A stretch of 64,000 nt of DNA. Source: Candidatus Poribacteria bacterium. Lineage in GTDB: Bacteria; Abyssobacteria; SURF-5. This document shows positions 1 to 64,000 of this stretch, piece after piece. Within the stretch, counting starts at the first letter, position 1, and each line of letters opens with the position of its first letter. The notes beneath the pieces were generated by a model. It saw nothing but the letters and a program-made list of their open reading frames with translations, was not told where the DNA came from and ran no database searches. The position numbers and the translations under genes were made by a program. The DNA lies in NCBI GenBank assembly GCA_016215705.1, contig JACRIR010000229.1:1-64000 (forward strand), given 5' to 3'.

Positions 1-91
1 AAAACGAAGAGAAACCAAGCCTCTCCGTATTTCTCACTGTTAATTTCTTGAATTCTTGTAGTGATTGCTTGCGACATCCGGCATGGAAATC

Positions 92-188
92 ACAAGGGTG
101 CAATGAATTGCACCCCTACAGACATGAATCAAGAAACCATGTAGGGGCGCGATTCATCGCTCCCGATATGCGCTGTGTGGTTGCTGGC
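92..188. repeat. Family A palindromic intergenic repeat, intact copy
   Basis: Two facing half-sites, GCAATGAATTGCACCCCTAC on the left and GTAGGGGCGCGATTCATCGC on the right, enclose a short spacer. The same element recurs near 45412-45505 and, with a second repeat inserted, near 37805-37950 and 52312-52447. A fragment is at 23478-23503. It codes for nothing convincing. The rest of 1-234 shows no gene and no clear promoter. Confidence 0.75.
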
Positions 189-234
189 GTCCCGTTTTGC
201 GTTCAATTGTGGGTAATGTGGGTTCTATTGTGAA

Positions 235-1320
235 ATGAAACGAAGGAAGACAAGGACAATTCATCTGGGTGGTGTTCCGATCGGGAGCGGGCATCGTATT
301 TCCGTTCAGTCGATGACCAAGACCGACACGCGGGACGCCGTAGCGACCATCAACCAGGTCAAGCATCTGGAGGGGATGGGATGCGAGATCATTCGTGTGG
401 CCGTGCCCGACCTGGAAGCGGCCGAGGCGCTCAAGATCATCAAGAAACACATCGCGATTCCGCTCGTGGCGGACATCCATTTCAATTATCGGCTTGCGCT
501 GAAGGCGATTGAGAACGGCGCTGACGGCCTTCGCATCAATCCGGGCAACATCGGCTCGCGCGCGAACGTCGAGAAGGTGGTAAAGGCCGCTGCGGATGTG
601 AATGCCCCCATCCGGATCGGCGTAAACTCGGGCTCAATCGAAAAGGAATACAAGAACGCAATCAAGGGTGAGGGGAAGGAGCTTGTTGAGACAACCGCGC
701 GGGCGATGGCGCGGAGCGCCCTCAAGCACATCGGCATTCTCGAGAAGCTCAAGTTCCACCAGATAAAGGTTTCTCTCAAGGCGACCGACGTTCAGACAAC
801 CCTGCTCGCCCACGAATTGCTTGCAAAAGAGTGCGACTACCCGTTCCACATAGGGATTACCGAGGCCGGCACATTGCTCACGGGCGCTGTGAAATCGGCC
901 GTCGGCATCTCCATGCTTCTCTCTAAGGGATATGGCGACACTGTTCGTGTTTCGCTCAGCGCCCCGCCCGAGAGGGAAGTCATGGTTGCGCACTCGATTC
1001 TGCGGTCGCTCGGTCTGCGCGAGCGAGGTCCCGAAATCATAAGCTGTCCGACTTGCGGGCGCTGCACTATAGACGTCGAGGAAATCGCCACGGAAGTCGA
1101 GAGGAGGCTCTCGGGCTCGAGCGCTCCGGTAAGCATCGCCGTGATGGGCTGTGTCGTCAACGGGCCGGGCGAGGCCTCGAGGGCGGATTACGGCGTCGCC
1201 GGCGGGCGCGGGAAAGGCGTCATCTTCCGGCACGGAAAGGTTGTGCGCAAGGACGTCGACGAATCGAAAATAATCGATGAACTCATTTCTGAAATCGATG
1301 AACTAAAGGAACCCCATTGA
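235..1320 (+). CDS. ispG: 4-hydroxy-3-methylbut-2-enyl diphosphate synthase (flavodoxin-type), IspG/GcpE
   Basis: This is the penultimate enzyme of the MEP isoprenoid pathway. It reductively opens methylerythritol cyclodiphosphate to HMBPP using a [4Fe-4S] cluster. The 361-residue length is that of the compact bacterial form. The N-terminal TIM-barrel half begins with the family pattern GxxxIGxxxxISVQSMTxTDT. The C-terminal half carries the cluster cysteines in SCPTCGRC and GCVVNGPGEA. The ATG start fits the family N-terminus but has no strong ribosome-binding site. The stop codon overlaps the proS start by one base (TGATG), so the two genes are probably translated from one transcript. Confidence 0.96.
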   Translation: MKRRKTRTIHLGGVPIGSGHRISVQSMTKTDTRDAVATINQVKHLEGMGCEIIRVAVPDLEAAEALKIIKKHIAIPLVADIHFNYRLALKAIENGADGLRINPGNIGSRANVEKVVKAAADVNAPIRIGVNSGSIEKEYKNAIKGEGKELVETTARAMARSALKHIGILEKLKFHQIKVSLKATDVQTTLLAHELLAKECDYPFHIGITEAGTLLTGAVKSAVGISMLLSKGYGDTVRVSLSAPPEREVMVAHSILRSLGLRERGPEIISCPTCGRCTIDVEEIATEVERRLSGSSAPVSIAVMGCVVNGPGEASRADYGVAGGRGKGVIFRHGKVVRKDVDESKIIDELISEIDELKEPH

Positions 1321-3035
1321 TGCGTTGGACCAAAGCATATATTCCCACTGTCAAGGAGGACCCTGCCGAAGCCGAAATCATGAGCCACAAGCTCATGGTG
1401 CGCGCCGGGATGATCAAGAAAGTCGGGGCCGGCATCTACACACTTTTGCCGCTCGGCCTCGCAGTCACACGCAAGGTGGAGCAGATTGTGCGCGAAGAAA
1501 TGAATCTTATCGGCGCGCTCGAGCTGCTTATGCCTGTTCTGAGTCCTGCCGAGTTGTGGAAGGAGACCGGCCGCTGGGACGTCTATGGGGCGGAGCTCAT
1601 GCGCTTGAAAGATCGTCATGATCGCGACTTTGTTCTCGGGCCGACGCACGAGGAGGTCATCACGGATCTCGTGCGCGGGCGCGTGCGCTCATACCGGCAA
1701 TTGCCGCTGACCCTGTACCAGATTCAAACGAAGTTCCGCGATGAAATTCGGCCTCGGTTCGGAGTCGTTCGCGGCCGCGAGTTCATCATGAAGGATGCCT
1801 ACAGCTTCAACCGTGACGAGGAGTGTCTTGATAAGACTTATCGCGACATGTATGGCGCATATGACGCCGTCTTCCGCCGCTGCGGCCTAAGATTCAGGCC
1901 GGTGCTCGCGGACTCGGGCGCTATCGGAGGCGACGTCACGCACGAGTTCAACGTTCTCGCCACCATTGGCGAATCGCACATCATAAGTTGTCCGAGCGAC
2001 GAGTGCGCCTATGCGGCGACCGACGAAACGGCGGAATCAGTCATAGAAGAATCCACTGTGGACGGCAGTCCGGCGCCGCTGTCGGAAACTCATACGCCCC
2101 GCATGAAGACCGTGGAGGAGGTATGCGCGTTCCTCAAGGCCGAGTCCCGGAAACTGGTCAAGACGATTCTTTATGAATCCGACGGCGAGGTCGTTGTCGC
2201 GCTCGTGAGAGGCGACCGCGAGATAAGCGAGTCCAAACTGCGGCGTGTTCTGAAGCGAGACGTGCTCACGATGGCCGGTGAGGCAACGGTTCGCGGTTTT
2301 ACGGGCGCCGAAGTCGGTTATGCCGGTCCGGTCGGCCTCAAGGGCGCGAGATTGGTGGCTGACAAGAACGTCGTAAAGATGGCGAACTTCATCACTGGCG
2401 CGAATAAGACCGACTACCATCTGATCAATGTCAACGCGGGACGCGATTTTTCGCCCGACGTTGTGGCCGATATTACGGTTGCGGCCTCCGGCGACAAGTG
2501 CATTCGTTGCGGGAGAACGCTGACGGATTATCGAGGGATCGAAGTGGGACAGATTTTCAAGCTCGGGACGAAGTACAGTCTCAAGATGAACGCCACTTAC
2601 ATCGACGAAAAAGGCGTCGAGACACCGTTTGCCATGGGTTGTTACGGCATTGGCATTACGCGCACCGTCGCAGCGTCTGTCGAACAGAACCACGACGACA
2701 ACGGAATAATATGGCCTCCGCCCATTGCGCCGTTTCAGGTAATCATCACTCCCGTCTCAACGAACGATGAGGCGATCATGTCGGCGGCCGAGAAGATATA
2801 CTCGGAGCTTTGCGCCAAGGGCATCGATGTTCTTCTCGATGACAGGGATGAAAGACCCGGCGTGAAATTCAAGGACGCCGACCTTATCGGAATTCCCCTC
2901 CGCGTGACCATTGGTTCGCGCAGCCTGAAGCAGGGAAAGCTGGAAGTGCGTATACGCCGCACCGGAGAGATGCAGGAAACGCCGGTTGAAGACGCGGCGG
3001 ACAGAATCACACAACTATTGAATGAGATCAGTTGA
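1320..3035 (+). CDS. proS: Prolyl-tRNA synthetase (bacterial type with editing insertion)
   Basis: Class II aminoacyl-tRNA synthetase that charges tRNA-Pro in the cytoplasm. The start MRWTKAYIPT is the usual ProS N-terminus. A TTG codon three bases upstream is less likely. Motif 2 is in KFRDEIRPRFGVVRGREF, at about residues 140-158. A YbaK-like editing insertion follows from about 225 to 400. Motif 3 is GCYGIGITRTVAA, at about 441. The C-terminal anticodon-binding domain closes the 571-residue protein, which is normal for the family. The start overlaps the ispG stop by one base, indicating translational coupling. Confidence 0.96.
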   Translation: MRWTKAYIPTVKEDPAEAEIMSHKLMVRAGMIKKVGAGIYTLLPLGLAVTRKVEQIVREEMNLIGALELLMPVLSPAELWKETGRWDVYGAELMRLKDRHDRDFVLGPTHEEVITDLVRGRVRSYRQLPLTLYQIQTKFRDEIRPRFGVVRGREFIMKDAYSFNRDEECLDKTYRDMYGAYDAVFRRCGLRFRPVLADSGAIGGDVTHEFNVLATIGESHIISCPSDECAYAATDETAESVIEESTVDGSPAPLSETHTPRMKTVEEVCAFLKAESRKLVKTILYESDGEVVVALVRGDREISESKLRRVLKRDVLTMAGEATVRGFTGAEVGYAGPVGLKGARLVADKNVVKMANFITGANKTDYHLINVNAGRDFSPDVVADITVAASGDKCIRCGRTLTDYRGIEVGQIFKLGTKYSLKMNATYIDEKGVETPFAMGCYGIGITRTVAASVEQNHDDNGIIWPPPIAPFQVIITPVSTNDEAIMSAAEKIYSELCAKGIDVLLDDRDERPGVKFKDADLIGIPLRVTIGSRSLKQGKLEVRIRRTGEMQETPVEDAADRITQLLNEIS

Positions 3036-3115
3036 GTTGATAATGGCAGTTGGTGTTTTGTTTCTTTCCCGAGTTTGATCATAATTGGGCTCCAGTTATA
3101 AGAAACACAGCGACG

Positions 3116-3202
3116 TGTCATTCTGAGCGAAGCGAAGAATCTCTCCCTGTTATAAAGGTCATGGATTCAAGATTGAGATTCTTCGCTTCGCTCAGAATGA
3201 CA
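3116..3202. repeat. Family C inverted repeat (TCATTCTGAGCGAAGCG type)
   Basis: The left arm reads TGTCATTCTGAGCGAAGCGA and the right arm is its complement, ending CGCTTCGCTCAGAATGACA, around a spacer of about 30 bp. It sits between proS and valS and ends just before the valS ribosome-binding site. Fuller copies are at 19589-19681 and 51671-51762. Half copies are at 20886-20909 and 29311-29335. Confidence 0.85.
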
Positions 3203-3226
3203 TCGGGGCAAGCGCGAGGAAATTTA

Positions 3227-5890
3227 ATGGAAAAAACAATTCCAAAAGTATATGAGCCGCACGCGGTCGAGGAAAAATGGTACCAGTATTGGCTCGACAA
3301 GAATCTCTTTCATTCCGAGCCCAGCCGAAACAAGAAGCCGTATTGCATCGTAATACCTCCGCCCAATGTGACCGCCGAGCTTCACATGGGGCATGCATAC
3401 AACAACACTCTCCAGGACGTTTTCATCCGGTATCATCGCATGGCGGGCGATGAGACCCTGTGGATGCCGGGCACAGATCATGCGGGAATCGCCACACAGA
3501 ACGTAGTCGAGCGCAGGCTGGCGAAAGAAGAGAAACTCACGAGACACGATCTCGGCCGCGAGAAATTTGTCGAGCGCGTATGGCAATGGCGCGAGAAATA
3601 CGGCTCGACCATTATTTCTCAGCTCAAGCGCCTCGGATGCTCGTGCGACTGGGACCGCGAGCGGTTCACGATGGACGAGGGGCTCTCGAAGGCCGTGATC
3701 GAAGTGTTCGTGAGGCTCCACGAGAAGGGTCTCATATACAGAGGGAAATACATAATCAACTGGTGTCCGCGCTGTCGGACCGCCCTCAGCGACGAGGAGG
3801 CAATCCACCAGGACCACGAGGGAAATCTCTGGCACATACGATACCCCGTCAAGGGCACGGACAGGTTTGTCGTGGTCGCCACGACGCGGCCCGAGACAAT
3901 GCTGGGGGACACCGCAGTAGCCGTGAACCCGACCGATGAGCGCTACCTCGATCTCGTCGGCAAGACTGCCATTCTTCCCGTGATTGGACGCGAGCTGCCT
4001 GTGGTTGCCGATCCTTTTGTTGACCCTTCGTTCGGCACAGGAATCGTCAAGGTCACGCCCGCGCACGACCCGAACGACTATGGAATCGGGCAGCGGCACA
4101 ACCTCCAGTTCGTGAATATCCTCAATGATGACGCCACGCTGAACGAGAACGCCGGCCCGTACAGAGGATATGACCGGTTCCGGTGCCGCGAAGAGCTGGT
4201 GGAAGAACTCAAACAGAAAGGGCTGCTTGACAGAGTTGAAAAACACACGCATGCCGTCGCGCATTGTCAGCGTTGCGACACGATTCTTGAGCCCTACCTG
4301 TCCGAACAGTGGTTCGTGAGGATGAAACCGCTCGCCGAGCCTGCGCTGAAAGCGGTTGTGGACAGCCGCATAAAGTTCTATCCCGAGAAATGGACTAAGG
4401 TATACGTCCAGTGGATGGAGAACATACGCGACTGGTGCATCTCGCGCCAGTTGTGGTGGGGGCATCGAATACCGGTCTACTATTGCGACGAGTGCGGCCA
4501 CATGATGGTGAAGCGCGCCGCTCCCGGACAGTGCGAGAAATGCTCGTCAGAAAGAATTCGGCAGGATGACGACGTACTCGACACATGGTTCTCCTCGTGG
4601 CTGTGGCCGTTCAGCACGATGGGTTGGCCCGAGAAAACACCTGAACTGGACTACTACTATCCGACGCAGCTTCTTGTGACGGCGGCGGAGATCATTTTCT
4701 TCTGGGTCGCTCGCATGATCATGGCAGGCCTCGAATTTATGGGAGACATTCCGTTTGCCGACGTCTATATCAACGGCACGGTTCGCGACGAGATAGGCCG
4801 CAAAATGAGCAAATCCCTCGGAAACGGAATCGACCCTGTTCTCATGATCGAAAAGTACAGCACCGACTCGGTGCGCTTCTCACTGATGATGCTGGCGGCG
4901 GACGGACAGGACATCAATCTTTCCGAGAGCCGATTCGAGATGGGGCGCAATTTCTCGAACAAGATATGGAACGCCTATCGCTATCTTGCGTTGAGCGTCG
5001 AGGAGACTTCGCTCAGCCGGAGGCCGGCAAACGTTGCGGAGGCGCCGGTCGAGGAACTGGCCGACCGATGGATCAAGAGCCGCTACTATCGCACTGTCCG
5101 GACTGTGACTGAAGGCATCAATCAATACCGGCTGCACGATGCTATAACGGCCATTTACGATTTTTTCTGGCATGACTACTGCGACTGGTATCTCGAGCTT
5201 ATAAAGGAGCGCATGGGCGGCGAGCGCGGTCCTGAGTCCGGATCGATCGCTTCGCAATTGGCCAGAGATATAATGTCGGGCACGATGTCGCTCCTGCATC
5301 CGTTTATGCCATTCATTAGCGAGGAAATCTGGCGGTCTCTGAACAATCATGAGTCCGAGAGCATAATGGCGGACTCCTGGCCGTCAATGCACGATGATGT
5401 TATTGACGCCGGAGCGGAAGACCATATGCGTTTGCTCCAGGAGACAGTCGACGCGATTCGCAATATCAGGGGCGAAATGAGTGTGCCGCCCGGCAAGCGA
5501 ATCAATGTAATCTTGAAAGTGGGGGAGCGGGGGACCGCGAGCAGGTTGCGCGAGAGCCGGCGTTACATATCCGCGCTTGCTCGCGCCGGCGAAATAGTTA
5601 TAGAGTCGGAGCCCGTCATCCCGCAGCCCGAGGCCCGAGCGTTTCTGCCAGGGATCGAGGTGCACGTCCCGCTCGCAGGCATAATAGACATCGCCAAAGA
5701 GAGAGAGCGCCTGAGCAAGGAACTCGCGCGGGTCGAGTCCGAAGTCAAGGCTTATGACGCCAAACTGTCAAACGAGAATTTTGTCGCAAAAGCGCCCGAA
5801 AAGGTTGTTCAGGGCGCCCGGGAAAAAAGAGCCGAGCTGGTTGATAAAGCCGGAAAACTTCGGCATAGTCTCGAGCAGTTGCGTGAATGA
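3227..5890 (+). CDS. valS: Valyl-tRNA synthetase
   Basis: Class I aminoacyl-tRNA synthetase charging tRNA-Val, with post-transfer editing. The signature HMGH is near residue 45 and KMSKS lies in GRKMSKSLGNG. The CP1 editing domain has the usual TTRPETMLGDTAVAV block. The last 60 residues form the coiled-coil arm typical of ValS. The start is placed at the ATG preceded by GAGGA, giving 887 residues beginning MEKTIPKVYEP. The frame is open further upstream only because it reads through a family C repeat. Confidence 0.96.
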   Translation: MEKTIPKVYEPHAVEEKWYQYWLDKNLFHSEPSRNKKPYCIVIPPPNVTAELHMGHAYNNTLQDVFIRYHRMAGDETLWMPGTDHAGIATQNVVERRLAKEEKLTRHDLGREKFVERVWQWREKYGSTIISQLKRLGCSCDWDRERFTMDEGLSKAVIEVFVRLHEKGLIYRGKYIINWCPRCRTALSDEEAIHQDHEGNLWHIRYPVKGTDRFVVVATTRPETMLGDTAVAVNPTDERYLDLVGKTAILPVIGRELPVVADPFVDPSFGTGIVKVTPAHDPNDYGIGQRHNLQFVNILNDDATLNENAGPYRGYDRFRCREELVEELKQKGLLDRVEKHTHAVAHCQRCDTILEPYLSEQWFVRMKPLAEPALKAVVDSRIKFYPEKWTKVYVQWMENIRDWCISRQLWWGHRIPVYYCDECGHMMVKRAAPGQCEKCSSERIRQDDDVLDTWFSSWLWPFSTMGWPEKTPELDYYYPTQLLVTAAEIIFFWVARMIMAGLEFMGDIPFADVYINGTVRDEIGRKMSKSLGNGIDPVLMIEKYSTDSVRFSLMMLAADGQDINLSESRFEMGRNFSNKIWNAYRYLALSVEETSLSRRPANVAEAPVEELADRWIKSRYYRTVRTVTEGINQYRLHDAITAIYDFFWHDYCDWYLELIKERMGGERGPESGSIASQLARDIMSGTMSLLHPFMPFISEEIWRSLNNHESESIMADSWPSMHDDVIDAGAEDHMRLLQETVDAIRNIRGEMSVPPGKRINVILKVGERGTASRLRESRRYISALARAGEIVIESEPVIPQPEARAFLPGIEVHVPLAGIIDIAKERERLSKELARVESEVKAYDAKLSNENFVAKAPEKVVQGAREKRAELVDKAGKLRHSLEQLRE

Positions 5891-5894
5891 CTGA

Positions 5895-5933
5895 AGAATC
5901 GGGGACACGATGTCGCACCGTGTCCCCGATTCT
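5895..5933. repeat. Family B hairpin repeat, copy 1
   Basis: Fifteen-base arms, AGAATCGGGGACACG and its complement, surround a 9-base loop directly after the valS stop. No T-tract follows, so it is more likely a mobile-type palindrome than a classical terminator, although it could still stabilise the transcript end. Confidence 0.85.
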
Positions 5934-5977
5934 CCCGACGCCGCATCTTCACGTCATTCCCGCGCGGAGGTGCGTTC

Positions 5978-6012
5978 ATTCGTGGACACCATTTCACATG
6001 GTGTCGCCGAAT
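5978..6012. repeat. Family B hairpin repeat, degenerate copy 2
   Basis: The pattern ATTCGTGGACACCAT ... ATGGTGTCGCCGAAT is the same palindrome with decayed arms. It lies 45 bases after copy 1 and before the zinc-ribbon gene. Confidence 0.6.
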
Positions 6013-6102
6013 AGACACATGTTCTCTAGATAGTCGTAGGCCTGCTGGATTTGCGACAGAGCGGCTTGTACAAACCGATGTTCCGGAGGGGTGAAGGAAG
6101 AC

Positions 6103-6591
6103 ATGCAGACTCAATGCGTGCGATGCCACAAGTCAATAGACACGGTGCAGGGATACAAGTTCAGTCCGACCGAATATCTCTGCATGTCCTGCTACGACAT
6201 GTATAAGGCTGAACGCACCGCGCGGCTGAAGAAGGAACACAAGAATCCCTTGATAGACAGGGTTGGCCCTACAGCGGCCGAACTCCGGCCGCAGGCTCTA
6301 AAAGCTCCGGCAGTTGCCGCGCCAGCCCCGCCTCCGCCGAAAACTGAGCCTCCTCCAGAGTCGGCAAAACCCGCGCCTGCTGTGGCCGAGGCTCCTCAGA
6401 CTCCTGCGCCGCCGGCCGGGGAGCTTTGCGATGTTTGCAAGAAACCCATATCGGCTTTCAAGGTGCCGTTGAAAGGCGGCAAGAAAGTCTGCATGGACTG
6501 CAACAATATCCTCCGCGATGTCGCAAAATCACTCATCCTGAATATCCAGTGCCCGCATTGCGGCAAAGAGATTCAGTTGATGAAGGAGTAA
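6103..6591 (+). CDS. Hypothetical zinc-ribbon protein with Pro/Ala-rich linker
   Basis: I do not recognise a named family. The protein, about 162 residues, has an N-terminal two-pair zinc motif (CVRC ... CMSC). A linker of about 60 residues is very rich in Pro, Ala and Glu. A second two-pair motif (CDVC ... CMDC) is followed by a final CPHC near the C-terminus. The layout suggests two zinc ribbons joined by a flexible tether and no enzymatic domain. The start is uncertain: ATG 6103 has GGAGGGG 11 bases upstream, and GTG 6091 is also in frame. It lies between two family B palindromes and seems to be a single-gene unit. Confidence 0.7.
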   Translation: MQTQCVRCHKSIDTVQGYKFSPTEYLCMSCYDMYKAERTARLKKEHKNPLIDRVGPTAAELRPQALKAPAVAAPAPPPPKTEPPPESAKPAPAVAEAPQTPAPPAGELCDVCKKPISAFKVPLKGGKKVCMDCNNILRDVAKSLILNIQCPHCGKEIQLMKE

Positions 6592-6610
6592 CGGACAATC
6601 TGAGTGCAGC

Positions 6611-6651
6611 GAAAATCGGGGACACGATGAAGCATCGTGTCCCCGATTTTC
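6611..6651. repeat. Family B hairpin repeat, copy 3 (perfect)
   Basis: This is a perfect 19-bp palindrome, GAAAATCGGGGACACGATG, then loop AAG, then the exact complement. It lies between the zinc-ribbon gene and the end of the convergent PfkB kinase gene, where a bidirectional transcription stop would be useful. Confidence 0.9.
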
Positions 6652-6745
6652 GTACCACATTCCATGAAGCAGACGGTAAAGGGTCAGAGCACGGTTTCGG
6701 CTCAGTGAGGGAATGGGTTACACCGCAATACCTGAGCATTTGGCG

Positions 6746-7597
6746 TTACTCACACATCTCATCATATTTCTTCTTGCGCTCAATGACCTGTTCAAGCGTC
6801 GGGATTCCTTCCGTCCCCTCTTTCTCGCAGACGAATGATGCCGCGCAACATGCAAACTTCGCCGCTTCAACGGGGTCGTTGCGTTCCTGATATCTGACGA
6901 GAAACGCTGCCGCAAATACGTCGCCCGCCCCTGTCGGATCGATTTCCTCAATCGGAAATGCGGGCACGTGCGTTTTCATATCCCGCGTGAACAGGTCAGC
7001 GCCTCGACTGGACTGCGTCACGATGACGATCTGAGTGCGTTGGACGATCTCCCTGGCGAGTCCGTAGGGATCGTCCGTATCGAGCTCACTGTATACCACA
7101 GCGTCAGCATGGCGCGTCACTTCCGCGACGTTCGTCCACTCCTTTTTCCTTACCCGTCCGGTCGAATCCCATTTGCGGAACCAGCCTTGCGCTCCCATGC
7201 CGATGATGGAATCCCTGAACCGTTCCGGGACATCGGGCATGACCTCGTCGGCTATCGGGCAAATGTATACGATCGGGGTGGCCGTCCAGGGTTCAGGCAC
7301 ATCCTCGGATCGGATGGGCGCGGCCACGCTCTTGACAAACTGTTCGCGAAGGCCGTTGCGATAAGAGTTCCGGAAAACGGTTGTGGAAGAAGATGGCGCG
7401 GTGGAAATGCTTATCGAGACGTTTTCAAACGTTGCAAGGAAAGGAAAGTCGGACGCTACCGCAGTCACGACGCCGACATTGCGGCCCAATCGGCGCGCCG
7501 TGAGACTCGAGTACGAGGCGGAACCGCCCAGTATCCGGCGGCCATCCACGAGATCGCAGCACAGGTGTCCGACTGACACGAAATCAGGAGTTCTCAT
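6746..7597 (-). CDS. PfkB-family carbohydrate/nucleoside kinase
   Basis: Ribokinase-like sugar kinase of 283 residues. The N-terminal GGSASYSS element corresponds to the family's substrate-side GG motif. The C-terminal DPTGAGDVFAAAF, at about residues 221-233, carries the anion hole and the catalytic Asp (GAGD). The substrate cannot be read from the sequence. The N-terminal half is short compared with ribokinases, as in several PfkB proteins of unknown substrate. It lies about 165 bp downstream of the CDP-alcohol transferase gene on the same strand and may be co-transcribed. The gap holds only AAGGCGAAAGG-like low-complexity sequence. Confidence 0.85.
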   Translation of the reverse strand: MRTPDFVSVGHLCCDLVDGRRILGGSASYSSLTARRLGRNVGVVTAVASDFPFLATFENVSISISTAPSSSTTVFRNSYRNGLREQFVKSVAAPIRSEDVPEPWTATPIVYICPIADEVMPDVPERFRDSIIGMGAQGWFRKWDSTGRVRKKEWTNVAEVTRHADAVVYSELDTDDPYGLAREIVQRTQIVIVTQSSRGADLFTRDMKTHVPAFPIEEIDPTGAGDVFAAAFLVRYQERNDPVEAAKFACCAASFVCEKEGTEGIPTLEQVIERKKKYDEMCE

Positions 7598-7761
7598 GGA
7601 CTCCTCCCGGGAAAAGGCGAAAGGAACAAGGCGAAAGGCGAAAAAGCCAAAAAGAAGAGATCACTTTGCCCGCGATGACCATGAGAGATAAGGACCCTCT
7701 TTCAGAATTAACTCTGCACAGCGGGGTCAGGGGCGCCGTCTGTGTTGCGCATGTTGCAAGT

Positions 7762-8430
7762 TCAGAGATTGCTTTTCGCATTGGAGGGTTTGAGTTTCTT
7801 ACCCTTCGAGCCGGCATGTTCCAGTTCCTCCGGGGCTTCGTGGAGATGGGCCCGCACGTAGAGCAAGCGCTGCAGGACGGTCAAATGGGTGAGGACCGCG
7901 AGAATCCAGAGGGCGGCGACATCTGCGTTGATTATGAGACCGACTGCGAATATGATGACGCGCTCCGCCCTTTCGGCCAGTCCGATATCGCAGCGCTGCA
8001 GGAGCGATTCCGCCCTCGCACGAACATAGGGGACCAACAACGATCCCAGAACTACGGCAGCGCAAAGAATCATATCGCCGAATCGCATCCGCCCTTCGGG
8101 CGGGTTCCAACCTGAGTAATAGAGCATAAGCCCGAAGATTGGGAGCGCGTCGGAATATCGATCTAGGGTCGAATCGAGGATACTGCCGAAACGAGTCTGT
8201 TTTCCCACGACGCGCGCGACTGCGCCGTCGAGAAGGTCGAATGCGCCGCCCATGAGCACGATGACGCCGCCCACGCGGTAGTGACCGTAAGCGAGCACAA
8301 CAGCGGCGACCACATTCGGGATTGCGCCGGCCACGGTCAGCATATTCGGAGAAACGCCTAATCCCGCAAGCCAGCGCGCCACCGGCGCCAGTGGCTTATC
8401 GAGCCGATGCCCCAGCTTGCTGCTGAGCAT
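7762..8430 (-). CDS. CDP-alcohol phosphatidyltransferase family membrane protein
   Basis: Integral membrane enzyme that transfers a phosphatidyl group from a CDP-lipid to an alcohol such as glycerol phosphate or an inositol phosphate. The catalytic pattern D-x2-D-G-x2-A-R-x8-G-x3-D-x3-D is fully present (DLLDGAVARVV ... GSILDSTLD). Several hydrophobic segments surround it. The start at 8430 (MLSSKLGHRLDKP) is preceded by GGGGGG at good spacing, giving 222 residues. The acceptor alcohol is not determined. The long hydrophilic tail (SKGKKLKPSNAKSNL) is probably cytoplasmic. Confidence 0.88.
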   Translation of the reverse strand: MLSSKLGHRLDKPLAPVARWLAGLGVSPNMLTVAGAIPNVVAAVVLAYGHYRVGGVIVLMGGAFDLLDGAVARVVGKQTRFGSILDSTLDRYSDALPIFGLMLYYSGWNPPEGRMRFGDMILCAAVVLGSLLVPYVRARAESLLQRCDIGLAERAERVIIFAVGLIINADVAALWILAVLTHLTVLQRLLYVRAHLHEAPEELEHAGSKGKKLKPSNAKSNL

Positions 8431-8697
8431 GATCCCCCCACCTTCCGGCTTCCGAATCCGCCCGCGACGTGCCCGCCGAAATCCGCACTCTAACATACCA
8501 TACTACCAGACGGGCCGCTAATAAATCAAGAATGTCTACCGCGCATTAAATATCTCCTCGCTGCTTCCATGCAGCGGTCCGGAAAGAGGGAGCCTCCCAA
8601 GCTTCGGGTCAGCGCCTATGCGGTGGTAAGAGCAGTACGAAGGTTGCACGGGTACTTCATTAGTATTTGTGAAGATGAGCGGGCAAGGGAGTGGGAC

Positions 8698-8726
8698 TTG
8701 ACAAGGTGTTTTGCATGCTGTATGAT
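8698..8726 (+). promoter_or_regulatory. Sigma-70 promoter for the porin gene
   Basis: TTGACA, 17-bp spacer, TATGAT: five of six at -10 and six of six at -35. It lies about 75 bp upstream of the porin start. It is the only strong signal in the 371-base gap 8431-8801, which otherwise holds no convincing gene. Confidence 0.7.
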
Positions 8727-8801
8727 TGGCGCCGATGATTGCGACTGTGTCTCAATTGCAATTAAGTGCGATTGGTTTCGGAACGGAAAGGAGTGCGAAG
8801 A

Positions 8802-10136
8802 ATGCGGGCAATGCGTAAGTGGGGGGTTGTTCTTGCGGTGTTTCTAGCCGCTGCGATGCCGTCTCGAGCGATGGCCGAAGAGGAGGCGGGCGATTCGAGA
8901 GATACTCGAATCGAGGAATTGGAGCGGGCAGTGAGGGAACTCGTGGAGCAGGTGTGGGCACTCAAAGAAGAGCATGAAGCGGAAAAGGCGGCTGCAAAAG
9001 AAGAATATGAAACGCTGACGCACTTGAGCGCGCAGGTCGAGGAGATGGGGACATCGCCGCTGCTCGATTCCGAATCGTGGGTCAACAAGTTTACCCTCGG
9101 GGGTTATGGCGAGGCGCACGCGAACTTTGAGGAAGGGCCCTCCGGCGACCAGTTTGATATCCACAGAGCGGTTCTCTATCTGGGGTATGATTTCAGCGAC
9201 TGGATCAAGTTCCATTCCGAGACTGAGATAGAGCACGCCCTTGTATCCAGCGAAAGTGACGGCGAGTTGCTGTTTGAGCAGATTTATCTCGATTTCTTGT
9301 TGTCCGACCCGCTGAATGTGCGCGTGGGGCGTGTTCTCACACCATTGGGAATCATCAACAAGAAGCACGAGCCTCCCACCTTCTATGGGGTGGAACGGCC
9401 TTCATTCGACAGAGTCATTATACCGACGACGTGGTCGTCGGACGGCGTCGGGATATTCGGGAGCTTGACTCCGTCCTTGAAATACGAAGCGTATGTTGTC
9501 GGTGGGTTGGACGGTTCCGGATTCAACGACCTGAACGGTATCAGGGGCGGGCGCATCGAGGAGAGGGCCAGTCTTCATGAGCCCGCGTTCACGGCCAGGC
9601 TCGACTACTACCCGTTTGCTCTTCGTGAAGTCGGCTACGGCCAGGCACTGCGCCTGGGGGCGTCAACATATGCCGGAGGACTAGATAACGGGAACGAAGG
9701 GGATGACCCCGGAGTCGACGGCGATATCCAAATATACTCGGGTGATTTCGAATACACGATCTCCAGATTTGACTTCCGTGGCGTCACGGCGTTTGAAAAC
9801 ATCGACGGCGCGCGCGAAATCGGCAACGGCGCGGCGGAGGAGATTTTCGGATGGTATCTCGAGGGCGGCTACCATTTCTGGCCCGAGGCGTGGAAGAAGG
9901 GCAAGCTCGCGAAGTCTGACGCGGTTGCATTTGTACGGTACGATGATTTCGATACGCAGTACGACATGCCCTCGGGCGTTGAGAGGAATCCGGATGGCGA
10001 TCGGAACGAATGGACCGTCGGAATGAGTTTTTATTTTCTCCCGAACCTGGTTTTCAAGGCCGATTATCAATTCCGTGACAGCGAGGGGGATGATCCCGGC
10101 GACGCCTTTAATCTTGGCCTGGGTTGGCAGTTCTGA
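8802..10136 (+). CDS. Outer-membrane porin with N-terminal coiled coil
   Basis: Predicted outer-membrane beta-barrel, 444 residues. A signal peptide (about residues 1-25, ending PSRAMA) is followed by a charged coiled-coil segment at about 30-75. Alternating beta-strand sequence then runs to a C-terminal aromatic (LGWQF), the usual barrel end. The coiled coil plus barrel resembles phosphate-selective/DcaP-like porins, but the solute is unknown. The start is set by AAAGGAG eight bases upstream of ATG 8802. A cytochrome lipoprotein and an AlgE-like barrel follow on the same strand, suggesting an outer-membrane module. Confidence 0.85.
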   Translation: MRAMRKWGVVLAVFLAAAMPSRAMAEEEAGDSRDTRIEELERAVRELVEQVWALKEEHEAEKAAAKEEYETLTHLSAQVEEMGTSPLLDSESWVNKFTLGGYGEAHANFEEGPSGDQFDIHRAVLYLGYDFSDWIKFHSETEIEHALVSSESDGELLFEQIYLDFLLSDPLNVRVGRVLTPLGIINKKHEPPTFYGVERPSFDRVIIPTTWSSDGVGIFGSLTPSLKYEAYVVGGLDGSGFNDLNGIRGGRIEERASLHEPAFTARLDYYPFALREVGYGQALRLGASTYAGGLDNGNEGDDPGVDGDIQIYSGDFEYTISRFDFRGVTAFENIDGAREIGNGAAEEIFGWYLEGGYHFWPEAWKKGKLAKSDAVAFVRYDDFDTQYDMPSGVERNPDGDRNEWTVGMSFYFLPNLVFKADYQFRDSEGDDPGDAFNLGLGWQF

Positions 10137-10191
10137 ACAAGAGTGGAAAGTCTCACAGGGCGGCGGAGCCGCAAACAAGAAGGGAAAAGAG

Positions 10192-10290
10192 ATTCACCAC
10201 AAAGACACAAAGGCACGAAGAAGAGAAAAAGCAAGAAGAAAGAGAAGAAGAGGCATAAGCCACGAAATCACACGAAAGGGCACGAAGAAA
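10192..10290. repeat. Low-complexity CACAAAGACACAAAGGCACGAAG repeat tract (family H)
   Basis: Purine-rich tract with the units CACAAAGACACAAAGG, CACGAAATCACACGAAAGG and GGCACGAAGAA. Short ORFs across it have lysine/arginine-rich translations and are not credible genes. It fills the first part of the gap 10137-10575. Confidence 0.6.
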
Positions 10291-10326
10291 GAAGGGGAAA
10301 TCACGACAAGATTTCGACAGCTAGTA

Positions 10327-10446
10327 TAGTGTCTCTAACGCTTCTTCACATTAATCTTCGGGGACAGTCCCGATTCTACGGCGCAATGCGCCCGTAAATC
10401 TGGGACGGTCCCCTTCGCAGCGCTTCGAGTTATTTCTGAGACACTA
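10327..10446. repeat. 120-bp nested palindromic element (family G), MITE-like
   Basis: Outer inverted ends TAGTGTCTC and GAGACACTA flank an inner imperfect palindrome with GGGGACAGTCCC and GGGACGGTCCCC, and a central GGCGCAATGCGCC. No transposase is present. It occupies the second part of the 10137-10575 gap, upstream of the cytochrome gene. I see no second copy in this window. Confidence 0.6.
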
Positions 10447-10575
10447 CACTGTAGTAGTACAGGGAGTCCAAGGTCGAAGGTGAAAAGTCGAATGTCAAGA
10501 ATTGCAGAGTATGAATTGCAGGTCGGAGGCGCGATATATGTTTGGATTGGCGGTCATAGTGCGGAGGAAGCGACA

Positions 10576-11031
10576 ATGCGCAAGGAGTCGATGAGTAGGG
10601 GAGCAGGCCTGTCGTGGCGGGATGCCCTCACGGGAAAACACAGAGTTGGCCAGGCGCCAGATTCATGGGGCATGTTGCCAAGGCATGTCAGGAATGGCGT
10701 GATAGGTACTGTTTTAGTTGTGGGATTCGTGGGGTGTGCGACGGCATCCGGTACGATGCCTTCGCCCGGACAACTGGCGGCGGGAGGAGTGGCAGCGTCC
10801 GAAGCGGACATGGCTGCGCTTGGGCGCGGACGCGCCCTGGCAGTGACAGAGTGCACAACGTGTCACAGGCTCTACTGGCCGCATGAATATCCGGCGGAAG
10901 CGTGGCCGGGCATCGTTCGGAAAATGGGTCCGCGGGCGTCGCTCACAGGAGATCAGATGGAGGATCTTTCAGTGTACCTGGTGACGGCGAGCAAGGCAGC
11001 CCGAAAGACCGAGGGTGCGGGAGGCCATTAG
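10576..11031 (+). CDS. Small monohaem c-type cytochrome, probable lipoprotein
   Basis: A single haem-binding CxxCH motif (CTTCH) lies in the C-terminal third. Upstream is a hydrophobic signal ending in the lipobox-like VVGFVGC, so the mature protein is probably a periplasm-facing lipoprotein carrying one haem c. ATG 10576 is preceded by GGAGGAAG and gives 151 residues with an unusually long, about 50-residue pre-lipobox region. A later ATG at 10672 would give a standard-length lipoprotein signal but lacks a ribosome-binding site. It sits between two outer-membrane barrel genes. Its redox partner is unknown. Confidence 0.75.
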   Translation: MRKESMSRGAGLSWRDALTGKHRVGQAPDSWGMLPRHVRNGVIGTVLVVGFVGCATASGTMPSPGQLAAGGVAASEADMAALGRGRALAVTECTTCHRLYWPHEYPAEAWPGIVRKMGPRASLTGDQMEDLSVYLVTASKAARKTEGAGGH

Positions 11032-11107
11032 GAGCAATTGGCGCGCCGTCATCAGAGTGGGGCTTTTCTGTGAAGGAAGGGAAAGAACGAACGGACGTGC
11101 GTGTAGA

Positions 11108-11168
11108 GGCGACCCTTGTGTTCGCCCAACTTTCATATGTTCCAAGTAGGGCGAACACAAGGGTCGCC
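11108..11168. repeat. Family F perfect inverted repeat
   Basis: Perfect 20-bp arms, GGCGACCCTTGTGTTCGCCC and its complement, are separated by 21 bp in the gap between the cytochrome and AlgE-like genes. It could fold into a very stable hairpin on either strand. Confidence 0.85.
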
Positions 11169-11256
11169 CCCACATATATATGATAAGGTTCATCCCTATG
11201 GACGTGCGGTTAAGTCCGATTGTTTCTGAGAATAGGAAGACGAGAGAGGAGAAGGA

Positions 11257-12636
11257 ATGAAAAAGGGAACAAGTGGAGTCGCATCCGCTGCAATTGTTAT
11301 GTCGCTGGTTGTCCTCACATCTGGAAGTCATGTGAACGCTGATGAAGAAATGGTCCGCGGCATTACCAGGCGGGCGGCTACGGAATGTCCTCAGAATTCC
11401 GGGGGGTCCAGTATTTCGGAAGAGGAGGGGCTCGCTCAGGACCGGTGGGTGTTCCATGTTGGCGGTCAAATCCGTTTCAGGGGTGATTTTACCGAGAACC
11501 AGAATCTCTCGGACTTCGCTTTCACACCTGACGAAGAGGAGAGCCAACTCCTGGAAAGAACGCGTCTTCACGGGTCTGCCGAGAATCAGGACCTGGGTCT
11601 GAAGGCATTTGCGCAGGTTCAATGGTATGGCAGGTGGGGTGGGGTTGACGACCGTTCTGATGTGGACCTTTATCAGGGATACGTTGATTGGGAGAAGATA
11701 GCGGATTCGCCTTTGAGTGTGAAAGTGGGGCGCCAGGATTTAGCATACGGTTCAACCTTCTTCCTCGGCGCCAATGATTTCTACAATGGCCTTAGTTGGG
11801 ATGGCGTCAAACTCAACGCTTCTCCAAGTGAGCGATTGTCGGTCGATTTTCTCGGGCTCAAAATGGCCAAACTGAACCCTGGTGATCCGGACATTTATTT
11901 GGCTGGGGCATACACAACTTACAGGATTCACGAGGAAGGCACGATAGAGGGGTATCTGTTCCGCCACAGAGGGGGATTCCCCTTGACCCACAGGGAGTTT
12001 GAGATCATCGATTCCGGCCAGAAGTTCTACAATCTGGGATTCCGGTTTGCGGGGGCCGCCGGAGCGCTGGATTATGAATTCGAGCCCCAGTTTCAGTGGG
12101 GCAAGGTTGATAACCCAGTGGGCGACGGAACAGACAAGGTAAAGGCTTACGGTGGACACGTCGATATTGGATACACCCTGAAACTTCCATGGGAACCCCG
12201 CGTTTTTGCAGCCTATGCGCTGGGGTCTGGAGACAATGACCCCTTTGACAACGAATTCGCTGAATTTCACGGGAACATTTTCAATGACAACTATCTGGTT
12301 GGCGATACGGGCGTAATTGCGGATCTGAGCGGAGTGACCGTGGAAGGAATTCGTGCCAGCGGGATGCAGGTTTGGGTGGGCGGCATCAGCGTCGATCCGC
12401 ATGAAGACTTTAATCTGAGTGTGGACGTCCACCATTTTCGGGCTGCAGGAGTTCCCCCTGGTTTCAGCAGAAATGTCGGAACCGAGGTCAACCTCGTGGG
12501 TTCCTACGAACTTACGGAAAACGTCTGCGTGCTTGCAGGCTTGAACAGGTTCTTCACCTCTCGCTTCTTTGAGCAAGCCTCCGGAAGCGGAGAGAACATC
12601 GACTATGCCTATATTCAGGCGGAGGTCGAGTTTTGA
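11257..12636 (+). CDS. Alginate-export (AlgE-like) outer-membrane barrel protein
   Basis: Predicted 18-stranded-type outer-membrane barrel of the alginate export family, 459 residues. A signal peptide covers about residues 1-28. Family features are visible in RFRGDFTENQ near the start of the barrel, VKVGRQDLAYG at about residue 157 and the long loop/strand alternation, ending with an aromatic (EVEF). ATG 11257 is preceded by GAGGAGAAGGA. No alginate biosynthesis genes lie nearby, so the exported or imported molecule is unknown. It could act as a general or electron-transfer-associated porin beside the cytochrome and porin genes. Confidence 0.85.
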   Translation: MKKGTSGVASAAIVMSLVVLTSGSHVNADEEMVRGITRRAATECPQNSGGSSISEEEGLAQDRWVFHVGGQIRFRGDFTENQNLSDFAFTPDEEESQLLERTRLHGSAENQDLGLKAFAQVQWYGRWGGVDDRSDVDLYQGYVDWEKIADSPLSVKVGRQDLAYGSTFFLGANDFYNGLSWDGVKLNASPSERLSVDFLGLKMAKLNPGDPDIYLAGAYTTYRIHEEGTIEGYLFRHRGGFPLTHREFEIIDSGQKFYNLGFRFAGAAGALDYEFEPQFQWGKVDNPVGDGTDKVKAYGGHVDIGYTLKLPWEPRVFAAYALGSGDNDPFDNEFAEFHGNIFNDNYLVGDTGVIADLSGVTVEGIRASGMQVWVGGISVDPHEDFNLSVDVHHFRAAGVPPGFSRNVGTEVNLVGSYELTENVCVLAGLNRFFTSRFFEQASGSGENIDYAYIQAEVEF

Positions 12637-12641
12637 TCAGA

Positions 12642-12678
12642 GAACCGGGGACACCATGCGGCATGGTGTCCCCGGTTC
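12642..12678. repeat. Family B hairpin repeat, copy 4 (perfect)
   Basis: Perfect 18-bp arms, GAACCGGGGACACCATGC and its complement, with a one-base centre. It lies exactly between two convergent genes, a position suited to a bidirectional terminator. Confidence 0.9.
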
Positions 12679-12688
12679 CAGCGGTGTG

Positions 12689-13735
12689 TTATTGCACAAA
12701 TGCGTGAACCGGAATCTGGAGTGAGGCCTGTTCGGGATCGTTGGTCTGTATGAGAAGTTTCTCGGAGAATGCCCCCAACGGCGGCTTCGCCGTCAGCGAG
12801 ACCTTTACCTGGTAGCTGTTGGGGACGTTTTCCTTCGAGAACTCGGCTTTCAGGATAGGATTTGTTGACTTGATCTCTGTTATCTCGAAGCTCTTGCCGC
12901 TGGTTGAATAAAGGCGAATGATCCGCGTAGGAAGCGTGTCATCCTTGATGACGCCAAGAGTGGCGACCTCCGGGACGGCCCTCACCGGACCAGTCACTTT
13001 GCATATGAGCGCGATATCCAGTTTTGAATACTCAGGGTTGTCGGTCAGTACCGAGAGGGTCGCTCTGTGCTCGCCGGGAGGCAGGGTTCCATCATAGGTG
13101 ACGTCGATATAATAGCCGCCTGACTCGTCGATTTTCCTGGGTTGAACAGATGCTTTGAAGGCGGGTGAAGAAGACTCCAATTTGGTCACGTTCAGTTTCA
13201 CGTTCTGATCGAGCACAAGTTCCGCGCGGCGGTTCGGCGGCTGGTTTTTGTCGGCCGACCAGTAAAGTGTCAAAGGCTTCAGTTCGACGGGTATCACGAC
13301 CTTAGCCATAATATGGAGCTCGAGTTTGGGTTGCTGCAGATCGTTCGAGCTGACGTAGATGGACTTTTTCTTCTGCCCACTTGAATTGCCGGAGTTGAAA
13401 GTCACCTCGATTTCGCCATTTTCGCCGGGGGCAATCTCTTTTTTCGAGAGTAGTGTGCCGGTGCAGCCGCATGTGGACTTAACATCGCCGACGACGAGCG
13501 TTGCGTTGCCTTCGTTCCGGAACTTGAATGTATGTTTTGCGGTTTGCCGCGCGCCCAAAGTTCCAAAATCATGTTCGAGTTCACTAAAGACTATGCGCGG
13601 GCTCGGGCCATTTGGCTGAGCGGTGGCGGAAGCGGTTGGGGCGGACGGCGCTGATTCCTGCTCTGCCCATGCCGGCGCAAACAGAAACGCCGCAAACGCG
13701 AAAAAGAGGAACGCCAACGCTGCGATTCTTTTCAT
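12689..13735 (-). CDS. DUF1573-domain secreted protein
   Basis: Secreted protein of 348 residues with an N-terminal signal peptide (about 1-25, cut after PAWA). It contains DUF1573, an Ig-like/ASH-type beta domain. The family signature is present: FSELEHDFGTL, then FRNEGNATLVV and STCGCTG near residue 90. Two further beta-sandwich-like segments follow. The molecular role of DUF1573 proteins is not established, and I infer only a periplasmic or surface structural role. A convergent barrel gene ends 52 bp away, across a family B palindrome. Confidence 0.85.
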   Translation of the reverse strand: MKRIAALAFLFFAFAAFLFAPAWAEQESAPSAPTASATAQPNGPSPRIVFSELEHDFGTLGARQTAKHTFKFRNEGNATLVVGDVKSTCGCTGTLLSKKEIAPGENGEIEVTFNSGNSSGQKKKSIYVSSNDLQQPKLELHIMAKVVIPVELKPLTLYWSADKNQPPNRRAELVLDQNVKLNVTKLESSSPAFKASVQPRKIDESGGYYIDVTYDGTLPPGEHRATLSVLTDNPEYSKLDIALICKVTGPVRAVPEVATLGVIKDDTLPTRIIRLYSTSGKSFEITEIKSTNPILKAEFSKENVPNSYQVKVSLTAKPPLGAFSEKLLIQTNDPEQASLQIPVHAFVQ

Positions 13736-13767
13736 TGTCGTTACTTCCTTTCTTTTGAGGAGGCCGT

Positions 13768-13810
13768 GTTTATTCGGGGACGCGATGCCGCATCGTGTCC
13801 CCGAATAAAC
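13768..13810. repeat. Family B hairpin repeat, copy 5
   Basis: Arms GTTTATTCGGGGACGCGATG and its near-perfect complement enclose the loop CCG, upstream of the DUF1573 gene. A decayed second copy appears to follow at about 13828-13867. Confidence 0.85.
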
Positions 13811-13827
13811 CTCATGCCGCGTCTCTT

Positions 13828-13867
13828 AATTAGTCAGGAACACCATTACGACAACGCGTCCCTAATT
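13828..13867. repeat. Family B hairpin repeat, degenerate copy 6
   Basis: AATTAGTCAGGAACACCAT ... GCGTCCCTAATTT keeps the symmetric outer arms and the GGAACAC/GCGTCCC core of the family, with mismatches. It is judged a decayed neighbour of copy 5. Confidence 0.4.
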
Positions 13868-13923
13868 TAAAGGACGGTTTCGCCACACATAATCCCATCA
13901 CGAAGGATTTGCGTCACTTTACA

Positions 13924-14697
13924 TCAGTGACCGCCTTCGATACGTTTGCTCAGGCTTTCCCTTTGCCGGGTGGCCGCGAAACGGAGAATACTGTCCACGC
14001 CTTGCTTATATTCTACTTCCGAGTCCACCGACACAAACTGGACCCCGAAGAAAACCTCCCGGAGATCAGTTCTGCGGAGGCTGAAACATACACGGCCCAT
14101 GAGATTGATCTTCTGCCCGTTCTCCGGCAGCTTGAATGAAATAAGCACATGAACGCCAACACTCAACAGAAGGCTTTTCCCTTCTGCCACCCGGAATCCC
14201 AGTCCGCCGCCCCCGATATCGGTAAGAAAACCCTTCTCGCGCGTGCGGACCCTCGATGCCGGACCGTTTCGATCCGCCAACACACCCAGACTGACCGGGA
14301 TTGGCGATCCATGATTGACGAAAACGCGATAAAACCCCCTTCTTTCATTGGAGGGTAGGTGGGTGGGAGCGAGTAGCTCGAGCGACGGCACGGCTGTGCC
14401 CGAATTCAGTTTTACCTTTCCGCGCCCCAATAATTGGCTCGAAAATATCCGTTTTTGCCGATTATGAGAGAATGAGACCCTTACTTCCTGCCCGGGACGC
14501 ATCAAGACGACGCTCCCCTTTGAAGTTGGGGCTTCAATTATGATGATGCCGCCCCCCTTTGTTTCTTCCAGGAGGAGAAACCTGCTGTGATGCTCTTCCG
14601 TCATACCGTCGCCAACGACTCGCAGACTGAGGGGCAGGTTCCGCTCGCAAGCGTTTGACAGGATTGCGGTGACTTCAGACACTTTGTTGGCATTCAT
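13924..14697 (-). CDS. PilZ-domain (YcgR-like) c-di-GMP-binding protein
   Basis: Predicted cytoplasmic c-di-GMP receptor of about 257 residues. An N-terminal YcgR-like beta domain (about 1-110) precedes a PilZ domain. The two ligand-contact motifs are present: the arginine pattern in ERRGFYRV, and D-x-G-x2-G in TDIGGGGLGF. Such proteins adjust motility or secretion in response to c-di-GMP. The ATPases of the nearby secretion locus also carry putative c-di-GMP-binding MshEN domains. The start is taken at ATG 14697. A GTG 15 bases upstream is also in frame. Confidence 0.88.
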   Translation of the reverse strand: MNANKVSEVTAILSNACERNLPLSLRVVGDGMTEEHHSRFLLLEETKGGGIIIIEAPTSKGSVVLMRPGQEVRVSFSHNRQKRIFSSQLLGRGKVKLNSGTAVPSLELLAPTHLPSNERRGFYRVFVNHGSPIPVSLGVLADRNGPASRVRTREKGFLTDIGGGGLGFRVAEGKSLLLSVGVHVLISFKLPENGQKINLMGRVCFSLRRTDLREVFFGVQFVSVDSEVEYKQGVDSILRFAATRQRESLSKRIEGGH

Positions 14698-14722
14698 TGT
14701 CAGATATCCCACACTTTAACTT

Positions 14723-14751
14723 ATTATAGCCATTCCCATCATAATATTCAA
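14723..14751 (-). promoter_or_regulatory. Sigma-70 promoter for the PilZ gene
   Basis: On the minus strand: TTGAAT, 17-bp spacer, TATAAT, 26 bp upstream of the PilZ start. The -10 is perfect and the -35 is four of six. Confidence 0.6.
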
Positions 14752-14971
14752 GCCTCCCGAAAGAGGCGAAAGGGCAATGTGAGGCGAAAGACGAAAGGAA
14801 GAGAAGTCGGAGGGTGCAGCGCTGTCTAGATGGCATTGTCTGAACATGGTTCACATAAAGCTGTGGTATGACCTAGACTGGAAGGCGGTTACAGAAGACA
14901 AGGACAATTCTTTATAACACAATATTTATAAAGGTGTTACGCTCTAAGTCTGATATTGATTCATTCTCGTC

Positions 14972-15000
14972 TTGACAGATTATGGTATGGATGCTATAAT
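14972..15000 (+). promoter_or_regulatory. Perfect-consensus sigma-70 promoter for the tetR gene
   Basis: TTGACA, exactly 17 bp, TATAAT. Transcription should start near 15007, inside a palindrome (next entry). It is the main signal in the 377-base gap 14698-15074. The rest of that gap is AAGGCGAAAG-like low complexity and AT-rich sequence without a gene. Confidence 0.85.
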
Positions 15001-15005
15001 TCAAC

Positions 15006-15020
15006 TGAATCCAATTCAGA
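15006..15020. promoter_or_regulatory. Palindromic operator candidate at the tetR start site
   Basis: CTGAAT-CCA-ATTCAG, a perfect 6-bp-arm palindrome five bases downstream of the -10 hexamer. Its position at the predicted transcription start suits autorepression by the adjacent TetR protein. I found no second copy before the glycyl radical enzyme gene. Confidence 0.55.
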
Positions 15021-15074
15021 TACATAGATGAGGCAGGGAATCGCTTACAGAAAGGAGCGAGGCTTACCAAGAAC

Positions 15075-15704
15075 ATGGGACCGAGAGCCAGGACAATTGA
15101 GGACAAGCAACAGCGAAGGCGAACGATACTCGAGGCCGCGAAGAAGTTGTTTTTCGAGAGTGGCTATCAGAACACGACTATTGAGAAGATTACAGAGGTT
15201 GCCGGTGTCAGCACCGGCACGTTTTATCTCTACTTCAAGAGCAAGCGCGAGATTTATATGGCGTTATACGCCGACGGTGTAGACATTTTTCACCAGATGG
15301 CGCAGCAGGCGATCTCATGGCCCGGCATGGGGGTGCTTGGCCGGCTTTCAGCGATAGCCAACGCCTACTATCGGTTCTACAAAGAGTACACCGAGTATTT
15401 TGACATTCTCGCTTTTATACATCTGAACCAGGAAGAGTTGGAGAACCCGAGCGACATGAGGACGGTGTTGGACGAGAAGGCGCTCAAGTTGTTGAAGATG
15501 ATAGAAGGAGTCATCAAGGGGGGCGTGGAAAGCGGGGAGCTTGCGCCAATGGACACATGGAAGGCGACCAATGTTTTGTGGGGCATGATGGACGGCCTTG
15601 TTATGCTGGCCGAACGTCAGAACGTTACAGTCATCGAGGTGAGTCTGGAGGAGTTAATTAAGCAAGCGCTTGAGATCGCTTTCTATGGAATGGTCAGACG
15701 TTGA
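15075..15704 (+). CDS. TetR/AcrR-family transcriptional regulator
   Basis: Helix-turn-helix repressor of 209 residues. The N-terminal DNA-binding domain reads ILEAAKKLFFESGYQNTTIEKITEVAGVSTGTFYLYFKSK-like over about residues 18-60, the standard TetR pattern. The C-terminal ligand domain is unassigned. It lies about 200 bp upstream of, and co-directional with, a glycyl radical enzyme and its activase, so it probably controls them in response to their substrate. Its promoter is a perfect sigma-70 consensus with a palindrome on the start site, implying strong expression checked by autorepression. Confidence 0.92.
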   Translation: MGPRARTIEDKQQRRRTILEAAKKLFFESGYQNTTIEKITEVAGVSTGTFYLYFKSKREIYMALYADGVDIFHQMAQQAISWPGMGVLGRLSAIANAYYRFYKEYTEYFDILAFIHLNQEELENPSDMRTVLDEKALKLLKMIEGVIKGGVESGELAPMDTWKATNVLWGMMDGLVMLAERQNVTVIEVSLEELIKQALEIAFYGMVRR

Positions 15705-15907
15705 AAGGAACGCGGGAGAAGAGGAAATGGGAAAAGGGAACAAACGGAGGAGTGTGAGGGGTGACCGACAAAGAATGATAAATGAGGAATGATGAATGCG
15801 GAATGAGAGAACGTTGTGGCGAAAGGGAGAGAAGAGAACGAAGCGCCTAAAGCGAGTTGGAGTGTGAAGAGGAAAGAAACAGATACCCAATATGAGGTGA
15901 ATGCGCA

Positions 15908-18406
15908 ATGACGCTTACAAGAACAACGATGGTCACGGGAAATACGGTCTCTGAGAGAAAGTCGAGATTCATCGAGGCGTTCGAGGAAAGCCTTGCGAAC
16001 GGACTGACTGACTTTGTCAAATTCATTGCCGAGCAATGCGAGACCTCGACGGAGCGTAATCGTCGCAGGAGGGACGTGTTTTTCAATACTCCATTCAGCA
16101 TCTGCATCGAACGTGCGCGCTATTTCACCGACAGCTTCAAACAGACGGAGGGTGAGCCGCAGGCGCTGCGCATGGCGAAAGCCTACCGGAAATATCTGGA
16201 GAATGTGACCATTGTCCTGGATGACAGCGACCTATTTGCGGGGCACGTCGGCGGCAAGATGCTCTGCTCGCAGCTTTTCCCCGAGATGTGTTCCTCTTAT
16301 CTCGATGATGACGCATGGGAAGAAGCAAGTAATTTCAACATCAACCCCGTTCAGATAAGCGAAGCCGAGATAGCGGAACTCAGGGAAATGGCGAAATACT
16401 GGCGCGGGAAAACGCTGCAGGAACACTACAATCACATGAAACCGCATAATGACGACCTTGTGCACCAGCGCGGTCTTATCTTTGCTTATAACATGCTTGC
16501 CGGCATAGGCCACGTTATCGTGGATATCGAGCGCGGGCTCAAGCGCGGACTCGGCGACATACGAGACGAAGCGCTTCGGAAGGTCGAGTGTCTGCAACAG
16601 AGTCCCGAGGATGCCCTCACGCCGAAGAAGATTGCGTTCTACAAAGCCGTCTCAATAGCGGTCGATGGTCTGATAGCATATTCGCGCCGAAATGCCGACC
16701 ACGCCGAAAGACTTGCGGCGCACGAAGGCGACGAGCAGCGCCGCCTCGAGCTTTTGAGAATTGCTGAGGCGTGCCGCCGGGTTCCGGAACGTCCTGCGCG
16801 GAATTTCTTCGAGGCGCTCCAGTGCATGTGGTTCATGCTTGTTGGAAACGAGATGGAATCGAGCCAGATATCCATATGTCCCGGCAGGATGGATCAGTTT
16901 CTTTATTCCATCTATTTGAAAGATCTCGAGGAAGGCGCGATCACGCGGCAAGACGTTGTCGAACTCCTCGAGAACATTCTGATTCGTATGGGGCAGAGTT
17001 CATGGCTTTACAGCGGCCGGCAGCAGGGAACGCTTTTCTATCCGAAGAAGGGCAATCTGGTGACGATCACCCTCAGCGGGAAAGATGAAAACGGCCACGA
17101 CATGACGAACGACCTCACGTACCTCATCATGCATGCCCACGCGAATACGCGGCTCGGGCATCCGACCCTCGCCGTAAGGCTGCACAAGGATTCGCCCGAC
17201 GCCCTGCGCGAAGCGTGTGCGCGTCTGATAGGAACCGGCAAAGGCCAGCCAACGATCATGAACGACGAGGTAATAGTTTCCGCGCTCATGCGACTAGGTT
17301 TCGAGCAAGGCGATGCGTATGAATACGCCAACATCGGCTGTATCGAAATGGGGAACGCGGGAAGTTCGATCGGCCCACACAGTATAGGGTTTGTCAATCT
17401 TGCCAAATGCCTCGAACTGGCATTTCACAATGGTCGATGCCCGATCTTCGGAGACCAGGTCGGTCCTCAGACCGGCGAGGCGCGCGCCTTTACGAGTTAC
17501 GCGCAATTGCTCGATGCCTATGCTCGGCAAGTGAGTTTCGCCATGACTCAGTTCAATCAGTCGGTCTCGGTGATCGAGATGGGACACGAGTTGCTCAGGC
17601 CGATACCGTTCATGTCCTCGATCACGGACAATTCGATGCAGTGCGGGCTCGACCTGACCGACGGCGGCTCTAGATACTACTTTGCCGGAATCGAGGGAAT
17701 CGGGGTGGCGGACGTGGCTGATTCGCTGGCGTCCGTCAAGAAGCTTGTTTTCGACGACAAGAGAATCAGCATGACCGAGCTGGTGGATGCGCTCTCGAAC
17801 AATTTCTGCGACAACGAGCGCCTACGATTGATGCTTTTGAATGCCGCGCCGAAGTTCGGGAATGACGAAGATTCCGTCGATGAGATCGCGCGCGAAAGCT
17901 GCACAGTCTTTCTCAAAGAGGTGAAAAAGCACAGGGACTATTGGGGCAGCGTTTATTATCCGGGTATCTGGTCGATAGAACTGGCGATGATTCTTGGGAG
18001 CGCCGTGGGCGCGTTGCCGAGCGGCAGGCTCGCATTCGAATCGCTGACCGAAGGCGTTTCTCCCTCGCGCGGATGTGATCGGCGCGGGCCGACGGCGTCC
18101 ATCAAGTCGGTCGCCAAGCTCGACCACCACCTCATGGAAAATGGCAGTGTTTTCAATATGAAGTTCAATCCCGGGACGTTTAAGGACGAGAACATTTCCA
18201 AGTTCATAGATGTAATGAAGACCTACTTCGAGCTTGGGGGGTTCCAGATGCAGTTCTCCGTTGTCGACCGCAAGACGTTGCTCGATGCGCGCGAGCATCC
18301 GGAAAAGCATCGCGACCTGGTTGTCCGTGTGGCCGGATACAGCGCCTATTTCGTCGAGCAATCACCGCGCGTGCAGGAGCACATAATAGAGCGGACCGAG
18401 CACTGA
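15908..18406 (+). CDS. Glycyl radical enzyme of unknown substrate (PFL-like family)
   Basis: Oxygen-sensitive radical enzyme of 832 residues, the normal length. The C-terminal glycyl radical motif RVAGYSAYF has the radical Gly at residue 810. The thiyl-radical Cys is at 478 in IGCIEMG, followed by Glu480. The C-x-E pattern is shared by the choline lyase, diol/hydroxyproline dehydratase and arylacetate decarboxylase groups and argues against pyruvate formate-lyase, which has adjacent cysteines. I cannot name the substrate. GAGGTG lies seven bases before the ATG. The activase-like gene follows after 100 bp, but its frame is interrupted. Confidence 0.9.
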   Translation: MTLTRTTMVTGNTVSERKSRFIEAFEESLANGLTDFVKFIAEQCETSTERNRRRRDVFFNTPFSICIERARYFTDSFKQTEGEPQALRMAKAYRKYLENVTIVLDDSDLFAGHVGGKMLCSQLFPEMCSSYLDDDAWEEASNFNINPVQISEAEIAELREMAKYWRGKTLQEHYNHMKPHNDDLVHQRGLIFAYNMLAGIGHVIVDIERGLKRGLGDIRDEALRKVECLQQSPEDALTPKKIAFYKAVSIAVDGLIAYSRRNADHAERLAAHEGDEQRRLELLRIAEACRRVPERPARNFFEALQCMWFMLVGNEMESSQISICPGRMDQFLYSIYLKDLEEGAITRQDVVELLENILIRMGQSSWLYSGRQQGTLFYPKKGNLVTITLSGKDENGHDMTNDLTYLIMHAHANTRLGHPTLAVRLHKDSPDALREACARLIGTGKGQPTIMNDEVIVSALMRLGFEQGDAYEYANIGCIEMGNAGSSIGPHSIGFVNLAKCLELAFHNGRCPIFGDQVGPQTGEARAFTSYAQLLDAYARQVSFAMTQFNQSVSVIEMGHELLRPIPFMSSITDNSMQCGLDLTDGGSRYYFAGIEGIGVADVADSLASVKKLVFDDKRISMTELVDALSNNFCDNERLRLMLLNAAPKFGNDEDSVDEIARESCTVFLKEVKKHRDYWGSVYYPGIWSIELAMILGSAVGALPSGRLAFESLTEGVSPSRGCDRRGPTASIKSVAKLDHHLMENGSVFNMKFNPGTFKDENISKFIDVMKTYFELGGFQMQFSVVDRKTLLDAREHPEKHRDLVVRVAGYSAYFVEQSPRVQEHIIERTEH

Positions 18407-18506
18407 TAGGAAAGAGGCGAAAGGCGAAACGGGGAACCTGGCGGGTCGCCCGCCTACGTTCGTGCTCCTGCCAGAAATGTGACGATATCCTCGAAAAAGA
18501 CTATTT

Positions 18507-18656
18507 ATGGGCAAAAGTGTGAAGGGTGTTGTTTCCGATATTCAATACTACGCAGTGTATGACGGCCCGGGCATACGAACGTGCGTGTTCCTGAAAGGCT
18601 GTCCGCTACGATGCGCGTGGTGCCACAATCCGGAATCGCAGGACCCCCGTCCGTAA
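18507..18656 (+). pseudogene. N-terminal part of glycyl-radical activase, cut by in-frame TAA
   Basis: ATG 18507 opens a frame that begins [20 protein letters not shown] and includes [24 protein letters not shown]. That is the classic activase start with the radical SAM CxxxCxxC cluster (GCPLRCAWC). A TAA at 18654-18656 stops it after 49 codons. The very next codon is ATG, and the same frame continues with the rest of the enzyme. In intact relatives this junction is continuous. One base change (for example TAA to GAA) would restore a full 337-residue protein. It could be a true nonsense mutation, a sequencing or assembly error, or unusual readthrough/reinitiation. Confidence 0.8.
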
Positions 18657-19520
18657 ATGTCTTACTTTGTCGAACGGTGTGCAGGGTGCGGCCAGTGTGT
18701 AGAAGCGTGTCCGAGAAAGGCGCTGCTTTTGTCGGAAGAAGGCGCCAAGAAACCGTCCCGAAACTCTGATTCTGGAGCAATATTGACTGCCGGGGCACGG
18801 CGCGCCACACTTCCGCAAGCAATTTCGGGGCAGATTCTGAAACGAGACTTCGAGTTGTGCGCGGTTTGTGGCGAATGCGCAAATGTTTGTCCCAACCAGG
18901 CAATGGAAAAAATCGGCAAGTCTCTATCCCCTGATGAGATACTGTCACTCGTCTCCCGCGACAAGGCCTTCTACGAGACATCCGGGGGCGGGCTTACGGT
19001 TTCCGGCGGCGAACCCACTTTTCAGCATGCGTTTCTGATGGAAATTCTCAGATTGGGCAGAGAGAGCGGGATACACACGGCCCTCGAAACATGTGGCTGC
19101 TTCGGGCAAGAGATTGTGGAAAGTTTGGTAGAATCGGTAGACCTCTTCCTCTATGACATCAAACATGTTGATGCCGGGAAGCACAGGGAGTTCACGGGCG
19201 TCTCGAATGAGAAGATTATGTCGAATTTCTCAAGAATTCTATCCTGCGTGGGAAGCGGGCGGATCATTCCCAGAATACCTGTCATACCCGGATTCAATGA
19301 CGACGGTGATTCAGTCGATATGGTAATTTCCTTTCTCAAACGAAGCCGCTATTCGGGACCCGTTCACTTGATGCCTTACAATAGAATGGCCAGGACCAAA
19401 TGGGAGAAGATTGGGAGAGGCGCATCATACAAGGACATGGGCGTGCTGTCCGACGACGCTATTGAAAGTATTGCCTCTCAATTTGAGCACGCTTCTTTCG
19501 AAGCAGTCTGCAATAGCTGA
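18657..19520 (+). CDS. Glycyl-radical-enzyme activase, C-terminal portion (radical SAM family)
   Basis: This 287-residue open frame continues the activase after the TAA at 18654. It has two ferredoxin-like [4Fe-4S] motifs (CAGCGQCVEACP and CAVCGECANVCP), as in PflC/YjjW-type activases. The radical SAM barrel follows, with the SAM-contact SGGEP, HTALETCG, the metal/strand motif YDIKHVD and RIPVIPGFND. The essential CxxxCxxC motif lies in the upstream segment before the stop, so this product alone cannot bind the radical SAM cluster. No ribosome-binding site precedes ATG 18657 other than coding sequence. Intact, it would install the glycyl radical on the neighbouring enzyme. Confidence 0.85.
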   Translation: MSYFVERCAGCGQCVEACPRKALLLSEEGAKKPSRNSDSGAILTAGARRATLPQAISGQILKRDFELCAVCGECANVCPNQAMEKIGKSLSPDEILSLVSRDKAFYETSGGGLTVSGGEPTFQHAFLMEILRLGRESGIHTALETCGCFGQEIVESLVESVDLFLYDIKHVDAGKHREFTGVSNEKIMSNFSRILSCVGSGRIIPRIPVIPGFNDDGDSVDMVISFLKRSRYSGPVHLMPYNRMARTKWEKIGRGASYKDMGVLSDDAIESIASQFEHASFEAVCNS

Positions 19521-19588
19521 TGCCCCACACGAAGGCGTTCCACCCCTGTTGCTCAAATGAAATTGCGCTTCATAGTGCTGTCAGGATT

Positions 19589-19681
19589 GTCATTCTGAGG
19601 AGCGAAGCGATGAAGAATCTCTCGTCTCCCTGCAAATTTGCGACCTATAGACAGAGATTCTTCGCTTCGCTCAGAATGACA
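19589..19681. repeat. Family C inverted repeat, second full copy
   Basis: GTCATTCTGAGGAGCGAAGC on the left and GCTTCGCTCAGAATGACA on the right enclose a spacer. It fills the middle of the gap 19521-19874. The remainder holds only the gspC promoter. Confidence 0.8.
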
Positions 19682-19808
19682 AACGGCTACTACCATTTGG
19701 GCAACACGCCGTTCCCATTCGTCTTTCCTTTCTTTCATGCGCCATTGCGGAGGGAGAGAAACCGGAACATAATATCACCACGTGTTGCAGCGTAACCCCG
19801 CAAAACGA

Positions 19809-19837
19809 TTGACTTTGTCAACGGTAAAGTTTATAAT
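19809..19837 (+). promoter_or_regulatory. Sigma-70 promoter for the type II secretion operon (gspC)
   Basis: TTGACT, 17-bp spacer, TATAAT. The -35 overlaps a small palindrome, TTGACTTTGTCAA, that could bind a regulator. The predicted start lies about 30 bp upstream of gspC. Confidence 0.75.
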
Positions 19838-19874
19838 AAGATGTTAAATATCCATTGAGTTTGAGGTGTGCCAT

Positions 19875-20825
19875 TTGACAGTAAGAACTCAACATATGAG
19901 AGCCGGCTTTTGGGCGATTGATCTTGCCCTGACCGCCGTTACCGTCTTCTTCCTGGTGAAGGTCGGCGGTCACCTGTTCTTCCGCACGTCCGCGACTCCG
20001 CCCCCGCCACTTCATACTGTGGCTCCAAAACCTGTTGATATCCCGGCGGAAGTCAGACCGCCTGATCAGTATGCCTCCCTGAAAAAGAGCAATTTGTTCG
20101 GCGCGCTGTCTTCAGCCAATGTTGACGCTCAGAAGGCAGCGGAAGAGAAGCTGGCCGAGACTGTTGACCTGGAGTTGTTGGGTAGTGTCGCAGGCGGTGA
20201 CCCGGGTTCCAGTTTCGCAATCATTCGAGACAAGAGGAGCCGTTCCGAAGGCACATACGGAATCGGCGATTTCATTGCCAATAGCGCGAGGGTAGAGGAG
20301 ATACGTGAAAACGAGGTTGTCGTTTCCCGAGGGGGGCGACGCGAGATAGTTGCAATGTCGTTCACTGACGAAAATGCGCCTGGCGAAGCCATGTTCGCCC
20401 GGGAAATGGGTTTCCCCCGACCGAATGCTGCCCGGTTTCAGCCGGGATTCCAGCAGGGCCAGCCTTCCGGAGTCACGGACGTGGCGATTCGGGTCGTAAA
20501 TGAAAACCTGCGTTACGTCAATAGAGAGAAGCTGAAGCAGGAAGCCAAGGGCAGTGTGGGCCAGCTTTTGGGGCAACTCAGCACTGCCCCCAATACAGTG
20601 GACAACAAACCGAATGGCATTAGGGTCAACGGGCTTGGGTCCGACCCTCTTGTCGGTCAATCCGGCCTGCAACCCGGCGATGTCGTAAAGAGCGTCAACG
20701 GAATTCGAGTCAACTCTTTGGATGAGGCGCTTGGTCTCGGGGAACGCCTCCAGAATTCTCCGGAGATACGTGTAGTCATCGAGCGCAACGGCCGACATAG
20801 AACGCTTGTCTATAAGTTAAGGTAG
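19875..20825 (+). CDS. gspC: Type II secretion inner-membrane protein GspC
   Basis: GspC links the inner-membrane platform to the secretin. One transmembrane helix (about residues 15-35) is followed by a Pro-rich linker. The homology region (about 60-150) includes the typical LLGSVAG and YGIGDFI. A C-terminal PDZ domain (about 235-316) contains SGLQPGDVVKSVNGIRV. The start is ambiguous: TTG 19875 has GAGGTG six bases upstream, ATG 19896 has no ribosome-binding site, and GTG 19866 is also in frame. It is the first gene of the gsp cluster and has its own strong promoter. Confidence 0.88.
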   Translation: MTVRTQHMRAGFWAIDLALTAVTVFFLVKVGGHLFFRTSATPPPPLHTVAPKPVDIPAEVRPPDQYASLKKSNLFGALSSANVDAQKAAEEKLAETVDLELLGSVAGGDPGSSFAIIRDKRSRSEGTYGIGDFIANSARVEEIRENEVVVSRGGRREIVAMSFTDENAPGEAMFAREMGFPRPNAARFQPGFQQGQPSGVTDVAIRVVNENLRYVNREKLKQEAKGSVGQLLGQLSTAPNTVDNKPNGIRVNGLGSDPLVGQSGLQPGDVVKSVNGIRVNSLDEALGLGERLQNSPEIRVVIERNGRHRTLVYKLR

Positions 20826-20885
20826 TGAGAAGGTTGGTTCATGGTTTAGGGTTCATGGTTTGTGGTTAAGAGAGACCAAAGAGGG

Positions 20886-20909
20886 CTTCTTCGCTTCGCT
20901 CGGAATGAC
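20886..20909. repeat. Family C half-element
   Basis: CTTCTTCGCTTCGCTCGGAA followed by TGAC matches one arm of the family C inverted repeat, between gspC and gspD. The opposite arm is absent. Confidence 0.6.
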
Positions 20910-21003
20910 GGTGAAGCCGACAGAGGACGCTTGTTCATAAGTTGAGGTAATGAGAGTAGCAGGTTGTGTCATCAGCGGTGTAGGAGACGGGAGAACCTAT
21001 CGG

Positions 21004-23397
21004 ATGGGCGCCAAACGTTTTCTGAAAACAGTGATGACGGTTCTGGTTTTGGTCCTGAGTTTAGGGGGCGTTGCTCTGGCTGAGGAGAAGGAGCCGCAGC
21101 AGTCGGCTTCAGAGCAGAAGGAATCTCCACAGGCCGGCAATCAGGAAGGGAATGAGCAAGCGGGAGAGGGCGAGCTGAAATTCCCGGATTTTCCGGATTC
21201 CGAAGAGATGCCGCCTGAGTGGCCACAGGCGGAGCGGCCTCAACCGCAGGCACAACCGCCTACTCCGCAAGCGCCGAGTCCGGGGGCTGTTCAGCAGCCG
21301 GTTACACCACAAGTTCCAGGCCAGCCCGCCGTGCCGTTTCGGCCTTCGCCATTGCAGGCCACGCCCCATCGGCCGACGCCGGGGCGTCCCATCAATCTGG
21401 AAGCAAATAACGAGATATCCATTAATTTCGACAATGCTCCTGTACTCGAGGTTCTTGACGTCATGAGCCGGTTGACCGGCAAGAACTTTGTAATCGATCC
21501 CGCAGTGAAAGGAACGGTTACCGTCATAGCTCCGAAGAAAGTTCCAAAGGCGGAAGCCTATGATGTCTTTCAGTCCATTCTCGAGTTGAACGGATTCTCT
21601 CTCGTGCCGATGGGCACAATCACTAAGGTAGTGCCAAGCCGGACTGCTACGCAAAAGAGCATTCCGGTAAGCGTCGGTCGTGAATCGGCCGAGATTCAAG
21701 AAGGGGATCAGATTGTAACCCAGTTGATACCGATTAAGTACACCGATGCCCAGGCGATTGTCACGGTTCTTACGCCCCTTATTTCGCGCGATGCGAGTAT
21801 GGCGGCATATGCGAACACAAACATGATCGTGTTGACCGACACGATGTCCAACATAAAGCGACTTCTCAAGATAATCGAAGAGATAGACGTGCCCGGTTTC
21901 GAGCAAGTCATCACCATAATTCCGCTCGTTAACGCTCAGGCGGATACGCTGGCGCAGGAAATATTGCAGGCGCTGGAGCCGGGGGCTCCCGGCATGGCCG
22001 TCACAACGGCGGCGCGCACGCGCCGTGCAGTGGCGCCTGCCCAGCCTGTGATGGCGGGCACAGCTTCCACGCAGATAAAGATCATCCCCGATGCGCGCAC
22101 GAATTCGCTAGTTGTGGTGGCGAATGAACTTGACACCGAACAAGTGCGTTTCCTGGCGACCGAGCTTGACAAGACGACTCCCATCGAGGCAAACAATATC
22201 CATGTCTACAGGCTCGAGAATGCGCTTGCAGAAGACGTCGCCAAAGTCTTGACGAACCTTGCGGCAACCACTGCCCCTGCCGGACAACCGGGCTCGGCGG
22301 CAGTGGCGGCGGCCGCTTCGGGAGTGCGCACCTTCTATAAAGAGGTCTCAATCGTTCCCGACAAAACAACAAACTCTCTTATTATCACTGCGACACCGCA
22401 AGACTATATTGTCATAAAGGAGGTTATTGACCAACTCGACGTGATGCGGCCACAGGTGCTGGTTGAGACGTTGATAGCGGAGGTGAGTTTGAGCCTTACG
22501 CGGAATCTCGGCATACAGTGGCTTGCCGCAAATCCCAACGGCCAGGACCATGGTTTTGCCGGTGTGAATCAAGACACAAGGGACTCGGCATCGCTTGCTG
22601 AGAGCTTGGCTGCCGCTCTGGCCTCGGGCAGCACTGTCACCGTGCCAGCCATACCCGGCGGCCTGTCCGTAGGATATTTTCTTACAGATGATGACCTCTT
22701 GAAGGCGTTTATTGAACTCAATGCAGACGAAAGCAATAACGACATCAATGTTTTGTCGGCCCCGCACGTGCTCACGCTCGACAACCAGAAAGCGACCATC
22801 AATATTTCCGACAATGTGCCGTTCATAACGTCGAGGCTCACAGACAACACGGGAACAACGACCACTCTTGCACAGAGCGAGACATTCGAATTTCGGGACG
22901 TCGGTATTATTCTGGAGATTACCCCTCACATAAGTCCGGATCGCATGGTGCGGCTCGAACTTGTGCAAAAGGTGAACGATGTGGCCACCGTCGACGCCGG
23001 TGGGACGACAGGCACAGTGCTTTCCGAAAGGAAACGCGAAGCCCAAACGACTGTGGTTGTTAAGGACCGCCACACGCTTGTCCTCGGCGGGCTCATGAAG
23101 GACAGCGACACCGACAACGTCAGCAAAGTCCCGTTTCTGGGTGACATTCCGGTGCTTGGCTGGGCGTTCAAGAACAACCACAGAGATCGGACCAAAACAA
23201 ACCTGCTCATCTTCATAACCCCGAGTATCGTCGCGAACGTGGCCGAGGCCGGCGAATTGACCACCCGAAAGAGGGGCGAATCAGGTGAGCGACTTCAGGA
23301 GCGGATAGGGCAGTCACCAACCATTCAAACAAACGATTCAAACAATGGCAACTCTTCGACGGGTGGTAGCCAGCCTCAAGAAGTTGGGCCAAAGTGA
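21004..23397 (+). CDS. gspD: Type II secretion outer-membrane secretin GspD
   Basis: Secretin forming the outer-membrane channel, about 797 residues. A signal peptide (MGAKRFLKTVM ... GVALA) is followed by an unusually long Pro/Gln/Glu-rich segment of about 100 residues. Then come an N0 domain (NNEISINFDNAPVLEVLDVM) and three N1-N3 repeats, the second and third with Ala/Gly/Pro-rich insertions. The secretin barrel contains the conserved VPFLGDIPVLGWAF. The start at ATG 21004 gives a normal signal peptide. An ATG at 20950 is in frame and would lengthen it by 18 residues. No pilotin-type lipoprotein is seen nearby. Confidence 0.94.
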   Translation: MGAKRFLKTVMTVLVLVLSLGGVALAEEKEPQQSASEQKESPQAGNQEGNEQAGEGELKFPDFPDSEEMPPEWPQAERPQPQAQPPTPQAPSPGAVQQPVTPQVPGQPAVPFRPSPLQATPHRPTPGRPINLEANNEISINFDNAPVLEVLDVMSRLTGKNFVIDPAVKGTVTVIAPKKVPKAEAYDVFQSILELNGFSLVPMGTITKVVPSRTATQKSIPVSVGRESAEIQEGDQIVTQLIPIKYTDAQAIVTVLTPLISRDASMAAYANTNMIVLTDTMSNIKRLLKIIEEIDVPGFEQVITIIPLVNAQADTLAQEILQALEPGAPGMAVTTAARTRRAVAPAQPVMAGTASTQIKIIPDARTNSLVVVANELDTEQVRFLATELDKTTPIEANNIHVYRLENALAEDVAKVLTNLAATTAPAGQPGSAAVAAAASGVRTFYKEVSIVPDKTTNSLIITATPQDYIVIKEVIDQLDVMRPQVLVETLIAEVSLSLTRNLGIQWLAANPNGQDHGFAGVNQDTRDSASLAESLAAALASGSTVTVPAIPGGLSVGYFLTDDDLLKAFIELNADESNNDINVLSAPHVLTLDNQKATINISDNVPFITSRLTDNTGTTTTLAQSETFEFRDVGIILEITPHISPDRMVRLELVQKVNDVATVDAGGTTGTVLSERKREAQTTVVVKDRHTLVLGGLMKDSDTDNVSKVPFLGDIPVLGWAFKNNHRDRTKTNLLIFITPSIVANVAEAGELTTRKRGESGERLQERIGQSPTIQTNDSNNGNSSTGGSQPQEVGPK

Positions 23398-23416
23398 TAG
23401 GGAAAAAGCGGAAGGG

Positions 23417-23464
23417 AAATCCCCCTCTTTCCCCCCTTTGCTAAAGGGGGATGAGGGGGGATTT
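23417..23464. repeat. Family D poly-C/poly-G inverted repeat
   Basis: AAATCCCCCTCTTTCCCCCC ... GGGGGATGAGGGGGGATTT around the centre TTTGCTAAA, in the gspD-gspE gap. Related sequence is inside gspJ (28301-28410) and at 38596-38638. Confidence 0.8.
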
Positions 23465-23521
23465 GAGAAATGGGCGTATGGACGCGATTCATCGCTCCCG
23501 TCGGAGCAGGAACAAGAGAAT

Positions 23522-23591
23522 TGTGCGAATTCATTCTCACAGGATTTGAGGTGTTTTTTCGCATTGCGCGTGCGAATGAATTCGCACGCAC
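23522..23591. repeat. Family E inverted repeat
   Basis: The left end is TGTGCGAATTCATTCTCA. The right end is TGCGAATGAATTCGCACG, itself palindromic around GAATTC. A second copy is at 53225-53290. It lies just upstream of gspE with no gene inside. A fragment of family A sits at 23478-23503 beside it. Confidence 0.7.
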
Positions 23592-23668
23592 AGTATCCGA
23601 TAAAACAAGAATAGCAATCAAAGTGATAGAACGAAGATAGCAACTGCAGCACCAAGAGCGAAACGAAG

Positions 23669-25384
23669 ATGGCAACTACAGCGGTAAAAGCGATTGGAAG
23701 TTTTCTAATACAGAACAAGTATTTGTCGCGTGAGCAGCTCGAGGAAATCTTGCAGGCTCAAAGCGAGAAGGGGCTGAGTTTTCTTGATGCTGCGAAAGAG
23801 AGCGGGCACATTTCTGAAGCCCAGTATCTGCGCGCCGTCGGCGAGTTCCTTGATATCCCATTCCGGCCGACGATAGATATTCAGGCGAATCCCGGCATAC
23901 TCTCGAAGGTCCCCCTCTCGTTTATCAAAGAAAACCGGCTTGTCCCGATTTGCGAAGAAGACGGTAGTTGCCTGGTCGCAGTTCATGACCCTTTCAATCT
24001 GGGGCCGGTAGACGACCTGAAACTATTGCTGGGAATGCCCCTTTCGGTGATCATTTGTCCGCTCGAGGAAATCGAGCGAGTCACATCGCACTATTTTGAT
24101 GTTCAGAACCACTCGGCGGCGCAGGTCATAATGGACATGGAAGAGACCGAGATGGGAGTTCTTTCGGCCGAACCGTCGGAAGAAAGGCGCGACCTTCTCG
24201 ACCTCGCGAACGAGGCGCCCATCATCAAGCTGGTGAACGTCACCATTTCCCAGGCTGTCAAGGAGCGAGCGAGCGATATTCATATCGAGCCTTATGAGAA
24301 AGAGCTGCGGGTGCGCTACCGGATCGACGGCGTGCTCTACCAGGTTTTGACGCCACCACGCTCGTATCATGCGTCGATTGTCTCCCGTATCAAGATAATG
24401 GCTAATCTCAACATAGCCGAGCGGCGGCTGCCACAAGACGGCCGCATAAAGATCATGCTCACCGGCCGCGAGATAGACATCCGCGTATCAATCGTGCCGA
24501 CGGCCTTCGGCGAAAGAGTCGTGATGAGGCTGCTCGATAAGGGGAGTTTCCTCCTTTCGCTCGAGGAGTTGGGGCTCAGCACCGAGAACCTGGTTCAGTT
24601 TGTGCGTCTACTGGATTATTCACACGGGATTGTCTTGATGACGGGGCCAACAGGCAGCGGCAAGACGACCACCCAATATGCCGCGCTCAACCGGTTGAAC
24701 TCGATGGAAAAAAACATTATCACCATCGAGGACCCGATCGAATACATGATGGACGGCATAGCCCAGATACAGGTGAAGCCCAAGATCAATCTCACTTTCG
24801 CCAATGGACTTCGTTCCATCCTCCGGCAGGACCCGGACATAATCCTCGTAGGAGAAATCCGTGACGTCGAGACCGCCGAAATGGCCATTCAGGCATCACT
24901 CACCGGCCACCTCGTTTTCAGCACCCTCCATACGAACGACGCTTCGGGCGCGGTCACGCGTCTCCTCAACATGGGGATAGAGCCGTTCCTTGTCTCGTCC
25001 TCGGTAGTCGCCGTGCTGGCACAGCGCCTTGTCCGCACAATCTGCCCGAACTGCAAGAGTTCCTTTGTGCCTGACGATCTTGAGTTGAGAAACATAGGGA
25101 TCGAGAGGGACCGGCTGCAGGGTGGAGTGCTGTGGCGCGGCACCGGCTGCGCCAACTGCGTGGGCAGGGGATTCCGCGGTCGCACCGGCATCTTCGAGCT
25201 TCTTCTCGTCCGCGACAACATTCAGGGTTTGGTATTGAGCAATGTGGACTCGAACACGATAAAACGGGAAGCGATCACGAAGAATGAGATGATAACGCTT
25301 CGCGAGGACGGGGTCAAGAAGGCGATCTCCGGCGCCACGACGATTGAAGAGGTTTTGCGCGTGACGCGGGAGGACATCGTCTGA
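23669..25384 (+). CDS. gspE: Type II secretion ATPase GspE (first of three)
   Basis: Cytoplasmic hexameric secretion ATPase of 571 residues that drives pseudopilus assembly. Residues 1-60 resemble an MshEN-type N-terminal fold, but the repeat residues are less conserved than in the other two ATPases of this locus. Walker A GPTGSGKTTT is at 326-335, the Walker B region is DPDIILVGEIRD, and the His box is in HLVFSTLHTND. A zinc-binding pair of CxxC motifs (CPNC ... CANC) marks the GspE/PilB metal domain. It sits between gspD and gspF, the usual place for gspE. Confidence 0.94.
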   Translation: MATTAVKAIGSFLIQNKYLSREQLEEILQAQSEKGLSFLDAAKESGHISEAQYLRAVGEFLDIPFRPTIDIQANPGILSKVPLSFIKENRLVPICEEDGSCLVAVHDPFNLGPVDDLKLLLGMPLSVIICPLEEIERVTSHYFDVQNHSAAQVIMDMEETEMGVLSAEPSEERRDLLDLANEAPIIKLVNVTISQAVKERASDIHIEPYEKELRVRYRIDGVLYQVLTPPRSYHASIVSRIKIMANLNIAERRLPQDGRIKIMLTGREIDIRVSIVPTAFGERVVMRLLDKGSFLLSLEELGLSTENLVQFVRLLDYSHGIVLMTGPTGSGKTTTQYAALNRLNSMEKNIITIEDPIEYMMDGIAQIQVKPKINLTFANGLRSILRQDPDIILVGEIRDVETAEMAIQASLTGHLVFSTLHTNDASGAVTRLLNMGIEPFLVSSSVVAVLAQRLVRTICPNCKSSFVPDDLELRNIGIERDRLQGGVLWRGTGCANCVGRGFRGRTGIFELLLVRDNIQGLVLSNVDSNTIKREAITKNEMITLREDGVKKAISGATTIEEVLRVTREDIV

Positions 25385-25414
25385 GGCCGCACTGAGTCAT
25401 TCCTGCGCAGATGG

Positions 25415-25460
25415 GCGCTTAGTGGGGGATACCATGTCGCGTGATGTCCCCGAATAAGCG
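25415..25460. repeat. Family B hairpin repeat, degenerate copy 7
   Basis: GCGCTTAGTGGGGGATACCA ... GATGTCCCCGAATAAGCGC keeps the arms with several mismatches. It is in the gspE-gspF gap (25385-25618), which otherwise shows no gene. Confidence 0.6.
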
Positions 25461-25618
25461 CGGCTTTCTTATGAGGTCGCGGGATGACTAAGTGACCGCT
25501 GCATTCCATCGAGATTGCCTCGGACGGGCCAGTGGTCGTTCGTTCTCAAGGAATGTGTTCCGAGAGTCGCTACGGAAACTCGGGAAATCAAGCGTAAGCA
25601 ATACAGAGAACATGCGCG

Positions 25619-26839
25619 ATGCCGGTATTTGAATACGTTGCCATCAACAATGCGAGCAAACAGATAAGGGGCGTCCTAGACGCAGACAGCCCTCAGATCG
25701 CTCGCGCCAAACTTCGCGAGATGGGGCTCTTGCCCGTGCATGTGGGCGAGACAAGAGAGACTGCAAAGCCCACCCGCGAAATCAGTCTGTCCGACGTTTT
25801 CTCCAGGCCGAAGACGGTCGATATCGCCATGTTCACGCGTCAGCTCGCCGTGCTTTTGCAAGCTGGAATGCCGCTTGTGGATGCGCTGAATGCGGTGCTC
25901 GAACAGGTGGAAAACAAGAGATTGACCAAAGTCGTGTACCGGGTAAAGGAAAGCATAAGCGAGGGAGCTGCGCTCTCGGTCTCGCTCGCTCAGCACTCCC
26001 GCCATTTCCCCCGGCTATACGTGAACATGGTGAAGGCCGGCGAGTCGTCAGGGGCCCTCGAGGTCGTTCTTTTCAGGCTTGCCGACTATATGGAGAAACA
26101 GCTTGCGCTCAGGCGCCGTGTCACTTCGGCTCTTCTGTATCCGTGCCTTATGACGACGGTGGGTTTCGGAGTAGTCGTTTTTCTTCTGACCTATGTGATT
26201 CCGACGATCACGAAAATCTTCATGCAACTCAACCGGGCGCTTCCGGCGCCGACCATAGCGCTGATCAAGGTCTCCGGCTTCTTGCGGGGATACTGGTGGC
26301 TGATGTTCGGGCTTGCGGCCATCCTCGTTCTGGCGCTGAGCCGCTACCTGAAAACGGAGATCGGGGGAACCGCATGGGACGGTCTCAAGCTTCGGCTTCC
26401 GATCTTCGGGAAACTGAATCGCAAACTAGCCGCCGCGCGGTTTTCCCGAACGTTGGGGACGCTTGCGCAGAGCGGCGTCAACCTGATGGACTCGTTGGAG
26501 ATCGTCAAGAACATAGTCAACAATCGAATCATCGCGCGCTCGATCGACGAAGCGCAAGAAAACGTGCGCAAAGGAGAAGACCTCGCCGGTTCCTTGCAGA
26601 GGGGCAGAGTGTTTCCCCCTGTGGTGACCCATATGGTGGCGCTTGGCGAGCGCAGCGGCCAGCTTGATGAGATGTTGCTGAGAGTGGCCGATACGCTTGA
26701 TGATGAGGTGGACACAACCCTCTCGGGTCTTGTGTCGCTGCTCGAACCGACTATGATAGTTGCAATGGCGGCGGTGGTGGGCTTTATCGTGCTTGCAGTG
26801 CTGCTGCCGATATTCGACATAAACCAGATGGTTCATTAG
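25619..26839 (+). CDS. gspF: Type II secretion inner-membrane platform protein GspF
   Basis: Polytopic inner-membrane protein of 406 residues with two repeated T2SSF cytoplasmic domains. The first contains FTRQLAVLLQAGMPLVDAL and the second FSRTLGTLAQSGVNLMDSL. Three hydrophobic helices lie at about 170-195, 220-240 and 375-400. The family's VKAGESSGAL and VALGERSGQLDEML motifs are both present. It provides the platform on which GspE acts. It is separated from gspE by a decayed family B repeat and is followed by gspG after 15 bp. Confidence 0.95.
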   Translation: MPVFEYVAINNASKQIRGVLDADSPQIARAKLREMGLLPVHVGETRETAKPTREISLSDVFSRPKTVDIAMFTRQLAVLLQAGMPLVDALNAVLEQVENKRLTKVVYRVKESISEGAALSVSLAQHSRHFPRLYVNMVKAGESSGALEVVLFRLADYMEKQLALRRRVTSALLYPCLMTTVGFGVVVFLLTYVIPTITKIFMQLNRALPAPTIALIKVSGFLRGYWWLMFGLAAILVLALSRYLKTEIGGTAWDGLKLRLPIFGKLNRKLAAARFSRTLGTLAQSGVNLMDSLEIVKNIVNNRIIARSIDEAQENVRKGEDLAGSLQRGRVFPPVVTHMVALGERSGQLDEMLLRVADTLDDEVDTTLSGLVSLLEPTMIVAMAAVVGFIVLAVLLPIFDINQMVH

Positions 26840-26854
26840 AGGAGACCAGAGTCA

Positions 26855-27307
26855 ATGGATGAGACGCCGAGACGAAACTCACGAAGCGGCTTCACGCTTA
26901 TAGAGTTGATGGTGGTCATAGTTATCATCGGCATTCTCGCAGCCTACGTCGCGCCCAAATTCATAAAGAGGACCGAGGACGCAAAGATCAACGCTACAAA
27001 AGCGCAGATAAGAAGCTTCGAGACCGGATTGAAGCTGTTCAGGCTCGACAACGGGTTCTATCCGTCCACTGAACAGGGATTGCAGTCCCTGGTGACCGCG
27101 CCCACGTCCGGCACGATTCCACAGAGCTACAAGCAGGGAGGATATCTTGAAAGCGCCGAAGTGCCTACCGATCCGTGGGGTCGAGCTTACATATACACCT
27201 CTCCCGGCCCGCAAGGATTCGACTATGAGATAAAGTCGCTGGGCGCTGACGGACTCGAGGGCGGCGAAGAAGAGAACGCAGACATCGAGAGTTGGAAGAT
27301 ACAATAG
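26855..27307 (+). CDS. gspG: Major pseudopilin GspG
   Basis: Major pseudopilin of the type II system, 150 residues. A short leader (MDETPRRNSRSG) is cut before FTLIELMVVIVIIGILAAYVAP, a textbook type III signal with Glu at +5. The C-terminal part has the conserved G-protein signature with TDPWGRAYIY and an acidic calcium-site-like end (DGLEGGEEENADIESW). Processing needs a prepilin peptidase, which is not in this window. Confidence 0.95.
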   Translation: MDETPRRNSRSGFTLIELMVVIVIIGILAAYVAPKFIKRTEDAKINATKAQIRSFETGLKLFRLDNGFYPSTEQGLQSLVTAPTSGTIPQSYKQGGYLESAEVPTDPWGRAYIYTSPGPQGFDYEIKSLGADGLEGGEEENADIESWKIQ

Positions 27308-27311
27308 AATC

Positions 27312-27899
27312 ATGCGCAAGAAGGGGTTTACACTGATCGAGCTTGTTATGGTGATGGCGATTATCAGCGTCATTGCCGCCATTGTGTTGCCGCGGCTCGA
27401 CCCTTTTGTTCCCAAGAGAAGGCTGAAGAGCGCTGCCCGGGTGCTGTCGGGCACTATCAGCCTTGCCTACGGCGAGTCTATCTCGAAGAACAAGACTTAC
27501 AGGCTTTATATGGATCCTTCTGACGACAGTTACTGGATAACGGAAGTTGACAAGCTGGATGAGGAAGATACGGGCGGTCCTGCCGGCATCAGGCTCGGGA
27601 CGCACTTTGAGCTGCTGCAATACGAGGAAAGCGAAAAGGGTGTCGAGCAAAGCACCCCGTCCGAACCCATGTTCGCCCGGAAGAAACTCCCCGAGGGGGT
27701 CCATTTCGCTTCGGTTGAGGTCAAGAAAGACCTGGAAATGGCCGTACCGGGCGCGCGGTACATAGAGTTTAATCCTCTGGGGAGCGCCACTCCCGCGACC
27801 ATCAGGCTCGCAAATGAAGAGGGAGAGAGGTTCACCGTCCGATACGACGGCGTGAGCGGCATCCCCGTCCTGTTTCCCGCAAAAAGCGAAACCGGATGA
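27312..27899 (+). CDS. gspH: Minor pseudopilin GspH
   Basis: Pseudopilin of 195 residues with a very short leader, MRKKG, before FTLIELVMVMAIISVIAAIVLP. The remainder is a GspH/FimT-like beta domain. The start is four bases after the gspG stop and the end overlaps gspI by four bases, so the pseudopilin genes form one tightly coupled operon. Assignment to GspH rests on position, leader type and size. Confidence 0.88.
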   Translation: MRKKGFTLIELVMVMAIISVIAAIVLPRLDPFVPKRRLKSAARVLSGTISLAYGESISKNKTYRLYMDPSDDSYWITEVDKLDEEDTGGPAGIRLGTHFELLQYEESEKGVEQSTPSEPMFARKKLPEGVHFASVEVKKDLEMAVPGARYIEFNPLGSATPATIRLANEEGERFTVRYDGVSGIPVLFPAKSETG

Positions 27900-28264
27900 T
27901 GACGCGCCATTCAAATACCGGATTCACTCTCCTGGAAGTGATGGTGGCGCTCAGTATTGTCGCGGTCGCCCTGGTCACTCTGCTTGGCACCCACATGATG
28001 AGCCTCGACCTCGCCCGCAAGAACAAGGAACAGACGCTGACCGCCTTGCTGGCCCGTCAAAAGATGGAAGAAGCGCTGACGACCTCGTTCGATACGTTGG
28101 CGGAGGACTCCGGCGACTTCGCGCCCGCGCATCCCGAGTACAAATGGGAACTCGAGGTCGAGAAGGCCGAGACCGAGAATCTGAAGAAAGTCAAGATAAT
28201 CATAAAGCATCCGGACGGTGAATTCGAGCTTGAGACAATGGTTGCCAGGAAATCGGCAAAATGA
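27896..28264 (+). CDS. gspI: Minor pseudopilin GspI
   Basis: Pseudopilin of 122 residues with leader MMTRHSNTG before FTLLEVMVALSIVAVALVTLL, the GspI-type signal. It is small, as expected for GspI, which nucleates the tip complex with GspJ and GspK. The gene overlaps both neighbours by four bases (ATGA). Confidence 0.9.
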   Translation: MMTRHSNTGFTLLEVMVALSIVAVALVTLLGTHMMSLDLARKNKEQTLTALLARQKMEEALTTSFDTLAEDSGDFAPAHPEYKWELEVEKAETENLKKVKIIIKHPDGEFELETMVARKSAK

Positions 28265-29283
28265 GCGCATCGCTTGGCTGGATACGGAGAATTTGTGGAG
28301 TAAATCCCCCCCCACCCCCCTTTGCCAAAGGGGGGAAGAGTGGATGGGCCTTTGATAATGGGGGGCAGGGTGGATGCCACTTTGACAAAGGGGGAAGGGG
28401 TGGACCTGCCGGCTTTACTCTCATCGAGGTTGTGGTGGCCACGGCGATTCTTGCGGTGATTTTCAGCATAGTTTTTGGCTCGTTCTTCTACACCATCAAC
28501 AACGCCGAGGAACAGGAAGAACGAGCCTCGATCTACCACCGGGCAAATTTCATTTTGAATAACATTTCCGAAAATATTTCGTCGGCCTACGTGCCGCTCT
28601 CGACACTAAAATCCGAGAGTCAAGAATCCGAAAACGCGACGGTATTGACTCAACCAGCAGAGGAAGAAGAAACACAACCCGTTTTCGCCGGGAAGGACGC
28701 TTCCGACAAAGAAGCCGACACGGATTCGCTGAGCGCTTTCACCACTAACCCCCGCTTCGGGGAGTCGGCCAAGGGAGGCGGTTTCGCATACATCAAGTAT
28801 GAGGTCGTTTCTGCAGAAGAAGCCGGCGAAGACGAATTCCCCGGCGACGAGAATAATCCGTTCTTTTTGAGATGCTCCGTGGAATCGCCGTTCTTCTCGA
28901 AGGAAACGGAAGAGCTCGACGAAGAGACCCGGACATGGGATTGGGAACTCAGCGTCCGTTCCTTCAGCGTCGAGTATTCAGACGGCTCCGACTGGCTCAA
29001 TGAATGGAGTTATGAAGAAAAAAAAGCGCTTCCCAGGGCCATCAAAGTCGAGATCGAACTGGCCGACTCGAGCGGGGCCAGTTATCCGTTTTCAACGATT
29101 GCTCCTGTTCACGTGAATACCGTGCTCGAGGAGCCATCTGAAGAGACGGGCGAAGAGGGGGACGAAACCGAGCAGACGCAAGAAGAGGCGGGCACGGAGA
29201 GCAACCAGACGGGAGCGACCTCAACGTCCACAGGCGCGCAAACCGGTTCGAGCGCTAAAGACACAGACTTGTTTGCGCAATGA
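28261..29283 (+). CDS. gspJ: Minor pseudopilin GspJ with repeat-derived leader
   Basis: Tip pseudopilin of 340 residues. The signal GFTLIEVVVATAILAVIF starts only at residue 51, after a leader of about 51 residues. Most of that leader is encoded by a family D repeat that runs in frame as three 10-residue units, FAKGGKSGWA, FDNGGQGGCH and FDKGGRGGPA. The ATG overlaps the gspI stop (ATGA), supporting this start, and no alternative start lies after the repeat. The mature part is acidic, with a low-complexity Glu/Thr/Gly tail of about 55 residues after the pseudopilin fold. Confidence 0.88.
   Translation: MSASLGWIRRICGVNPPPPPFAKGGKSGWAFDNGGQGGCHFDKGGRGGPAGFTLIEVVVATAILAVIFSIVFGSFFYTINNAEEQEERASIYHRANFILNNISENISSAYVPLSTLKSESQESENATVLTQPAEEEETQPVFAGKDASDKEADTDSLSAFTTNPRFGESAKGGGFAYIKYEVVSAEEAGEDEFPGDENNPFFLRCSVESPFFSKETEELDEETRTWDWELSVRSFSVEYSDGSDWLNEWSYEEKKALPRAIKVEIELADSSGASYPFSTIAPVHVNTVLEEPSEETGEEGDETEQTQEEAGTESNQTGATSTSTGAQTGSSAKDTDLFAQ
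28301..28410 (+). repeat. Family D repeat inside gspJ, three tandem 30-bp units
   Basis: A C-run followed by TTTGCCAAAGGGGGGAAGAG opens three 30-bp units, each starting TTTG and containing a G-run and GGTGGA-like end. The unit length keeps the frame open. The intergenic counterpart is at 23417-23464. Confidence 0.8.
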
Positions 29284-29310
29284 CGAACGAGGCGCGGGTG
29301 TTCCGAATAA

Positions 29311-29335
29311 GATTCTTCGCTTCGCTCAGAATGAC
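29311..29335. repeat. Family C half-element between imperfect 47-bp direct repeats
   Basis: GATTCTTCGCTTCGCTCAGA followed by ATGAC is one arm of family C. The DNA on either side (29269-29315 and 29339-29386) is an imperfect direct duplication with a 70-bp period, including the end of gspJ. Confidence 0.6.
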
Positions 29336-29427
29336 GGGTTGTTTGTGTAATGACGAACAAGGGACGTGGGTTTCTGGATGAGATTTCCCGGGGCAATAAA
29401 CTGTTGGACAGATTTGCTTGACAGTCT

Positions 29428-30468
29428 ATGAGCAAATGCGACATAATAACTTCCGGACACGCGAACACGGCCCGATTTAACGACCGCGGAATAGCCTTGT
29501 TGTTGACATTGCTAGTCACGATCATTCTGGCGGTCGTTGTTCTCGAGGTCAACTACCTCATGCGGGTTCACGCGACTCTTTCCGGTAACCTTGTTGAGAG
29601 CCTGAGGGCGGAGGCGGCCGCGCAGGCGGGCATCGAGGAGGCCAAAGCCCGCCTTATCAACGATTTTTTGGCTGATACCAAAAAAGGGGAGACCAAAGAT
29701 TCGCTGGACGAAACGTGGGCCGCAGAGATAGAAGTCGAGACGAAATCGGCGGCGGCGGATGTCACTGTTTCCGATGAAACGGGAAAGATCAATCTGAATC
29801 GCCTTGTTAAGAAACTGGCCGCTGCGGGCGGCGCCGAAACTCCTAACACCTCGCTGATTGAAAGCGTCAAACGGTTGTTCGAGTTGCTTGATCTCGACCC
29901 GAACCTCGTTGACGGCATTGTCGACTGGATAGATGAGAATGACCAGGAGGAGCCGTTTGGCGCGGAGAACTCCTACTACGAATCTTTGAGTCCTCCGGTC
30001 AAATGCAAGGACGGGCCACTCGACAGCGTCGACGAGTTGCTGTTCATAAAAGGATTCGATCCGAAGATTCTATACGGTGACGCGGAAAGACCCGGCCTTG
30101 CCGGTTTTGTCGCCGTTTGTGGCGACGAGAAAGGGCTCATAAATATAAACACGGCCGACGAGAAAGTCGTTGCGGCCGTTGTCAATAGCGAATCGCTTGC
30201 TTCCACAATAGTGGACGACCGGGAGAGTTCACCTTTTGTGAATTCAGGAGACATGACTGCCCGTGTGGTGGGCGCGAATCTCCCGGAAAAGTTCACGGTG
30301 GCAAGCTCATTTTTTCTCGTTGCCTCTACGGGACGCATTATTTCGGAGTCGCCTGCGCCCCGGGAGGTGAGAATAAAGACGATTCTCAAACGCGTCCAAC
30401 CCGAAGCAACCGAGACGCAAACGGACACTATCCGCATCGATACGGCTTTCTGGAAAGTGGAAAGATGA
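29428..30468 (+). CDS. gspK: Minor pseudopilin GspK
   Basis: Large tip pseudopilin of 346 residues. The signal DRGIALLLTLLVTIILAVVVLEV follows a 20-residue leader and lacks Glu at +5, the hallmark of GspK. The T2SSK alpha domain includes the family's DWIDxND motif (VDWIDENDQEEPFGAENSYYES), which provides calcium-site-like residues. The last codons overlap gspL by four bases. Confidence 0.92.
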   Translation: MSKCDIITSGHANTARFNDRGIALLLTLLVTIILAVVVLEVNYLMRVHATLSGNLVESLRAEAAAQAGIEEAKARLINDFLADTKKGETKDSLDETWAAEIEVETKSAAADVTVSDETGKINLNRLVKKLAAAGGAETPNTSLIESVKRLFELLDLDPNLVDGIVDWIDENDQEEPFGAENSYYESLSPPVKCKDGPLDSVDELLFIKGFDPKILYGDAERPGLAGFVAVCGDEKGLININTADEKVVAAVVNSESLASTIVDDRESSPFVNSGDMTARVVGANLPEKFTVASSFFLVASTGRIISESPAPREVRIKTILKRVQPEATETQTDTIRIDTAFWKVER

Positions 30469-31964
30469 TACTTACGACGAAAAGCATCGGCATCGACATT
30501 CAGCCCGACTCCGTGAGGATTGCCGTCGCCAGCGCGCAGGGCGGGCGAACGAAAGTGATCAAGCTCATAAGCAAACCAATCCCGGAGGCGACCGACCAGG
30601 AAACCAAGGCAGTAACGGCGTCAATCATAAGGGAGGCATTCGAGGAAAACGGCCTCAATGGTGACACATGCGTAACCAGTCTTCCTGTTGCCGCGAGCAT
30701 AAACCGTGTACTAAGCACGCCCATTTCCGCTCCGGCAAAGATCAGGCAGACACTCAAGTTCCAGATTGAGACGCAGATACCGTTTCCGGTGGATCAAATC
30801 ATTTCGGACTACGTCCACATCCGGAAATCCGACGAAGGCACGGAGATTCTTGCAATCGCGGTAAACAAGACAGTGATTGCCGAGAAGCTGGAAGTCTTGA
30901 AGCTTGCCGGAGTTGATCCGAACATTCTGACCCTCGATGCGTTGGCGTTGGCCGATTTCTACACCGACCCGTTCGATTTCTCGCCCGACAAGATCACTGT
31001 TCTGCTGCACGGAGGACGACAAGGCTCGTTTCTGGGCTTTTTTAATGGGGAGAAACTGGTCGCATACCGAAACCTCGAGGGACTGCCCGCCAATGATGAA
31101 GGCTCCGTGAGAAGAATGGCGCGGGAAATACATCGTTCCATTATTTCTTTCCAGCCTCATGCGGGCGCAGAGTCCGAGATAGGCACGCTGTGCATAGCCG
31201 GAGTAAGTTCCGAATTACTCGCGGGAATACTGAGGGATTCGTTTCGCGAATTTCCGGTGAAGACGGTTGAGTTCAACAGGAGGATGCTTGCCGAAATACC
31301 GCCCTCTCTCGTGGACGGAGCGGAAGAGTATCACCTCGCGATAGCCCTTGCGCACGTCGGTCTGGAAGGCTCCCCAAATGCGGTCAACTTCAGACAGGAG
31401 GAATATTCGCCCCTGTCTCTGTTCGCGCGGCTCAAGAAAAATATTGTGTTCAGCGTTGTGCTGTTGGCGCTGGCTCTGGCCACCTGGTTCGGCAGCGTGC
31501 TGGCTCAGATTCGGGACCAATCGGCCCAGATGAAACAATTGAACGAAGAGATGCTGAATATTTTTGCCGCCACCTTGCCCGGCATCAAGTCGCCGGCCGC
31601 GGCGGAACAGCGAATAAAGGAGGAGCAGGAAAAATTCGGGCATCTGGCAAATTATTCCTCGAATTACGTATCTCCGCTGAACGTGCTTGCAGAAGTCCAG
31701 GCCGCCACGCCTCCGCAAAAGAATCTTGAATTGAAGGATTTGGCCGTCGCTGATAACGTGCTCCGGATGACGGGGGAGTTCGACGCCTTCGATGACATAA
31801 ACGTATTCGAAAAGCGTCTTGAAGACTCGTCGCTACTCTCGGAGGTGAAAATCGACTCGGCCACGAAAGTGGAAAAAGGAGAGAAAGTGAGTTTCCGCAT
31901 CAAAGCATTGATAAGGAGGGAGTCGCAGCCGGTTGCCGCCGCCAAACCGGCGACGAAGCCATGA
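30465..31964 (+). CDS. gspL: Type II secretion protein GspL (PilM-PilN-like fusion)
   Basis: Inner-membrane protein of 499 residues. Residues 1-300 are a PilM-like actin fold (SIGIDIQPDSVRIAVAS, then FQIETQIPFPVDQIISDYV). One transmembrane helix is at about 325-345 (NIVFSVVLLALALATWFG). A coiled-coil stretch and a periplasmic PilN/ferredoxin-like domain complete it. GspL couples the GspE ATPase to the periplasmic platform. The architecture equals a PilM-PilN fusion, which is known for GspL. It overlaps gspK and gspM by four bases each. Confidence 0.9.
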   Translation: MILTTKSIGIDIQPDSVRIAVASAQGGRTKVIKLISKPIPEATDQETKAVTASIIREAFEENGLNGDTCVTSLPVAASINRVLSTPISAPAKIRQTLKFQIETQIPFPVDQIISDYVHIRKSDEGTEILAIAVNKTVIAEKLEVLKLAGVDPNILTLDALALADFYTDPFDFSPDKITVLLHGGRQGSFLGFFNGEKLVAYRNLEGLPANDEGSVRRMAREIHRSIISFQPHAGAESEIGTLCIAGVSSELLAGILRDSFREFPVKTVEFNRRMLAEIPPSLVDGAEEYHLAIALAHVGLEGSPNAVNFRQEEYSPLSLFARLKKNIVFSVVLLALALATWFGSVLAQIRDQSAQMKQLNEEMLNIFAATLPGIKSPAAAEQRIKEEQEKFGHLANYSSNYVSPLNVLAEVQAATPPQKNLELKDLAVADNVLRMTGEFDAFDDINVFEKRLEDSSLLSEVKIDSATKVEKGEKVSFRIKALIRRESQPVAAAKPATKP

Positions 31965-32509
31965 TAAGCCTCAAGGGAAGAGAAAGAAAACTCATCGGGA
32001 TTCTTGCCGCCGTCCTTGCCGTTCTCCTTTTTCAGGCGTTGGTGGTATCGCCTGCTTTGAAGAAAAGGGCGGGCCTGTCCGAGCAGATAGGCAGGGCAAA
32101 GAAGCAGCTTGCTGATCTCAAGGTGCTTAAGGGCGAATACGACGTGATACGCGACGAGACCCTGAAAATCAACCAGCGCGTTGGTAGGCGTCCGCCCGGT
32201 TTTGCCTTGTTCTCCTTCTTGGACCAGACCGCCAGCAGACTGAACCTCAAGAACAATTTAACCTCGATGAAGCCGTCGCGGCGCGCCTTTGGCGGCAATC
32301 TTGCTGAAGATATGGTCGAAGTGAGGCTCGAAGGTGTCTCGCTTGAGAATCTGGTGAACTATTTGTATGAAATCGAGAAGCCCGGCACAGCCATCGCTAT
32401 CGCAAGCATACGCGTTCAACCCGAATCGAGATTGGGCGGCGGACTTAACGTTTCGATGCTCGTGACGTCGGTAAGCCCCGGCGCGGCCTCGTTCGGGCCG
32501 CGCACGTAA
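31961..32509 (+). CDS. gspM: Type II secretion protein GspM
   Basis: Bitopic inner-membrane protein of 182 residues: short cytoplasmic start (MISLKGRERKLIG), one helix (ILAAVLAVLLFQALVV), coiled coil and a periplasmic ferredoxin-like domain, matching GspM/PilO. It partners GspL. It is the last gene of the contiguous C-M run. No gspN or prepilin peptidase gene follows. Confidence 0.88.
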   Translation: MISLKGRERKLIGILAAVLAVLLFQALVVSPALKKRAGLSEQIGRAKKQLADLKVLKGEYDVIRDETLKINQRVGRRPPGFALFSFLDQTASRLNLKNNLTSMKPSRRAFGGNLAEDMVEVRLEGVSLENLVNYLYEIEKPGTAIAIASIRVQPESRLGGGLNVSMLVTSVSPGAASFGPRT

Positions 32510-32529
32510 GTCCCGGCGCCGGTGTCTTC

Positions 32530-32559
32530 TTGACTTCAACTTTGGCTGTGGGCTATAAT
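32530..32559 (+). promoter_or_regulatory. Sigma-70 promoter for the second ATPase gene
   Basis: TTGACT, 18-bp spacer, TATAAT, 37 bp before the next start codon and just after gspM. It suggests the two extra ATPase genes can be expressed separately from the gsp operon. Confidence 0.7.
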
Positions 32560-32596
32560 TTTTGTTGGAGTCATCATCCGGGAAGGGGGGAGAGCG

Positions 32597-34390
32597 ATGG
32601 CCGTAGTCGAGAGCAGCCGATCTCTGGGCCAGATATTGCTGGCTCAGGGCGCCATCACCCAGGAACAACTCAAGGACGCCCTCAAGCGGCAACAGACCCG
32701 CGCCAGCAACAAGCGCCTGGGCGACGTCCTTGTAAGTTTCGGGTATATAACTGCGCAGCACCTCGCCGAGGCGCTTGCAACGCAGTTGAACCTTCCGCTC
32801 GTCAATCTCGCCAACCTCGCAATCTCGCAGGAATTGATAGATTTCGTTCAGCCCTCAATCGCAAAGATATACCAGATTGTGCCCGTGAGGAAAGAGGGCA
32901 ACACGCTTTATGTGGCGATGACCGACCCTACGAATCTCGGTGTGGTCGATAACCTTCGCCTGCTGCTCGAATGCAACATCAGCCCTGTCCTGGCTACGCC
33001 GGAAGACATCAAGGAAGCCATCCGCAAATATTACGGCCTTGAAGAGGTCACCGTAGACACCATGCTTTCGCAGGTGAGCGGAGACAGCCTGAGCACGGTG
33101 AGCAGTCTCAGCGTAAGCAGCTTGAGCGTCGAGAGCATCGAGTTCGACGGCTCAATCATGGAGGGCGGCGAAGACGAAGAGAGCGACGAGGGGCCGGTCA
33201 TCAAACTGGTCACGCTGCTGATACTGGAAGCATTCCGGCACCGGGCAAGCGACATCCATATCGAGCCGTTCGAGCGCGAACTGAAAGTGCGCTACCGGAT
33301 TGACGGTATCCTCCATGAAGTGAATCCTCCACCGAAAGCGTTGCAGAACGCCATACTTTCCCGATTAAAGATCATGGCCGGCATGGACATCTCCGAGAAA
33401 CGAATTCCGCAGGACGGCCGCATCAAGCTCCAGTTGATGGGTAAGGATATCGACCTTCGGGCGTCCGCGCTTCCCGCGATCTATGGCGAGAGTTTTGTGC
33501 TCCGTATTCTTGACAAGAGCAGTCTCGCGCTCGACCTGCGTGACCTCGGCTACGCGGTCGATACTCTCAGGAACTGGGAAGGGCTGCTCCATACTCCCAC
33601 GGGAATCATTCTGGTGACGGGGCCCACGGGCTCGGGCAAGACAACCACGCTCTACGCTTCGCTCAATACAATAAATACGCCGGAGCGCAAGATAATCACG
33701 ATTGAAAACCCCGTCGAATACGTGCTTTCAGGCATCAATCAGGTGCAGATCGAAGAGGAAATAGGACTTACTTTCGCCGCCGGCCTGAGATCGATTCTCC
33801 GGCAATCACCGGATATAATAATGGTCGGTGAAATTCGTGACGGTGAAACCGCGGAGATCGCCATCAGATCGGCTCTCACCGGCCACCTGGTGTTCAGCAC
33901 GCTCCACACCAACGATTCCGCCGGCGCGCTGAACCGGCTCATCGACATGGGGATAAAACCCTTCCTCGTCGCTTCGGCCATACAGGCGGTGTCGGCGCAG
34001 CGGCTCGTCCGCAAAATCTGCAAGAGCTGCAAGACCGAGGACCATCCCACCGAAGAGAGGCTTCGACAGGTCGGCCTGAATCCGGAAGAAGTGGCGGACA
34101 TAAACTTCTTTAAGGGGGCTGGCTGTGAGAACTGCAACCGCACCGGCTACCACGGGCGCACCACGGTACTTGAGCTATTACTGATGAGCCATAACATCCG
34201 CGAGATGGTGCTCAAACACGAGCCTACCGGCGCCCTGAAGAACCAGGCGCGAAAAGAAGGCATGAGGACCCTCCGCGACGACGCATGGCTCAAAGTGTTC
34301 TCCGGCATGACGACGCTGGAGGAAGCCGTGATGATTACGCAACAGGACGATCCGATGCCAGGTATGAGACTGGTCAAGAGCGTGACCTGA
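32597..34390 (+). CDS. GspE/PilB-family ATPase with MshEN domain (second ATPase)
   Basis: Secretion/pilus assembly ATPase of 597 residues. The N-terminus carries two MshEN-type 24-residue motifs, SLGQILLAQGAITQEQL and RLGDVLVSFGYITAQHL, a fold known to bind c-di-GMP in MshE. Walker A GPTGSGKTTT starts at 342, Walker B is PDIIMVGEIRD, and the zinc pairs are CKSC ... CENC. A Ser-rich linker (about 160-185) is unusual. It has its own promoter. It could serve a type IV pilus or an alternative state of the secretion machine. No pilT or pilC is nearby. Confidence 0.9.
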   Translation: MAVVESSRSLGQILLAQGAITQEQLKDALKRQQTRASNKRLGDVLVSFGYITAQHLAEALATQLNLPLVNLANLAISQELIDFVQPSIAKIYQIVPVRKEGNTLYVAMTDPTNLGVVDNLRLLLECNISPVLATPEDIKEAIRKYYGLEEVTVDTMLSQVSGDSLSTVSSLSVSSLSVESIEFDGSIMEGGEDEESDEGPVIKLVTLLILEAFRHRASDIHIEPFERELKVRYRIDGILHEVNPPPKALQNAILSRLKIMAGMDISEKRIPQDGRIKLQLMGKDIDLRASALPAIYGESFVLRILDKSSLALDLRDLGYAVDTLRNWEGLLHTPTGIILVTGPTGSGKTTTLYASLNTINTPERKIITIENPVEYVLSGINQVQIEEEIGLTFAAGLRSILRQSPDIIMVGEIRDGETAEIAIRSALTGHLVFSTLHTNDSAGALNRLIDMGIKPFLVASAIQAVSAQRLVRKICKSCKTEDHPTEERLRQVGLNPEEVADINFFKGAGCENCNRTGYHGRTTVLELLLMSHNIREMVLKHEPTGALKNQARKEGMRTLRDDAWLKVFSGMTTLEEAVMITQQDDPMPGMRLVKSVT

Positions 34391-34395
34391 AGCTG

Positions 34396-34440
34396 CGCTG
34401 ATTCGGGGACACCATGCCACATGGTGTCCCCGAATCAGCG
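34396..34440. repeat. Family B hairpin repeat, copy 8 (longest perfect arms)
   Basis: Perfect 21-bp arms begin CGCTGATTCGGGGACACCAT and surround the loop CCA. It lies between the second and third ATPase genes. Confidence 0.92.
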
Positions 34441-34534
34441 CCTGGCCAAAGATGGGTTTGCTTTCCGCAATGACAACCTTGGGATTTGTTTGATGCGACT
34501 CGGCGCTATCGGAGAACAGAAGGAGTGAGGAACC

Positions 34535-36262
34535 GTGCCACTCGGCGCAAGAAACCTGGGCGAAATACTTCTTGAAAACGGAGTCATTACCGCTGTGCAA
34601 CTCGAGGAGGCCCTCGAGAAGCAGCGCACGTCACGGGAGTTTCTCGGAAGAACTCTCGTCAGCATGGGGTATGCCACCGAGCAGGATATCGTCAATGCCC
34701 TGGGCATCCAACAGGGCATGGAGCAGATCAAACTGTCCCAGCAGGCGATCGACTCCGAAGTCCTCAACATGGTTACATCGGACATCGCACAGTTTTACAA
34801 TATAATTCCCATACGAAAGACGGATAACGTTCTTACCATCGCGATGGCCGATCCGCTGGCCATCAACACCATAGATGACCTCAAGGTGATACTCGGCTGC
34901 GAGATAGAGGGCGCGGTAAGCACGCAGAGTGAAATCCAGGCGGCAATCGAAAAACACTACGGCTATCAGGGTGAGTCAGCGGCGGCGATGATCGACGAAC
35001 TCTTCGCCGACGTTGATAAAGTGATGGACGAGTCCGCCCTGAAGGGGGCGCGCGAACAGATAGCGGATGCGAACAATCTCATTGCGCTCGCGCACGAAGG
35101 CCCCGTGATCAAACTCATCAATCTAGTTATTCTGCAGGCCGTGCAGAGCCGCGCGTCGGACTTGCATTTCGAGCCGTTCGAAGAGGAGTACCAGGTGCGC
35201 CAGCGCGTTGACGGCGTGCTCTACAAGATTGCCGCTCCTCCCAAACATCTGAGCCTTGCGGTCAGCTCGCGCCTTAAGGTCATGGCCAACCTTGATATCG
35301 CGGAGCGCAGGCTGCCCCAGGACGGACGCATCCAACTCTCTCTCGGCGGCAAAGACATCGATCTTCGAATCTCGTTCCTGCCAACGATGTTTGGAGAAAG
35401 CATCGTTATCCGAATTCTTGACCGCAGCGCCGTCATGATCGTCCTCGACGGTCTCGGCTTTGAGAAAGAACAGTATGACGCAATGAAGCTGATCATTGAC
35501 AAACCGAATGGAATCGTTCTGGTCACCGGACCCACCGGCTCAGGCAAGACAACCACTCTGTACGCCTGCCTCAACGAGGTGAACGATCCGAAATGGAAAA
35601 TCATCACAACCGAAGACCCGGTCGAGTACCAGGTGAGCGGGATTGTCCAGGTGAACATAAACGACAAAGTGGGACTGACGTTCGCTAAATGTCTCCGGTC
35701 GATTCTCCGCCAGGACCCGGATATCTGCATGGTTGGTGAAATACGCGACACGGAAACCGCAAGCATCGCGATTGAGGCATCACTCACCGGTCACCTTGTG
35801 TTCAGCACCCTCCATACCAACGATGCGCCAAGCACGGTTACTCGTCTCATCGATATGGACGTAGAGCCATTCCTCCTTACGTCCACCATTGAGGCCATCG
35901 TGGCGCAGCGACTCGTTCGAAAAGTCTGCCTGTTCTGTCGCCAGGAAAGTGAGCCTACCGACGAGGAGCTCAAAGCTCTGGAACTGACGAGAGAGCAGAT
36001 CAAAGGCCGCAAAATATACAAAGCGGTCGGCTGCAAAGAATGTTCCCATATCGGATATAAAGGGCGAATCGGTATCTATGAACTTATGACCCTCAACGAC
36101 GATATGCGAAACCTCATTCTCAACCGATGCTCGACCGGGGAGTTGAGAGACGCCGCCCTGAAAGCTGGTATGAAAACGCTCCGCGAAGCCGGTATCGCAA
36201 AACTGTTCGCCGGCATTACCACAGTCGATGAAGTTCTGGGTGAGACGATGACATACGCCTGA
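34535..36262 (+). CDS. GspE/PilB-family ATPase with MshEN domain (third ATPase)
   Basis: 575-residue paralogue of the preceding gene. Tandem MshEN-like motifs (NLGEILLENGVITAVQL and FLGRTLVSMGYATEQDI) are at residues 7-60. Walker A GPTGSGKTTT starts at 332, Walker B is DPDICMVGEIRD, the His box is in HLVFSTLHTND, and the zinc pairs are CLFC ... CKEC. The GTG start is preceded by AGGAGTGAGG. The separation from the second ATPase is a family B hairpin. Three different ATPases beside one secretion platform is unusual. Which of them pairs with GspF/GspL cannot be decided from sequence. Confidence 0.9.
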   Translation: MPLGARNLGEILLENGVITAVQLEEALEKQRTSREFLGRTLVSMGYATEQDIVNALGIQQGMEQIKLSQQAIDSEVLNMVTSDIAQFYNIIPIRKTDNVLTIAMADPLAINTIDDLKVILGCEIEGAVSTQSEIQAAIEKHYGYQGESAAAMIDELFADVDKVMDESALKGAREQIADANNLIALAHEGPVIKLINLVILQAVQSRASDLHFEPFEEEYQVRQRVDGVLYKIAAPPKHLSLAVSSRLKVMANLDIAERRLPQDGRIQLSLGGKDIDLRISFLPTMFGESIVIRILDRSAVMIVLDGLGFEKEQYDAMKLIIDKPNGIVLVTGPTGSGKTTTLYACLNEVNDPKWKIITTEDPVEYQVSGIVQVNINDKVGLTFAKCLRSILRQDPDICMVGEIRDTETASIAIEASLTGHLVFSTLHTNDAPSTVTRLIDMDVEPFLLTSTIEAIVAQRLVRKVCLFCRQESEPTDEELKALELTREQIKGRKIYKAVGCKECSHIGYKGRIGIYELMTLNDDMRNLILNRCSTGELRDAALKAGMKTLREAGIAKLFAGITTVDEVLGETMTYA

Positions 36263-36684
36263 AATCTCACTTGGGTTTTGACCTCAAACATCACGAATAA
36301 TCTCCGTCGGACTAACCTTCTTTACTTAAGAATGCTTACAAGGAACCGAAGTGTAATTATTCATTACACATTGTCCATGATGCATAAACATTTGATCAAC
36401 TTTGGACTTAGGCAAGATACATACTCACAGGATCAAAGTGGGAGCCGAATACTAACCGTTTGTTTAGTTGTTACCCAAGTCCTTTTTGCACCGGATGGAT
36501 GGATTTGTTACAAATAAGGTCTGTGGATAATTTTGTGGATGGAGGGTTCTGATTCCCCCTGTATAATGTCTCTAACTATAACTCTGACAATCTGTTGTGA
36601 TAGAGTGACATGAATGTTGATAACTCTGTGGATGAGTTCTTGAGAACGTCCCCTTCAGTGCTTTACTGACCGTTCGGTATAGCC
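36263..36684. other. AT-rich intergenic region with DnaA boxes (candidate replication origin)
   Basis: A 422-bp gene-free, AT-rich stretch between the third ATPase and a dnaA-like gene. It contains a perfect DnaA box (TTATCCACA on the minus strand, 36522-36530) and two near boxes in the same orientation (TGTGGATGG 36534-36542 and TGTGGATGA 36627-36635). AT-rich runs lie between them, for example TAACTATAACTCTGACAATC. A TATAAT at 36562-36567 has no good -35. Origin function is inferred only from the boxes and the neighbour. dnaN, recF and gyrB are absent. Confidence 0.5.
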
Positions 36685-37743
36685 ATGCGAACCATGCATT
36701 CCAACCTCAATCCTCAATATACATTTAGTAACTTCGTTGTGGGTTCCTGTAATCTGTTTGCTCATTCAGCGGCCAAAGCCGTTGCCGAAAAGCCTGCTGA
36801 ATTGTATAATCCACTCTTTCTGTACGGCGGGGTTGGCCTTGGCAAAACGCATTTGATGCAGGCTATAGGCCACTGCGCCTTGGCCGAGCACCGGGGCGGA
36901 TTGAAGGCGGCGTACCTGTCGACGGAAAGTTTTACGAATCAACTTATAGCGGCTATTCAAAACCGGGCGACCGAGGAATTCCGGCAGAAGTTCCGCAGCA
37001 TCGATTTTTTGCTCATCGACGACATTCATTTCATTGCGGGGAAAGATGCGACACAGGAGGAGTTCTTTCACACTTTCAATGCGCTGCATGACAAGAAGAA
37101 GCAGATCGTGATTTCCTCCGACCGGCCTCCAAAGCAGATACCAACGCTTGAGGAACGCCTGGTGAGCAGATTCGAATGGGGGCTCGTGGCCTTCCTGGAG
37201 GCTCCCGATTTCGACACGCGGGTCGCGATATTGAAGAAGAAAGCGGAAAACATGAAGGTAGCGCTTTCGTCCGATGTGTTCGATCTGATCGCCCAGCACA
37301 TCAGCTCGAACATACGCGAGCTGGAAGGCGCGCTGACACGCGTCGTGGCCACGGCGAGTGTGCGCGAAAAAAAGCTCACGACCGACCTCGCGAGGGAGGT
37401 GCTCGATGACATTATCAAACGCGCGCACGGCGCCGAGATCACCCTCGAGAGCATCAAGAAGATTTCGGCGAAATTCTTCGGACTCCGGGAATCGGACCTG
37501 ACATCGGCCAGGCGTTCCCGGGCGGTAACGTTCCCGCGACAAGTTGCCATGTATATGGGCCGCCGGCTTACCTCTGCGTCTCTGCTCGAAATAGCCGACG
37601 CCTTCTCAAGGAATGACCACACCACGGTCATGCATGCATACCGCAAGATTGAGAACATGCTTCGCGCCGACCCGAAAACAGGAGCTATGGTCGAGAGCCT
37701 TCGCCGGCAAATCGAAGCGGGGGAAAGCGGCAAAATCCCCTGA
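36685..37743 (+). CDS. DnaA-like initiator lacking domains I and II
   Basis: Replication initiator-type protein of 352 residues, against about 450 for DnaA. It starts right at domain III (LNPQYTFSNFVVGSCNLFAH). Walker A GGVGLGKT is at 48-55, Walker B is FLLIDDIHF, and an Arg-finger region follows. Domain IV ends with NDHTTVMHAYRKIE, the DnaA-box-binding signature. The helicase- and partner-binding domain I is missing, and an in-frame TGA lies 16 bases upstream of the start, so no longer form can be encoded. ATG 36685 or 36694 could start it; neither has a ribosome-binding site. It could be the main initiator, a paralogue, or a regulator. Confidence 0.85.
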   Translation: MRTMHSNLNPQYTFSNFVVGSCNLFAHSAAKAVAEKPAELYNPLFLYGGVGLGKTHLMQAIGHCALAEHRGGLKAAYLSTESFTNQLIAAIQNRATEEFRQKFRSIDFLLIDDIHFIAGKDATQEEFFHTFNALHDKKKQIVISSDRPPKQIPTLEERLVSRFEWGLVAFLEAPDFDTRVAILKKKAENMKVALSSDVFDLIAQHISSNIRELEGALTRVVATASVREKKLTTDLAREVLDDIIKRAHGAEITLESIKKISAKFFGLRESDLTSARRSRAVTFPRQVAMYMGRRLTSASLLEIADAFSRNDHTTVMHAYRKIENMLRADPKTGAMVESLRRQIEAGESGKIP

Positions 37744-37804
37744 ACCACTCATTCTCAAAGTCGCTGATTCTTGCAGTGATTTCTTGCGCGAACCTCACGC
37801 AAAC

Positions 37805-37950
37805 AGATCACACGAGCGCAATGAATTGCGCCCCTACAGGCATAAATGAAGAAAATCGGGGACATGATGTCGCATCGTGTCCCCGATTTTCTGAGGCGTG
37901 ATTCATAGCGCCCGATGTATGCTGTCTGGTTGCGGCTATGCTGCGCTGAG
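37805..37950. repeat. Composite repeat: family A element with family B hairpin inserted
   Basis: The family A left half (GCGCAATGAATTGCGCCCCT) is followed by a complete B palindrome at 37851-37891. The family A right half (GCGTGATTCATAGCGCCCGA) then resumes. The same nesting, with the same left junction, ATGAAGAAAATCGGGG, is at 52312-52447. It fills most of the gap 37744-37992. Confidence 0.85.
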
Positions 37951-37992
37951 ACTCCTTGACTTTTTCTGCTCTCTTCTCTACCATTGGAATTG

Positions 37993-38496
37993 ATGAAGCA
38001 TAACGTATTATTTATCTGCACCGGCAATTTGTGCAGGTCCCCCATTGCGGAGGGCATCCTGAGACAAAAGCTGGCTGAACGAAAAATCAATTCGGTAGTC
38101 TCGTCATCCGCGGGCACCTTTGCGCTGATCGGGCGTCCTGCCGCCGATCTCGCAGTCAAAGTGGCTGCTGAGCAAGGAGTGGACATTTCCGGTCATCGCT
38201 CACGCCCGATTACAAAAAAAATTCTTGAGGGGGCCGACATCGTTCTCGGCATGGAGACCGATCATATTGTCGAGGCCGGTGTCGTAGTCAAAGATGGCGG
38301 AGGCAAGTACCGCTTGCTGTCCGAGTACGGACCCAAGCGCATACGCGGCCGCGACATTGAAGACCCATATGGTTCGCCCTATGAATATTTTCTTCACACG
38401 TACGAAATTATCGAGAAATGCGTGGAGGCCCTGGTCGATGACCTTCAGGACAAATGGGGCTTGATGCGGCAAGACTGCCAACGCAAGCGCCAGTAG
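37993..38496 (+). CDS. Low-molecular-weight protein tyrosine phosphatase family protein
   Basis: Cysteine-dependent phosphatase of about 167 residues. The P-loop is CTGNLCRSP, matching C-x5-R with the family's N and S positions, at residues 9-17. The acid loop D-P is in DIEDPYGSPYEYF near the C-terminus, and the protein ends with a short basic tail. In bacteria such enzymes often reverse tyrosine-kinase signalling in polysaccharide export, or act as arsenate reductases. No tyrosine kinase or ars operon is adjacent, so the role is open. ATG 37993 matches the family start. An upstream TTG is unlikely. Confidence 0.9.
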   Translation: MKHNVLFICTGNLCRSPIAEGILRQKLAERKINSVVSSSAGTFALIGRPAADLAVKVAAEQGVDISGHRSRPITKKILEGADIVLGMETDHIVEAGVVVKDGGGKYRLLSEYGPKRIRGRDIEDPYGSPYEYFLHTYEIIEKCVEALVDDLQDKWGLMRQDCQRKRQ

Positions 38497-38595
38497 CGTG
38501 GCTGAATACCCCTTCGATACTCTCCTGTTCATGGCGGCGCGCGACCACGCGCCGCTGCGCGAATATGCAGATTCTTAACGGAGTTGTGGGATAGA

Positions 38596-38638
38596 TTCCT
38601 TCCCCCCTTTATTCAAGGAGGGGCGAAGGAGGGTTTAT
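38596..38638. repeat. Family D repeat, divergent copy
   Basis: CCTTCCCCCCTTTATTCAAG then GAGGGGCGAAGGAGGG resembles the intergenic family D palindrome at 23417-23464. It lies in the gap before polX. Confidence 0.55.
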
Positions 38639-38687
38639 CGGACAACGCTGAATGTAAGCCCTCAAACGCAGAGGCTCCTTTTCACCA

Positions 38688-40391
38688 ATGAAAAACGCAG
38701 AGATTGCGGAAATATTCGACAAGATTGCGGATATTCTCGAGTTCAAAGGCGAGATCGTATTCAAGGTGAACTCGTACCGCAAGGCCGCTCGGACGCTCCG
38801 AGACACAACCGAAGACGTTGCCGTCATCGCGGCAGGGAACCGGTTGTTGGACATGCCCGGCGTCGGCAAGAGCACTGCCGACAAGATCGTCGAATACCTC
38901 GAAACCGGGACGATAAAGAAATATGATGAAGAACGAAAAGGATTATCCGACGAGCTTATCCGGATGCTCCAGATACCCGGAATGGGGCCCAAGACCCTTG
39001 CCCTCATTCACTCGAAACTCAAGATAGACACATTCGAGGCTCTCGAGAAGGCGATTCACTCGGGCGAGTTGACCGAGCTTCCCGGCATGGGCGCGAAAAA
39101 AGCGGAGAATATTCTGAAGGGCATCGAGTTGCTCCGCGAAGCCGCGAAACGGATACCCATCGGGGTTGCGCTTCCGGTAGCCGAGGACGTTGTGGCGGCG
39201 GTTCTCAAGTTTCCGACTGTCAAGCGCGCCGAAGTCGCCGGCAGTCTCAGACGAATGAAGGAAACCATCGGAGATATCGACATCCTGGCCTCATCCCCCG
39301 ATGCGGTCAAGACCATCGAGGCGTTCACATCGCTCCCGCAGGTGAAAAGAGTGCTCGCCGCCGGAACCACAAAAGCGAGCGTGATTGTCGAAGGGAATAA
39401 GCAGATCGATCTTCGCGTCATTGAGGAGAACAGCTTTGGCGCAGCGCTTCAGTACTTCACCGGCTCGAAGGCTCACAACATCAAGCTCAGAGATATCGCC
39501 AGAGGCATGGGGCTCAAGGTCAATGAGTACGGCGTCTTTCGCGGGGATGAGAAAGTCGGAGGCAGGGAAGAAGAAGAAATTTACGCCGCCGTCGGCCTGA
39601 TCTGGATGCCGCCTGAGATCAGGGAGGACAGAGGCGAGATAGAGGCGGCGATGAAGAATGCCCTGCCCGAGCTTGTGACTGTCGGGCAGATAAAAGGCGA
39701 TATGCACGTGCATTCGGATTTCAGCGACGGCAAAGCTGCCATCGCCCAGCTTGCGGAACGGGCTCAAGAGCTCGGATACAAATACCTTGCCGTCACCGAC
39801 CATTCGCAATCTCTCAAGATCGCTCACGGTCTGACGCCGGAACGCGTGGAAGAAAAACGCGAGCTGATTCAGAAAATCAATTCCAAACTGAAGGGTCTCA
39901 CGCTGCTGCTCGGAACTGAGATGGACATACTCTCGGACGGCGCGCTCGACTATCCTGAGAAGCTCCTCGAGAAATTTGACTGGGTCGTCGCCTCCATCCA
40001 TTCGGGCTTCAAGCAGCCCCGCGAGAAGATCACGCAGCGAATCGTCTCGGCCATGAGGAGCCCTCTCGTCGATTGCATCGCGCATCCCACCGGCAGACTC
40101 ATCGGCCAGCGTGCCGCTTACGAAGTCGACGTCGAGGAAATCCTCGAGGTTGCAGCGGAAACCAGGACTGCCATTGAGATCAATGCGAACTCTGAACGGC
40201 TCGACCTCGACGATGTCGGCTGCAAACGCGCGAAACAACTCGGTGTCATGCTTGCCATCGGGACCGATGCGCACAAGCTCGAGCACATGGACATGTTTCG
40301 GCTCGGCGTTGCCGTCGCGCGCCGGGGCTGGCTCGAACCTCCCGACGTTCTGAACACGCTTCCCTTGAAGAAACTCCGCCGAAAACGATGA
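38688..40391 (+). CDS. polX: DNA polymerase/3'-5' exonuclease PolX
   Basis: Family X repair polymerase of 567 residues with the standard bacterial order. Helix-hairpin-helix DNA-binding motifs come first (LPGMGAKKAENIL at about 125). The polymerase beta-type palm has GSLRRMKETIGDIDIL, in which the two Asp of GDIDI bind metal. A C-terminal PHP phosphoesterase domain (from about 340) contains DMHVHSDFSDG and the metal ligands TDHSQ, SIHSG and TDAH. It is expected to act in base-excision or gap repair. It stands alone as a single gene. Confidence 0.95.
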   Translation: MKNAEIAEIFDKIADILEFKGEIVFKVNSYRKAARTLRDTTEDVAVIAAGNRLLDMPGVGKSTADKIVEYLETGTIKKYDEERKGLSDELIRMLQIPGMGPKTLALIHSKLKIDTFEALEKAIHSGELTELPGMGAKKAENILKGIELLREAAKRIPIGVALPVAEDVVAAVLKFPTVKRAEVAGSLRRMKETIGDIDILASSPDAVKTIEAFTSLPQVKRVLAAGTTKASVIVEGNKQIDLRVIEENSFGAALQYFTGSKAHNIKLRDIARGMGLKVNEYGVFRGDEKVGGREEEEIYAAVGLIWMPPEIREDRGEIEAAMKNALPELVTVGQIKGDMHVHSDFSDGKAAIAQLAERAQELGYKYLAVTDHSQSLKIAHGLTPERVEEKRELIQKINSKLKGLTLLLGTEMDILSDGALDYPEKLLEKFDWVVASIHSGFKQPREKITQRIVSAMRSPLVDCIAHPTGRLIGQRAAYEVDVEEILEVAAETRTAIEINANSERLDLDDVGCKRAKQLGVMLAIGTDAHKLEHMDMFRLGVAVARRGWLEPPDVLNTLPLKKLRRKR

Positions 40392-40414
40392 GGTCGCTTA
40401 TTCATAAATTGTCC

Positions 40415-40444
40415 TTGACAAGTAGTGATATTCCGGTCTATAAT
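40415..40444 (+). promoter_or_regulatory. Sigma-70 promoter for the arsR-type gene, with overlapping dyad
   Basis: TTGACA, 18-bp spacer, TATAAT. Inverted GATATT (from 40427) and AATATC (to 40457) bracket the -10, consistent with autorepression by the downstream ArsR-family protein. Confidence 0.7.
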
Positions 40445-40491
40445 TGAATCGCAATATCGGGATTAAGCGAAATACCAGAGGTGATACCCGC

Positions 40492-40839
40492 TTGAATCAA
40501 GAACAGATTGTCAGGGTCTTCAAGGCCCTAGCCAATGAAAACAGACTAAGAATCCTTGAGGCAATCATTAGCAGCGACACTCCATGCAAGTTTTGCCCGG
40601 AAGACCTGGGCCTGACCGACATGAAACAAGGTTCCATCTGTTGCGTGGATGAGATCGTCGGCCAATTCGACATGGCTCAGTCAACAATATCTCAGCACCT
40701 GAAGGAATTGTATGATGCCGGTCTGCTTGAGCGCCACAAGAAAGCGCAATGGGTATATTACACGGTTAGTCGCGCAAGGTTTCAGGAAATAGCCGAATAC
40801 CTGCGTCAGTTTTCATCGGATTTTGCGCGTAAGAAATGA
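40492..40839 (+). CDS. ArsR-family transcriptional regulator with Cys-rich insert
   Basis: Winged-helix repressor of about 115 residues. The recognition helix region reads FDMAQSTISQHLKELYDAGL and the wing follows (QWVYYTVS). An insert between helices 2 and 3 holds four cysteines (CKFC and ICC), which could sense metal or redox state. The TTG start at 40492 is chosen because GAGGTGA lies seven bases upstream and the promoter -10 overlaps the longer reading frame. It precedes two 2-hydroxyacyl-CoA dehydratase-like genes and probably regulates them. Confidence 0.85.
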   Translation: MNQEQIVRVFKALANENRLRILEAIISSDTPCKFCPEDLGLTDMKQGSICCVDEIVGQFDMAQSTISQHLKELYDAGLLERHKKAQWVYYTVSRARFQEIAEYLRQFSSDFARKK

Positions 40840-40987
40840 GATTCTTGTTGGCATGTAGTTCGATAAATAGCTATATTTAAATAGGCCAATAGACTAAGAG
40901 CTCATAATTTGGAAGGACAGCATGGGGTTCATCCCCCCTCTTAGCTACTAACACAAAGCGGTCCCCCAGCGGCGAGGTGATACTTCT

Positions 40988-42061
40988 ATGAACTCTCAAG
41001 ACCCGGATGCTTCAATAAGCATCTCCTATTTCTGCTCGTGCGTTCCGCAGGAAATCATCATGGCTGCCGGTCTCGCGCCGAAACGGATGATTCCCCGCGC
41101 GCGACCGTCTGAGGCCGACGCCTATATTCACCCGAACACATGTCCTTACGTGAAGAGCCTTCTCGCGTCGGCTCTCGCAAGCAGGGAATCTAAGACGGCG
41201 GGAGTAGTCTTCGCGAACTCGTGCGACGGCATGAGAAGGCTCCACGACATCTGGAGAGAATATGCGAAGACAGTTCCCTCATTGTTCATCGAAGTCCCCA
41301 AAAAGAGTGACCCCGATTCAATCGAGTTCTTTGGCTCTGAGTTGCGAAGACTTGCTGATAATGTGGAGACCGAATTCTCGGGATCACGAGTGACTGTGGC
41401 GGGCCTCAACGATGCAATCAGGGAGTGCAATCACATTCGTCGTCTGATGGCTGAGGTCTTCAGGCTTCAAAGAGATGCGGACTCTGGCGTCTCCGGCCTG
41501 TCGGTCTTCAACTTATGCCTCGAAGGCGCGGAGTCCGGCGGCCCCAGCCTTATGGAAAGATTGCAGAAGTTCGTCTCAGAGCCGAGGGAGAGGGAACCCG
41601 GCGGCGACAAGCCGAGAATCCTCCTGACCGGGAATGTTGTTCATCGTCCGGATTTGATTACGCTCGTCGAAGACTTAGGCGGGAGGCTTGTGGCGTTGGA
41701 TACATGTATCGGGGCTCGACACTATGAGACGCTTGTGGAAGAGAATTCTGCAGATCCCCTGACGGCGCTGGCAAGGCGTTATCTGCAAAAACCCTCATGT
41801 GCAAGAATGGAAGGAATCGAGCAACGCTTCCAGTATCTCAAAAGGATGGCAAGTGATTCGGCCGCTGACGGGGTCATCTTCAGCGCCGTGAAGTTCTGCG
41901 AACATTATGCATACGAGGCGTCGTTAATGCGCACCACATTCGAGGAAGCAGGAATCCCGTTCCTTTATCTCGAGAACGACTATGAGTGGTCCGGCGTCGA
42001 GCAGGCGCGAACGCGGGTTGAAGCCTTCCTCACAATCGTCGGCGGGAGGAGGTCTGAGTAG
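40988..42061 (+). CDS. 2-hydroxyacyl-CoA dehydratase D-component family subunit (first)
   Basis: HGD-D family protein of 357 residues, related to the HgdA/HgdB, FldB/FldC and benzoyl-CoA reductase BcrB/BcrC subunits. These carry a [4Fe-4S] cluster and eliminate water from 2-hydroxyacyl-CoA, or reduce aromatic CoA esters, after ATP-driven electron input. Likely cluster cysteines are in NTCPYVK, NSCDGMR and KFCEHY. The RBS GAGGTGA precedes the ATG. The next gene is a second subunit two bases after the stop. Which substrate is used cannot be read from the sequence, and the activating ATPase is not nearby. Confidence 0.88.
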   Translation: MNSQDPDASISISYFCSCVPQEIIMAAGLAPKRMIPRARPSEADAYIHPNTCPYVKSLLASALASRESKTAGVVFANSCDGMRRLHDIWREYAKTVPSLFIEVPKKSDPDSIEFFGSELRRLADNVETEFSGSRVTVAGLNDAIRECNHIRRLMAEVFRLQRDADSGVSGLSVFNLCLEGAESGGPSLMERLQKFVSEPREREPGGDKPRILLTGNVVHRPDLITLVEDLGGRLVALDTCIGARHYETLVEENSADPLTALARRYLQKPSCARMEGIEQRFQYLKRMASDSAADGVIFSAVKFCEHYAYEASLMRTTFEEAGIPFLYLENDYEWSGVEQARTRVEAFLTIVGGRRSE

Positions 42062-42062
42062 A

Positions 42063-43268
42063 ATGTTCAAGACAATGCTTGAGATGATGGAGCAACAGAC
42101 GGCGTCCCTCCTCAGTGAAAGAGAAGACGCGCGGGCGCTGTGGTACAACGAGTGGGCAAGACTTTTCTTGAAAGCATACGAGCCGGGCAAGAAGGTTGTC
42201 TACACATCCATCTACGCTTTTCCCATGGAGCTTCTTGCGGCGTTCGACGTTGTTCCGTTTGATTTCGAGATTGCCGGCGCCATGATGGCCACGACTGATC
42301 TCGGGGTTCCGACGATGAAGGAGGCCGAGGATAGAGGATATCCGATGGATATATGTTCATTCCATCGCGCGGCTCTCGGCGCTTCCTTTAATGGCTATTT
42401 CCCTGATCCTGCGATTCTCCTGACGACTTCATACTATTGCGCCGGAAAGTCGAAGGCGAGCGAAATCCTTTCGCTGTTCCACGGAAAGGAGCATTTTCTT
42501 CTGTACGTCCCCGCAGAAATAAATAAGGATTCGATCCGCTACGTGGAAAATCAACTACGTCAAATCGTCAATAAACTGGAAACCATCACAGGACAGAAGC
42601 TTGATGAGGACCGACTGAAAGCGGCTGTCCGAAGCGCCAACAGGGCCCGAAGCTCGCGATTGAAATTGCTCGATTTATTGAAACACCGCCCTTGCCCGTG
42701 GGGTGGCAACCAACTCATCGGATTCTCGATCAACGGCCTACTGTTTAACGGGACAGAAATCATGGAGAGGCTGAACGAGGCGTTCGCGCGCGAGGCGCAA
42801 GAGAGAATCAAGACCGGAAAAGTAAGGCCCGAGAAACACAGGATTTACTGGTTTGCGTGGCTGCCGACATATAAATCCAATCTCTTCGACATACTCAAGG
42901 AAAACGGAGTCAGTATTCCGCTTTGCGAAACTTTCAGGGTCTATTGGGATGAGATTGATGAGGACCATCCATTCGAAGGGCTCGCGCTCAAGTGCCTTAA
43001 GAACCCGTTTGTGGGACCCGCATCAAGAAGAGTGCAAAGCATTGACAAGATCGTAGACGAATACGGCATCGACGGCACATTGCTCTTTGCGACGCCCGCA
43101 TGCCGCCAAGCAAACAGCGCATACCGGGTCTTGAAGGATTCACTGGCAAAGTTCGGCATTCCGTTTCTTATGCTCAACATGGACATTGGCGACCCGCGCG
43201 GCTATTCCCCCGAGCAGACAAAAACTCGACTGGAAGGCTTCATAGAGCTTATGGATCAGCATGGGTGA
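42063..43268 (+). CDS. 2-hydroxyacyl-CoA dehydratase D-component family subunit (second)
   Basis: HGD-D family protein of 401 residues pairing with the preceding gene. The N-terminal SIYAFPMELLAAFDVVPFDFE and the Cys positions in MDICSFHR, TTSYYCAGK and ATPACRQANS match the family's cluster-ligand layout. The start is ATG 42063, following GGGAGGAGG. The frame is open further upstream only because it overlaps the first subunit. Together the two form a heterodimer like HgdAB. The requirement for a HgdC-type activator, encoded elsewhere, is inferred from the family. Confidence 0.88.
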   Translation: MFKTMLEMMEQQTASLLSEREDARALWYNEWARLFLKAYEPGKKVVYTSIYAFPMELLAAFDVVPFDFEIAGAMMATTDLGVPTMKEAEDRGYPMDICSFHRAALGASFNGYFPDPAILLTTSYYCAGKSKASEILSLFHGKEHFLLYVPAEINKDSIRYVENQLRQIVNKLETITGQKLDEDRLKAAVRSANRARSSRLKLLDLLKHRPCPWGGNQLIGFSINGLLFNGTEIMERLNEAFAREAQERIKTGKVRPEKHRIYWFAWLPTYKSNLFDILKENGVSIPLCETFRVYWDEIDEDHPFEGLALKCLKNPFVGPASRRVQSIDKIVDEYGIDGTLLFATPACRQANSAYRVLKDSLAKFGIPFLMLNMDIGDPRGYSPEQTKTRLEGFIELMDQHG

Positions 43269-43784
43269 TTACGGGGACACTTCTACGAGTCTTTGACAGC
43301 GGCGGCAAGCGGATATGCGCGTGTGGGGTGTGGAACCTCGTGCCTTGCCGACAGGCCGAAGGCCAGAATCCTAAAAAGCATCGCGCCGCTGCTCCTTGCC
43401 TATCATTTCGTCCTATCCACATCTTTTTGTTAATGAATCAGGAGCGCGGCGCGATGTTCATATCGTATGCTTTAGCGGATTTGCACATTTAACAGTGCAT
43501 TTAGTGTGCCATTCGCGAATAGGCGGATTACAAAGTCAGAATCTCATAAGCGTGACTGAGTGGAAGTCGTTTTCGGTGAGTGGCTGTCGCGCCGGAAAGA
43601 CTACCTTATTTCTTGTAAGCGGTACAAGAAACTTATTGAAACGACAAGGTGACCGGAGAAGAATCGGGAACACGATGCCGCATCGTGTCCCCGATTCTTG
43701 AGAAAACTCTTGACTCGCTCCAGTTCCGGAGAGGAAGCTCCTTTCTCCCGGGACAAGGTCTTCCGACTCTGCTATGCGCGCTCA
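43269..43784. other. Gene-free region with a large imperfect hairpin
   Basis: No credible ORF on either strand. CATCGCGCCGCTGCTCCT at 43379-43396 pairs with AGGAGCGCGGCGCGATG at 43440-43456 (one-base slip) across 43 bases. A family B hairpin follows at 43659-43699. The function is unknown. The first hairpin may be a decayed repeat. Confidence 0.55.
43659..43699. repeat. Family B hairpin repeat, copy 10
   Basis: Arms AAGAATCGGGAACACGATG and the near complement (one mismatch) enclose the loop CCG. It lies 86 bases downstream of the minus-strand Cys-rich peptide and could end that transcript. Confidence 0.85.
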
Positions 43785-43847
43785 CTAGCACGAAGACTTA
43801 CACTTGCATGTTCCGCCGGCCTTTTTCGCAACTTTGCGGATTTTCAC
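43785..43847 (-). CDS. 20-residue Cys-rich peptide, candidate radical-SAM-modified precursor
   Basis: The GTG-started frame encodes MKIRKVAKKAGGTCKCKSSC, a basic leader-like half and a C-terminal core with three cysteines (CKCKSSC). It is preceded by the near-perfect Shine-Dalgarno AAGGAGGTGA at 43853-43862, five bases before the start. It lies 50 bp downstream of, and on the same strand as, a radical SAM/SPASM enzyme with an N-terminal PqqD-like domain. That is the usual layout of a ranthipeptide/sactipeptide-type RiPP. It is too short for routine gene callers. Its role as a precursor is inferred, not shown. Confidence 0.6.
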   Translation of the reverse strand: MKIRKVAKKAGGTCKCKSSC

Positions 43848-43897
43848 TTTTCTCACCTCCTTCGCAATAGAGTAGGTGGAATGTTTGTCTTTTTCCC

Positions 43898-45067
43898 TTA
43901 ACAAGGCAATCCGTTCGCCCCGCACATTACGGGGTCCTTTCCGAATCTGTCGCCCGCCATCTCAGCCCTGTACCTGCATCCCCCTCTGCACAGTGCAACC
44001 ATTTCGCAATCACAGCGAAGTTGCTGGAGACTGATTCGCGGAATGTTACGCCACGCGCTTGCCAGCCCGTCGGAGACGCTTCCCGCCGGCGAGTTGGAGT
44101 AGAATCCACACTTGGATATCGTGCCGTCGGCCATCACCGCGCACAGGTGAGCTCCGCACGCGAGGTCGCCGTTTTCCTCGGATGAATAATGTGCGCCGCC
44201 TCCGAATGCGCGTTCGAGAAGCGGGCCCGTTTGGGCGGGGTTTGCCTCCAATGGGTGGCCTCGGCGCCATCGGCCTGCGTAGGCAGGCACGTCAATGTTC
44301 CATTCTCTGGCGCCGAACCCATTTACGATCCGCTCCAGATCATCGAAATCAGCGATGTTATTGGCATGCGCCATCGTGGCGATGGAGACATCGATGCCCC
44401 ATGTTACAAGGTTTTCGAGTCCGAGCAGCGACCTCTGATAATTCCCGAAACCTCTCAGCGCGTCGTGTGACGGCCCGACGCCGTCAAGGCTCACCTGCGC
44501 CTCGTGAGCTCGAAGTCGCTCGACCACGGAAGGGTCTTCAAGAGTTGTCCCGTTCGACAGGATAACTGTCCGGAACGAGTATTGCTCAAATAAGTCGTTG
44601 ATCTCCCAAAATTGAGGGTGGAGAAGCGGTTCCCCGCCGGATATGAGCAGGCGAAGCCCCTGGAGTTCGTCAAACTCCTTCATGACTTTCGCAATGTGTT
44701 CAAACGGCAGATCGAGCGGTTGCGTTTCGCCAAGGAAACAGTGCGCGCATCTGAGGTTGCAGCGCGTAGTTATGTGAAGAAGCAAATACCGAAGCGAAGG
44801 GACGGGCGCCCGGCTTGTCTGTTTTTGAGGGGCGTAGTCCGATACATGTGAAAGAACCCGTTCTCTGATGCAATAGCGCAAGAACTCCGTCTCGGCATGT
44901 GCGACCTCGGCCCCGTTTATCTTGACAGGCAGGCTTCGGACAAACTGGAGAGCTTCGTCGTCAAGCTCATACAGCTCATCACGAACGCGATCATAGACGC
45001 ACGGCTTCTCGAGCAGCCTCAGCGAACAACTCGGGCTAAGCGCCAGATAAGTCGGATCGGACTGCAT
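43898..45067 (-). CDS. Radical SAM/SPASM peptide maturase with N-terminal PqqD-like domain
   Basis: 389-residue enzyme. Residues 1-78 resemble a PqqD/RiPP-recognition winged helix (SLRLLEKPCVYDRVRDELYEL). The radical SAM cluster motif is CNLRCAHC (Cys103, 107, 110), with the SAM contact LISGGEPLLH. A C-terminal SPASM domain has about eight cysteines, including ADGTISKCGFY and CDCEMVALCRGGCRY, for auxiliary Fe-S clusters. Such enzymes form thioether or C-C crosslinks in ribosomal peptides. The upstream 78-residue protein overlaps the start by 32 bases, and a Cys-rich peptide follows 50 bp downstream. The exact RiPP class is unknown. Confidence 0.88.
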   Translation of the reverse strand: MQSDPTYLALSPSCSLRLLEKPCVYDRVRDELYELDDEALQFVRSLPVKINGAEVAHAETEFLRYCIRERVLSHVSDYAPQKQTSRAPVPSLRYLLLHITTRCNLRCAHCFLGETQPLDLPFEHIAKVMKEFDELQGLRLLISGGEPLLHPQFWEINDLFEQYSFRTVILSNGTTLEDPSVVERLRAHEAQVSLDGVGPSHDALRGFGNYQRSLLGLENLVTWGIDVSIATMAHANNIADFDDLERIVNGFGAREWNIDVPAYAGRWRRGHPLEANPAQTGPLLERAFGGGAHYSSEENGDLACGAHLCAVMADGTISKCGFYSNSPAGSVSDGLASAWRNIPRISLQQLRCDCEMVALCRGGCRYRAEMAGDRFGKDPVMCGANGLPC

Positions 45068-45272
45068 TCACAATCTCCTCGACGCTCACAAGCTCCTTAT
45101 CGAGCAAAAGCTTGATAAGATAGAATCCGCCGCATGCGATGTCTTCATCTTCGCCTTCTTTATAGAAGCTGCAATCTCTGCAGATGAATTCGGTCAGCCC
45201 GCGCTGTGTCTTCAGATAGTCGGGACTGCCCAGAAACTTCCGGCAATTCAAGAGCATATTCGGGAATGGCAT
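45036..45272 (-). CDS. 78-residue Cys-containing protein of the radical SAM operon
   Basis: Unrecognised small protein. Its cysteines are at 10, 31, 34 and 47 (FICRDCSFYKEGEDEDIACGG), suggesting a metal or Fe-S site. A Leu-rich helical tail (YLIKLLLDKELVSVEEIVNAV) follows. GGGGAG lies nine bases before the ATG, and the 3' end overlaps the radical SAM gene by 32 bases, implying coupled translation. It could be a partner or electron carrier for the maturase, or a second substrate. I see no known leader-peptide motif. Confidence 0.7.
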   Translation of the reverse strand: MPFPNMLLNCRKFLGSPDYLKTQRGLTEFICRDCSFYKEGEDEDIACGGFYLIKLLLDKELVSVEEIVNAVRSDLSGA

Positions 45273-45326
45273 GGTTCAGGTCTCCCCCCCCATCATTTTC
45301 CGCGAATTCGGAGATACGCAATCTTT

Positions 45327-45355
45327 AATCTAACATTGATATTGGGAAGTGGCAA
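45327..45355 (-). promoter_or_regulatory. Possible promoter for the radical SAM operon
   Basis: Minus strand TTGCCA, 17-bp spacer, TAGATT, 55 bp upstream of the 78-residue protein. Match is modest (five of six and four of six). Confidence 0.4.
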
Positions 45356-45411
45356 TAGGGAGAAAGAGACGGCTTGCAGTTGTGTTTCCTGGGTGGCGTT
45401 TTGCATGAAAA

Positions 45412-45505
45412 TTGGAAGGGCGCAATGAATTGCTCCCCTACGACGACAAATTAAAAGATTCCGTAGGGGCGCGATTCATCGCGCCCGATCCGCTGTCTGG
45501 CCGCA
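45412..45505. repeat. Family A palindromic repeat, intact copy
   Basis: GGGCGCAATGAATTGCTCCC on the left and GTAGGGGCGCGATTCATCGC on the right, as at 92-188. It lies between the radical SAM operon and the acyl-CoA dehydrogenase gene and contains no B insertion. Confidence 0.8.
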
Positions 45506-45522
45506 ACGCCGGCAAACCAATC

Positions 45523-46761
45523 TTACTTTAACTGCTCTCTCGTATACTCAAGAATGCGTCTCGCAATGATGAGCATGTTGATCTGGCCCGTGCCTTCAAA
45601 TAAATCATTGATTTTGCCGTCGCGCATCCATTTCTCAAGCAGAAGCTCGCGCGAATACCCGAGCGGACCCATGAGCTCGACCGCCTTCTGGGTCACGAGC
45701 GTAATGGCCAGACCTGCCTTCGCTTTGGCCATTGAGGCTTCGAGATTGTTGCGCATCCTGCGGTCCATCATCCAGCATGCGCGCCAAGTGAGCAGGCGGG
45801 CCGCCTGGAGGTTGGCCTCCATCTGCTGCACGTCGCGCTCGACGGCGGTCATCCGATACGGTGAGATGCCATACCGAATCTGAACGCCCTGTTTCTCAAA
45901 TTCCTCCTTCACGAAATCGATGGCCGCACGCCCGATGCCGATGGCGCTTGCGGCCACCATTGGACGCGTGGCGTCGAACGTGGCCATTACACCCTTGAAA
46001 CCCGAGGTGCTGTCCTTCTTTTGCACCTCGGAACTCCCTAGGATGTTGTCGAGCGGGATACGGCAGTCCTCGAACACAATCGTGCACGTGTCCGATGCGC
46101 GAATACCGAGCTTCTTTTCGAGCTTGGTGACCGTCATGCCCGGAGTCCCGTGCTCGACGATGAAACTCTTGATGCCGGCGCGTCCGGCGGACCTGTCGAG
46201 CGTCGCCCATACAACGACAAAACCCTCAGAATCCTGGACGGCAGCTTTCCCGCTGGTCACGAAGATTTTTTCTCCGTTCAGCACCCAGTGGTCACCATCG
46301 CGGGCGGCAGTCGCAGTAATTGCGGCAGTGTCCGAGCCTGCGTTCGCTTCCGTGATCGCCATTGCGCCCCATTTGGGCTCACCCTCGGTGAAACGCCTGA
46401 GGAAACGCTCCTTCTGATCGGATGTTCCCACGGCCTCGACTGCTGCCACGCCGAGCCCCCCCGGAATACAGAGGTAGAGCCCGCAGTCGCCCCACGAAAG
46501 CTCCTCAATCACGTTCGCAAACATGACCGAGTTCTCGGCGGGCTTCTCCGGCTTGCCCTCCTGCTTCGGCTTTGTGCTCGCCTCGAAGCGCGCGCGATTC
46601 CTCCGCTTCGAGTCTTCCCACATCATGTTTATGAAATCCAGCGGTTTCTGGTGCTCCTCTTCATCGTATTTGCGAGCGGCCGGACGCATCATATTCTCGG
46701 CCAGCATATGGACCATATTCTTCATATTCGCGATGTTTTCTGAAATCTCGAAATCAATCAT
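45523..46761 (-). CDS. Acyl-CoA dehydrogenase (first)
   Basis: FAD enzyme of 412 residues that introduces the alpha-beta double bond into an acyl-CoA. Family motifs are WGAMAITEANAGSDTAA (FAD/substrate contact), VLNGEKIFVTSG and the C-terminal LMGPLGYSRE. The catalytic base is Glu389 in DLFEGTGQIN. A Lys/Pro/Glu-rich insert at about residues 50-85 is unusual. The start is ATG 46761, with GGAGGA nine bases upstream. It is separated by 19 bp from a second acyl-CoA dehydrogenase, with a MerR regulator upstream, so all three probably form one operon. Confidence 0.92.
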   Translation of the reverse strand: MIDFEISENIANMKNMVHMLAENMMRPAARKYDEEEHQKPLDFINMMWEDSKRRNRARFEASTKPKQEGKPEKPAENSVMFANVIEELSWGDCGLYLCIPGGLGVAAVEAVGTSDQKERFLRRFTEGEPKWGAMAITEANAGSDTAAITATAARDGDHWVLNGEKIFVTSGKAAVQDSEGFVVVWATLDRSAGRAGIKSFIVEHGTPGMTVTKLEKKLGIRASDTCTIVFEDCRIPLDNILGSSEVQKKDSTSGFKGVMATFDATRPMVAASAIGIGRAAIDFVKEEFEKQGVQIRYGISPYRMTAVERDVQQMEANLQAARLLTWRACWMMDRRMRNNLEASMAKAKAGLAITLVTQKAVELMGPLGYSRELLLEKWMRDGKINDLFEGTGQINMLIIARRILEYTREQLK

Positions 46762-46780
46762 CGTGGAGTATCCTCCCGGT

Positions 46781-47890
46781 TTAGATGGTGACGAGTCCAT
46801 CGAATGTGGCGAAACCGCGTCCGTTGCGAAGCCAGAGTTCGACCGGATGCTCTCTTATGTAGCCGTGCCCTCCGAGGACCTGCACGGCGCGGTCGGTTAT
46901 CATGAGAACTTTCTCGGCAGCGTACTGCTTGGCAAGATACGCTTCGCGATCCGACTCAAGCCCCTTGTCGAGTCTCCATGCGGCTTCCCACGTGAGCAGC
47001 CGTGTAGCATCCACTTCGATTGCCATTTCCGCAAGCATGAAGGCGATCGCCTGCCGCGAGGCGATTGGCTCGCCGAAGGCCACGCGCTCTTTTGCATAGT
47101 CGCGGGCATACTCGAACGCGGCTTTGGAAACGCCCACTGCCATCGCTGCAAGTCCCACAAAACTGTAATTCAGGAGCTTTGAAACGTTGCAGCCGGCCTC
47201 TCCTCCCAGTCTGCTTTCCTTCGGAACCCGGCAATCCTTGAAGATGACCTTGCGGGTGTCGAGAGCTTTGAGGCCCATATTCTTCTCTCGCTCGCTGATC
47301 TCCATACCCGCCGTTCCCTTGTCGACAAGGAAAGCCTGCACACCTTTTGCGTCCGCCGAGGCATCGGTCTGCGCATAAACAAGGATAACTTCGGCGTCGG
47401 CTGCCAGGGGCACGAGGCACTTCTCGCCGTTTATCACGTAGCTTCCGCCTTCGGCTGCGGCCTTTGTCTGCATCGAAGGAAGGTCAAAGTCAATTCGAGG
47501 TTCCATAAACGCAGCGGAGGCCGGTTTGAAACTTTCCTCGCAGAAAAGTGGGAGATACTTCTGCTTTTGGTCTTCAGTCCCGAATTCGATCAGGGGGTAT
47601 ACGACACTGGCCGGACAGAGCATGCAAACCGCCAGCGAGAAATCCCCGTAAGCAAGCTCCTCGGCCAGGATGGCGCCGGTCACTGCCGAGCGAGGCTCGC
47701 CCACGCCGCCGTATGCTTCAGGGACATTGTTCGGGATCAAGAATAACTCCCATGCCTTGCTGATGAACTCAGGTGGTATCTTGCCCCCTTCATCACATTC
47801 ACGATAAATTGGTCGCATCTCGTTAAGCGCGAATTTCCTGACCGTTTCGTAGATCATTCGCTGATCATCGCTAAGCTCGAAAGATAGCAT
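46781..47890 (-). CDS. Acyl-CoA dehydrogenase-like protein with Asp at the catalytic position (second)
   Basis: 369-residue acyl-CoA dehydrogenase fold. The N-terminal ELSDDQRMIYETVRKFA and central YVINGEKCLVPL match the family, as does AVQVLGGHGYIREHPVE near the end. The sequence then stops at RGFATFDGLVTI: the position of the usual catalytic Glu (EGT) is Asp364, and the last helix is missing. It may be a partner subunit of the adjacent canonical enzyme or have altered specificity. It is co-directional with the neighbouring dehydrogenase and MerR genes. Confidence 0.88.
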   Translation of the reverse strand: MLSFELSDDQRMIYETVRKFALNEMRPIYRECDEGGKIPPEFISKAWELFLIPNNVPEAYGGVGEPRSAVTGAILAEELAYGDFSLAVCMLCPASVVYPLIEFGTEDQKQKYLPLFCEESFKPASAAFMEPRIDFDLPSMQTKAAAEGGSYVINGEKCLVPLAADAEVILVYAQTDASADAKGVQAFLVDKGTAGMEISEREKNMGLKALDTRKVIFKDCRVPKESRLGGEAGCNVSKLLNYSFVGLAAMAVGVSKAAFEYARDYAKERVAFGEPIASRQAIAFMLAEMAIEVDATRLLTWEAAWRLDKGLESDREAYLAKQYAAEKVLMITDRAVQVLGGHGYIREHPVELWLRNGRGFATFDGLVTI

Positions 47891-47981
47891 CTTCGCCTCC
47901 CTTGCGCCGTCGAATGGCTTTGATAGGTGTCATAAACCTGAACGATTTCCTGGACATCAATGCCCGGGCGGCAGTATTCTC

Positions 47982-48764
47982 TTATGACGGAATAGTCGCC
48001 CTTTCTTGACTCTCCTTTCTCCTTCCCCTTGGATTCTTCTTCATTCTCCTCACACGGGCGGCAAACTCGTTGCGCATGGCCTTTCGGCGCATCCACAAGA
48101 ACAAGCTCAGAAAAATGTCTTCACCCGTATTATTGAAAAGACTCTCTGCGTCCCGGGGGTCGAGGCCCTTGAGGATTCTCTTGAAAACCTGAGACATTTC
48201 CTTTCGCGCGAGCCGACGCGCGGCATCAACATAGATTGAGAGCGCTTCGGTGGGCCATCCCCTTGCAGGAGTGAACCCGCGCTCACCCATGCGCGACAGT
48301 ATTCTCAGAATCTCGACGTCCTCCACACGATAGGTGCGGCGTCCATTTTTGACCTCCGGCGTGAGCACGCCTAGTTGCTCGAGCCGTTGCATGGTCCGCT
48401 CCTTGAAACCGAATTCCCGGCCGGCTTCGGCCCGCGACATCACATGCGCGGGGGCCGCGCTCATCAGCCATCCGGCATATTGCGCGCTGATGACGAGAAT
48501 ATTCTTGAGCATGCCGCTGTCCTGAACGGAATCGAGCAATCGTTTGATGCGCCCCAGCGGCAGAAAGGCTTTTTCCTGAAAATCCGATATCAGTCTGATT
48601 CGCTCGACGCAGCTTTCGTCGTAGAAAGCCATCGTTCGATTGATTCTCACGGGAGGTGGCAGGAGGCCCTGCGCAACATAAAAATGGATTTTCGACCTGC
48701 TGACGCCCGCATGATCTGCAAGTTCTTTGATCTTCATCCGCCCTGTAATCTCGGCGTTTTTCAT
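47982..48764 (-). CDS. MerR-family transcriptional regulator
   Basis: 260-residue regulator with two MerR-type helix-turn-helix segments, MKIKELADHAGVSRSKIHFY (residues 10-29) and a second around residues 107-140 (MSRAEAGREFGFKERTMQRL). A basic C-terminal tail (RRMKKNPRGRRKE) follows. The double-HTH layout is less common than classical MerR. It heads an operon with two acyl-CoA dehydrogenases. A palindrome overlapping its own promoter region suggests autoregulation. The start could also be the internal Met at 48737. Confidence 0.82.
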   Translation of the reverse strand: MKNAEITGRMKIKELADHAGVSRSKIHFYVAQGLLPPPVRINRTMAFYDESCVERIRLISDFQEKAFLPLGRIKRLLDSVQDSGMLKNILVISAQYAGWLMSAAPAHVMSRAEAGREFGFKERTMQRLEQLGVLTPEVKNGRRTYRVEDVEILRILSRMGERGFTPARGWPTEALSIYVDAARRLARKEMSQVFKRILKGLDPRDAESLFNNTGEDIFLSLFLWMRRKAMRNEFAARVRRMKKNPRGRRKESQERATIPS

Positions 48765-48834
48765 GGCGGGTCAGCAAACTCTCCTGGTCATACTCGTGGT
48801 GACGAACAATACCAAGCGGGGAGACAAACCGGAG

Positions 48835-48859
48835 AACTATTAAGTGCCACTTGATAGTT
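48835..48859. promoter_or_regulatory. 25-bp palindromic operator upstream of the merR gene
   Basis: Arms AACTATTAAGTG and CACTTGATAGTT meet around a single central base with one mismatched pair. It lies just downstream of the minus-strand -10, over the predicted start site, fitting repression. Confidence 0.6.
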
Positions 48860-48860
48860 G

Positions 48861-48890
48861 ATTCTATAAAGAGAGGTTTCGTCTTGTCAA
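48861..48890 (-). promoter_or_regulatory. Sigma-70 promoter for the merR-acyl-CoA dehydrogenase operon
   Basis: Minus strand TTGACA, 18-bp spacer, TAGAAT, immediately upstream of the palindrome at 48835-48859. Confidence 0.65.
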
Positions 48891-48949
48891 GCAAAATCTT
48901 CCGGACGGGCGGGACGTGTCCGTCCAAATCAACGTCTGAAATGCCGAAA

Positions 48950-49582
48950 TCAATTACGGGGATGGATGAGGTAGTGGGAAACCATTCTTGCCAGTTCTTG
49001 CACTAATTCGTCTCCGTTGAATGCGGCTTGCGAAAAAATCACTTGATGCACGCAGGCTTCAACGGCCTCGTCGATTACGAAAGCGGCGATCGGAATATTG
49101 GATACGGTGATTTCTGACCTGTGTTCCTCGAGCAATCGCTCCAGAGGCGCTCGAACACGCCGGCGGATTTCATCTCGGATTTCCCGGAATGCGGGGTCTT
49201 TCATGGCTACTTGGGCAAACGCGCGCCTGATGCCGGGATCGACTTTGTGGCTCTCGTACGCCGTTCGAACGAGTGACTGAATAGCGGTTTGTATGTCCGC
49301 TGTCCGCCATCTCTCCGGGGCCAATTCAGCAACGAGTGTTTCCACCACCCGCGTGGAATACTCGCGATAGATTTCCAAGAATATGTCTCTCTTGTCGCGA
49401 AAATACTTGTAGAATATTCCGACTGAAACCCGCGCTTTTCTCGAGATCTGGTTTGTCGTCGTGGTGTCGTAGCCTTGTTCCGAGAATAATTGCGTTGCGG
49501 CGCGCACAAGATGCTCCCGTGTGCGCCACCCGCGTTTCTGCTTCGGTTTTTCGACCTGTGGCCGACTACTCCTGATGCTCAT
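48950..49582 (-). CDS. TetR/AcrR-family transcriptional regulator (divergent to the flavoprotein)
   Basis: 210-residue repressor. The HTH domain is VRAATQLFSEQGYDTTTTNQI then SVGIFYKYFRDKRDIF, at about residues 25-70. ATG 49582 has AGGGAG nine bases upstream. It is divergent from the flavoprotein gene across a 268-bp gap containing two promoters and two related palindromes, one by each promoter. That is the classic arrangement of a local repressor controlling itself and its target. Confidence 0.92.
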   Translation of the reverse strand: MSIRSSRPQVEKPKQKRGWRTREHLVRAATQLFSEQGYDTTTTNQISRKARVSVGIFYKYFRDKRDIFLEIYREYSTRVVETLVAELAPERWRTADIQTAIQSLVRTAYESHKVDPGIRRAFAQVAMKDPAFREIRDEIRRRVRAPLERLLEEHRSEITVSNIPIAAFVIDEAVEACVHQVIFSQAAFNGDELVQELARMVSHYLIHPRN

Positions 49583-49619
49583 GAGCAAACACTCCCTGTT
49601 CTCTCCCAATCCCGTTTCT

Positions 49620-49648
49620 ATGTTACATAAAAGGGTTGTGCGTGTCAA
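49620..49648 (-). promoter_or_regulatory. Promoter for the divergent tetR gene
   Basis: Minus strand TTGACA, 17-bp spacer, TAACAT. Operator-like site 1 (49651-49674) abuts its -35. Confidence 0.65.
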
Positions 49649-49650
49649 TA

Positions 49651-49674
49651 GAACATGAGCATGACATCATATTC
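49651..49674. promoter_or_regulatory. TetR operator candidate, site 1
   Basis: Half-sites GAACATGA and TCATATTC with an 8-base centre. The half-site GAACATGA equals that of site 2 at 49731-49748. Confidence 0.55.
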
Positions 49675-49691
49675 TTTTTTCTGTTTTTCTA

Positions 49692-49720
49692 TTGACAAGC
49701 TTGAACTAGCGTGATAGAAT
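49692..49720 (+). promoter_or_regulatory. Sigma-70 promoter for the flavoprotein/[2Fe-2S] genes
   Basis: TTGACA, 17-bp spacer, TAGAAT. The predicted start near 49727 lies just before operator site 2. Confidence 0.75.
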
Positions 49721-49730
49721 GCATAAAAAT

Positions 49731-49748
49731 GAACTTGATATCATGTTC
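49731..49748. promoter_or_regulatory. TetR operator candidate, site 2
   Basis: GAACTTGATATCATGTTC, an 18-bp palindrome with one mismatched pair, directly downstream of the flavoprotein promoter start. Strong candidate for repressor binding. Confidence 0.65.
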
Positions 49749-49850
49749 TATCGGGGTTTGTCTTGTCTCAGGTCACCGAGACCCTGTGGCTATGGCAAAT
49801 AGACGGCCTATCATCGAGCGCATATCTGCTTGTTCAAAGGGAGAATGGCC

Positions 49851-51626
49851 ATGAAACAAGAAACTATTGAGACAGATGTCCTCATCATTGGCGGGGGAGG
49901 GGCAGGTTTCAGGGCCGCGATCGGCGCCAGAGAAAAAGGCGCAGAGGTTGTCCTGCTGAGCAAGGGTCCCCTTGCCCGATGCGGCGCCACACCGATGGCG
50001 GGCGCCGACTTCACCGTCGACGGGCTGAGTCTCAGTCAGATGGGTTTTGATGGTGAGCCAAGGGACAGCAAAGAAACCTTCTTCAGCGACATCGTTCATC
50101 AAGGCTACTACATGAACAACCAGAAACTCGTCGAGCAGTATGTGCGCGCGGCCCCCGACCGACTCAAAGAGTTGATTGCCTGGGGTATTAAGATCATCCA
50201 TTCCGAGGAACGGGCAATCTTCACGAGCGGTGTGAGCATAATGGACGCGCTTCTCCGAAGAGCCAGGTCCATCGGTGTTCGGATGGCTGAGGATGTCATG
50301 CTCCTTGATCTTGTCACGGGTGGCGGAAAGATCGAAGGAGCCCTTGCGCTGGATATCAAGAGCGGCGAATTCATCCGCTTCAAAACCAAGGCAGTCGTGA
50401 TGGCGACGGGCGGCTGGCACAAAGCCTTTTGGCCCAACACGGGCATGCGCGACCTTTCGGGCGAAGGCGTTGTCATTGCCCATCGCGCCGGCGCGGATAT
50501 CGGAAATATGGAGTTCATAACTTTCGCCTGCAATGTTCTTCTGAGTCCGATGAAGTGGCTCGGCAGCATCGCAACGTACATGCTTCATACAACTGTTGGC
50601 GGAGAGCTCACCAATCAGCGCGGGGAGGCTTTTCTTGACAAATATGATCCATACGTGGTTCAGAAGGGCACGACCATGGAATGGAACAAGAGTTTCATTT
50701 CTTTCGCCGCGACAAAAGAGGTTCGTGAGGGAAGGGGATCGCCCAACGGCGGAATCTGCTACGGCCGGGGGCGGGCGGATTGGGAACCGTTTGAGTTCGT
50801 TGCCGGGATACTGTTTCCAAACTGGAAATACAAAGGCCTCGATCTTTCCGAACTTGGCGAGAAGCTCAAGAGCGGCGAAACGGTCGAAGTCGGTTCTCTT
50901 GTGGAGTATTTCGATGGTGGCATCGTCGTAAACGAGCGTTTTGAGACAGCGGTTCCAGGCCTGTATGCCGCCGGTGAGTGCGCCCTTGGACCGTTTGGTT
51001 CGAACCGGATCGCCGCCGCGATCACGGAGATGCTGGTTCATGGCGCCGATGCAGGCGAGAACGCAGCGGCCTATGCCGCCGCAGCAGACGCGCGAAAAAC
51101 GGATGCAGCGGCCTTTGACGAAAAAGAAGAGGCGGCGCTGCGTCCGCTGGTCCGCCCGAAGGGCCTGCGCCCGGCGCAAGTAAGAAGATGCATCCAGGAG
51201 AAGGCGCACAAACATCTCGGCCCGATACGCAACGGGCGGGAATTGCAGGCCTTCGTTGATTTCGTGTCAGCCATTAAGAGAGATGAGTTGCCGCAGACGG
51301 CGACCTCATCGAAAGGCCGCATGTATAATAAGGAATGGGTGGACGCGTTGGAGCTCGAAAGCATTGTCCACCTGCTCGAGGCGGCGGCAAGGAGCGCACT
51401 GTTCAGAACCGAGAGCCGCGGCGTTCACTATCGCGAAGACCATCCGTATACTGACAACGACAATTGGCTCTATGAGAGTCTCGTGAAGATGTCCGGCGAT
51501 GATTTCGAGATCACGAAGCGGCCCGTCACATGCACGACGATAACGCCGCCTCGCGGAGTTGTGTCGTATTTGGATATGATGAAGAAAATGATGGAAGCCC
51601 ATTCCGACGTCGGCGGGCATCACTGA
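49851..51626 (+). CDS. Fumarate reductase/aspartate oxidase-like FAD flavoprotein
   Basis: 591-residue FrdA/SdhA-superfamily flavoprotein. The dinucleotide-binding motif is DVLIIGGGGAGFRAAIGA (residues 9-26). The region that carries the covalent-FAD His in FrdA reads ARCGATPMAGA, so FAD is probably non-covalent. The capping-domain element GGELTNQRGEAFLDKYDP and the C-terminal GLYAAGECALGPFGSNRI are present. The RBS AAAGGGAG favours ATG 49851. The next gene encodes only the [2Fe-2S] domain of an FrdB-type subunit. The substrate is unknown; an enoate or acyl-type reduction or oxidation is plausible. Confidence 0.88.
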   Translation: MKQETIETDVLIIGGGGAGFRAAIGAREKGAEVVLLSKGPLARCGATPMAGADFTVDGLSLSQMGFDGEPRDSKETFFSDIVHQGYYMNNQKLVEQYVRAAPDRLKELIAWGIKIIHSEERAIFTSGVSIMDALLRRARSIGVRMAEDVMLLDLVTGGGKIEGALALDIKSGEFIRFKTKAVVMATGGWHKAFWPNTGMRDLSGEGVVIAHRAGADIGNMEFITFACNVLLSPMKWLGSIATYMLHTTVGGELTNQRGEAFLDKYDPYVVQKGTTMEWNKSFISFAATKEVREGRGSPNGGICYGRGRADWEPFEFVAGILFPNWKYKGLDLSELGEKLKSGETVEVGSLVEYFDGGIVVNERFETAVPGLYAAGECALGPFGSNRIAAAITEMLVHGADAGENAAAYAAAADARKTDAAAFDEKEEAALRPLVRPKGLRPAQVRRCIQEKAHKHLGPIRNGRELQAFVDFVSAIKRDELPQTATSSKGRMYNKEWVDALELESIVHLLEAAARSALFRTESRGVHYREDHPYTDNDNWLYESLVKMSGDDFEITKRPVTCTTITPPRGVVSYLDMMKKMMEAHSDVGGHH

Positions 51627-51670
51627 GAAGAAGGCAAAAGGGCGGAGGGTCGCTAATGCAATAAATATGT

Positions 51671-51762
51671 GTCATTCTGAGCGAAGCGAAGAATCTCTGC
51701 TTCCAGTTCCGGAGGTGCAGGAAAATGATGAGATTCTTCGTCGCTCCGCTTCTCAGAATGAC
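51671..51762. repeat. Family C inverted repeat, third full copy
   Basis: GTCATTCTGAGCGAAGCGAA on the left and CGCTTCTCAGAATGAC on the right enclose a spacer, between the flavoprotein and [2Fe-2S] genes. Confidence 0.8.
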
Positions 51763-51860
51763 AATTCTTGAAAAGCCATCAGATGGAATATTGTCTCGGC
51801 AACAAGCACAAAAGAGACGGAAAGATGGAAAAGAACCGGACCACACCAAGAGAAAAGAAT

Positions 51861-52199
51861 ATGACTCAGAAAAAGATAACAGTCAAGGTATTCAGATTCG
51901 ATCCGTCGGTTGATACAGAACCCCATTATGCGACGTACGAAGTGCCATTCAGCAATGGGATGAGCGTCATGAATGCGCTCGACTACATCTATCAGAATCT
52001 CGACGGCACTCTCGCCTACTACGACCACGCGGGATGCTCGCTGGGAATATGCGCTCGCTGTACAGGCAAGATCAATGGCAAGGCCGGCCTGTTCTGCCAG
52101 ACTCCCGTTGAAGGAGATACCTGCCTGGAACCGCTTTCCTTGTCGAAAGTGGTTAAGGATTTGGTGGCGACAAGAAGAGGGGAAAGTGTCGAGGATTGA
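51861..52199 (+). CDS. Small [2Fe-2S] ferredoxin-like protein (FrdB N-terminal domain only)
   Basis: 112-residue protein equal to the N-terminal domain of succinate dehydrogenase/fumarate reductase iron-sulfur subunits. The beta-grasp start ITVKVFRFDPSVD resembles SdhB. The cluster cysteines are C59, C64, C67 and C79 (CSLGICARC ... LFC). The C-terminal [4Fe-4S]/[3Fe-4S] domain is absent. It probably passes electrons to or from the upstream flavoprotein. ATG 51861 matches the domain start. An ATG at 51825 is in frame but would add a charged extension of uncertain reality. Confidence 0.85.
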   Translation: MTQKKITVKVFRFDPSVDTEPHYATYEVPFSNGMSVMNALDYIYQNLDGTLAYYDHAGCSLGICARCTGKINGKAGLFCQTPVEGDTCLEPLSLSKVVKDLVATRRGESVED

Positions 52200-52311
52200 G
52201 ATCATCGGAGTGTTCCGCAAACTCAGTGTTTACTCGCGGGCTCTGTACTACTCACGTTCAGAATCGTGAATTCTTGTCGCGATTCTCATAACACATCATA
52301 TGAAACTTATA

Positions 52312-52447
52312 TGGGCGCAATGAATTGCGCCCCTGGAGGCATGAATGAAGAAAATCGGGGACACGATGTCGCATCGTGTCCCCGATTTTCCGAGACGCGA
52401 CTTATTGCGCCCGACATGGCAATTTGGGTGCAGCTTTGCCGCGCTGT
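52312..52447. repeat. Composite repeat: family A with nested family B hairpin (second copy)
   Basis: A family A left half (GGGCGCAATGAATTGCGCCC), a perfect B palindrome at 52350-52390, then a decayed A right half (CGACTTATTGCGCCCGACAT). It occupies the 299-bp gap 52200-52498, which has no gene. Confidence 0.85.
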
Positions 52448-52498
52448 GATTCGACAAGTGTACCGATAACCCGTTGGAGAAAAAAGGAGAAGGTGTAG

Positions 52499-53200
52499 AT
52501 GCACAAGAAAATAGGTGTTTTAGGAGGAATGAGTGCGGAATCGACGGTGACCTACTATCAATACATCACCCGCAAATACACGGAGGAGTTTGGCGATTGC
52601 GGCTATCCCGAAATAGTAGTTTACAGCGTGAGTTTCCAGAGATATGTCGACTGGCAGCGCTTGGGACAGTTCGAGAAGATAGCAGGCGACATGATCCACG
52701 CGGCAAGGACGCTCGAGCTCGCGGGCGCGGAGGTCGCCCTGATAGCGACAAACACGATGCACCTTTTGTTCGACCAGGTTCAAGCTGCGGTGAGAATTCC
52801 GTTCCTTCATATCGTCGATGCGACTGCCGAGGCAATCAGGAAACGCAATCTGTCGAAGGTCGGCCTTTTGGGAACTAAACTCACCATGAACGCGCCTTTC
52901 TACGGAGAACGTCTCTCGGCAAACGGTGTCGCCATGCTCGTTCCCGACTCTTCCGAACAAGAGGAAATCAACCGCGTGATATATGAAGAGTTGGTCCGGG
53001 GCTTGCTCCTGGAATCATCTCGAAGAAGGTTTGCAGAGATCATAGCGAGGTTGCGGACGCGCGGTGCTGAAGGAATCATCATGGGGTGTACCGAAATCCC
53101 CTTGCTCCTGTCAGAAAAGGATTCCTCGCTCCCATTGTTTGATACCGCCACTATTCACGCCGAAAAGGCTCTGCGATATGCTATTTCTGAGAAAGGATAA
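52499..53200 (+). CDS. Aspartate/glutamate racemase family protein (YgeA-like)
   Basis: 233-residue Asp/Glu racemase. The start IGVLGGMSAESTVTYY and the C-terminal catalytic Cys197 in MGCTEIPLL are canonical. The first catalytic position, usually Cys in CNTxH, is Thr84 in ATNTMH. The same Thr/Cys pair is known in E. coli YgeA-type enzymes, so activity on D/L-Glu or a related amino acid is plausible but may be biased in direction. It is a single gene with AAAAAGGAGAAGG upstream. An ATC-hydrolase-like gene follows after a family E repeat. Confidence 0.88.
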   Translation: MHKKIGVLGGMSAESTVTYYQYITRKYTEEFGDCGYPEIVVYSVSFQRYVDWQRLGQFEKIAGDMIHAARTLELAGAEVALIATNTMHLLFDQVQAAVRIPFLHIVDATAEAIRKRNLSKVGLLGTKLTMNAPFYGERLSANGVAMLVPDSSEQEEINRVIYEELVRGLLLESSRRRFAEIIARLRTRGAEGIIMGCTEIPLLLSEKDSSLPLFDTATIHAEKALRYAISEKG

Positions 53201-53224
53201 AAGAGAGTGTCCCCCTTCTGTATA

Positions 53225-53290
53225 TGTGCGAAGTCATTCGCAATATCTGAGCGAGAAAAGGCCGGAAATACCATGCGAATGAATTCGCAC
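53225..53290. repeat. Family E inverted repeat, second copy
   Basis: TGTGCGAAGTCATTCGCA on the left and TGCGAATGAATTCGCAC on the right, as at 23522-23591, between the racemase and the ATC-hydrolase-like gene. Confidence 0.65.
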
Positions 53291-53365
53291 CTGCAATGGT
53301 CTTACCCGAATATTGAAAACAAAACTCCGCGAAACTGAACGAAGCCTTTAAGAAACGGTGAGAAC

Positions 53366-53932
53366 ATGAGCAAAGAGAATGAAATGGACGAATTGGAAAG
53401 AGAGCAAAGAGAAGGAATGGACTGGGAAACACTTGGGAAGGCCATGTCGGAAAGGCAGGAGGCGGGGACAACGTACATCACCCCGCTCGCCGGTCTCTTT
53501 GGCCAGTTTTTCGCCATCACAACTAAGATTCTTATTGAAAAGTTTGGACCGGCAGAAGGCGAGGCGCTCATTAAGGAAGTGGTAGAGAGATTCGCGGAGG
53601 AGAGAGGCAGGCGTATTGCCGGGAAAGTGAGAGCGCTGGGGAAGCCTCTTACCCTGAAGAACTTTTTCGTTCACAACGACCTGGACTCGGCCGGAGTAAC
53701 CAGTGACGTTGTCGCTGACATCGAGGACGGAGACCTTCTGTTGAATATCAGTTCCTGCAACATTTGCAGAGGCTCGCAGGAGTGGGGTCTTCGAGAATAT
53801 GCCCACCGCTATTGCAGGTATGTCGATGTTGCAATACTCAGAGCATACAATCCGGAAATCAAACTGCAGGTTTCGAAGACCCTTACCGGCGGAGACGAGG
53901 CTTGCTGTTTCAGATACAGCGTAAGAAAATAG
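53366..53932 (+). CDS. L-2-amino-thiazoline-4-carboxylate hydrolase family protein
   Basis: 188-residue protein resembling the ATC hydrolase family, whose founding member opens the thiazoline ring en route to L-cysteine. Family-like parts are FGPAEGEALIKEVVERFAEERGRRIA at about residues 72-97 (given here only as the type pattern), SCNICRGSQEWG near 132 and the C-terminal DEACCFRYSV with paired cysteines. Many relatives are of unknown function. I infer a small-molecule hydrolase or binding role only. A convergent RND gene follows, with a terminator-like hairpin between. Confidence 0.75.
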   Translation: MSKENEMDELEREQREGMDWETLGKAMSERQEAGTTYITPLAGLFGQFFAITTKILIEKFGPAEGEALIKEVVERFAEERGRRIAGKVRALGKPLTLKNFFVHNDLDSAGVTSDVVADIEDGDLLLNISSCNICRGSQEWGLREYAHRYCRYVDVAILRAYNPEIKLQVSKTLTGGDEACCFRYSVRK

Positions 53933-54059
53933 CAGGCCGCAAGTGAAGGCTGTGTGAATGAAATAACTACGCGGCGAGATAACTGGATTTTCACGGATGG
54001 CTATGTTATAATTCGCTTTGGTTGTTACAATCTCTTACATTTGTAACCCTTCCTCATCG

Positions 54060-54099
54060 GGCTGGGTGCTAGGGGTGGCGCCCAGCCTTCTTTCCTTTT
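54060..54099. terminator. Rho-independent-type terminator between convergent genes
   Basis: Stem GGCTGGGTGC/GCGCCCAGCC (one wobble) followed by the T-rich TTCTTTCCTTTT on the plus strand. It ends the ATC-hydrolase-like transcript and faces the end of the RND gene. Confidence 0.7.
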
Positions 54100-54107
54100 G
54101 GTCCACG

Positions 54108-56570
54108 TCAGAAATAATGCGAAATGCGCCGCAGCCCCAAACTTATGCGTCTCTGAATTCCGCTCACAAGTTCTTCGTTCTCGACGGGAATCCGCAACGG
54201 CAAGAAAGATAATGCTCTCACTTTGAATTCCGGTTCCTCTTTGTATATGAAGTACGGCCGCACAATTCGGATCAGAGGCGGAAGAAACAATAGCGTTCCG
54301 GCGGCGCAGGTCAGCATCGTGAGAGCAATGAGCCAACCGAAGTCACGAAGCGCCTGAAACCGCGAACCGAGAAAAATGAGAAATCCGCACGACACCGAGA
54401 CCGTATTGAAAACAATTCCCTTTCCGGCGGTCATAAGCGTGTTGCGGACCGCTTGCTCCTCGCAGCCGGTCCGTTGATATTCCTCCCGGAATCTGTGAAT
54501 ATAGTGGACTGCAAAGTCAACGCCGACGCCGACGGCGATACCCGTAGTCATTGCCGTTGCTATATTCAACCGCATCCCCGTCAGCCCCATGACGCCAAAG
54601 GTATAAACTGTCGAGACACACAGAGGTATTATGCTCAGTAGTCCTCCGCTGAATGAGCGGAAATAGAGCGTACACACCAGCCAGACTATGACAACCGAGC
54701 AGATAATGTTGAGTATCTTGCCCGTTACGATATACCGATCCTGGCCGATAAGAATCATTGCGCGTCCTCCAAACTCGACGCGCGCCGCGCCCCCGAAGAT
54801 CTCAGATGCCTTTTCTCTCAATCTTTGGTATAAGGTTTGATGTTCGGCGTCGTCATACGTGTTGAGCATGATGATCATCTTCGCCCGCTGGTAATCGTAA
54901 TCAACGATATCCTCGAAGTCGGATGGGTCCCCGGACATGCTGTAGAGCAGCAGGTACTGCGCGGCCTGAGCTTTGTCCACAGGCAGTCCCATAGTGTCCC
55001 CTTCAGACTCGCCTAATGCAGAATCCAATCTCCGCATAATGTCAACGAAAGAGGTGGCATAGCCCACGTGTTCCTGCGCTTTTGCGAATTCCTGGAATTC
55101 GTCCATCTTCCGCAGCAATGACGGCTCAATGATTCCCTCGCGCTCATCGGCCTCGACCATGAGGTTGAAACATGTGGAACCGCCAAGTTTCCGGTTAAAT
55201 ACGTCGAGTGATTTCCGCGTCGGATGCCCCTCGGGGAAGAACTTCGCGGGCTCGAGTCCCACCTTGAGGCGCGTCGTCGCCACAATCGCCAACACAAACC
55301 CGACAGCGGCAGCGAACGCATATGTCTTCCCGCGCTTCTGGACTCGTTCGTAGAGGTTGACGATGAGCCAGTCCGCAAGCCTCGATCTTCTTGCCCGTCC
55401 CGCTCTCACGGATCCGAAAGGGATCAGCGCGAAGGCCGCCGGAATGAATACCAGCGAAGAGATGAGTCCAAACGTGATGGCGAAGGCAAGAATCAGACCG
55501 AAATCGTGAATGGACCGAATCTTGAAAGTAACGAGAGAACCGAACCCGATTGCCGACGTCAGGGCGGAGATTGCAACGGGTCCGGACACCGTGCCCAGTG
55601 CGCCCCGAAGGCAATGCGGCCGGCCGGCGCCTTTCGCGAGTTCATGACCGAATGCGTTCACGACATGTATGCCGTATGCGCTCACCACGGCCACGATAAC
55701 CACTGGCAAGATGCTCCCGACAACGGTAACAGGCATTCCCGTATATCCCATCAGACCAAGTGTCGCCGCAACTGTTGCCAGAACAGCGACAGACGGAACA
55801 ACCACACTGTCTATCCTCCGAAAAGCCGGGATCAGTATTCCGACAACGAGGAGAAGGGAAATGGGGAACAGAATAGCTACGTCTTTTCTCATGGAACTGG
55901 TCACCTCATAATCGACCAGTGTGTCGCCGGTCACGAATATCCGTTCAGGGCCGGAATACCTATCTGCTATGGCGCGCATCTGTTTATGAAGTTTCGCCAC
56001 ATTGTGGCCCGGAACCAGGCTTGCCCGGAGAGCGACGGCAGTTCCATCGCTGGACACGAGTCGGCCGCACGACATGAAGTTGCTCTCTGTCAATTCCCGG
56101 ACTCTCAGCGCTTCTTCATCCGTGAGCGGCGCTTCCTCGAAAAAAGGAGCGACATCGAGCCCGCTTTCCTCACTCCGAATATTCTTGACTGTGCAAAGCG
56201 ATTTGACACTCCCCGGAATGACTCCTTGAACACCCTCGACCTCTCGCGTGATCGCAAGCAGTTTTGTCAGGGTTTTTCGGTTGTAGATTCCTTCATCGTT
56301 CACTAGCGCCATCATTAGGAGATCGCGTTCGCCAAAGATTTCCTCAAATCGACGATTTGTCCGAAGGATGGGATCATCTTCCGGCAAATCTCTCTCGAAC
56401 TGGTTGACGAACTGTACTCTCACGATTCCGAGTGAGAGAACCAGAGTGGCGAGCACAAACGCGACTACAGCAATCTTAGGGTGTCGGAGTATTCGGTCCG
56501 GAATGGCTAGCGTTGCCAGACTGTTGCCTATTTGCCGCCGGTTGAACTGCCTTTTCGCAGGGCCGACCAT
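54108..56570 (-). CDS. RND-superfamily (MMPL-type) exporter
   Basis: 820-residue membrane transporter with two repeats. Each has one helix, a large periplasmic loop, and a block of about five helices. The second repeat contains GIAVGVGVDFAVHYIHRF and the first SAYGIHVVNAF, typical of HpnN/MMPL exporters that move lipids or hydrophobic compounds. The start is ATG 56570 with AAAGGAG six bases upstream. It is tightly downstream of a TetR gene, and a shared 18-bp palindrome lies immediately before its start. Confidence 0.9.
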   Translation of the reverse strand: MVGPAKRQFNRRQIGNSLATLAIPDRILRHPKIAVVAFVLATLVLSLGIVRVQFVNQFERDLPEDDPILRTNRRFEEIFGERDLLMMALVNDEGIYNRKTLTKLLAITREVEGVQGVIPGSVKSLCTVKNIRSEESGLDVAPFFEEAPLTDEEALRVRELTESNFMSCGRLVSSDGTAVALRASLVPGHNVAKLHKQMRAIADRYSGPERIFVTGDTLVDYEVTSSMRKDVAILFPISLLLVVGILIPAFRRIDSVVVPSVAVLATVAATLGLMGYTGMPVTVVGSILPVVIVAVVSAYGIHVVNAFGHELAKGAGRPHCLRGALGTVSGPVAISALTSAIGFGSLVTFKIRSIHDFGLILAFAITFGLISSLVFIPAAFALIPFGSVRAGRARRSRLADWLIVNLYERVQKRGKTYAFAAAVGFVLAIVATTRLKVGLEPAKFFPEGHPTRKSLDVFNRKLGGSTCFNLMVEADEREGIIEPSLLRKMDEFQEFAKAQEHVGYATSFVDIMRRLDSALGESEGDTMGLPVDKAQAAQYLLLYSMSGDPSDFEDIVDYDYQRAKMIIMLNTYDDAEHQTLYQRLREKASEIFGGAARVEFGGRAMILIGQDRYIVTGKILNIICSVVIVWLVCTLYFRSFSGGLLSIIPLCVSTVYTFGVMGLTGMRLNIATAMTTGIAVGVGVDFAVHYIHRFREEYQRTGCEEQAVRNTLMTAGKGIVFNTVSVSCGFLIFLGSRFQALRDFGWLIALTMLTCAAGTLLFLPPLIRIVRPYFIYKEEPEFKVRALSFLPLRIPVENEELVSGIQRRISLGLRRISHYF

Positions 56571-56582
56571 GCTTGTCTCCTT

Positions 56583-56600
56583 TGAATGAATATTCATTCA
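56583..56600. promoter_or_regulatory. Perfect palindromic TetR operator upstream of the RND gene
   Basis: TGAATGAATATTCATTCA, perfect dyad. It matches the site before the tetR gene (57254-57271) at 16 of 18 positions. Confidence 0.8.
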
Positions 56601-56634
56601 TATATGTGCCAAAAAAAATTGCCCAACAATCCCT

Positions 56635-57243
56635 CTAATGCAGCCCGCGCCTGAGCACGCGCTCAACCGTCTCTTTCCCTTCTTCCAGTGAAATATCGTA
56701 TCTGTGCTTGACTTCGGGTAGCCTGTCGCTCAGAACCCAGATATGAAGCAAATTTTCCAGGCTGCCTAACAATGTCCACGCCACTACCCGGGCATCTACA
56801 TCCGACCGATATATCCCCCGTTTCTGTCCGTCATGAATAACATCAGTTATGATCTCCAGAAACTCCAATACCGACGAGATCGCCGTGCTCGAGAAGAACT
56901 TGCTGCTCTGACGCAACTCAATGGTCACCACCTCGGCAAACTCCCTGTCGTTTTTCATTGCCGAAATCGAGGAGCTCAGGATGATGGAAAGTCTTTGGTC
57001 CGGGTCATCGACGCCCTGCAATGCGCTTATCAATGTGCGATTGAGCTCGCCGATTCGCTCGTTGAAAATCGAGATCAGGATATCATCTTTGTTCTTGAAG
57101 TAGTTGTATATGGTTCCGACGGCGATGTTTGCCTTGTTTGCTATCTCGAGGGCTTTTGCCTTGTAAAATCCTGTCTTTGCGAAAACCTTGGTTGCCGCCT
57201 CGAGGATCGATTCTCGTATTGCCACTGATTTCTGTTTGGCCAT
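56635..57243 (-). CDS. TetR/AcrR-family repressor of the RND exporter
   Basis: 202-residue repressor with the HTH IANKANIAVGTIYNYFKNKDDIL at about residues 35-55. It is co-directional with the RND exporter gene 64 bp downstream. Matching palindromes lie immediately upstream of both genes, and its promoter is a perfect sigma-70 consensus, so it probably represses itself and the exporter until a ligand binds. Confidence 0.93.
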   Translation of the reverse strand: MAKQKSVAIRESILEAATKVFAKTGFYKAKALEIANKANIAVGTIYNYFKNKDDILISIFNERIGELNRTLISALQGVDDPDQRLSIILSSSISAMKNDREFAEVVTIELRQSSKFFSSTAISSVLEFLEIITDVIHDGQKRGIYRSDVDARVVAWTLLGSLENLLHIWVLSDRLPEVKHRYDISLEEGKETVERVLRRGLH

Positions 57244-57253
57244 ATTACCTTAA

Positions 57254-57271
57254 TGAATGAGCATTCATTCA
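57254..57271. promoter_or_regulatory. TetR operator upstream of its own gene
   Basis: TGAATGAGCATTCATTCA, two changes from the perfect palindrome at 56583-56600, placed over the predicted transcription start. Confidence 0.75.
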
Positions 57272-57277
57272 TTTGTA

Positions 57278-57306
57278 ATTATACGTAGTAATTGTTCCTT
57301 TGTCAA
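57278..57306 (-). promoter_or_regulatory. Perfect-consensus sigma-70 promoter for the tetR-RND genes
   Basis: Minus strand TTGACA, exactly 17 bp, TATAAT. The -10 ends seven bases before the operator. Confidence 0.85.
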
Positions 57307-57436
57307 CTCTAACCGGTATTCTGCCAAATGTCTCACTTGCAGAAAAATTCGGATTTCCCAGAAGAAGAATGTCCTCAACCCGGTCGGGGATGGGAATCCG
57401 GCTCTACTCCGCCCAGGACATCGTGGTAATACGCTG

Positions 57437-58063
57437 CTACCCCTGCTCGTCCAGCTTGACGCGCGTGCTTATGAAAACATGATCGACCTCGATTGAGTAT
57501 GCGAGGCCGGCTTGCTGACAGATGTCGGCAATAATCGTGCGCAGAGATCGAGGCTGATCGGTTCGGATGCTTATTTTTGGATTGAGCGTTTTGCTGGGTC
57601 TATAAAAAATGGTCTGGTCCACGATTATGTTCACGTCGGTCAGAGACGTAAGCAATTTCGCAACTTCTCGTATATCCTGATTCGAGAAATCCACTCCCAC
57701 AGCTTCGTTTAACTTCTGATAGAATGCGTCTTGCGCTTCGCCCTTTTCTCTGTTTCTATCGATTGCCTTCTTGCACGTATCTATCGATTCGTCCACCATA
57801 TGATCGATCCCGTGCGGGCGCTCGTTCGCGAGGTTCGGATAATCTTTCCAGATTCTTTCGTATCCACGAAGGGCCTCCCTGTATTTTCGAAGCGCCAAAG
57901 CGTAATTCTTTTCGTCGAGCGCCTTTGCAGCCTCCTCCTCGATGGGTTTTACCTCGTGCAGAAACACGTATAAGGCCGATTTCTGAATCTCGAATGCCCG
58001 GGCATTAGGTGTGATGGCTGCAAACATCGCGCAAAGGGGGATAAGCAAAGCTGCGATCTTCAT
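57437..58063 (-). CDS. Periplasmic protein with secretin/STN-like domain
   Basis: 208-residue secreted protein with a signal peptide (about 1-23, ending NARA). A helical, TPR-like middle (ALDEKNYALALRKYREALRGYE) precedes a C-terminal secretin-N/STN-like domain (VGVDFSNQDIREVAKLLTSL, then IISRT-type strands). No secretin barrel is present. It starts within the end of the PHP gene (ATGA overlap), so the two are translated together. I cannot name a function. Confidence 0.75.
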   Translation of the reverse strand: MKIAALLIPLCAMFAAITPNARAFEIQKSALYVFLHEVKPIEEEAAKALDEKNYALALRKYREALRGYERIWKDYPNLANERPHGIDHMVDESIDTCKKAIDRNREKGEAQDAFYQKLNEAVGVDFSNQDIREVAKLLTSLTDVNIIVDQTIFYRPSKTLNPKISIRTDQPRSLRTIIADICQQAGLAYSIEVDHVFISTRVKLDEQG

Positions 58064-58767
58064 CGGGGTCCTCCAAACAGCAGATTCCGAATTGATCCCA
58101 CCGCCGCATCCGCAACATGGCCCAGCCCGTGTTTGCCGAATTCGATCAGTCTCAGCGGATTCGCAACTACTTCGACACGTCCGGCCTTGACTGCCTCGAG
58201 TATCGAGTCGGGGTCTTTTTCGGCGTCGACCAGGGAATAGGCCGCGCCGAATTTCTCAAGATGGTGACAATCCGAAGTGCAGAGAAGCGGCAGCCCGTAT
58301 TTTGCTGCGACTCGAACCGCAAACGCATTGAAATTTATGCGGCTATGGTAGAACCATGAATACTCGATTGCATCGAAGACGTCTATGTTTTTCCGCACAA
58401 GCCACATAAGGGAGGCAAAGTCGGGGAAATAGGGGTGCGGGGCAACTACCATGTTGAAAGGGGTTCGGAGGCGTCTGATGTCATTGAAAGTACGGGCGTT
58501 GAGGATATCGTCGTGCGCGTTCACTATCAGCACATGTTTTCCTTGGATAGTCTTTTCGATGCCCGGAATGAGCACGACGCCGCGCTCACGCGCATAATCC
58601 CGCAAATGGTCGTCGAAAGATATTCCATTGTGGTTCGTGATGCTTATAGCGTCGAAGCCCAGATGATGAGCCTTGTCGAGAAGCTCGTGGCTTGTGTGCT
58701 CGATAAGCTCTTGTGGATCATCTGCGGTATGAGTGTGGAGGTCGATTTTTAGGAGATCTTTGCGCAT
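58060..58767 (-). CDS. PHP-domain metal-dependent phosphoesterase
   Basis: 235-residue PHP-fold protein. Metal ligands are visible in IDLHTHTADDP, ISITNHNG, APHPY and CTSDCHH, as in HisK/YciV-type phosphoesterases. The start is the ATG at 58767 (MRKDLLKIDLHTH). The frame is open far upstream but that part is antisense to the kinase-like gene. The substrate is unknown. It overlaps the STN-domain gene by four bases and is divergent from the pseudokinase operon. Confidence 0.85.
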   Translation of the reverse strand: MRKDLLKIDLHTHTADDPQELIEHTSHELLDKAHHLGFDAISITNHNGISFDDHLRDYARERGVVLIPGIEKTIQGKHVLIVNAHDDILNARTFNDIRRLRTPFNMVVAPHPYFPDFASLMWLVRKNIDVFDAIEYSWFYHSRINFNAFAVRVAAKYGLPLLCTSDCHHLEKFGAAYSLVDAEKDPDSILEAVKAGRVEVVANPLRLIEFGKHGLGHVADAAVGSIRNLLFGGPR

Positions 58768-58815
58768 CGTTGATTCGATTTTAGTGATATCCGCCGGTTT
58801 TGTCAATCGAGCACG

Positions 58816-58844
58816 TTGACTTTTATAATTCGCAGAAATATAAT
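58816..58844 (+). promoter_or_regulatory. Sigma-70 promoter for the pseudokinase-Clp operon
   Basis: TTGACT, 17-bp spacer, TATAAT, 31 bp upstream of ATG 58876. Confidence 0.78.
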
Positions 58845-58875
58845 TGCATTTGAAACTGGCTACATGGAGGCGTCG

Positions 58876-61071
58876 ATGTTCGAAGTCGGTCAGACGGTTG
58901 AGAATCAATATCTCGTCCTGGAGAGATACCGTGGCAGGCGGTGGACTCTCTACACCGTGCTCGATCGCATCTCGGAGAACGTCTTTACCGTGAAGAGGCC
59001 TTCGGAAAGCCTCAGATCCGACGCTTTCTCTGCCGCTCTTTTCAGGGAGAGGGCGAAGACCTGGATAAACGTCGGGGAATGCGACGAGATTGCCAAAGCA
59101 TACCTGATCAAGGATTTCGATGGAATCCCCCATCTTTTTGTCGAGTATATTGACGGCCCCACTCTTGCGGACGTCCTGAATTTGAGTCCGGGCAAGCCGC
59201 TGCCCGTTAATCAGATTATCGGCCTCATGAAAGAACTCGCCAACGGCATGCGATTCCTTCATACAGCGAGGCTTCCCGGGGAATCGATCGGTGTGATTCA
59301 TGGCGTGTTAACTCCTCGTAATATTCTTACGATTGCGGGAAATATCAAGATAACGGACGTCGGCCTTTCCATATCCATGCAACAACGTGCAGATGCAAGC
59401 GCCGGATCCCTACCTGACAGGATTCATTACATGGCGCCGGAACAAATCGAGGACCCGCAAAGAGCCGACCGGCTGACCGATATTTACTCCTTCGGCGCTG
59501 TCATGTATGAGGCCGCAACCGGCGCTCCGCCGACGATAAACGTACGACGCGGAGACCCGTTGATCGAAGCTGTGCGGCTCGATCCAGTTTCTCCGAGTTT
59601 GAGAAATCGATCGTGTCCGCAATGGTTGGAGGAAACCATTCTCAAGTGCATGGCCCGGAAGCCCGAGAACCGGTTTCAAAGTATTGACCAGATCATCTCG
59701 CTGGTGAATGACCTTGCAGGAAATGAAGGGATTCCGCAGGTCTCCCCGGATGACAAGGGCGAATCAGAGGAGGCCTCGAGGGTGGCCCGCGTGCGGGGCG
59801 TGGCCAAGAAGGAATCGCGTCGTCTCGACCACTACTATCTCGGAGTCGAGCATGTCATGATAGGTCTGCTCAATGAAGAAGAGAGCGTTGTAGTAAGTTG
59901 TCTGGGCGACATGGTGACTGCCGATCAGGTGCTTGAGAAGATGCTCTCGCGCCTCCCCAAAGGCGAAGGCCCCTGGTATTGGGACGGAATTCGAAAGACT
60001 CCCCGTTATGAGCGCGTAATGAAGCTCGCCCGAAAAATAAGACGCGCATATTCACCCAGTGACCGGATGCTTCCGCAGCACCTTCTCCTCGCAATACTGG
60101 AGGAAGGACGGAGCATCCCGGTTCGCGTTCTGCGCGAGTTGGGAGTTGACGTGGGGACCGTGGCCGAAAACCTCAAGCGAGAGATAATGCGAAGGCGTCC
60201 CGCAATCGTCGTCCCCGACTCGGGAATTCCCGGCGCGCGCTTCGCCGGCGTGGTTCCATGCACGACCGATGTCCCCTATTGTGTCCCGTTTGTCGGCCGC
60301 AGATCCGAATTAGAGAGGACACGGGACTTGCTCCTGAATGACAGGAAAGGGGTCTTGCTTGTAGGTGATGCCGGAGTGGGAAAAACGGCGCTCGTGCATG
60401 AGTTGGCATGTGTCGCGTCAGACGGCGCGCCTGCTCTCGAACCGGGACTCACCGGCATTTTTCAACTCCGACTCGCCGCCTTGCTCGCCGGCTCGGCCGA
60501 TGGAGAGCAGGCGCTCAGTTACCTGGGTGAAATGCTTGACGGCATCGTCGGCGCGCATGCGATTCTACTGATTGAGGATATCCCGACGCTTCTCGGCCTC
60601 GATATCAAGATGCCTGCCCGGGGCGCTGCAGAAATTCTAGGTGACTACATTTTATCGAAGGGACTATTGGTCGTCGCAAGCGCCCTGCCCTCAGGATATG
60701 CCTTCTGCGAATCCAATTATCCGGAATTGGTGGCGCGCCTCGAGATAGTTAACCTGCGCGAGCCCTCGTTCGAGGAAATGCTTGAGATGCTGGCGGCGGC
60801 GAAAAGAAGGTTTGAGCTCGAGCACTCAGTCAACATCTCCGATGACGCGCTTGCGGCGGTTCTGAGAGCTTCAGAAATATTTGTGTCAGGAAGCGCTCTT
60901 CCCGGAAAAGCATTTGAGCTTCTCGATCGCATCTGCGCCGCGCGGGCATGCACAAGAGCCTCCGGAGGAGCGCTTGAACAGGAAACAATCACCGCCGCGT
61001 GCGTTGAAGGCGCGTTCTCCGACGGCGACAAGCAAGCGTCTCAAAATGAAGATTGGGTGCTGAATACATGA
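58876..61071 (+). CDS. Pseudokinase-ClpN-AAA+ fusion protein
   Basis: 731-residue multidomain protein. Residues 1-280 are a Ser/Thr kinase fold: the ATP Lys40 (FTVKRP), the DFG-like DVG at 161-163 and an APE motif are kept. The catalytic HRDLKPxN reads HGVLTPRN (142-149), so the catalytic Asp is missing and it is a likely pseudokinase. Residues 303-435 are a Clp N-domain pair. Residues 472-690 are a ClpB-D1-like AAA+ domain with Walker A GDAGVGKT (497-504) and Walker B LLIED. The pore loop KYRG and Arg-finger pair of ClpB are not evident. ATG 58876 follows GGAGG. FHA and B-box genes follow. Confidence 0.85.
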   Translation: MFEVGQTVENQYLVLERYRGRRWTLYTVLDRISENVFTVKRPSESLRSDAFSAALFRERAKTWINVGECDEIAKAYLIKDFDGIPHLFVEYIDGPTLADVLNLSPGKPLPVNQIIGLMKELANGMRFLHTARLPGESIGVIHGVLTPRNILTIAGNIKITDVGLSISMQQRADASAGSLPDRIHYMAPEQIEDPQRADRLTDIYSFGAVMYEAATGAPPTINVRRGDPLIEAVRLDPVSPSLRNRSCPQWLEETILKCMARKPENRFQSIDQIISLVNDLAGNEGIPQVSPDDKGESEEASRVARVRGVAKKESRRLDHYYLGVEHVMIGLLNEEESVVVSCLGDMVTADQVLEKMLSRLPKGEGPWYWDGIRKTPRYERVMKLARKIRRAYSPSDRMLPQHLLLAILEEGRSIPVRVLRELGVDVGTVAENLKREIMRRRPAIVVPDSGIPGARFAGVVPCTTDVPYCVPFVGRRSELERTRDLLLNDRKGVLLVGDAGVGKTALVHELACVASDGAPALEPGLTGIFQLRLAALLAGSADGEQALSYLGEMLDGIVGAHAILLIEDIPTLLGLDIKMPARGAAEILGDYILSKGLLVVASALPSGYAFCESNYPELVARLEIVNLREPSFEEMLEMLAAAKRRFELEHSVNISDDALAAVLRASEIFVSGSALPGKAFELLDRICAARACTRASGGALEQETITAACVEGAFSDGDKQASQNEDWVLNT

Positions 61072-61436
61072 AGGCGCCCGAAATAAACAGAGCCCATAGA
61101 GCAAAAGAACCTGTCTCCGGAAAATTCGTCATCGAGGTCATGAATGGTCCTGAAGACGGGCGAACTACGGTTTGCGACCAAATGCCGATCACCATCGGGA
61201 GAGCAACAGACAACGCTGTGCATCTTCCGTATGATCATCTCATCTCCCGACACCACGCTCGACTTGTTGAGGCGGAGGGCAAGATGATGGTCTGCGACCT
61301 CAAGAGCACTAATGGCACATTCGTCGGAAGCAGGCGCGTCCACGGCAAAATTGTCATAGAGCGCGGGAAGCTCTTCCGTGTGGGCGCCACTCTGCTCTGC
61401 ATGAGATCGGGTGAGGCTGAGTCCACGGACAAGTGA
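61068..61436 (+). CDS. FHA-domain protein
   Basis: 122-residue protein made almost entirely of one forkhead-associated domain, which binds phosphothreonine. The signature is complete: ITIGRATDNAVHL, ISRHHARL and DLKSTNGTFV. The ATG overlaps the pseudokinase-Clp stop (ATGA), so translation is coupled and the two likely work together. Since that kinase is predicted to be inactive, the phosphorylated target must come from elsewhere, or the FHA may bind without phosphate. Confidence 0.92.
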   Translation: MKAPEINRAHRAKEPVSGKFVIEVMNGPEDGRTTVCDQMPITIGRATDNAVHLPYDHLISRHHARLVEAEGKMMVCDLKSTNGTFVGSRRVHGKIVIERGKLFRVGATLLCMRSGEAESTDK

Positions 61437-61451
61437 TAGGGTGTGACGCGC

Positions 61452-63323
61452 ATGGGGACTAAGGACCACGGCGCCGGCGGACGAGATCATGTTAGGCCGC
61501 GGAGAAAACTGCCCTGTGTCAACCATCCGAAAACTCCCGCCGCAGCTCGCTGCCAGGTTTGCGGGAATCCGATATGCTCTCAGTGTCTCACTTCGTACGA
61601 GGGCGCGCAGATTTGCAGCAGCCAATGCTGGAACGCGAGGGTAACGAGCGAATCCGCTACGGCAGCCACTGAGGAAAAGGCGCGCCGCAGAAAGAAGGAG
61701 AAAGTTGCGGATCGCGCGGTGACCATAGTATTGTTGAGCGCATTCATTATCATAGTGGCCGTCGCCGGGATTTTCGCTTACGTCAAGCTCTCGAATCATG
61801 CCGGAGAGAAGATTTGGGAGTACTCCGATTCAGCCGGATACCTTTCTTTTTCCATTCAGCCGGATTCAAACACACTCTTTCTCCTGTCAAGGGACAAGCT
61901 CGAGGCAATCCACTCGCTTACGGGCAGAAGTACGTGGAGCGTCAAACTGCCCGAGAGGGTGAGCTCACCGAGAATATTCATAATTGATGATGATCGATGC
62001 CTACTGAGTCTCAAGAACAAGGTGCTCTTGTGCGGTTCGGCTCAGGCCACTCCCATGTGGGTGTATTCGGCCCCTCAACCTTTCATGTCCGCCCGGCCGG
62101 TTTTCTTTGATAACCGTCTCTATTCGGCAAGCTCCGCAGGCGGATATCCCACCTTCTATTCAGGGGAAGATTCTGATTACTTCGACAGAGACTACTACTA
62201 TCTCGAAGAGGATTTTGACTCCGAGGAAGGGGAGGACCTTTCCGTGTCGTGGAGGAAGAGGAGCCAGGGCCAGGACAAAGAAGAAAAGAAAGCATCGACC
62301 GTCAGCTCCGTCGATATGACTTCCGGTGCGCAATTGTGGAAAACCGAACTGGAAGACCGCAGAGTCGGCGGCCTGATGGCTGATAAGGACTATGTCTATG
62401 TTGTCGCATATGATTTCGACGATGACTTGCGAAGCAGATACCGGTTACAAGCGGAAGATACCAAGTCCGGCGCTGAACAGCAGGCTGGATCGGACGAACA
62501 AGTCGGAAGCGCTCAACTCTGGGCCTTGAATGCTGCGACCGGAAAAGCCGAATGGAAACTGGAGGGCGGAGGAGGCTTCGTCATTCCTCCAATGATGAGC
62601 GGGGAAGGCATCGTCTTTTCGACCGAAAAAAATATCTACTTGATCTCGGCGAGCGGGCAAATCAAATGGACTTATCCGATCCCGGACAAACTCATCAGCT
62701 CGTTTCAACCTTACACGGATAAACTGTTTGTGTCAACGAGTGACGGCTTCCTTTTTTGCCTCGATCTCGCAACCGGACAGAAGAAATGGATGACTGAAAT
62801 CGGGGATGATCCCGGCAGGATCGTCGTTTCGCCTCCGCTGCTTTATGTCTCCGGCTTGGCCAGGAGAGAGGAGGTCGAACGCAAGGTGATTCCAACGAAA
62901 CGGTGGCAAGGCTCAGAGGACCTGCTGAAAAAGGCCCTCAAACCTTCCGGCCCGACGTATGAAAAGATTCTCCTCGGCATTGACATCGAGAGCGGCCAAA
63001 CACGCGTGTCAATACCCAAGATCACCGGCAATTTTGCACACGGGGGCGGCGTGCTCTATGCGCTTCGCTATTTCGAATGGATGCAGTTCCTCGATGCGAG
63101 CGCCGATCCTACTCAATTATCAAAGACTGTCTCAAACCTCGGCGCCTATGATGCCTTGAGCGGCGAGAAGATTTGGGAGACTGCGATAGAGGGATACGCC
63201 TCGAACCTCAGTTTGGGAAAGAACGCTGTTTTCATTACTGCGCGTTTTCAGGAAGTCAGTCTGGCCGCCGACCAGGGCAATAAGATAATACCAACTCGCT
63301 TGATAGGTATTTCCCTCCAATAG
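61452..63323 (+). CDS. Membrane-anchored PQQ-repeat beta-propeller with N-terminal B-box zinc finger
   Basis: About 623 residues. A cytoplasmic B-box-like zinc finger (CVNHPKTPAAARCQVCGNPI, then CSQC ... SSQC, residues 22-60) precedes a basic stretch (ARRRKKEK) and one transmembrane helix (about 88-112). The extracytoplasmic remainder consists of PQQ-type blades such as LWALNAATGKAEWKLEGGGG and FCLDLATGQKKW, with an acidic Tyr-rich insert near 240-270. GTG 61443 is an alternative start. It follows the FHA gene by a few bases, placing a zinc finger and a propeller in one signalling or quality-control operon. Confidence 0.82.
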   Translation: MGTKDHGAGGRDHVRPRRKLPCVNHPKTPAAARCQVCGNPICSQCLTSYEGAQICSSQCWNARVTSESATAATEEKARRRKKEKVADRAVTIVLLSAFIIIVAVAGIFAYVKLSNHAGEKIWEYSDSAGYLSFSIQPDSNTLFLLSRDKLEAIHSLTGRSTWSVKLPERVSSPRIFIIDDDRCLLSLKNKVLLCGSAQATPMWVYSAPQPFMSARPVFFDNRLYSASSAGGYPTFYSGEDSDYFDRDYYYLEEDFDSEEGEDLSVSWRKRSQGQDKEEKKASTVSSVDMTSGAQLWKTELEDRRVGGLMADKDYVYVVAYDFDDDLRSRYRLQAEDTKSGAEQQAGSDEQVGSAQLWALNAATGKAEWKLEGGGGFVIPPMMSGEGIVFSTEKNIYLISASGQIKWTYPIPDKLISSFQPYTDKLFVSTSDGFLFCLDLATGQKKWMTEIGDDPGRIVVSPPLLYVSGLARREEVERKVIPTKRWQGSEDLLKKALKPSGPTYEKILLGIDIESGQTRVSIPKITGNFAHGGGVLYALRYFEWMQFLDASADPTQLSKTVSNLGAYDALSGEKIWETAIEGYASNLSLGKNAVFITARFQEVSLAADQGNKIIPTRLIGISLQ

Positions 63324-63331
63324 GGTGTTCC

Positions 63332-64000
63332 ATGCGTCTTCCGGAAAGTGGTGGGCCAATCACCAACCGCATCGTTGACCTGCTCGGAAACTCAATCGAG
63401 CTTACTACCGAGTATTGCTGCAAGTACCACCCCCGCAAGAATGCCACTTCCATGTGTGAATGTTGCGGAGCAGACCTCTGCTCCGATTGCTCAAACATCC
63501 GCACACGTCGAGTGGTCTGCTCCAAATGCATGAGCACGCTTGACAAGACGTTCTCCGGAATGGGACCGGCTTCGTTGTTTACGCGCGTATTCACCCATCC
63601 TTTTGCCATAGCGCTCGTCCTGATCTCAATCCTCGGCTACCTTCTTTTCAGCTTTGGTCAAACCCATCGAAAGGGGCTGCTCAGAGGCGCTTCTGCGGCT
63701 GTTGACGCCTCCGAAGAACAACTCCGCCTGAAAATGCTTCTCTATGCTCAGAAGGCGGAAAGAGTCGAAACACATGCCGACGCCCTGCGCGAGGAGGGCC
63801 GTCTTGGAGAAGCCAACCGTGACTGTGACCGCGCAAGAACGATCTACGAAATGTTGACCCAGGAGGCAACCGGCAGGTGGGAGCACAACATCGTTACGCT
63901 TGCCCGCGCGCGGCTCCTGGAAAAGATGGGGGAACACTCATACGCCGAGGGCCTCTACAGGAGTCTGGCCAACATGCCGGAGCCCGACAAGACGTACGCG
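63332..64000 (+). CDS. B-box zinc finger membrane protein with TPR-like tail, partial at right edge
   Basis: An open frame of 223 codons runs from ATG 63332 to the end of the window without a stop. It has an N-terminal B-box-like zinc finger (CCKYHPRKNATSMCECCGAD, then LCSDCSN ... VCSKC), one transmembrane helix (about residues 89-108, FAIALVLISILGYLLF) and a helical, TPR-like region (about 125-223). The N-terminal layout repeats that of the preceding PQQ gene, suggesting a paired membrane complex. The gene begins eight bases after the PQQ gene stops and continues beyond the window. Confidence 0.78.
   Translation, partial: MRLPESGGPITNRIVDLLGNSIELTTEYCCKYHPRKNATSMCECCGADLCSDCSNIRTRRVVCSKCMSTLDKTFSGMGPASLFTRVFTHPFAIALVLISILGYLLFSFGQTHRKGLLRGASAAVDASEEQLRLKMLLYAQKAERVETHADALREEGRLGEANRDCDRARTIYEMLTQEATGRWEHNIVTLARARLLEKMGEHSYAEGLYRSLANMPEPDKTYA

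Follow-up and report, generated by a model that had tools for sequence, protein, structure and literature searches.

A conserved operon headed by a pseudokinase–Clp N-domain–AAA fusion in Candidatus Abyssobacteria

Gene organization of the locus

The window analyzed here, 64,000 nucleotides long, lies at the start of an 82.6 kb contig in a 5.5 Mb genome of Candidatus Abyssobacteria, a lineage known from the deep subsurface (PMC6121073). Its last part holds a forward-strand operon with the order pseudokinase–Clp N–AAA fusion, FHA protein, B-box/transmembrane/propeller protein, B-box/transmembrane/TPR protein and rhomboid/TPR protein. The first gene (58876-61071, +) encodes 731 residues in which pseudokinase, Clp N-domain and degenerate AAA module are fused, as recognized by Pfam, AlphaFold and Foldseek and by comparison with the orthologues L005 (52%) and L006 (46%). 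Its stop codon overlaps the ATG of a single-domain FHA gene (61068-61436, +) in an ATGA junction at 61068, confirming an overlap noticed in the original prediction. The third gene (61443-63323, +) encodes a B-box zinc finger followed by a single transmembrane helix (about 93-111) and a BamB-like beta-propeller, assigned from Pfam and hydropathy; the fourth (63332-64000 in the window, +) encodes a B-box-like zinc finger, a transmembrane helix and TPRs. Reading past position 64000, as had been proposed, extended the fourth gene to contig position 64435; behind it comes the gene for a TPR-bearing rhomboid protease (contig 64432-65724, beyond the window edge). Gene overlaps in the operon are of the ATGA/GTGA type, and a biotin carboxylase gene begins about 250 bases past the rhomboid/TPR gene.

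A consensus scan placed a putative divergent promoter pair between the operon and a PHP-domain gene (58778-58844, both strands), the sites being consensus matches only. Two overlapping sigma-70-like candidates face the operon, TTGACT-17-TATAAT at 58816-58844 and TTGTCA-18-TATAAT at 58800-58829 (both +), and one faces the PHP gene, TTGACA-17-TAAAAT at 58806-58778 (−); each matches the consensus at 11 of 12 positions. A ribosome-binding site, GGAGG, precedes the ATG at 58876. The PHP gene (58060-58767, −; Pfam PHP_C, 1.6e-10) is kept as a neighbor in all three genomes compared. It adjoins a gene for an exported protein (57437-58063, −) that has a helical repeat region and a single, isolated secretin N0-like domain (weak GspD N0 match, 0.002), and synteny of this pair is likewise preserved in the three genomes. 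An MMPL-family exporter and the adjoining TetR regulator (54108-57243, −) form an ordinary pair.

Domains and fold of the fusion protein

The presence of a kinase fold, a Clp N pair and an AAA module in one frame was confirmed by Pfam and AlphaFold. The protein divides into a kinase (residues 1-285), a linker (286-299), a double Clp N-domain (300-440), a second linker (441-470) and an AAA module (471-700), with Pfam matches to PK_Tyr_Ser-Thr (6.5e-23), Clp_N (5.2e-16, in two stretches) and AAA_lid_9 (1.5e-11). Although the structure-input alignment put the first Clp N repeat of the controls over the kinase columns, the AlphaFold model was confident (pLDDT 86.7, pTM 0.78). Foldseek matched this model to ClpC and PknB, ClpC structures being the best fold matches and PknB reaching a TM-score of about 0.8 by target. 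By sequence, the kinase matches StkP/PknB.

The kinase has lost its HRD aspartate

The sequence HGVLTPRN stands in place of HRDLKPEN at residues 142-149 (59299-59322, +). The replaced HRD Asp of the original prediction holds for all three orthologues, where this position reads HGVLTPRN, HGNLCPRN and HGGLNPQV, the Asp being changed to V, N and G. The same three proteins lack the Gly-rich loop, which gives way to an invariant bulky Trp, and have R, N and K for the alphaC Glu. HRD is retained in nearly all other Abyssobacterial kinases sampled. Bacterial pseudokinases are defined by the absence of one or more of the beta3 Lys, the HRD Asp and the DFG Asp (PMC12599244); the fusion has the kinase fold and lacks at least one of these residues, the HRD Asp, in three of three orthologues. 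On its sequence the fusion kinase is, by the usual definition, a bacterial pseudokinase. It may still bind ATP or have an atypical activity, since the beta3 Lys (Lys40) and the DFG-position Asp (Asp161) are retained.

An active-looking relative, P0005, is encoded in the sister genus G001 (L036:8602-9906, contig C67, −). Its kinase motifs are intact (HRDLTPAN and DFG), and it carries a divergent Clp N-like double domain and no AAA module. The Clp N-like part was identified by hhalign (4e-6) and a matching helix order, in a model of low confidence (pLDDT about 40-77). In a kinase tree, P0005 and the pseudokinases form one clade with support of 99/94 on long branches, and P0005 shares with the G000 fusion, the one in the window, the residues LTP after the HRD position. 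Because the pseudokinases group with this active-looking protein, catalysis was probably lost after fusion; the data suggest that kinase and Clp N-domain were joined first and that P0005 is a possible ancestor type. An intact-HRD relative with separate domains had been named as evidence that would count against the original prediction. P0005 corresponds to this in part: its HRD is intact, but kinase and Clp N-like domain are not separate. The Clp tree did not separate a ClpC-side from a ClpB-side origin of the AAA module, whose branch is long.

A conserved Clp N-domain precedes a degenerate AAA module

The double Clp N-domain (59773-60195, +; Pfam Clp_N, and hhalign 1.9e-18 to ClpC/B N-domains) is the most conserved part of the fusion. 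The single AAA module (60286-60975, +) keeps a Walker A motif, GDAGVGKT, and has an altered Walker B, LIED, and a pore loop, GSADGE, without Tyr. Its motifs were judged against 37 aligned Clp D1 controls, with ClpC and ClpB of the same genome as further references. Across the three orthologues, the pore loop KYRG has become SADG, SEDG or TEDD, with loss of the Tyr; Walker B IDE has become IED, IED or VEG (DE changed to ED, or EG); and the Arg finger region ALxRRF has become LVARL, LIQCL or ILSHF, so that the Arg pair is not kept and one Arg is left in G000 only. G000 and G002 have an intact Walker A; G001 has GKK for GKT, without the Thr, and lacks the second acid of Walker B as well. A sensor-1-like Thr is kept in two orthologues and the lid helix in part (LPGKA). 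The frame stops after one module, and the fusion has no second AAA ring.

Of the hallmarks of an Hsp100/Clp unfoldase, the Clp N-domain is present, while the aromatic pore loop, the Walker B DE and the Arg finger are not, and the two AAA rings of class 1 Hsp100 proteins (ClpB/ClpC/ClpA) are likewise lacking. The single ClpB-D1-like AAA+ module of the original prediction is there, but its pore loop, Walker B and Arg finger are degenerate and an active unfoldase is unlikely. Identity between genera is 62-64% for the Clp N-domain and 31-44% for the AAA core, against 93-97% for the ClpC D1 of the same genomes, which argues that the motor is relaxed and that selection acts on the N-domain. Collectively, the AAA module looks dead or crippled, and by the motifs tested the fusion is not a functional Clp unfoldase.

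ClpC N-domains bind phosphoarginine via two pockets (PMC12583610). In the fusion, the first pocket keeps its Glu (E325) and the second has Gln instead in each of the three orthologues, so that a one-pocket phosphoarginine reader or decoy becomes a testable idea for this domain. In each of the three genomes a McsB arginine kinase gene adjoins ClpC. This arrangement in an uncultured candidate phylum, with the McsB-type kinase directly before ClpC, lies at G000:C269:14363-16500 and at the orthologous places in G001 and G002.

FHA, B-box and rhomboid partners

The FHA protein (Pfam FHA, 3.7e-14) has intact phosphothreonine-binding residues in all three genomes: the GR, SxxH and NG motifs are present, here as GRATDN, SRHHA and STNGTF. 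Its closest solved relatives include the Rv1747 FHA, OdhI and GarA, the last two being actinobacterial FHA switches.

The two genes that follow encode B-box/transmembrane proteins, as predicted. The first matches the Pfam B-box at 5.9e-5, just under the cut-off, and PQQ_2/BamB propellers at 2.2e-22; the second gives a weaker B-box match (0.03), yet its Cys/His pattern is complete. Both have the Cys/His zinc pattern and then a transmembrane helix, the arrangement of prokaryotic B-box membrane proteins. From the hydropathy and the strongly positive stretch (+5) ahead of its helix, the propeller protein probably has its zinc finger in the cytosol and its propeller in the periplasm. The three Abyssobacterial genomes hold about 11-12 matches each to B-box-like zinc fingers, several above the Pfam cut-off, which suggests an expanded family. 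With about 11 B-box membrane proteins per genome, the B-box membrane feature by itself is not special.

The rhomboid has its catalytic motifs, the GxSG serine, a transmembrane His and HxxxN, in all three genomes (HIVGN, GASG and AHIGG, with conservative variants). Its C-terminal TPRs are predicted to be cytosolic from one helix that precedes the active-site residues and a +5 segment behind the last helix.

Conservation and distribution

The fusion, FHA and B-box-propeller genes occur in the same order, as open frames, in three genera of one family (G000, G001 and G002). Identities to G000 in the other two genera are about 50-52% and 46% for the fusion, 57% and 55% for FHA, and 49% and 30% for the propeller protein. 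The same order and open frames across three genera, at 46-52% identity for the fusion, are far beyond chance. Together with the loss of HRD at all three loci, this gene order supports the view of a membrane-linked set around an inactive kinase.

The neighbors are conserved to different degrees: FHA and the B-box-propeller keep their order in all three genomes, but the B-box-TPR and rhomboid genes lie away from the kinase in one of them. In G002 these two genes (49% and 62%) come directly after the propeller gene. In G001 they lie side by side on another contig, where a second propeller gene (40%) precedes them. The two are therefore less firmly tied to the fusion gene than FHA and the propeller, while the second propeller gene beside the rhomboid pair means that a propeller accompanies both halves of the set. 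This second G001 gene is split over two contig ends (L086:11488-12093 and L073:4867-7396, on C68 and C87), and a gene for 172 residues, with a short DUF7560-like Cys motif, is found upstream.

In 386 genomes sampled across Bacteria, the three-domain fusion was not among the 2 to 7 candidates scored per genome. When two conserved peptides served as patterns against 84,980 species genomes, the matches were SURF_17 and a kinase of ordinary type from Elusimicrobia, and no others. A Paraburkholderia plasmid match over 209-688 was rejected as a further fusion, being type VI ClpV, and so was a strongly diverged two-ring Clp ATPase of G013 (L087:5340-7679), whose Clp N motif, HYYLGVEH, resembles that of the fusion but which belongs to an ordinary heat-shock cluster beside sHSP and ClpB. 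The PADLOC matches were generic kinase matches, not defense genes, and a type VI secretion link was rejected since the three genomes have no VipB/TssC sheath gene. In the literature searched we found neither a kinase–Clp N or pseudokinase–Clp fusion nor a described system with this set of genes, in agreement with the original prediction. On this genomic evidence, the locus is real, conserved, lineage-restricted and unusual, and the whole matches no described system that we found.

Relation to known systems

One of the two nearest functional parallels is mycobacterial MviN (MurJ)-FhaA, where a pseudokinase domain works with an FHA protein and the kinase fold serves for docking (PMC12599244). 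Here, too, a pseudokinase is paired with an FHA protein. In MviN, however, the domain is fused to a lipid II flippase and has changes in all three motifs, whereas the present kinase retains the beta3 Lys and DFG-position Asp and is joined to Clp N and AAA rather than a flippase. Bacterial Ser/Thr pseudokinase families also include CP1, GLW and DYD, and CP1 too is a fusion, with COG3899 as its predicted ATPase part (PMC12599244); as described there, none of them carries a Clp N-domain or a Clp-type AAA module.

As in ClpC/ClpB, a double Clp N-domain precedes a D1-type AAA module, but the fusion has one ring, no middle domain, an altered pore loop, Arg finger and Walker B, and an N-terminal kinase. 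Type VI PpkA-Fha-ClpV brings kinase, FHA and ClpN-AAA parts together as well, there as separate active proteins. The other near functional parallel comes from Bacillus subtilis, where the TPR rhomboid YqgP and the AAA machine FtsH cooperate in membrane protein control (PMC7231995). The operon shares with YqgP a rhomboid with TPRs and an AAA-type partner; in contrast to active, membrane-bound FtsH, this AAA module is soluble, degenerate and Clp-type, and the TPRs are extracellular in YqgP and predicted to be cytosolic here.

Possible functions of the operon

Several functions can be proposed for this set of genes. A working single-ring ATPase of new mechanism, regulated by the pseudokinase, would make the fusion an ATP-driven membrane-protein remodeller. 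The intact Walker A of G000 and G002, the Walker B acids kept in swapped order, the sensor-1-like Thr in two orthologues, the partly kept lid helix and the full AAA fold predicted are consistent with this, but the lost pore-loop Tyr, the unconserved Arg finger, the single ring and the broken Walker A (GKK) and Walker B (EG) of G001 make it improbable. The loss of several catalytic motifs might equally be read as decay of a functionless gene; this is nearly refuted by frames that are full-length in all three genera, by a fusion identity of 46-52%, by the kept gene order, and by a Clp N-domain at 62-64% and a confident fold.

Two proposals dispense with a motor and seem to us unlikely to the same degree, though less so than a working ATPase. 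The fusion could act as a Clp decoy or anti-adaptor, its N-domain acting as a competitor of ClpC in the binding of adaptors or of substrates phosphorylated on arginine, or its ring poisoning or capping ClpC hexamers, and so protect membrane substrates. Such a role would suit the strong conservation of the N-domain, the kept E325, the McsB gene beside ClpC in every genome and the dead-looking ATPase; the Gln in the second pocket of all three proteins speaks against it, the contact with ClpC is putative, and the FHA and membrane genes would be left unexplained. A phosphothreonine relay for envelope assembly, of the MviN-FhaA type, would instead have an active kinase phosphorylate the pseudokinase, FHA dock there and the propeller and TPR proteins act on the envelope without proteolysis. 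The pseudokinase adjoins FHA as in MviN-FhaA (PMC12599244), the FHA residues are intact, the propeller is BamB-like and the rhomboid is unlinked in G001, all in line with a relay; yet it gives no role to the Clp N-domain, the most conserved part, and the BamB-like propeller is the operon's only envelope-assembly gene.

We favor a scaffold, because the conserved parts are the binding parts: the Clp N-domain, FHA, the kinase C-lobe and the membrane sensors. That the fusion is probably a non-catalytic scaffold rather than an enzyme is well supported by these patterns, and the ligand-sensor role first proposed for the inactive kinase did not gain support, a scaffold or docking role being at least equally likely. 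We infer a cytosolic scaffold at the inner membrane, whose Clp N-domain would bind a Clp-type adaptor or marked substrate, while the pseudokinase and degenerate AAA would offer surfaces for docking and assembly, perhaps gated by nucleotide in two of the three genomes. The FHA protein would bind phosphothreonine made by another kinase and couple assembly to a Ser/Thr kinase signal, and the B-box/transmembrane proteins would connect the scaffold to the periplasmic propeller and the TPR domain. With an active-looking rhomboid protease, its C-terminal TPRs predicted to be cytosolic, encoded in the same operon in two genomes, such a hub may bring substrates to rhomboid membrane proteolysis or to the ordinary ClpC/ClpP machine. 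We give about an even chance to this reading as a whole, in which scaffold, FHA gating and membrane sensor/rhomboid module make up a phosphorylation-gated hub. A more specific version is tentative and rather doubtful: a new membrane protein-control hub in which pseudokinase and pseudo-unfoldase surround a Clp degron-reading N-domain, gated by FHA and feeding the rhomboid, as a pseudoenzyme parallel to ERAD-like adaptors.

Bacterial pseudokinases are little explored, and P0005 of the sister genus and the pseudokinase fusion offer a natural before/after pair for the loss of catalysis. If the scaffold reading is true, two enzyme folds would have been retained for binding alone, with the Clp N-domain as functional core, and Ser/Thr phosphorylation, Clp-type recognition and intramembrane proteolysis would be joined in one operon.
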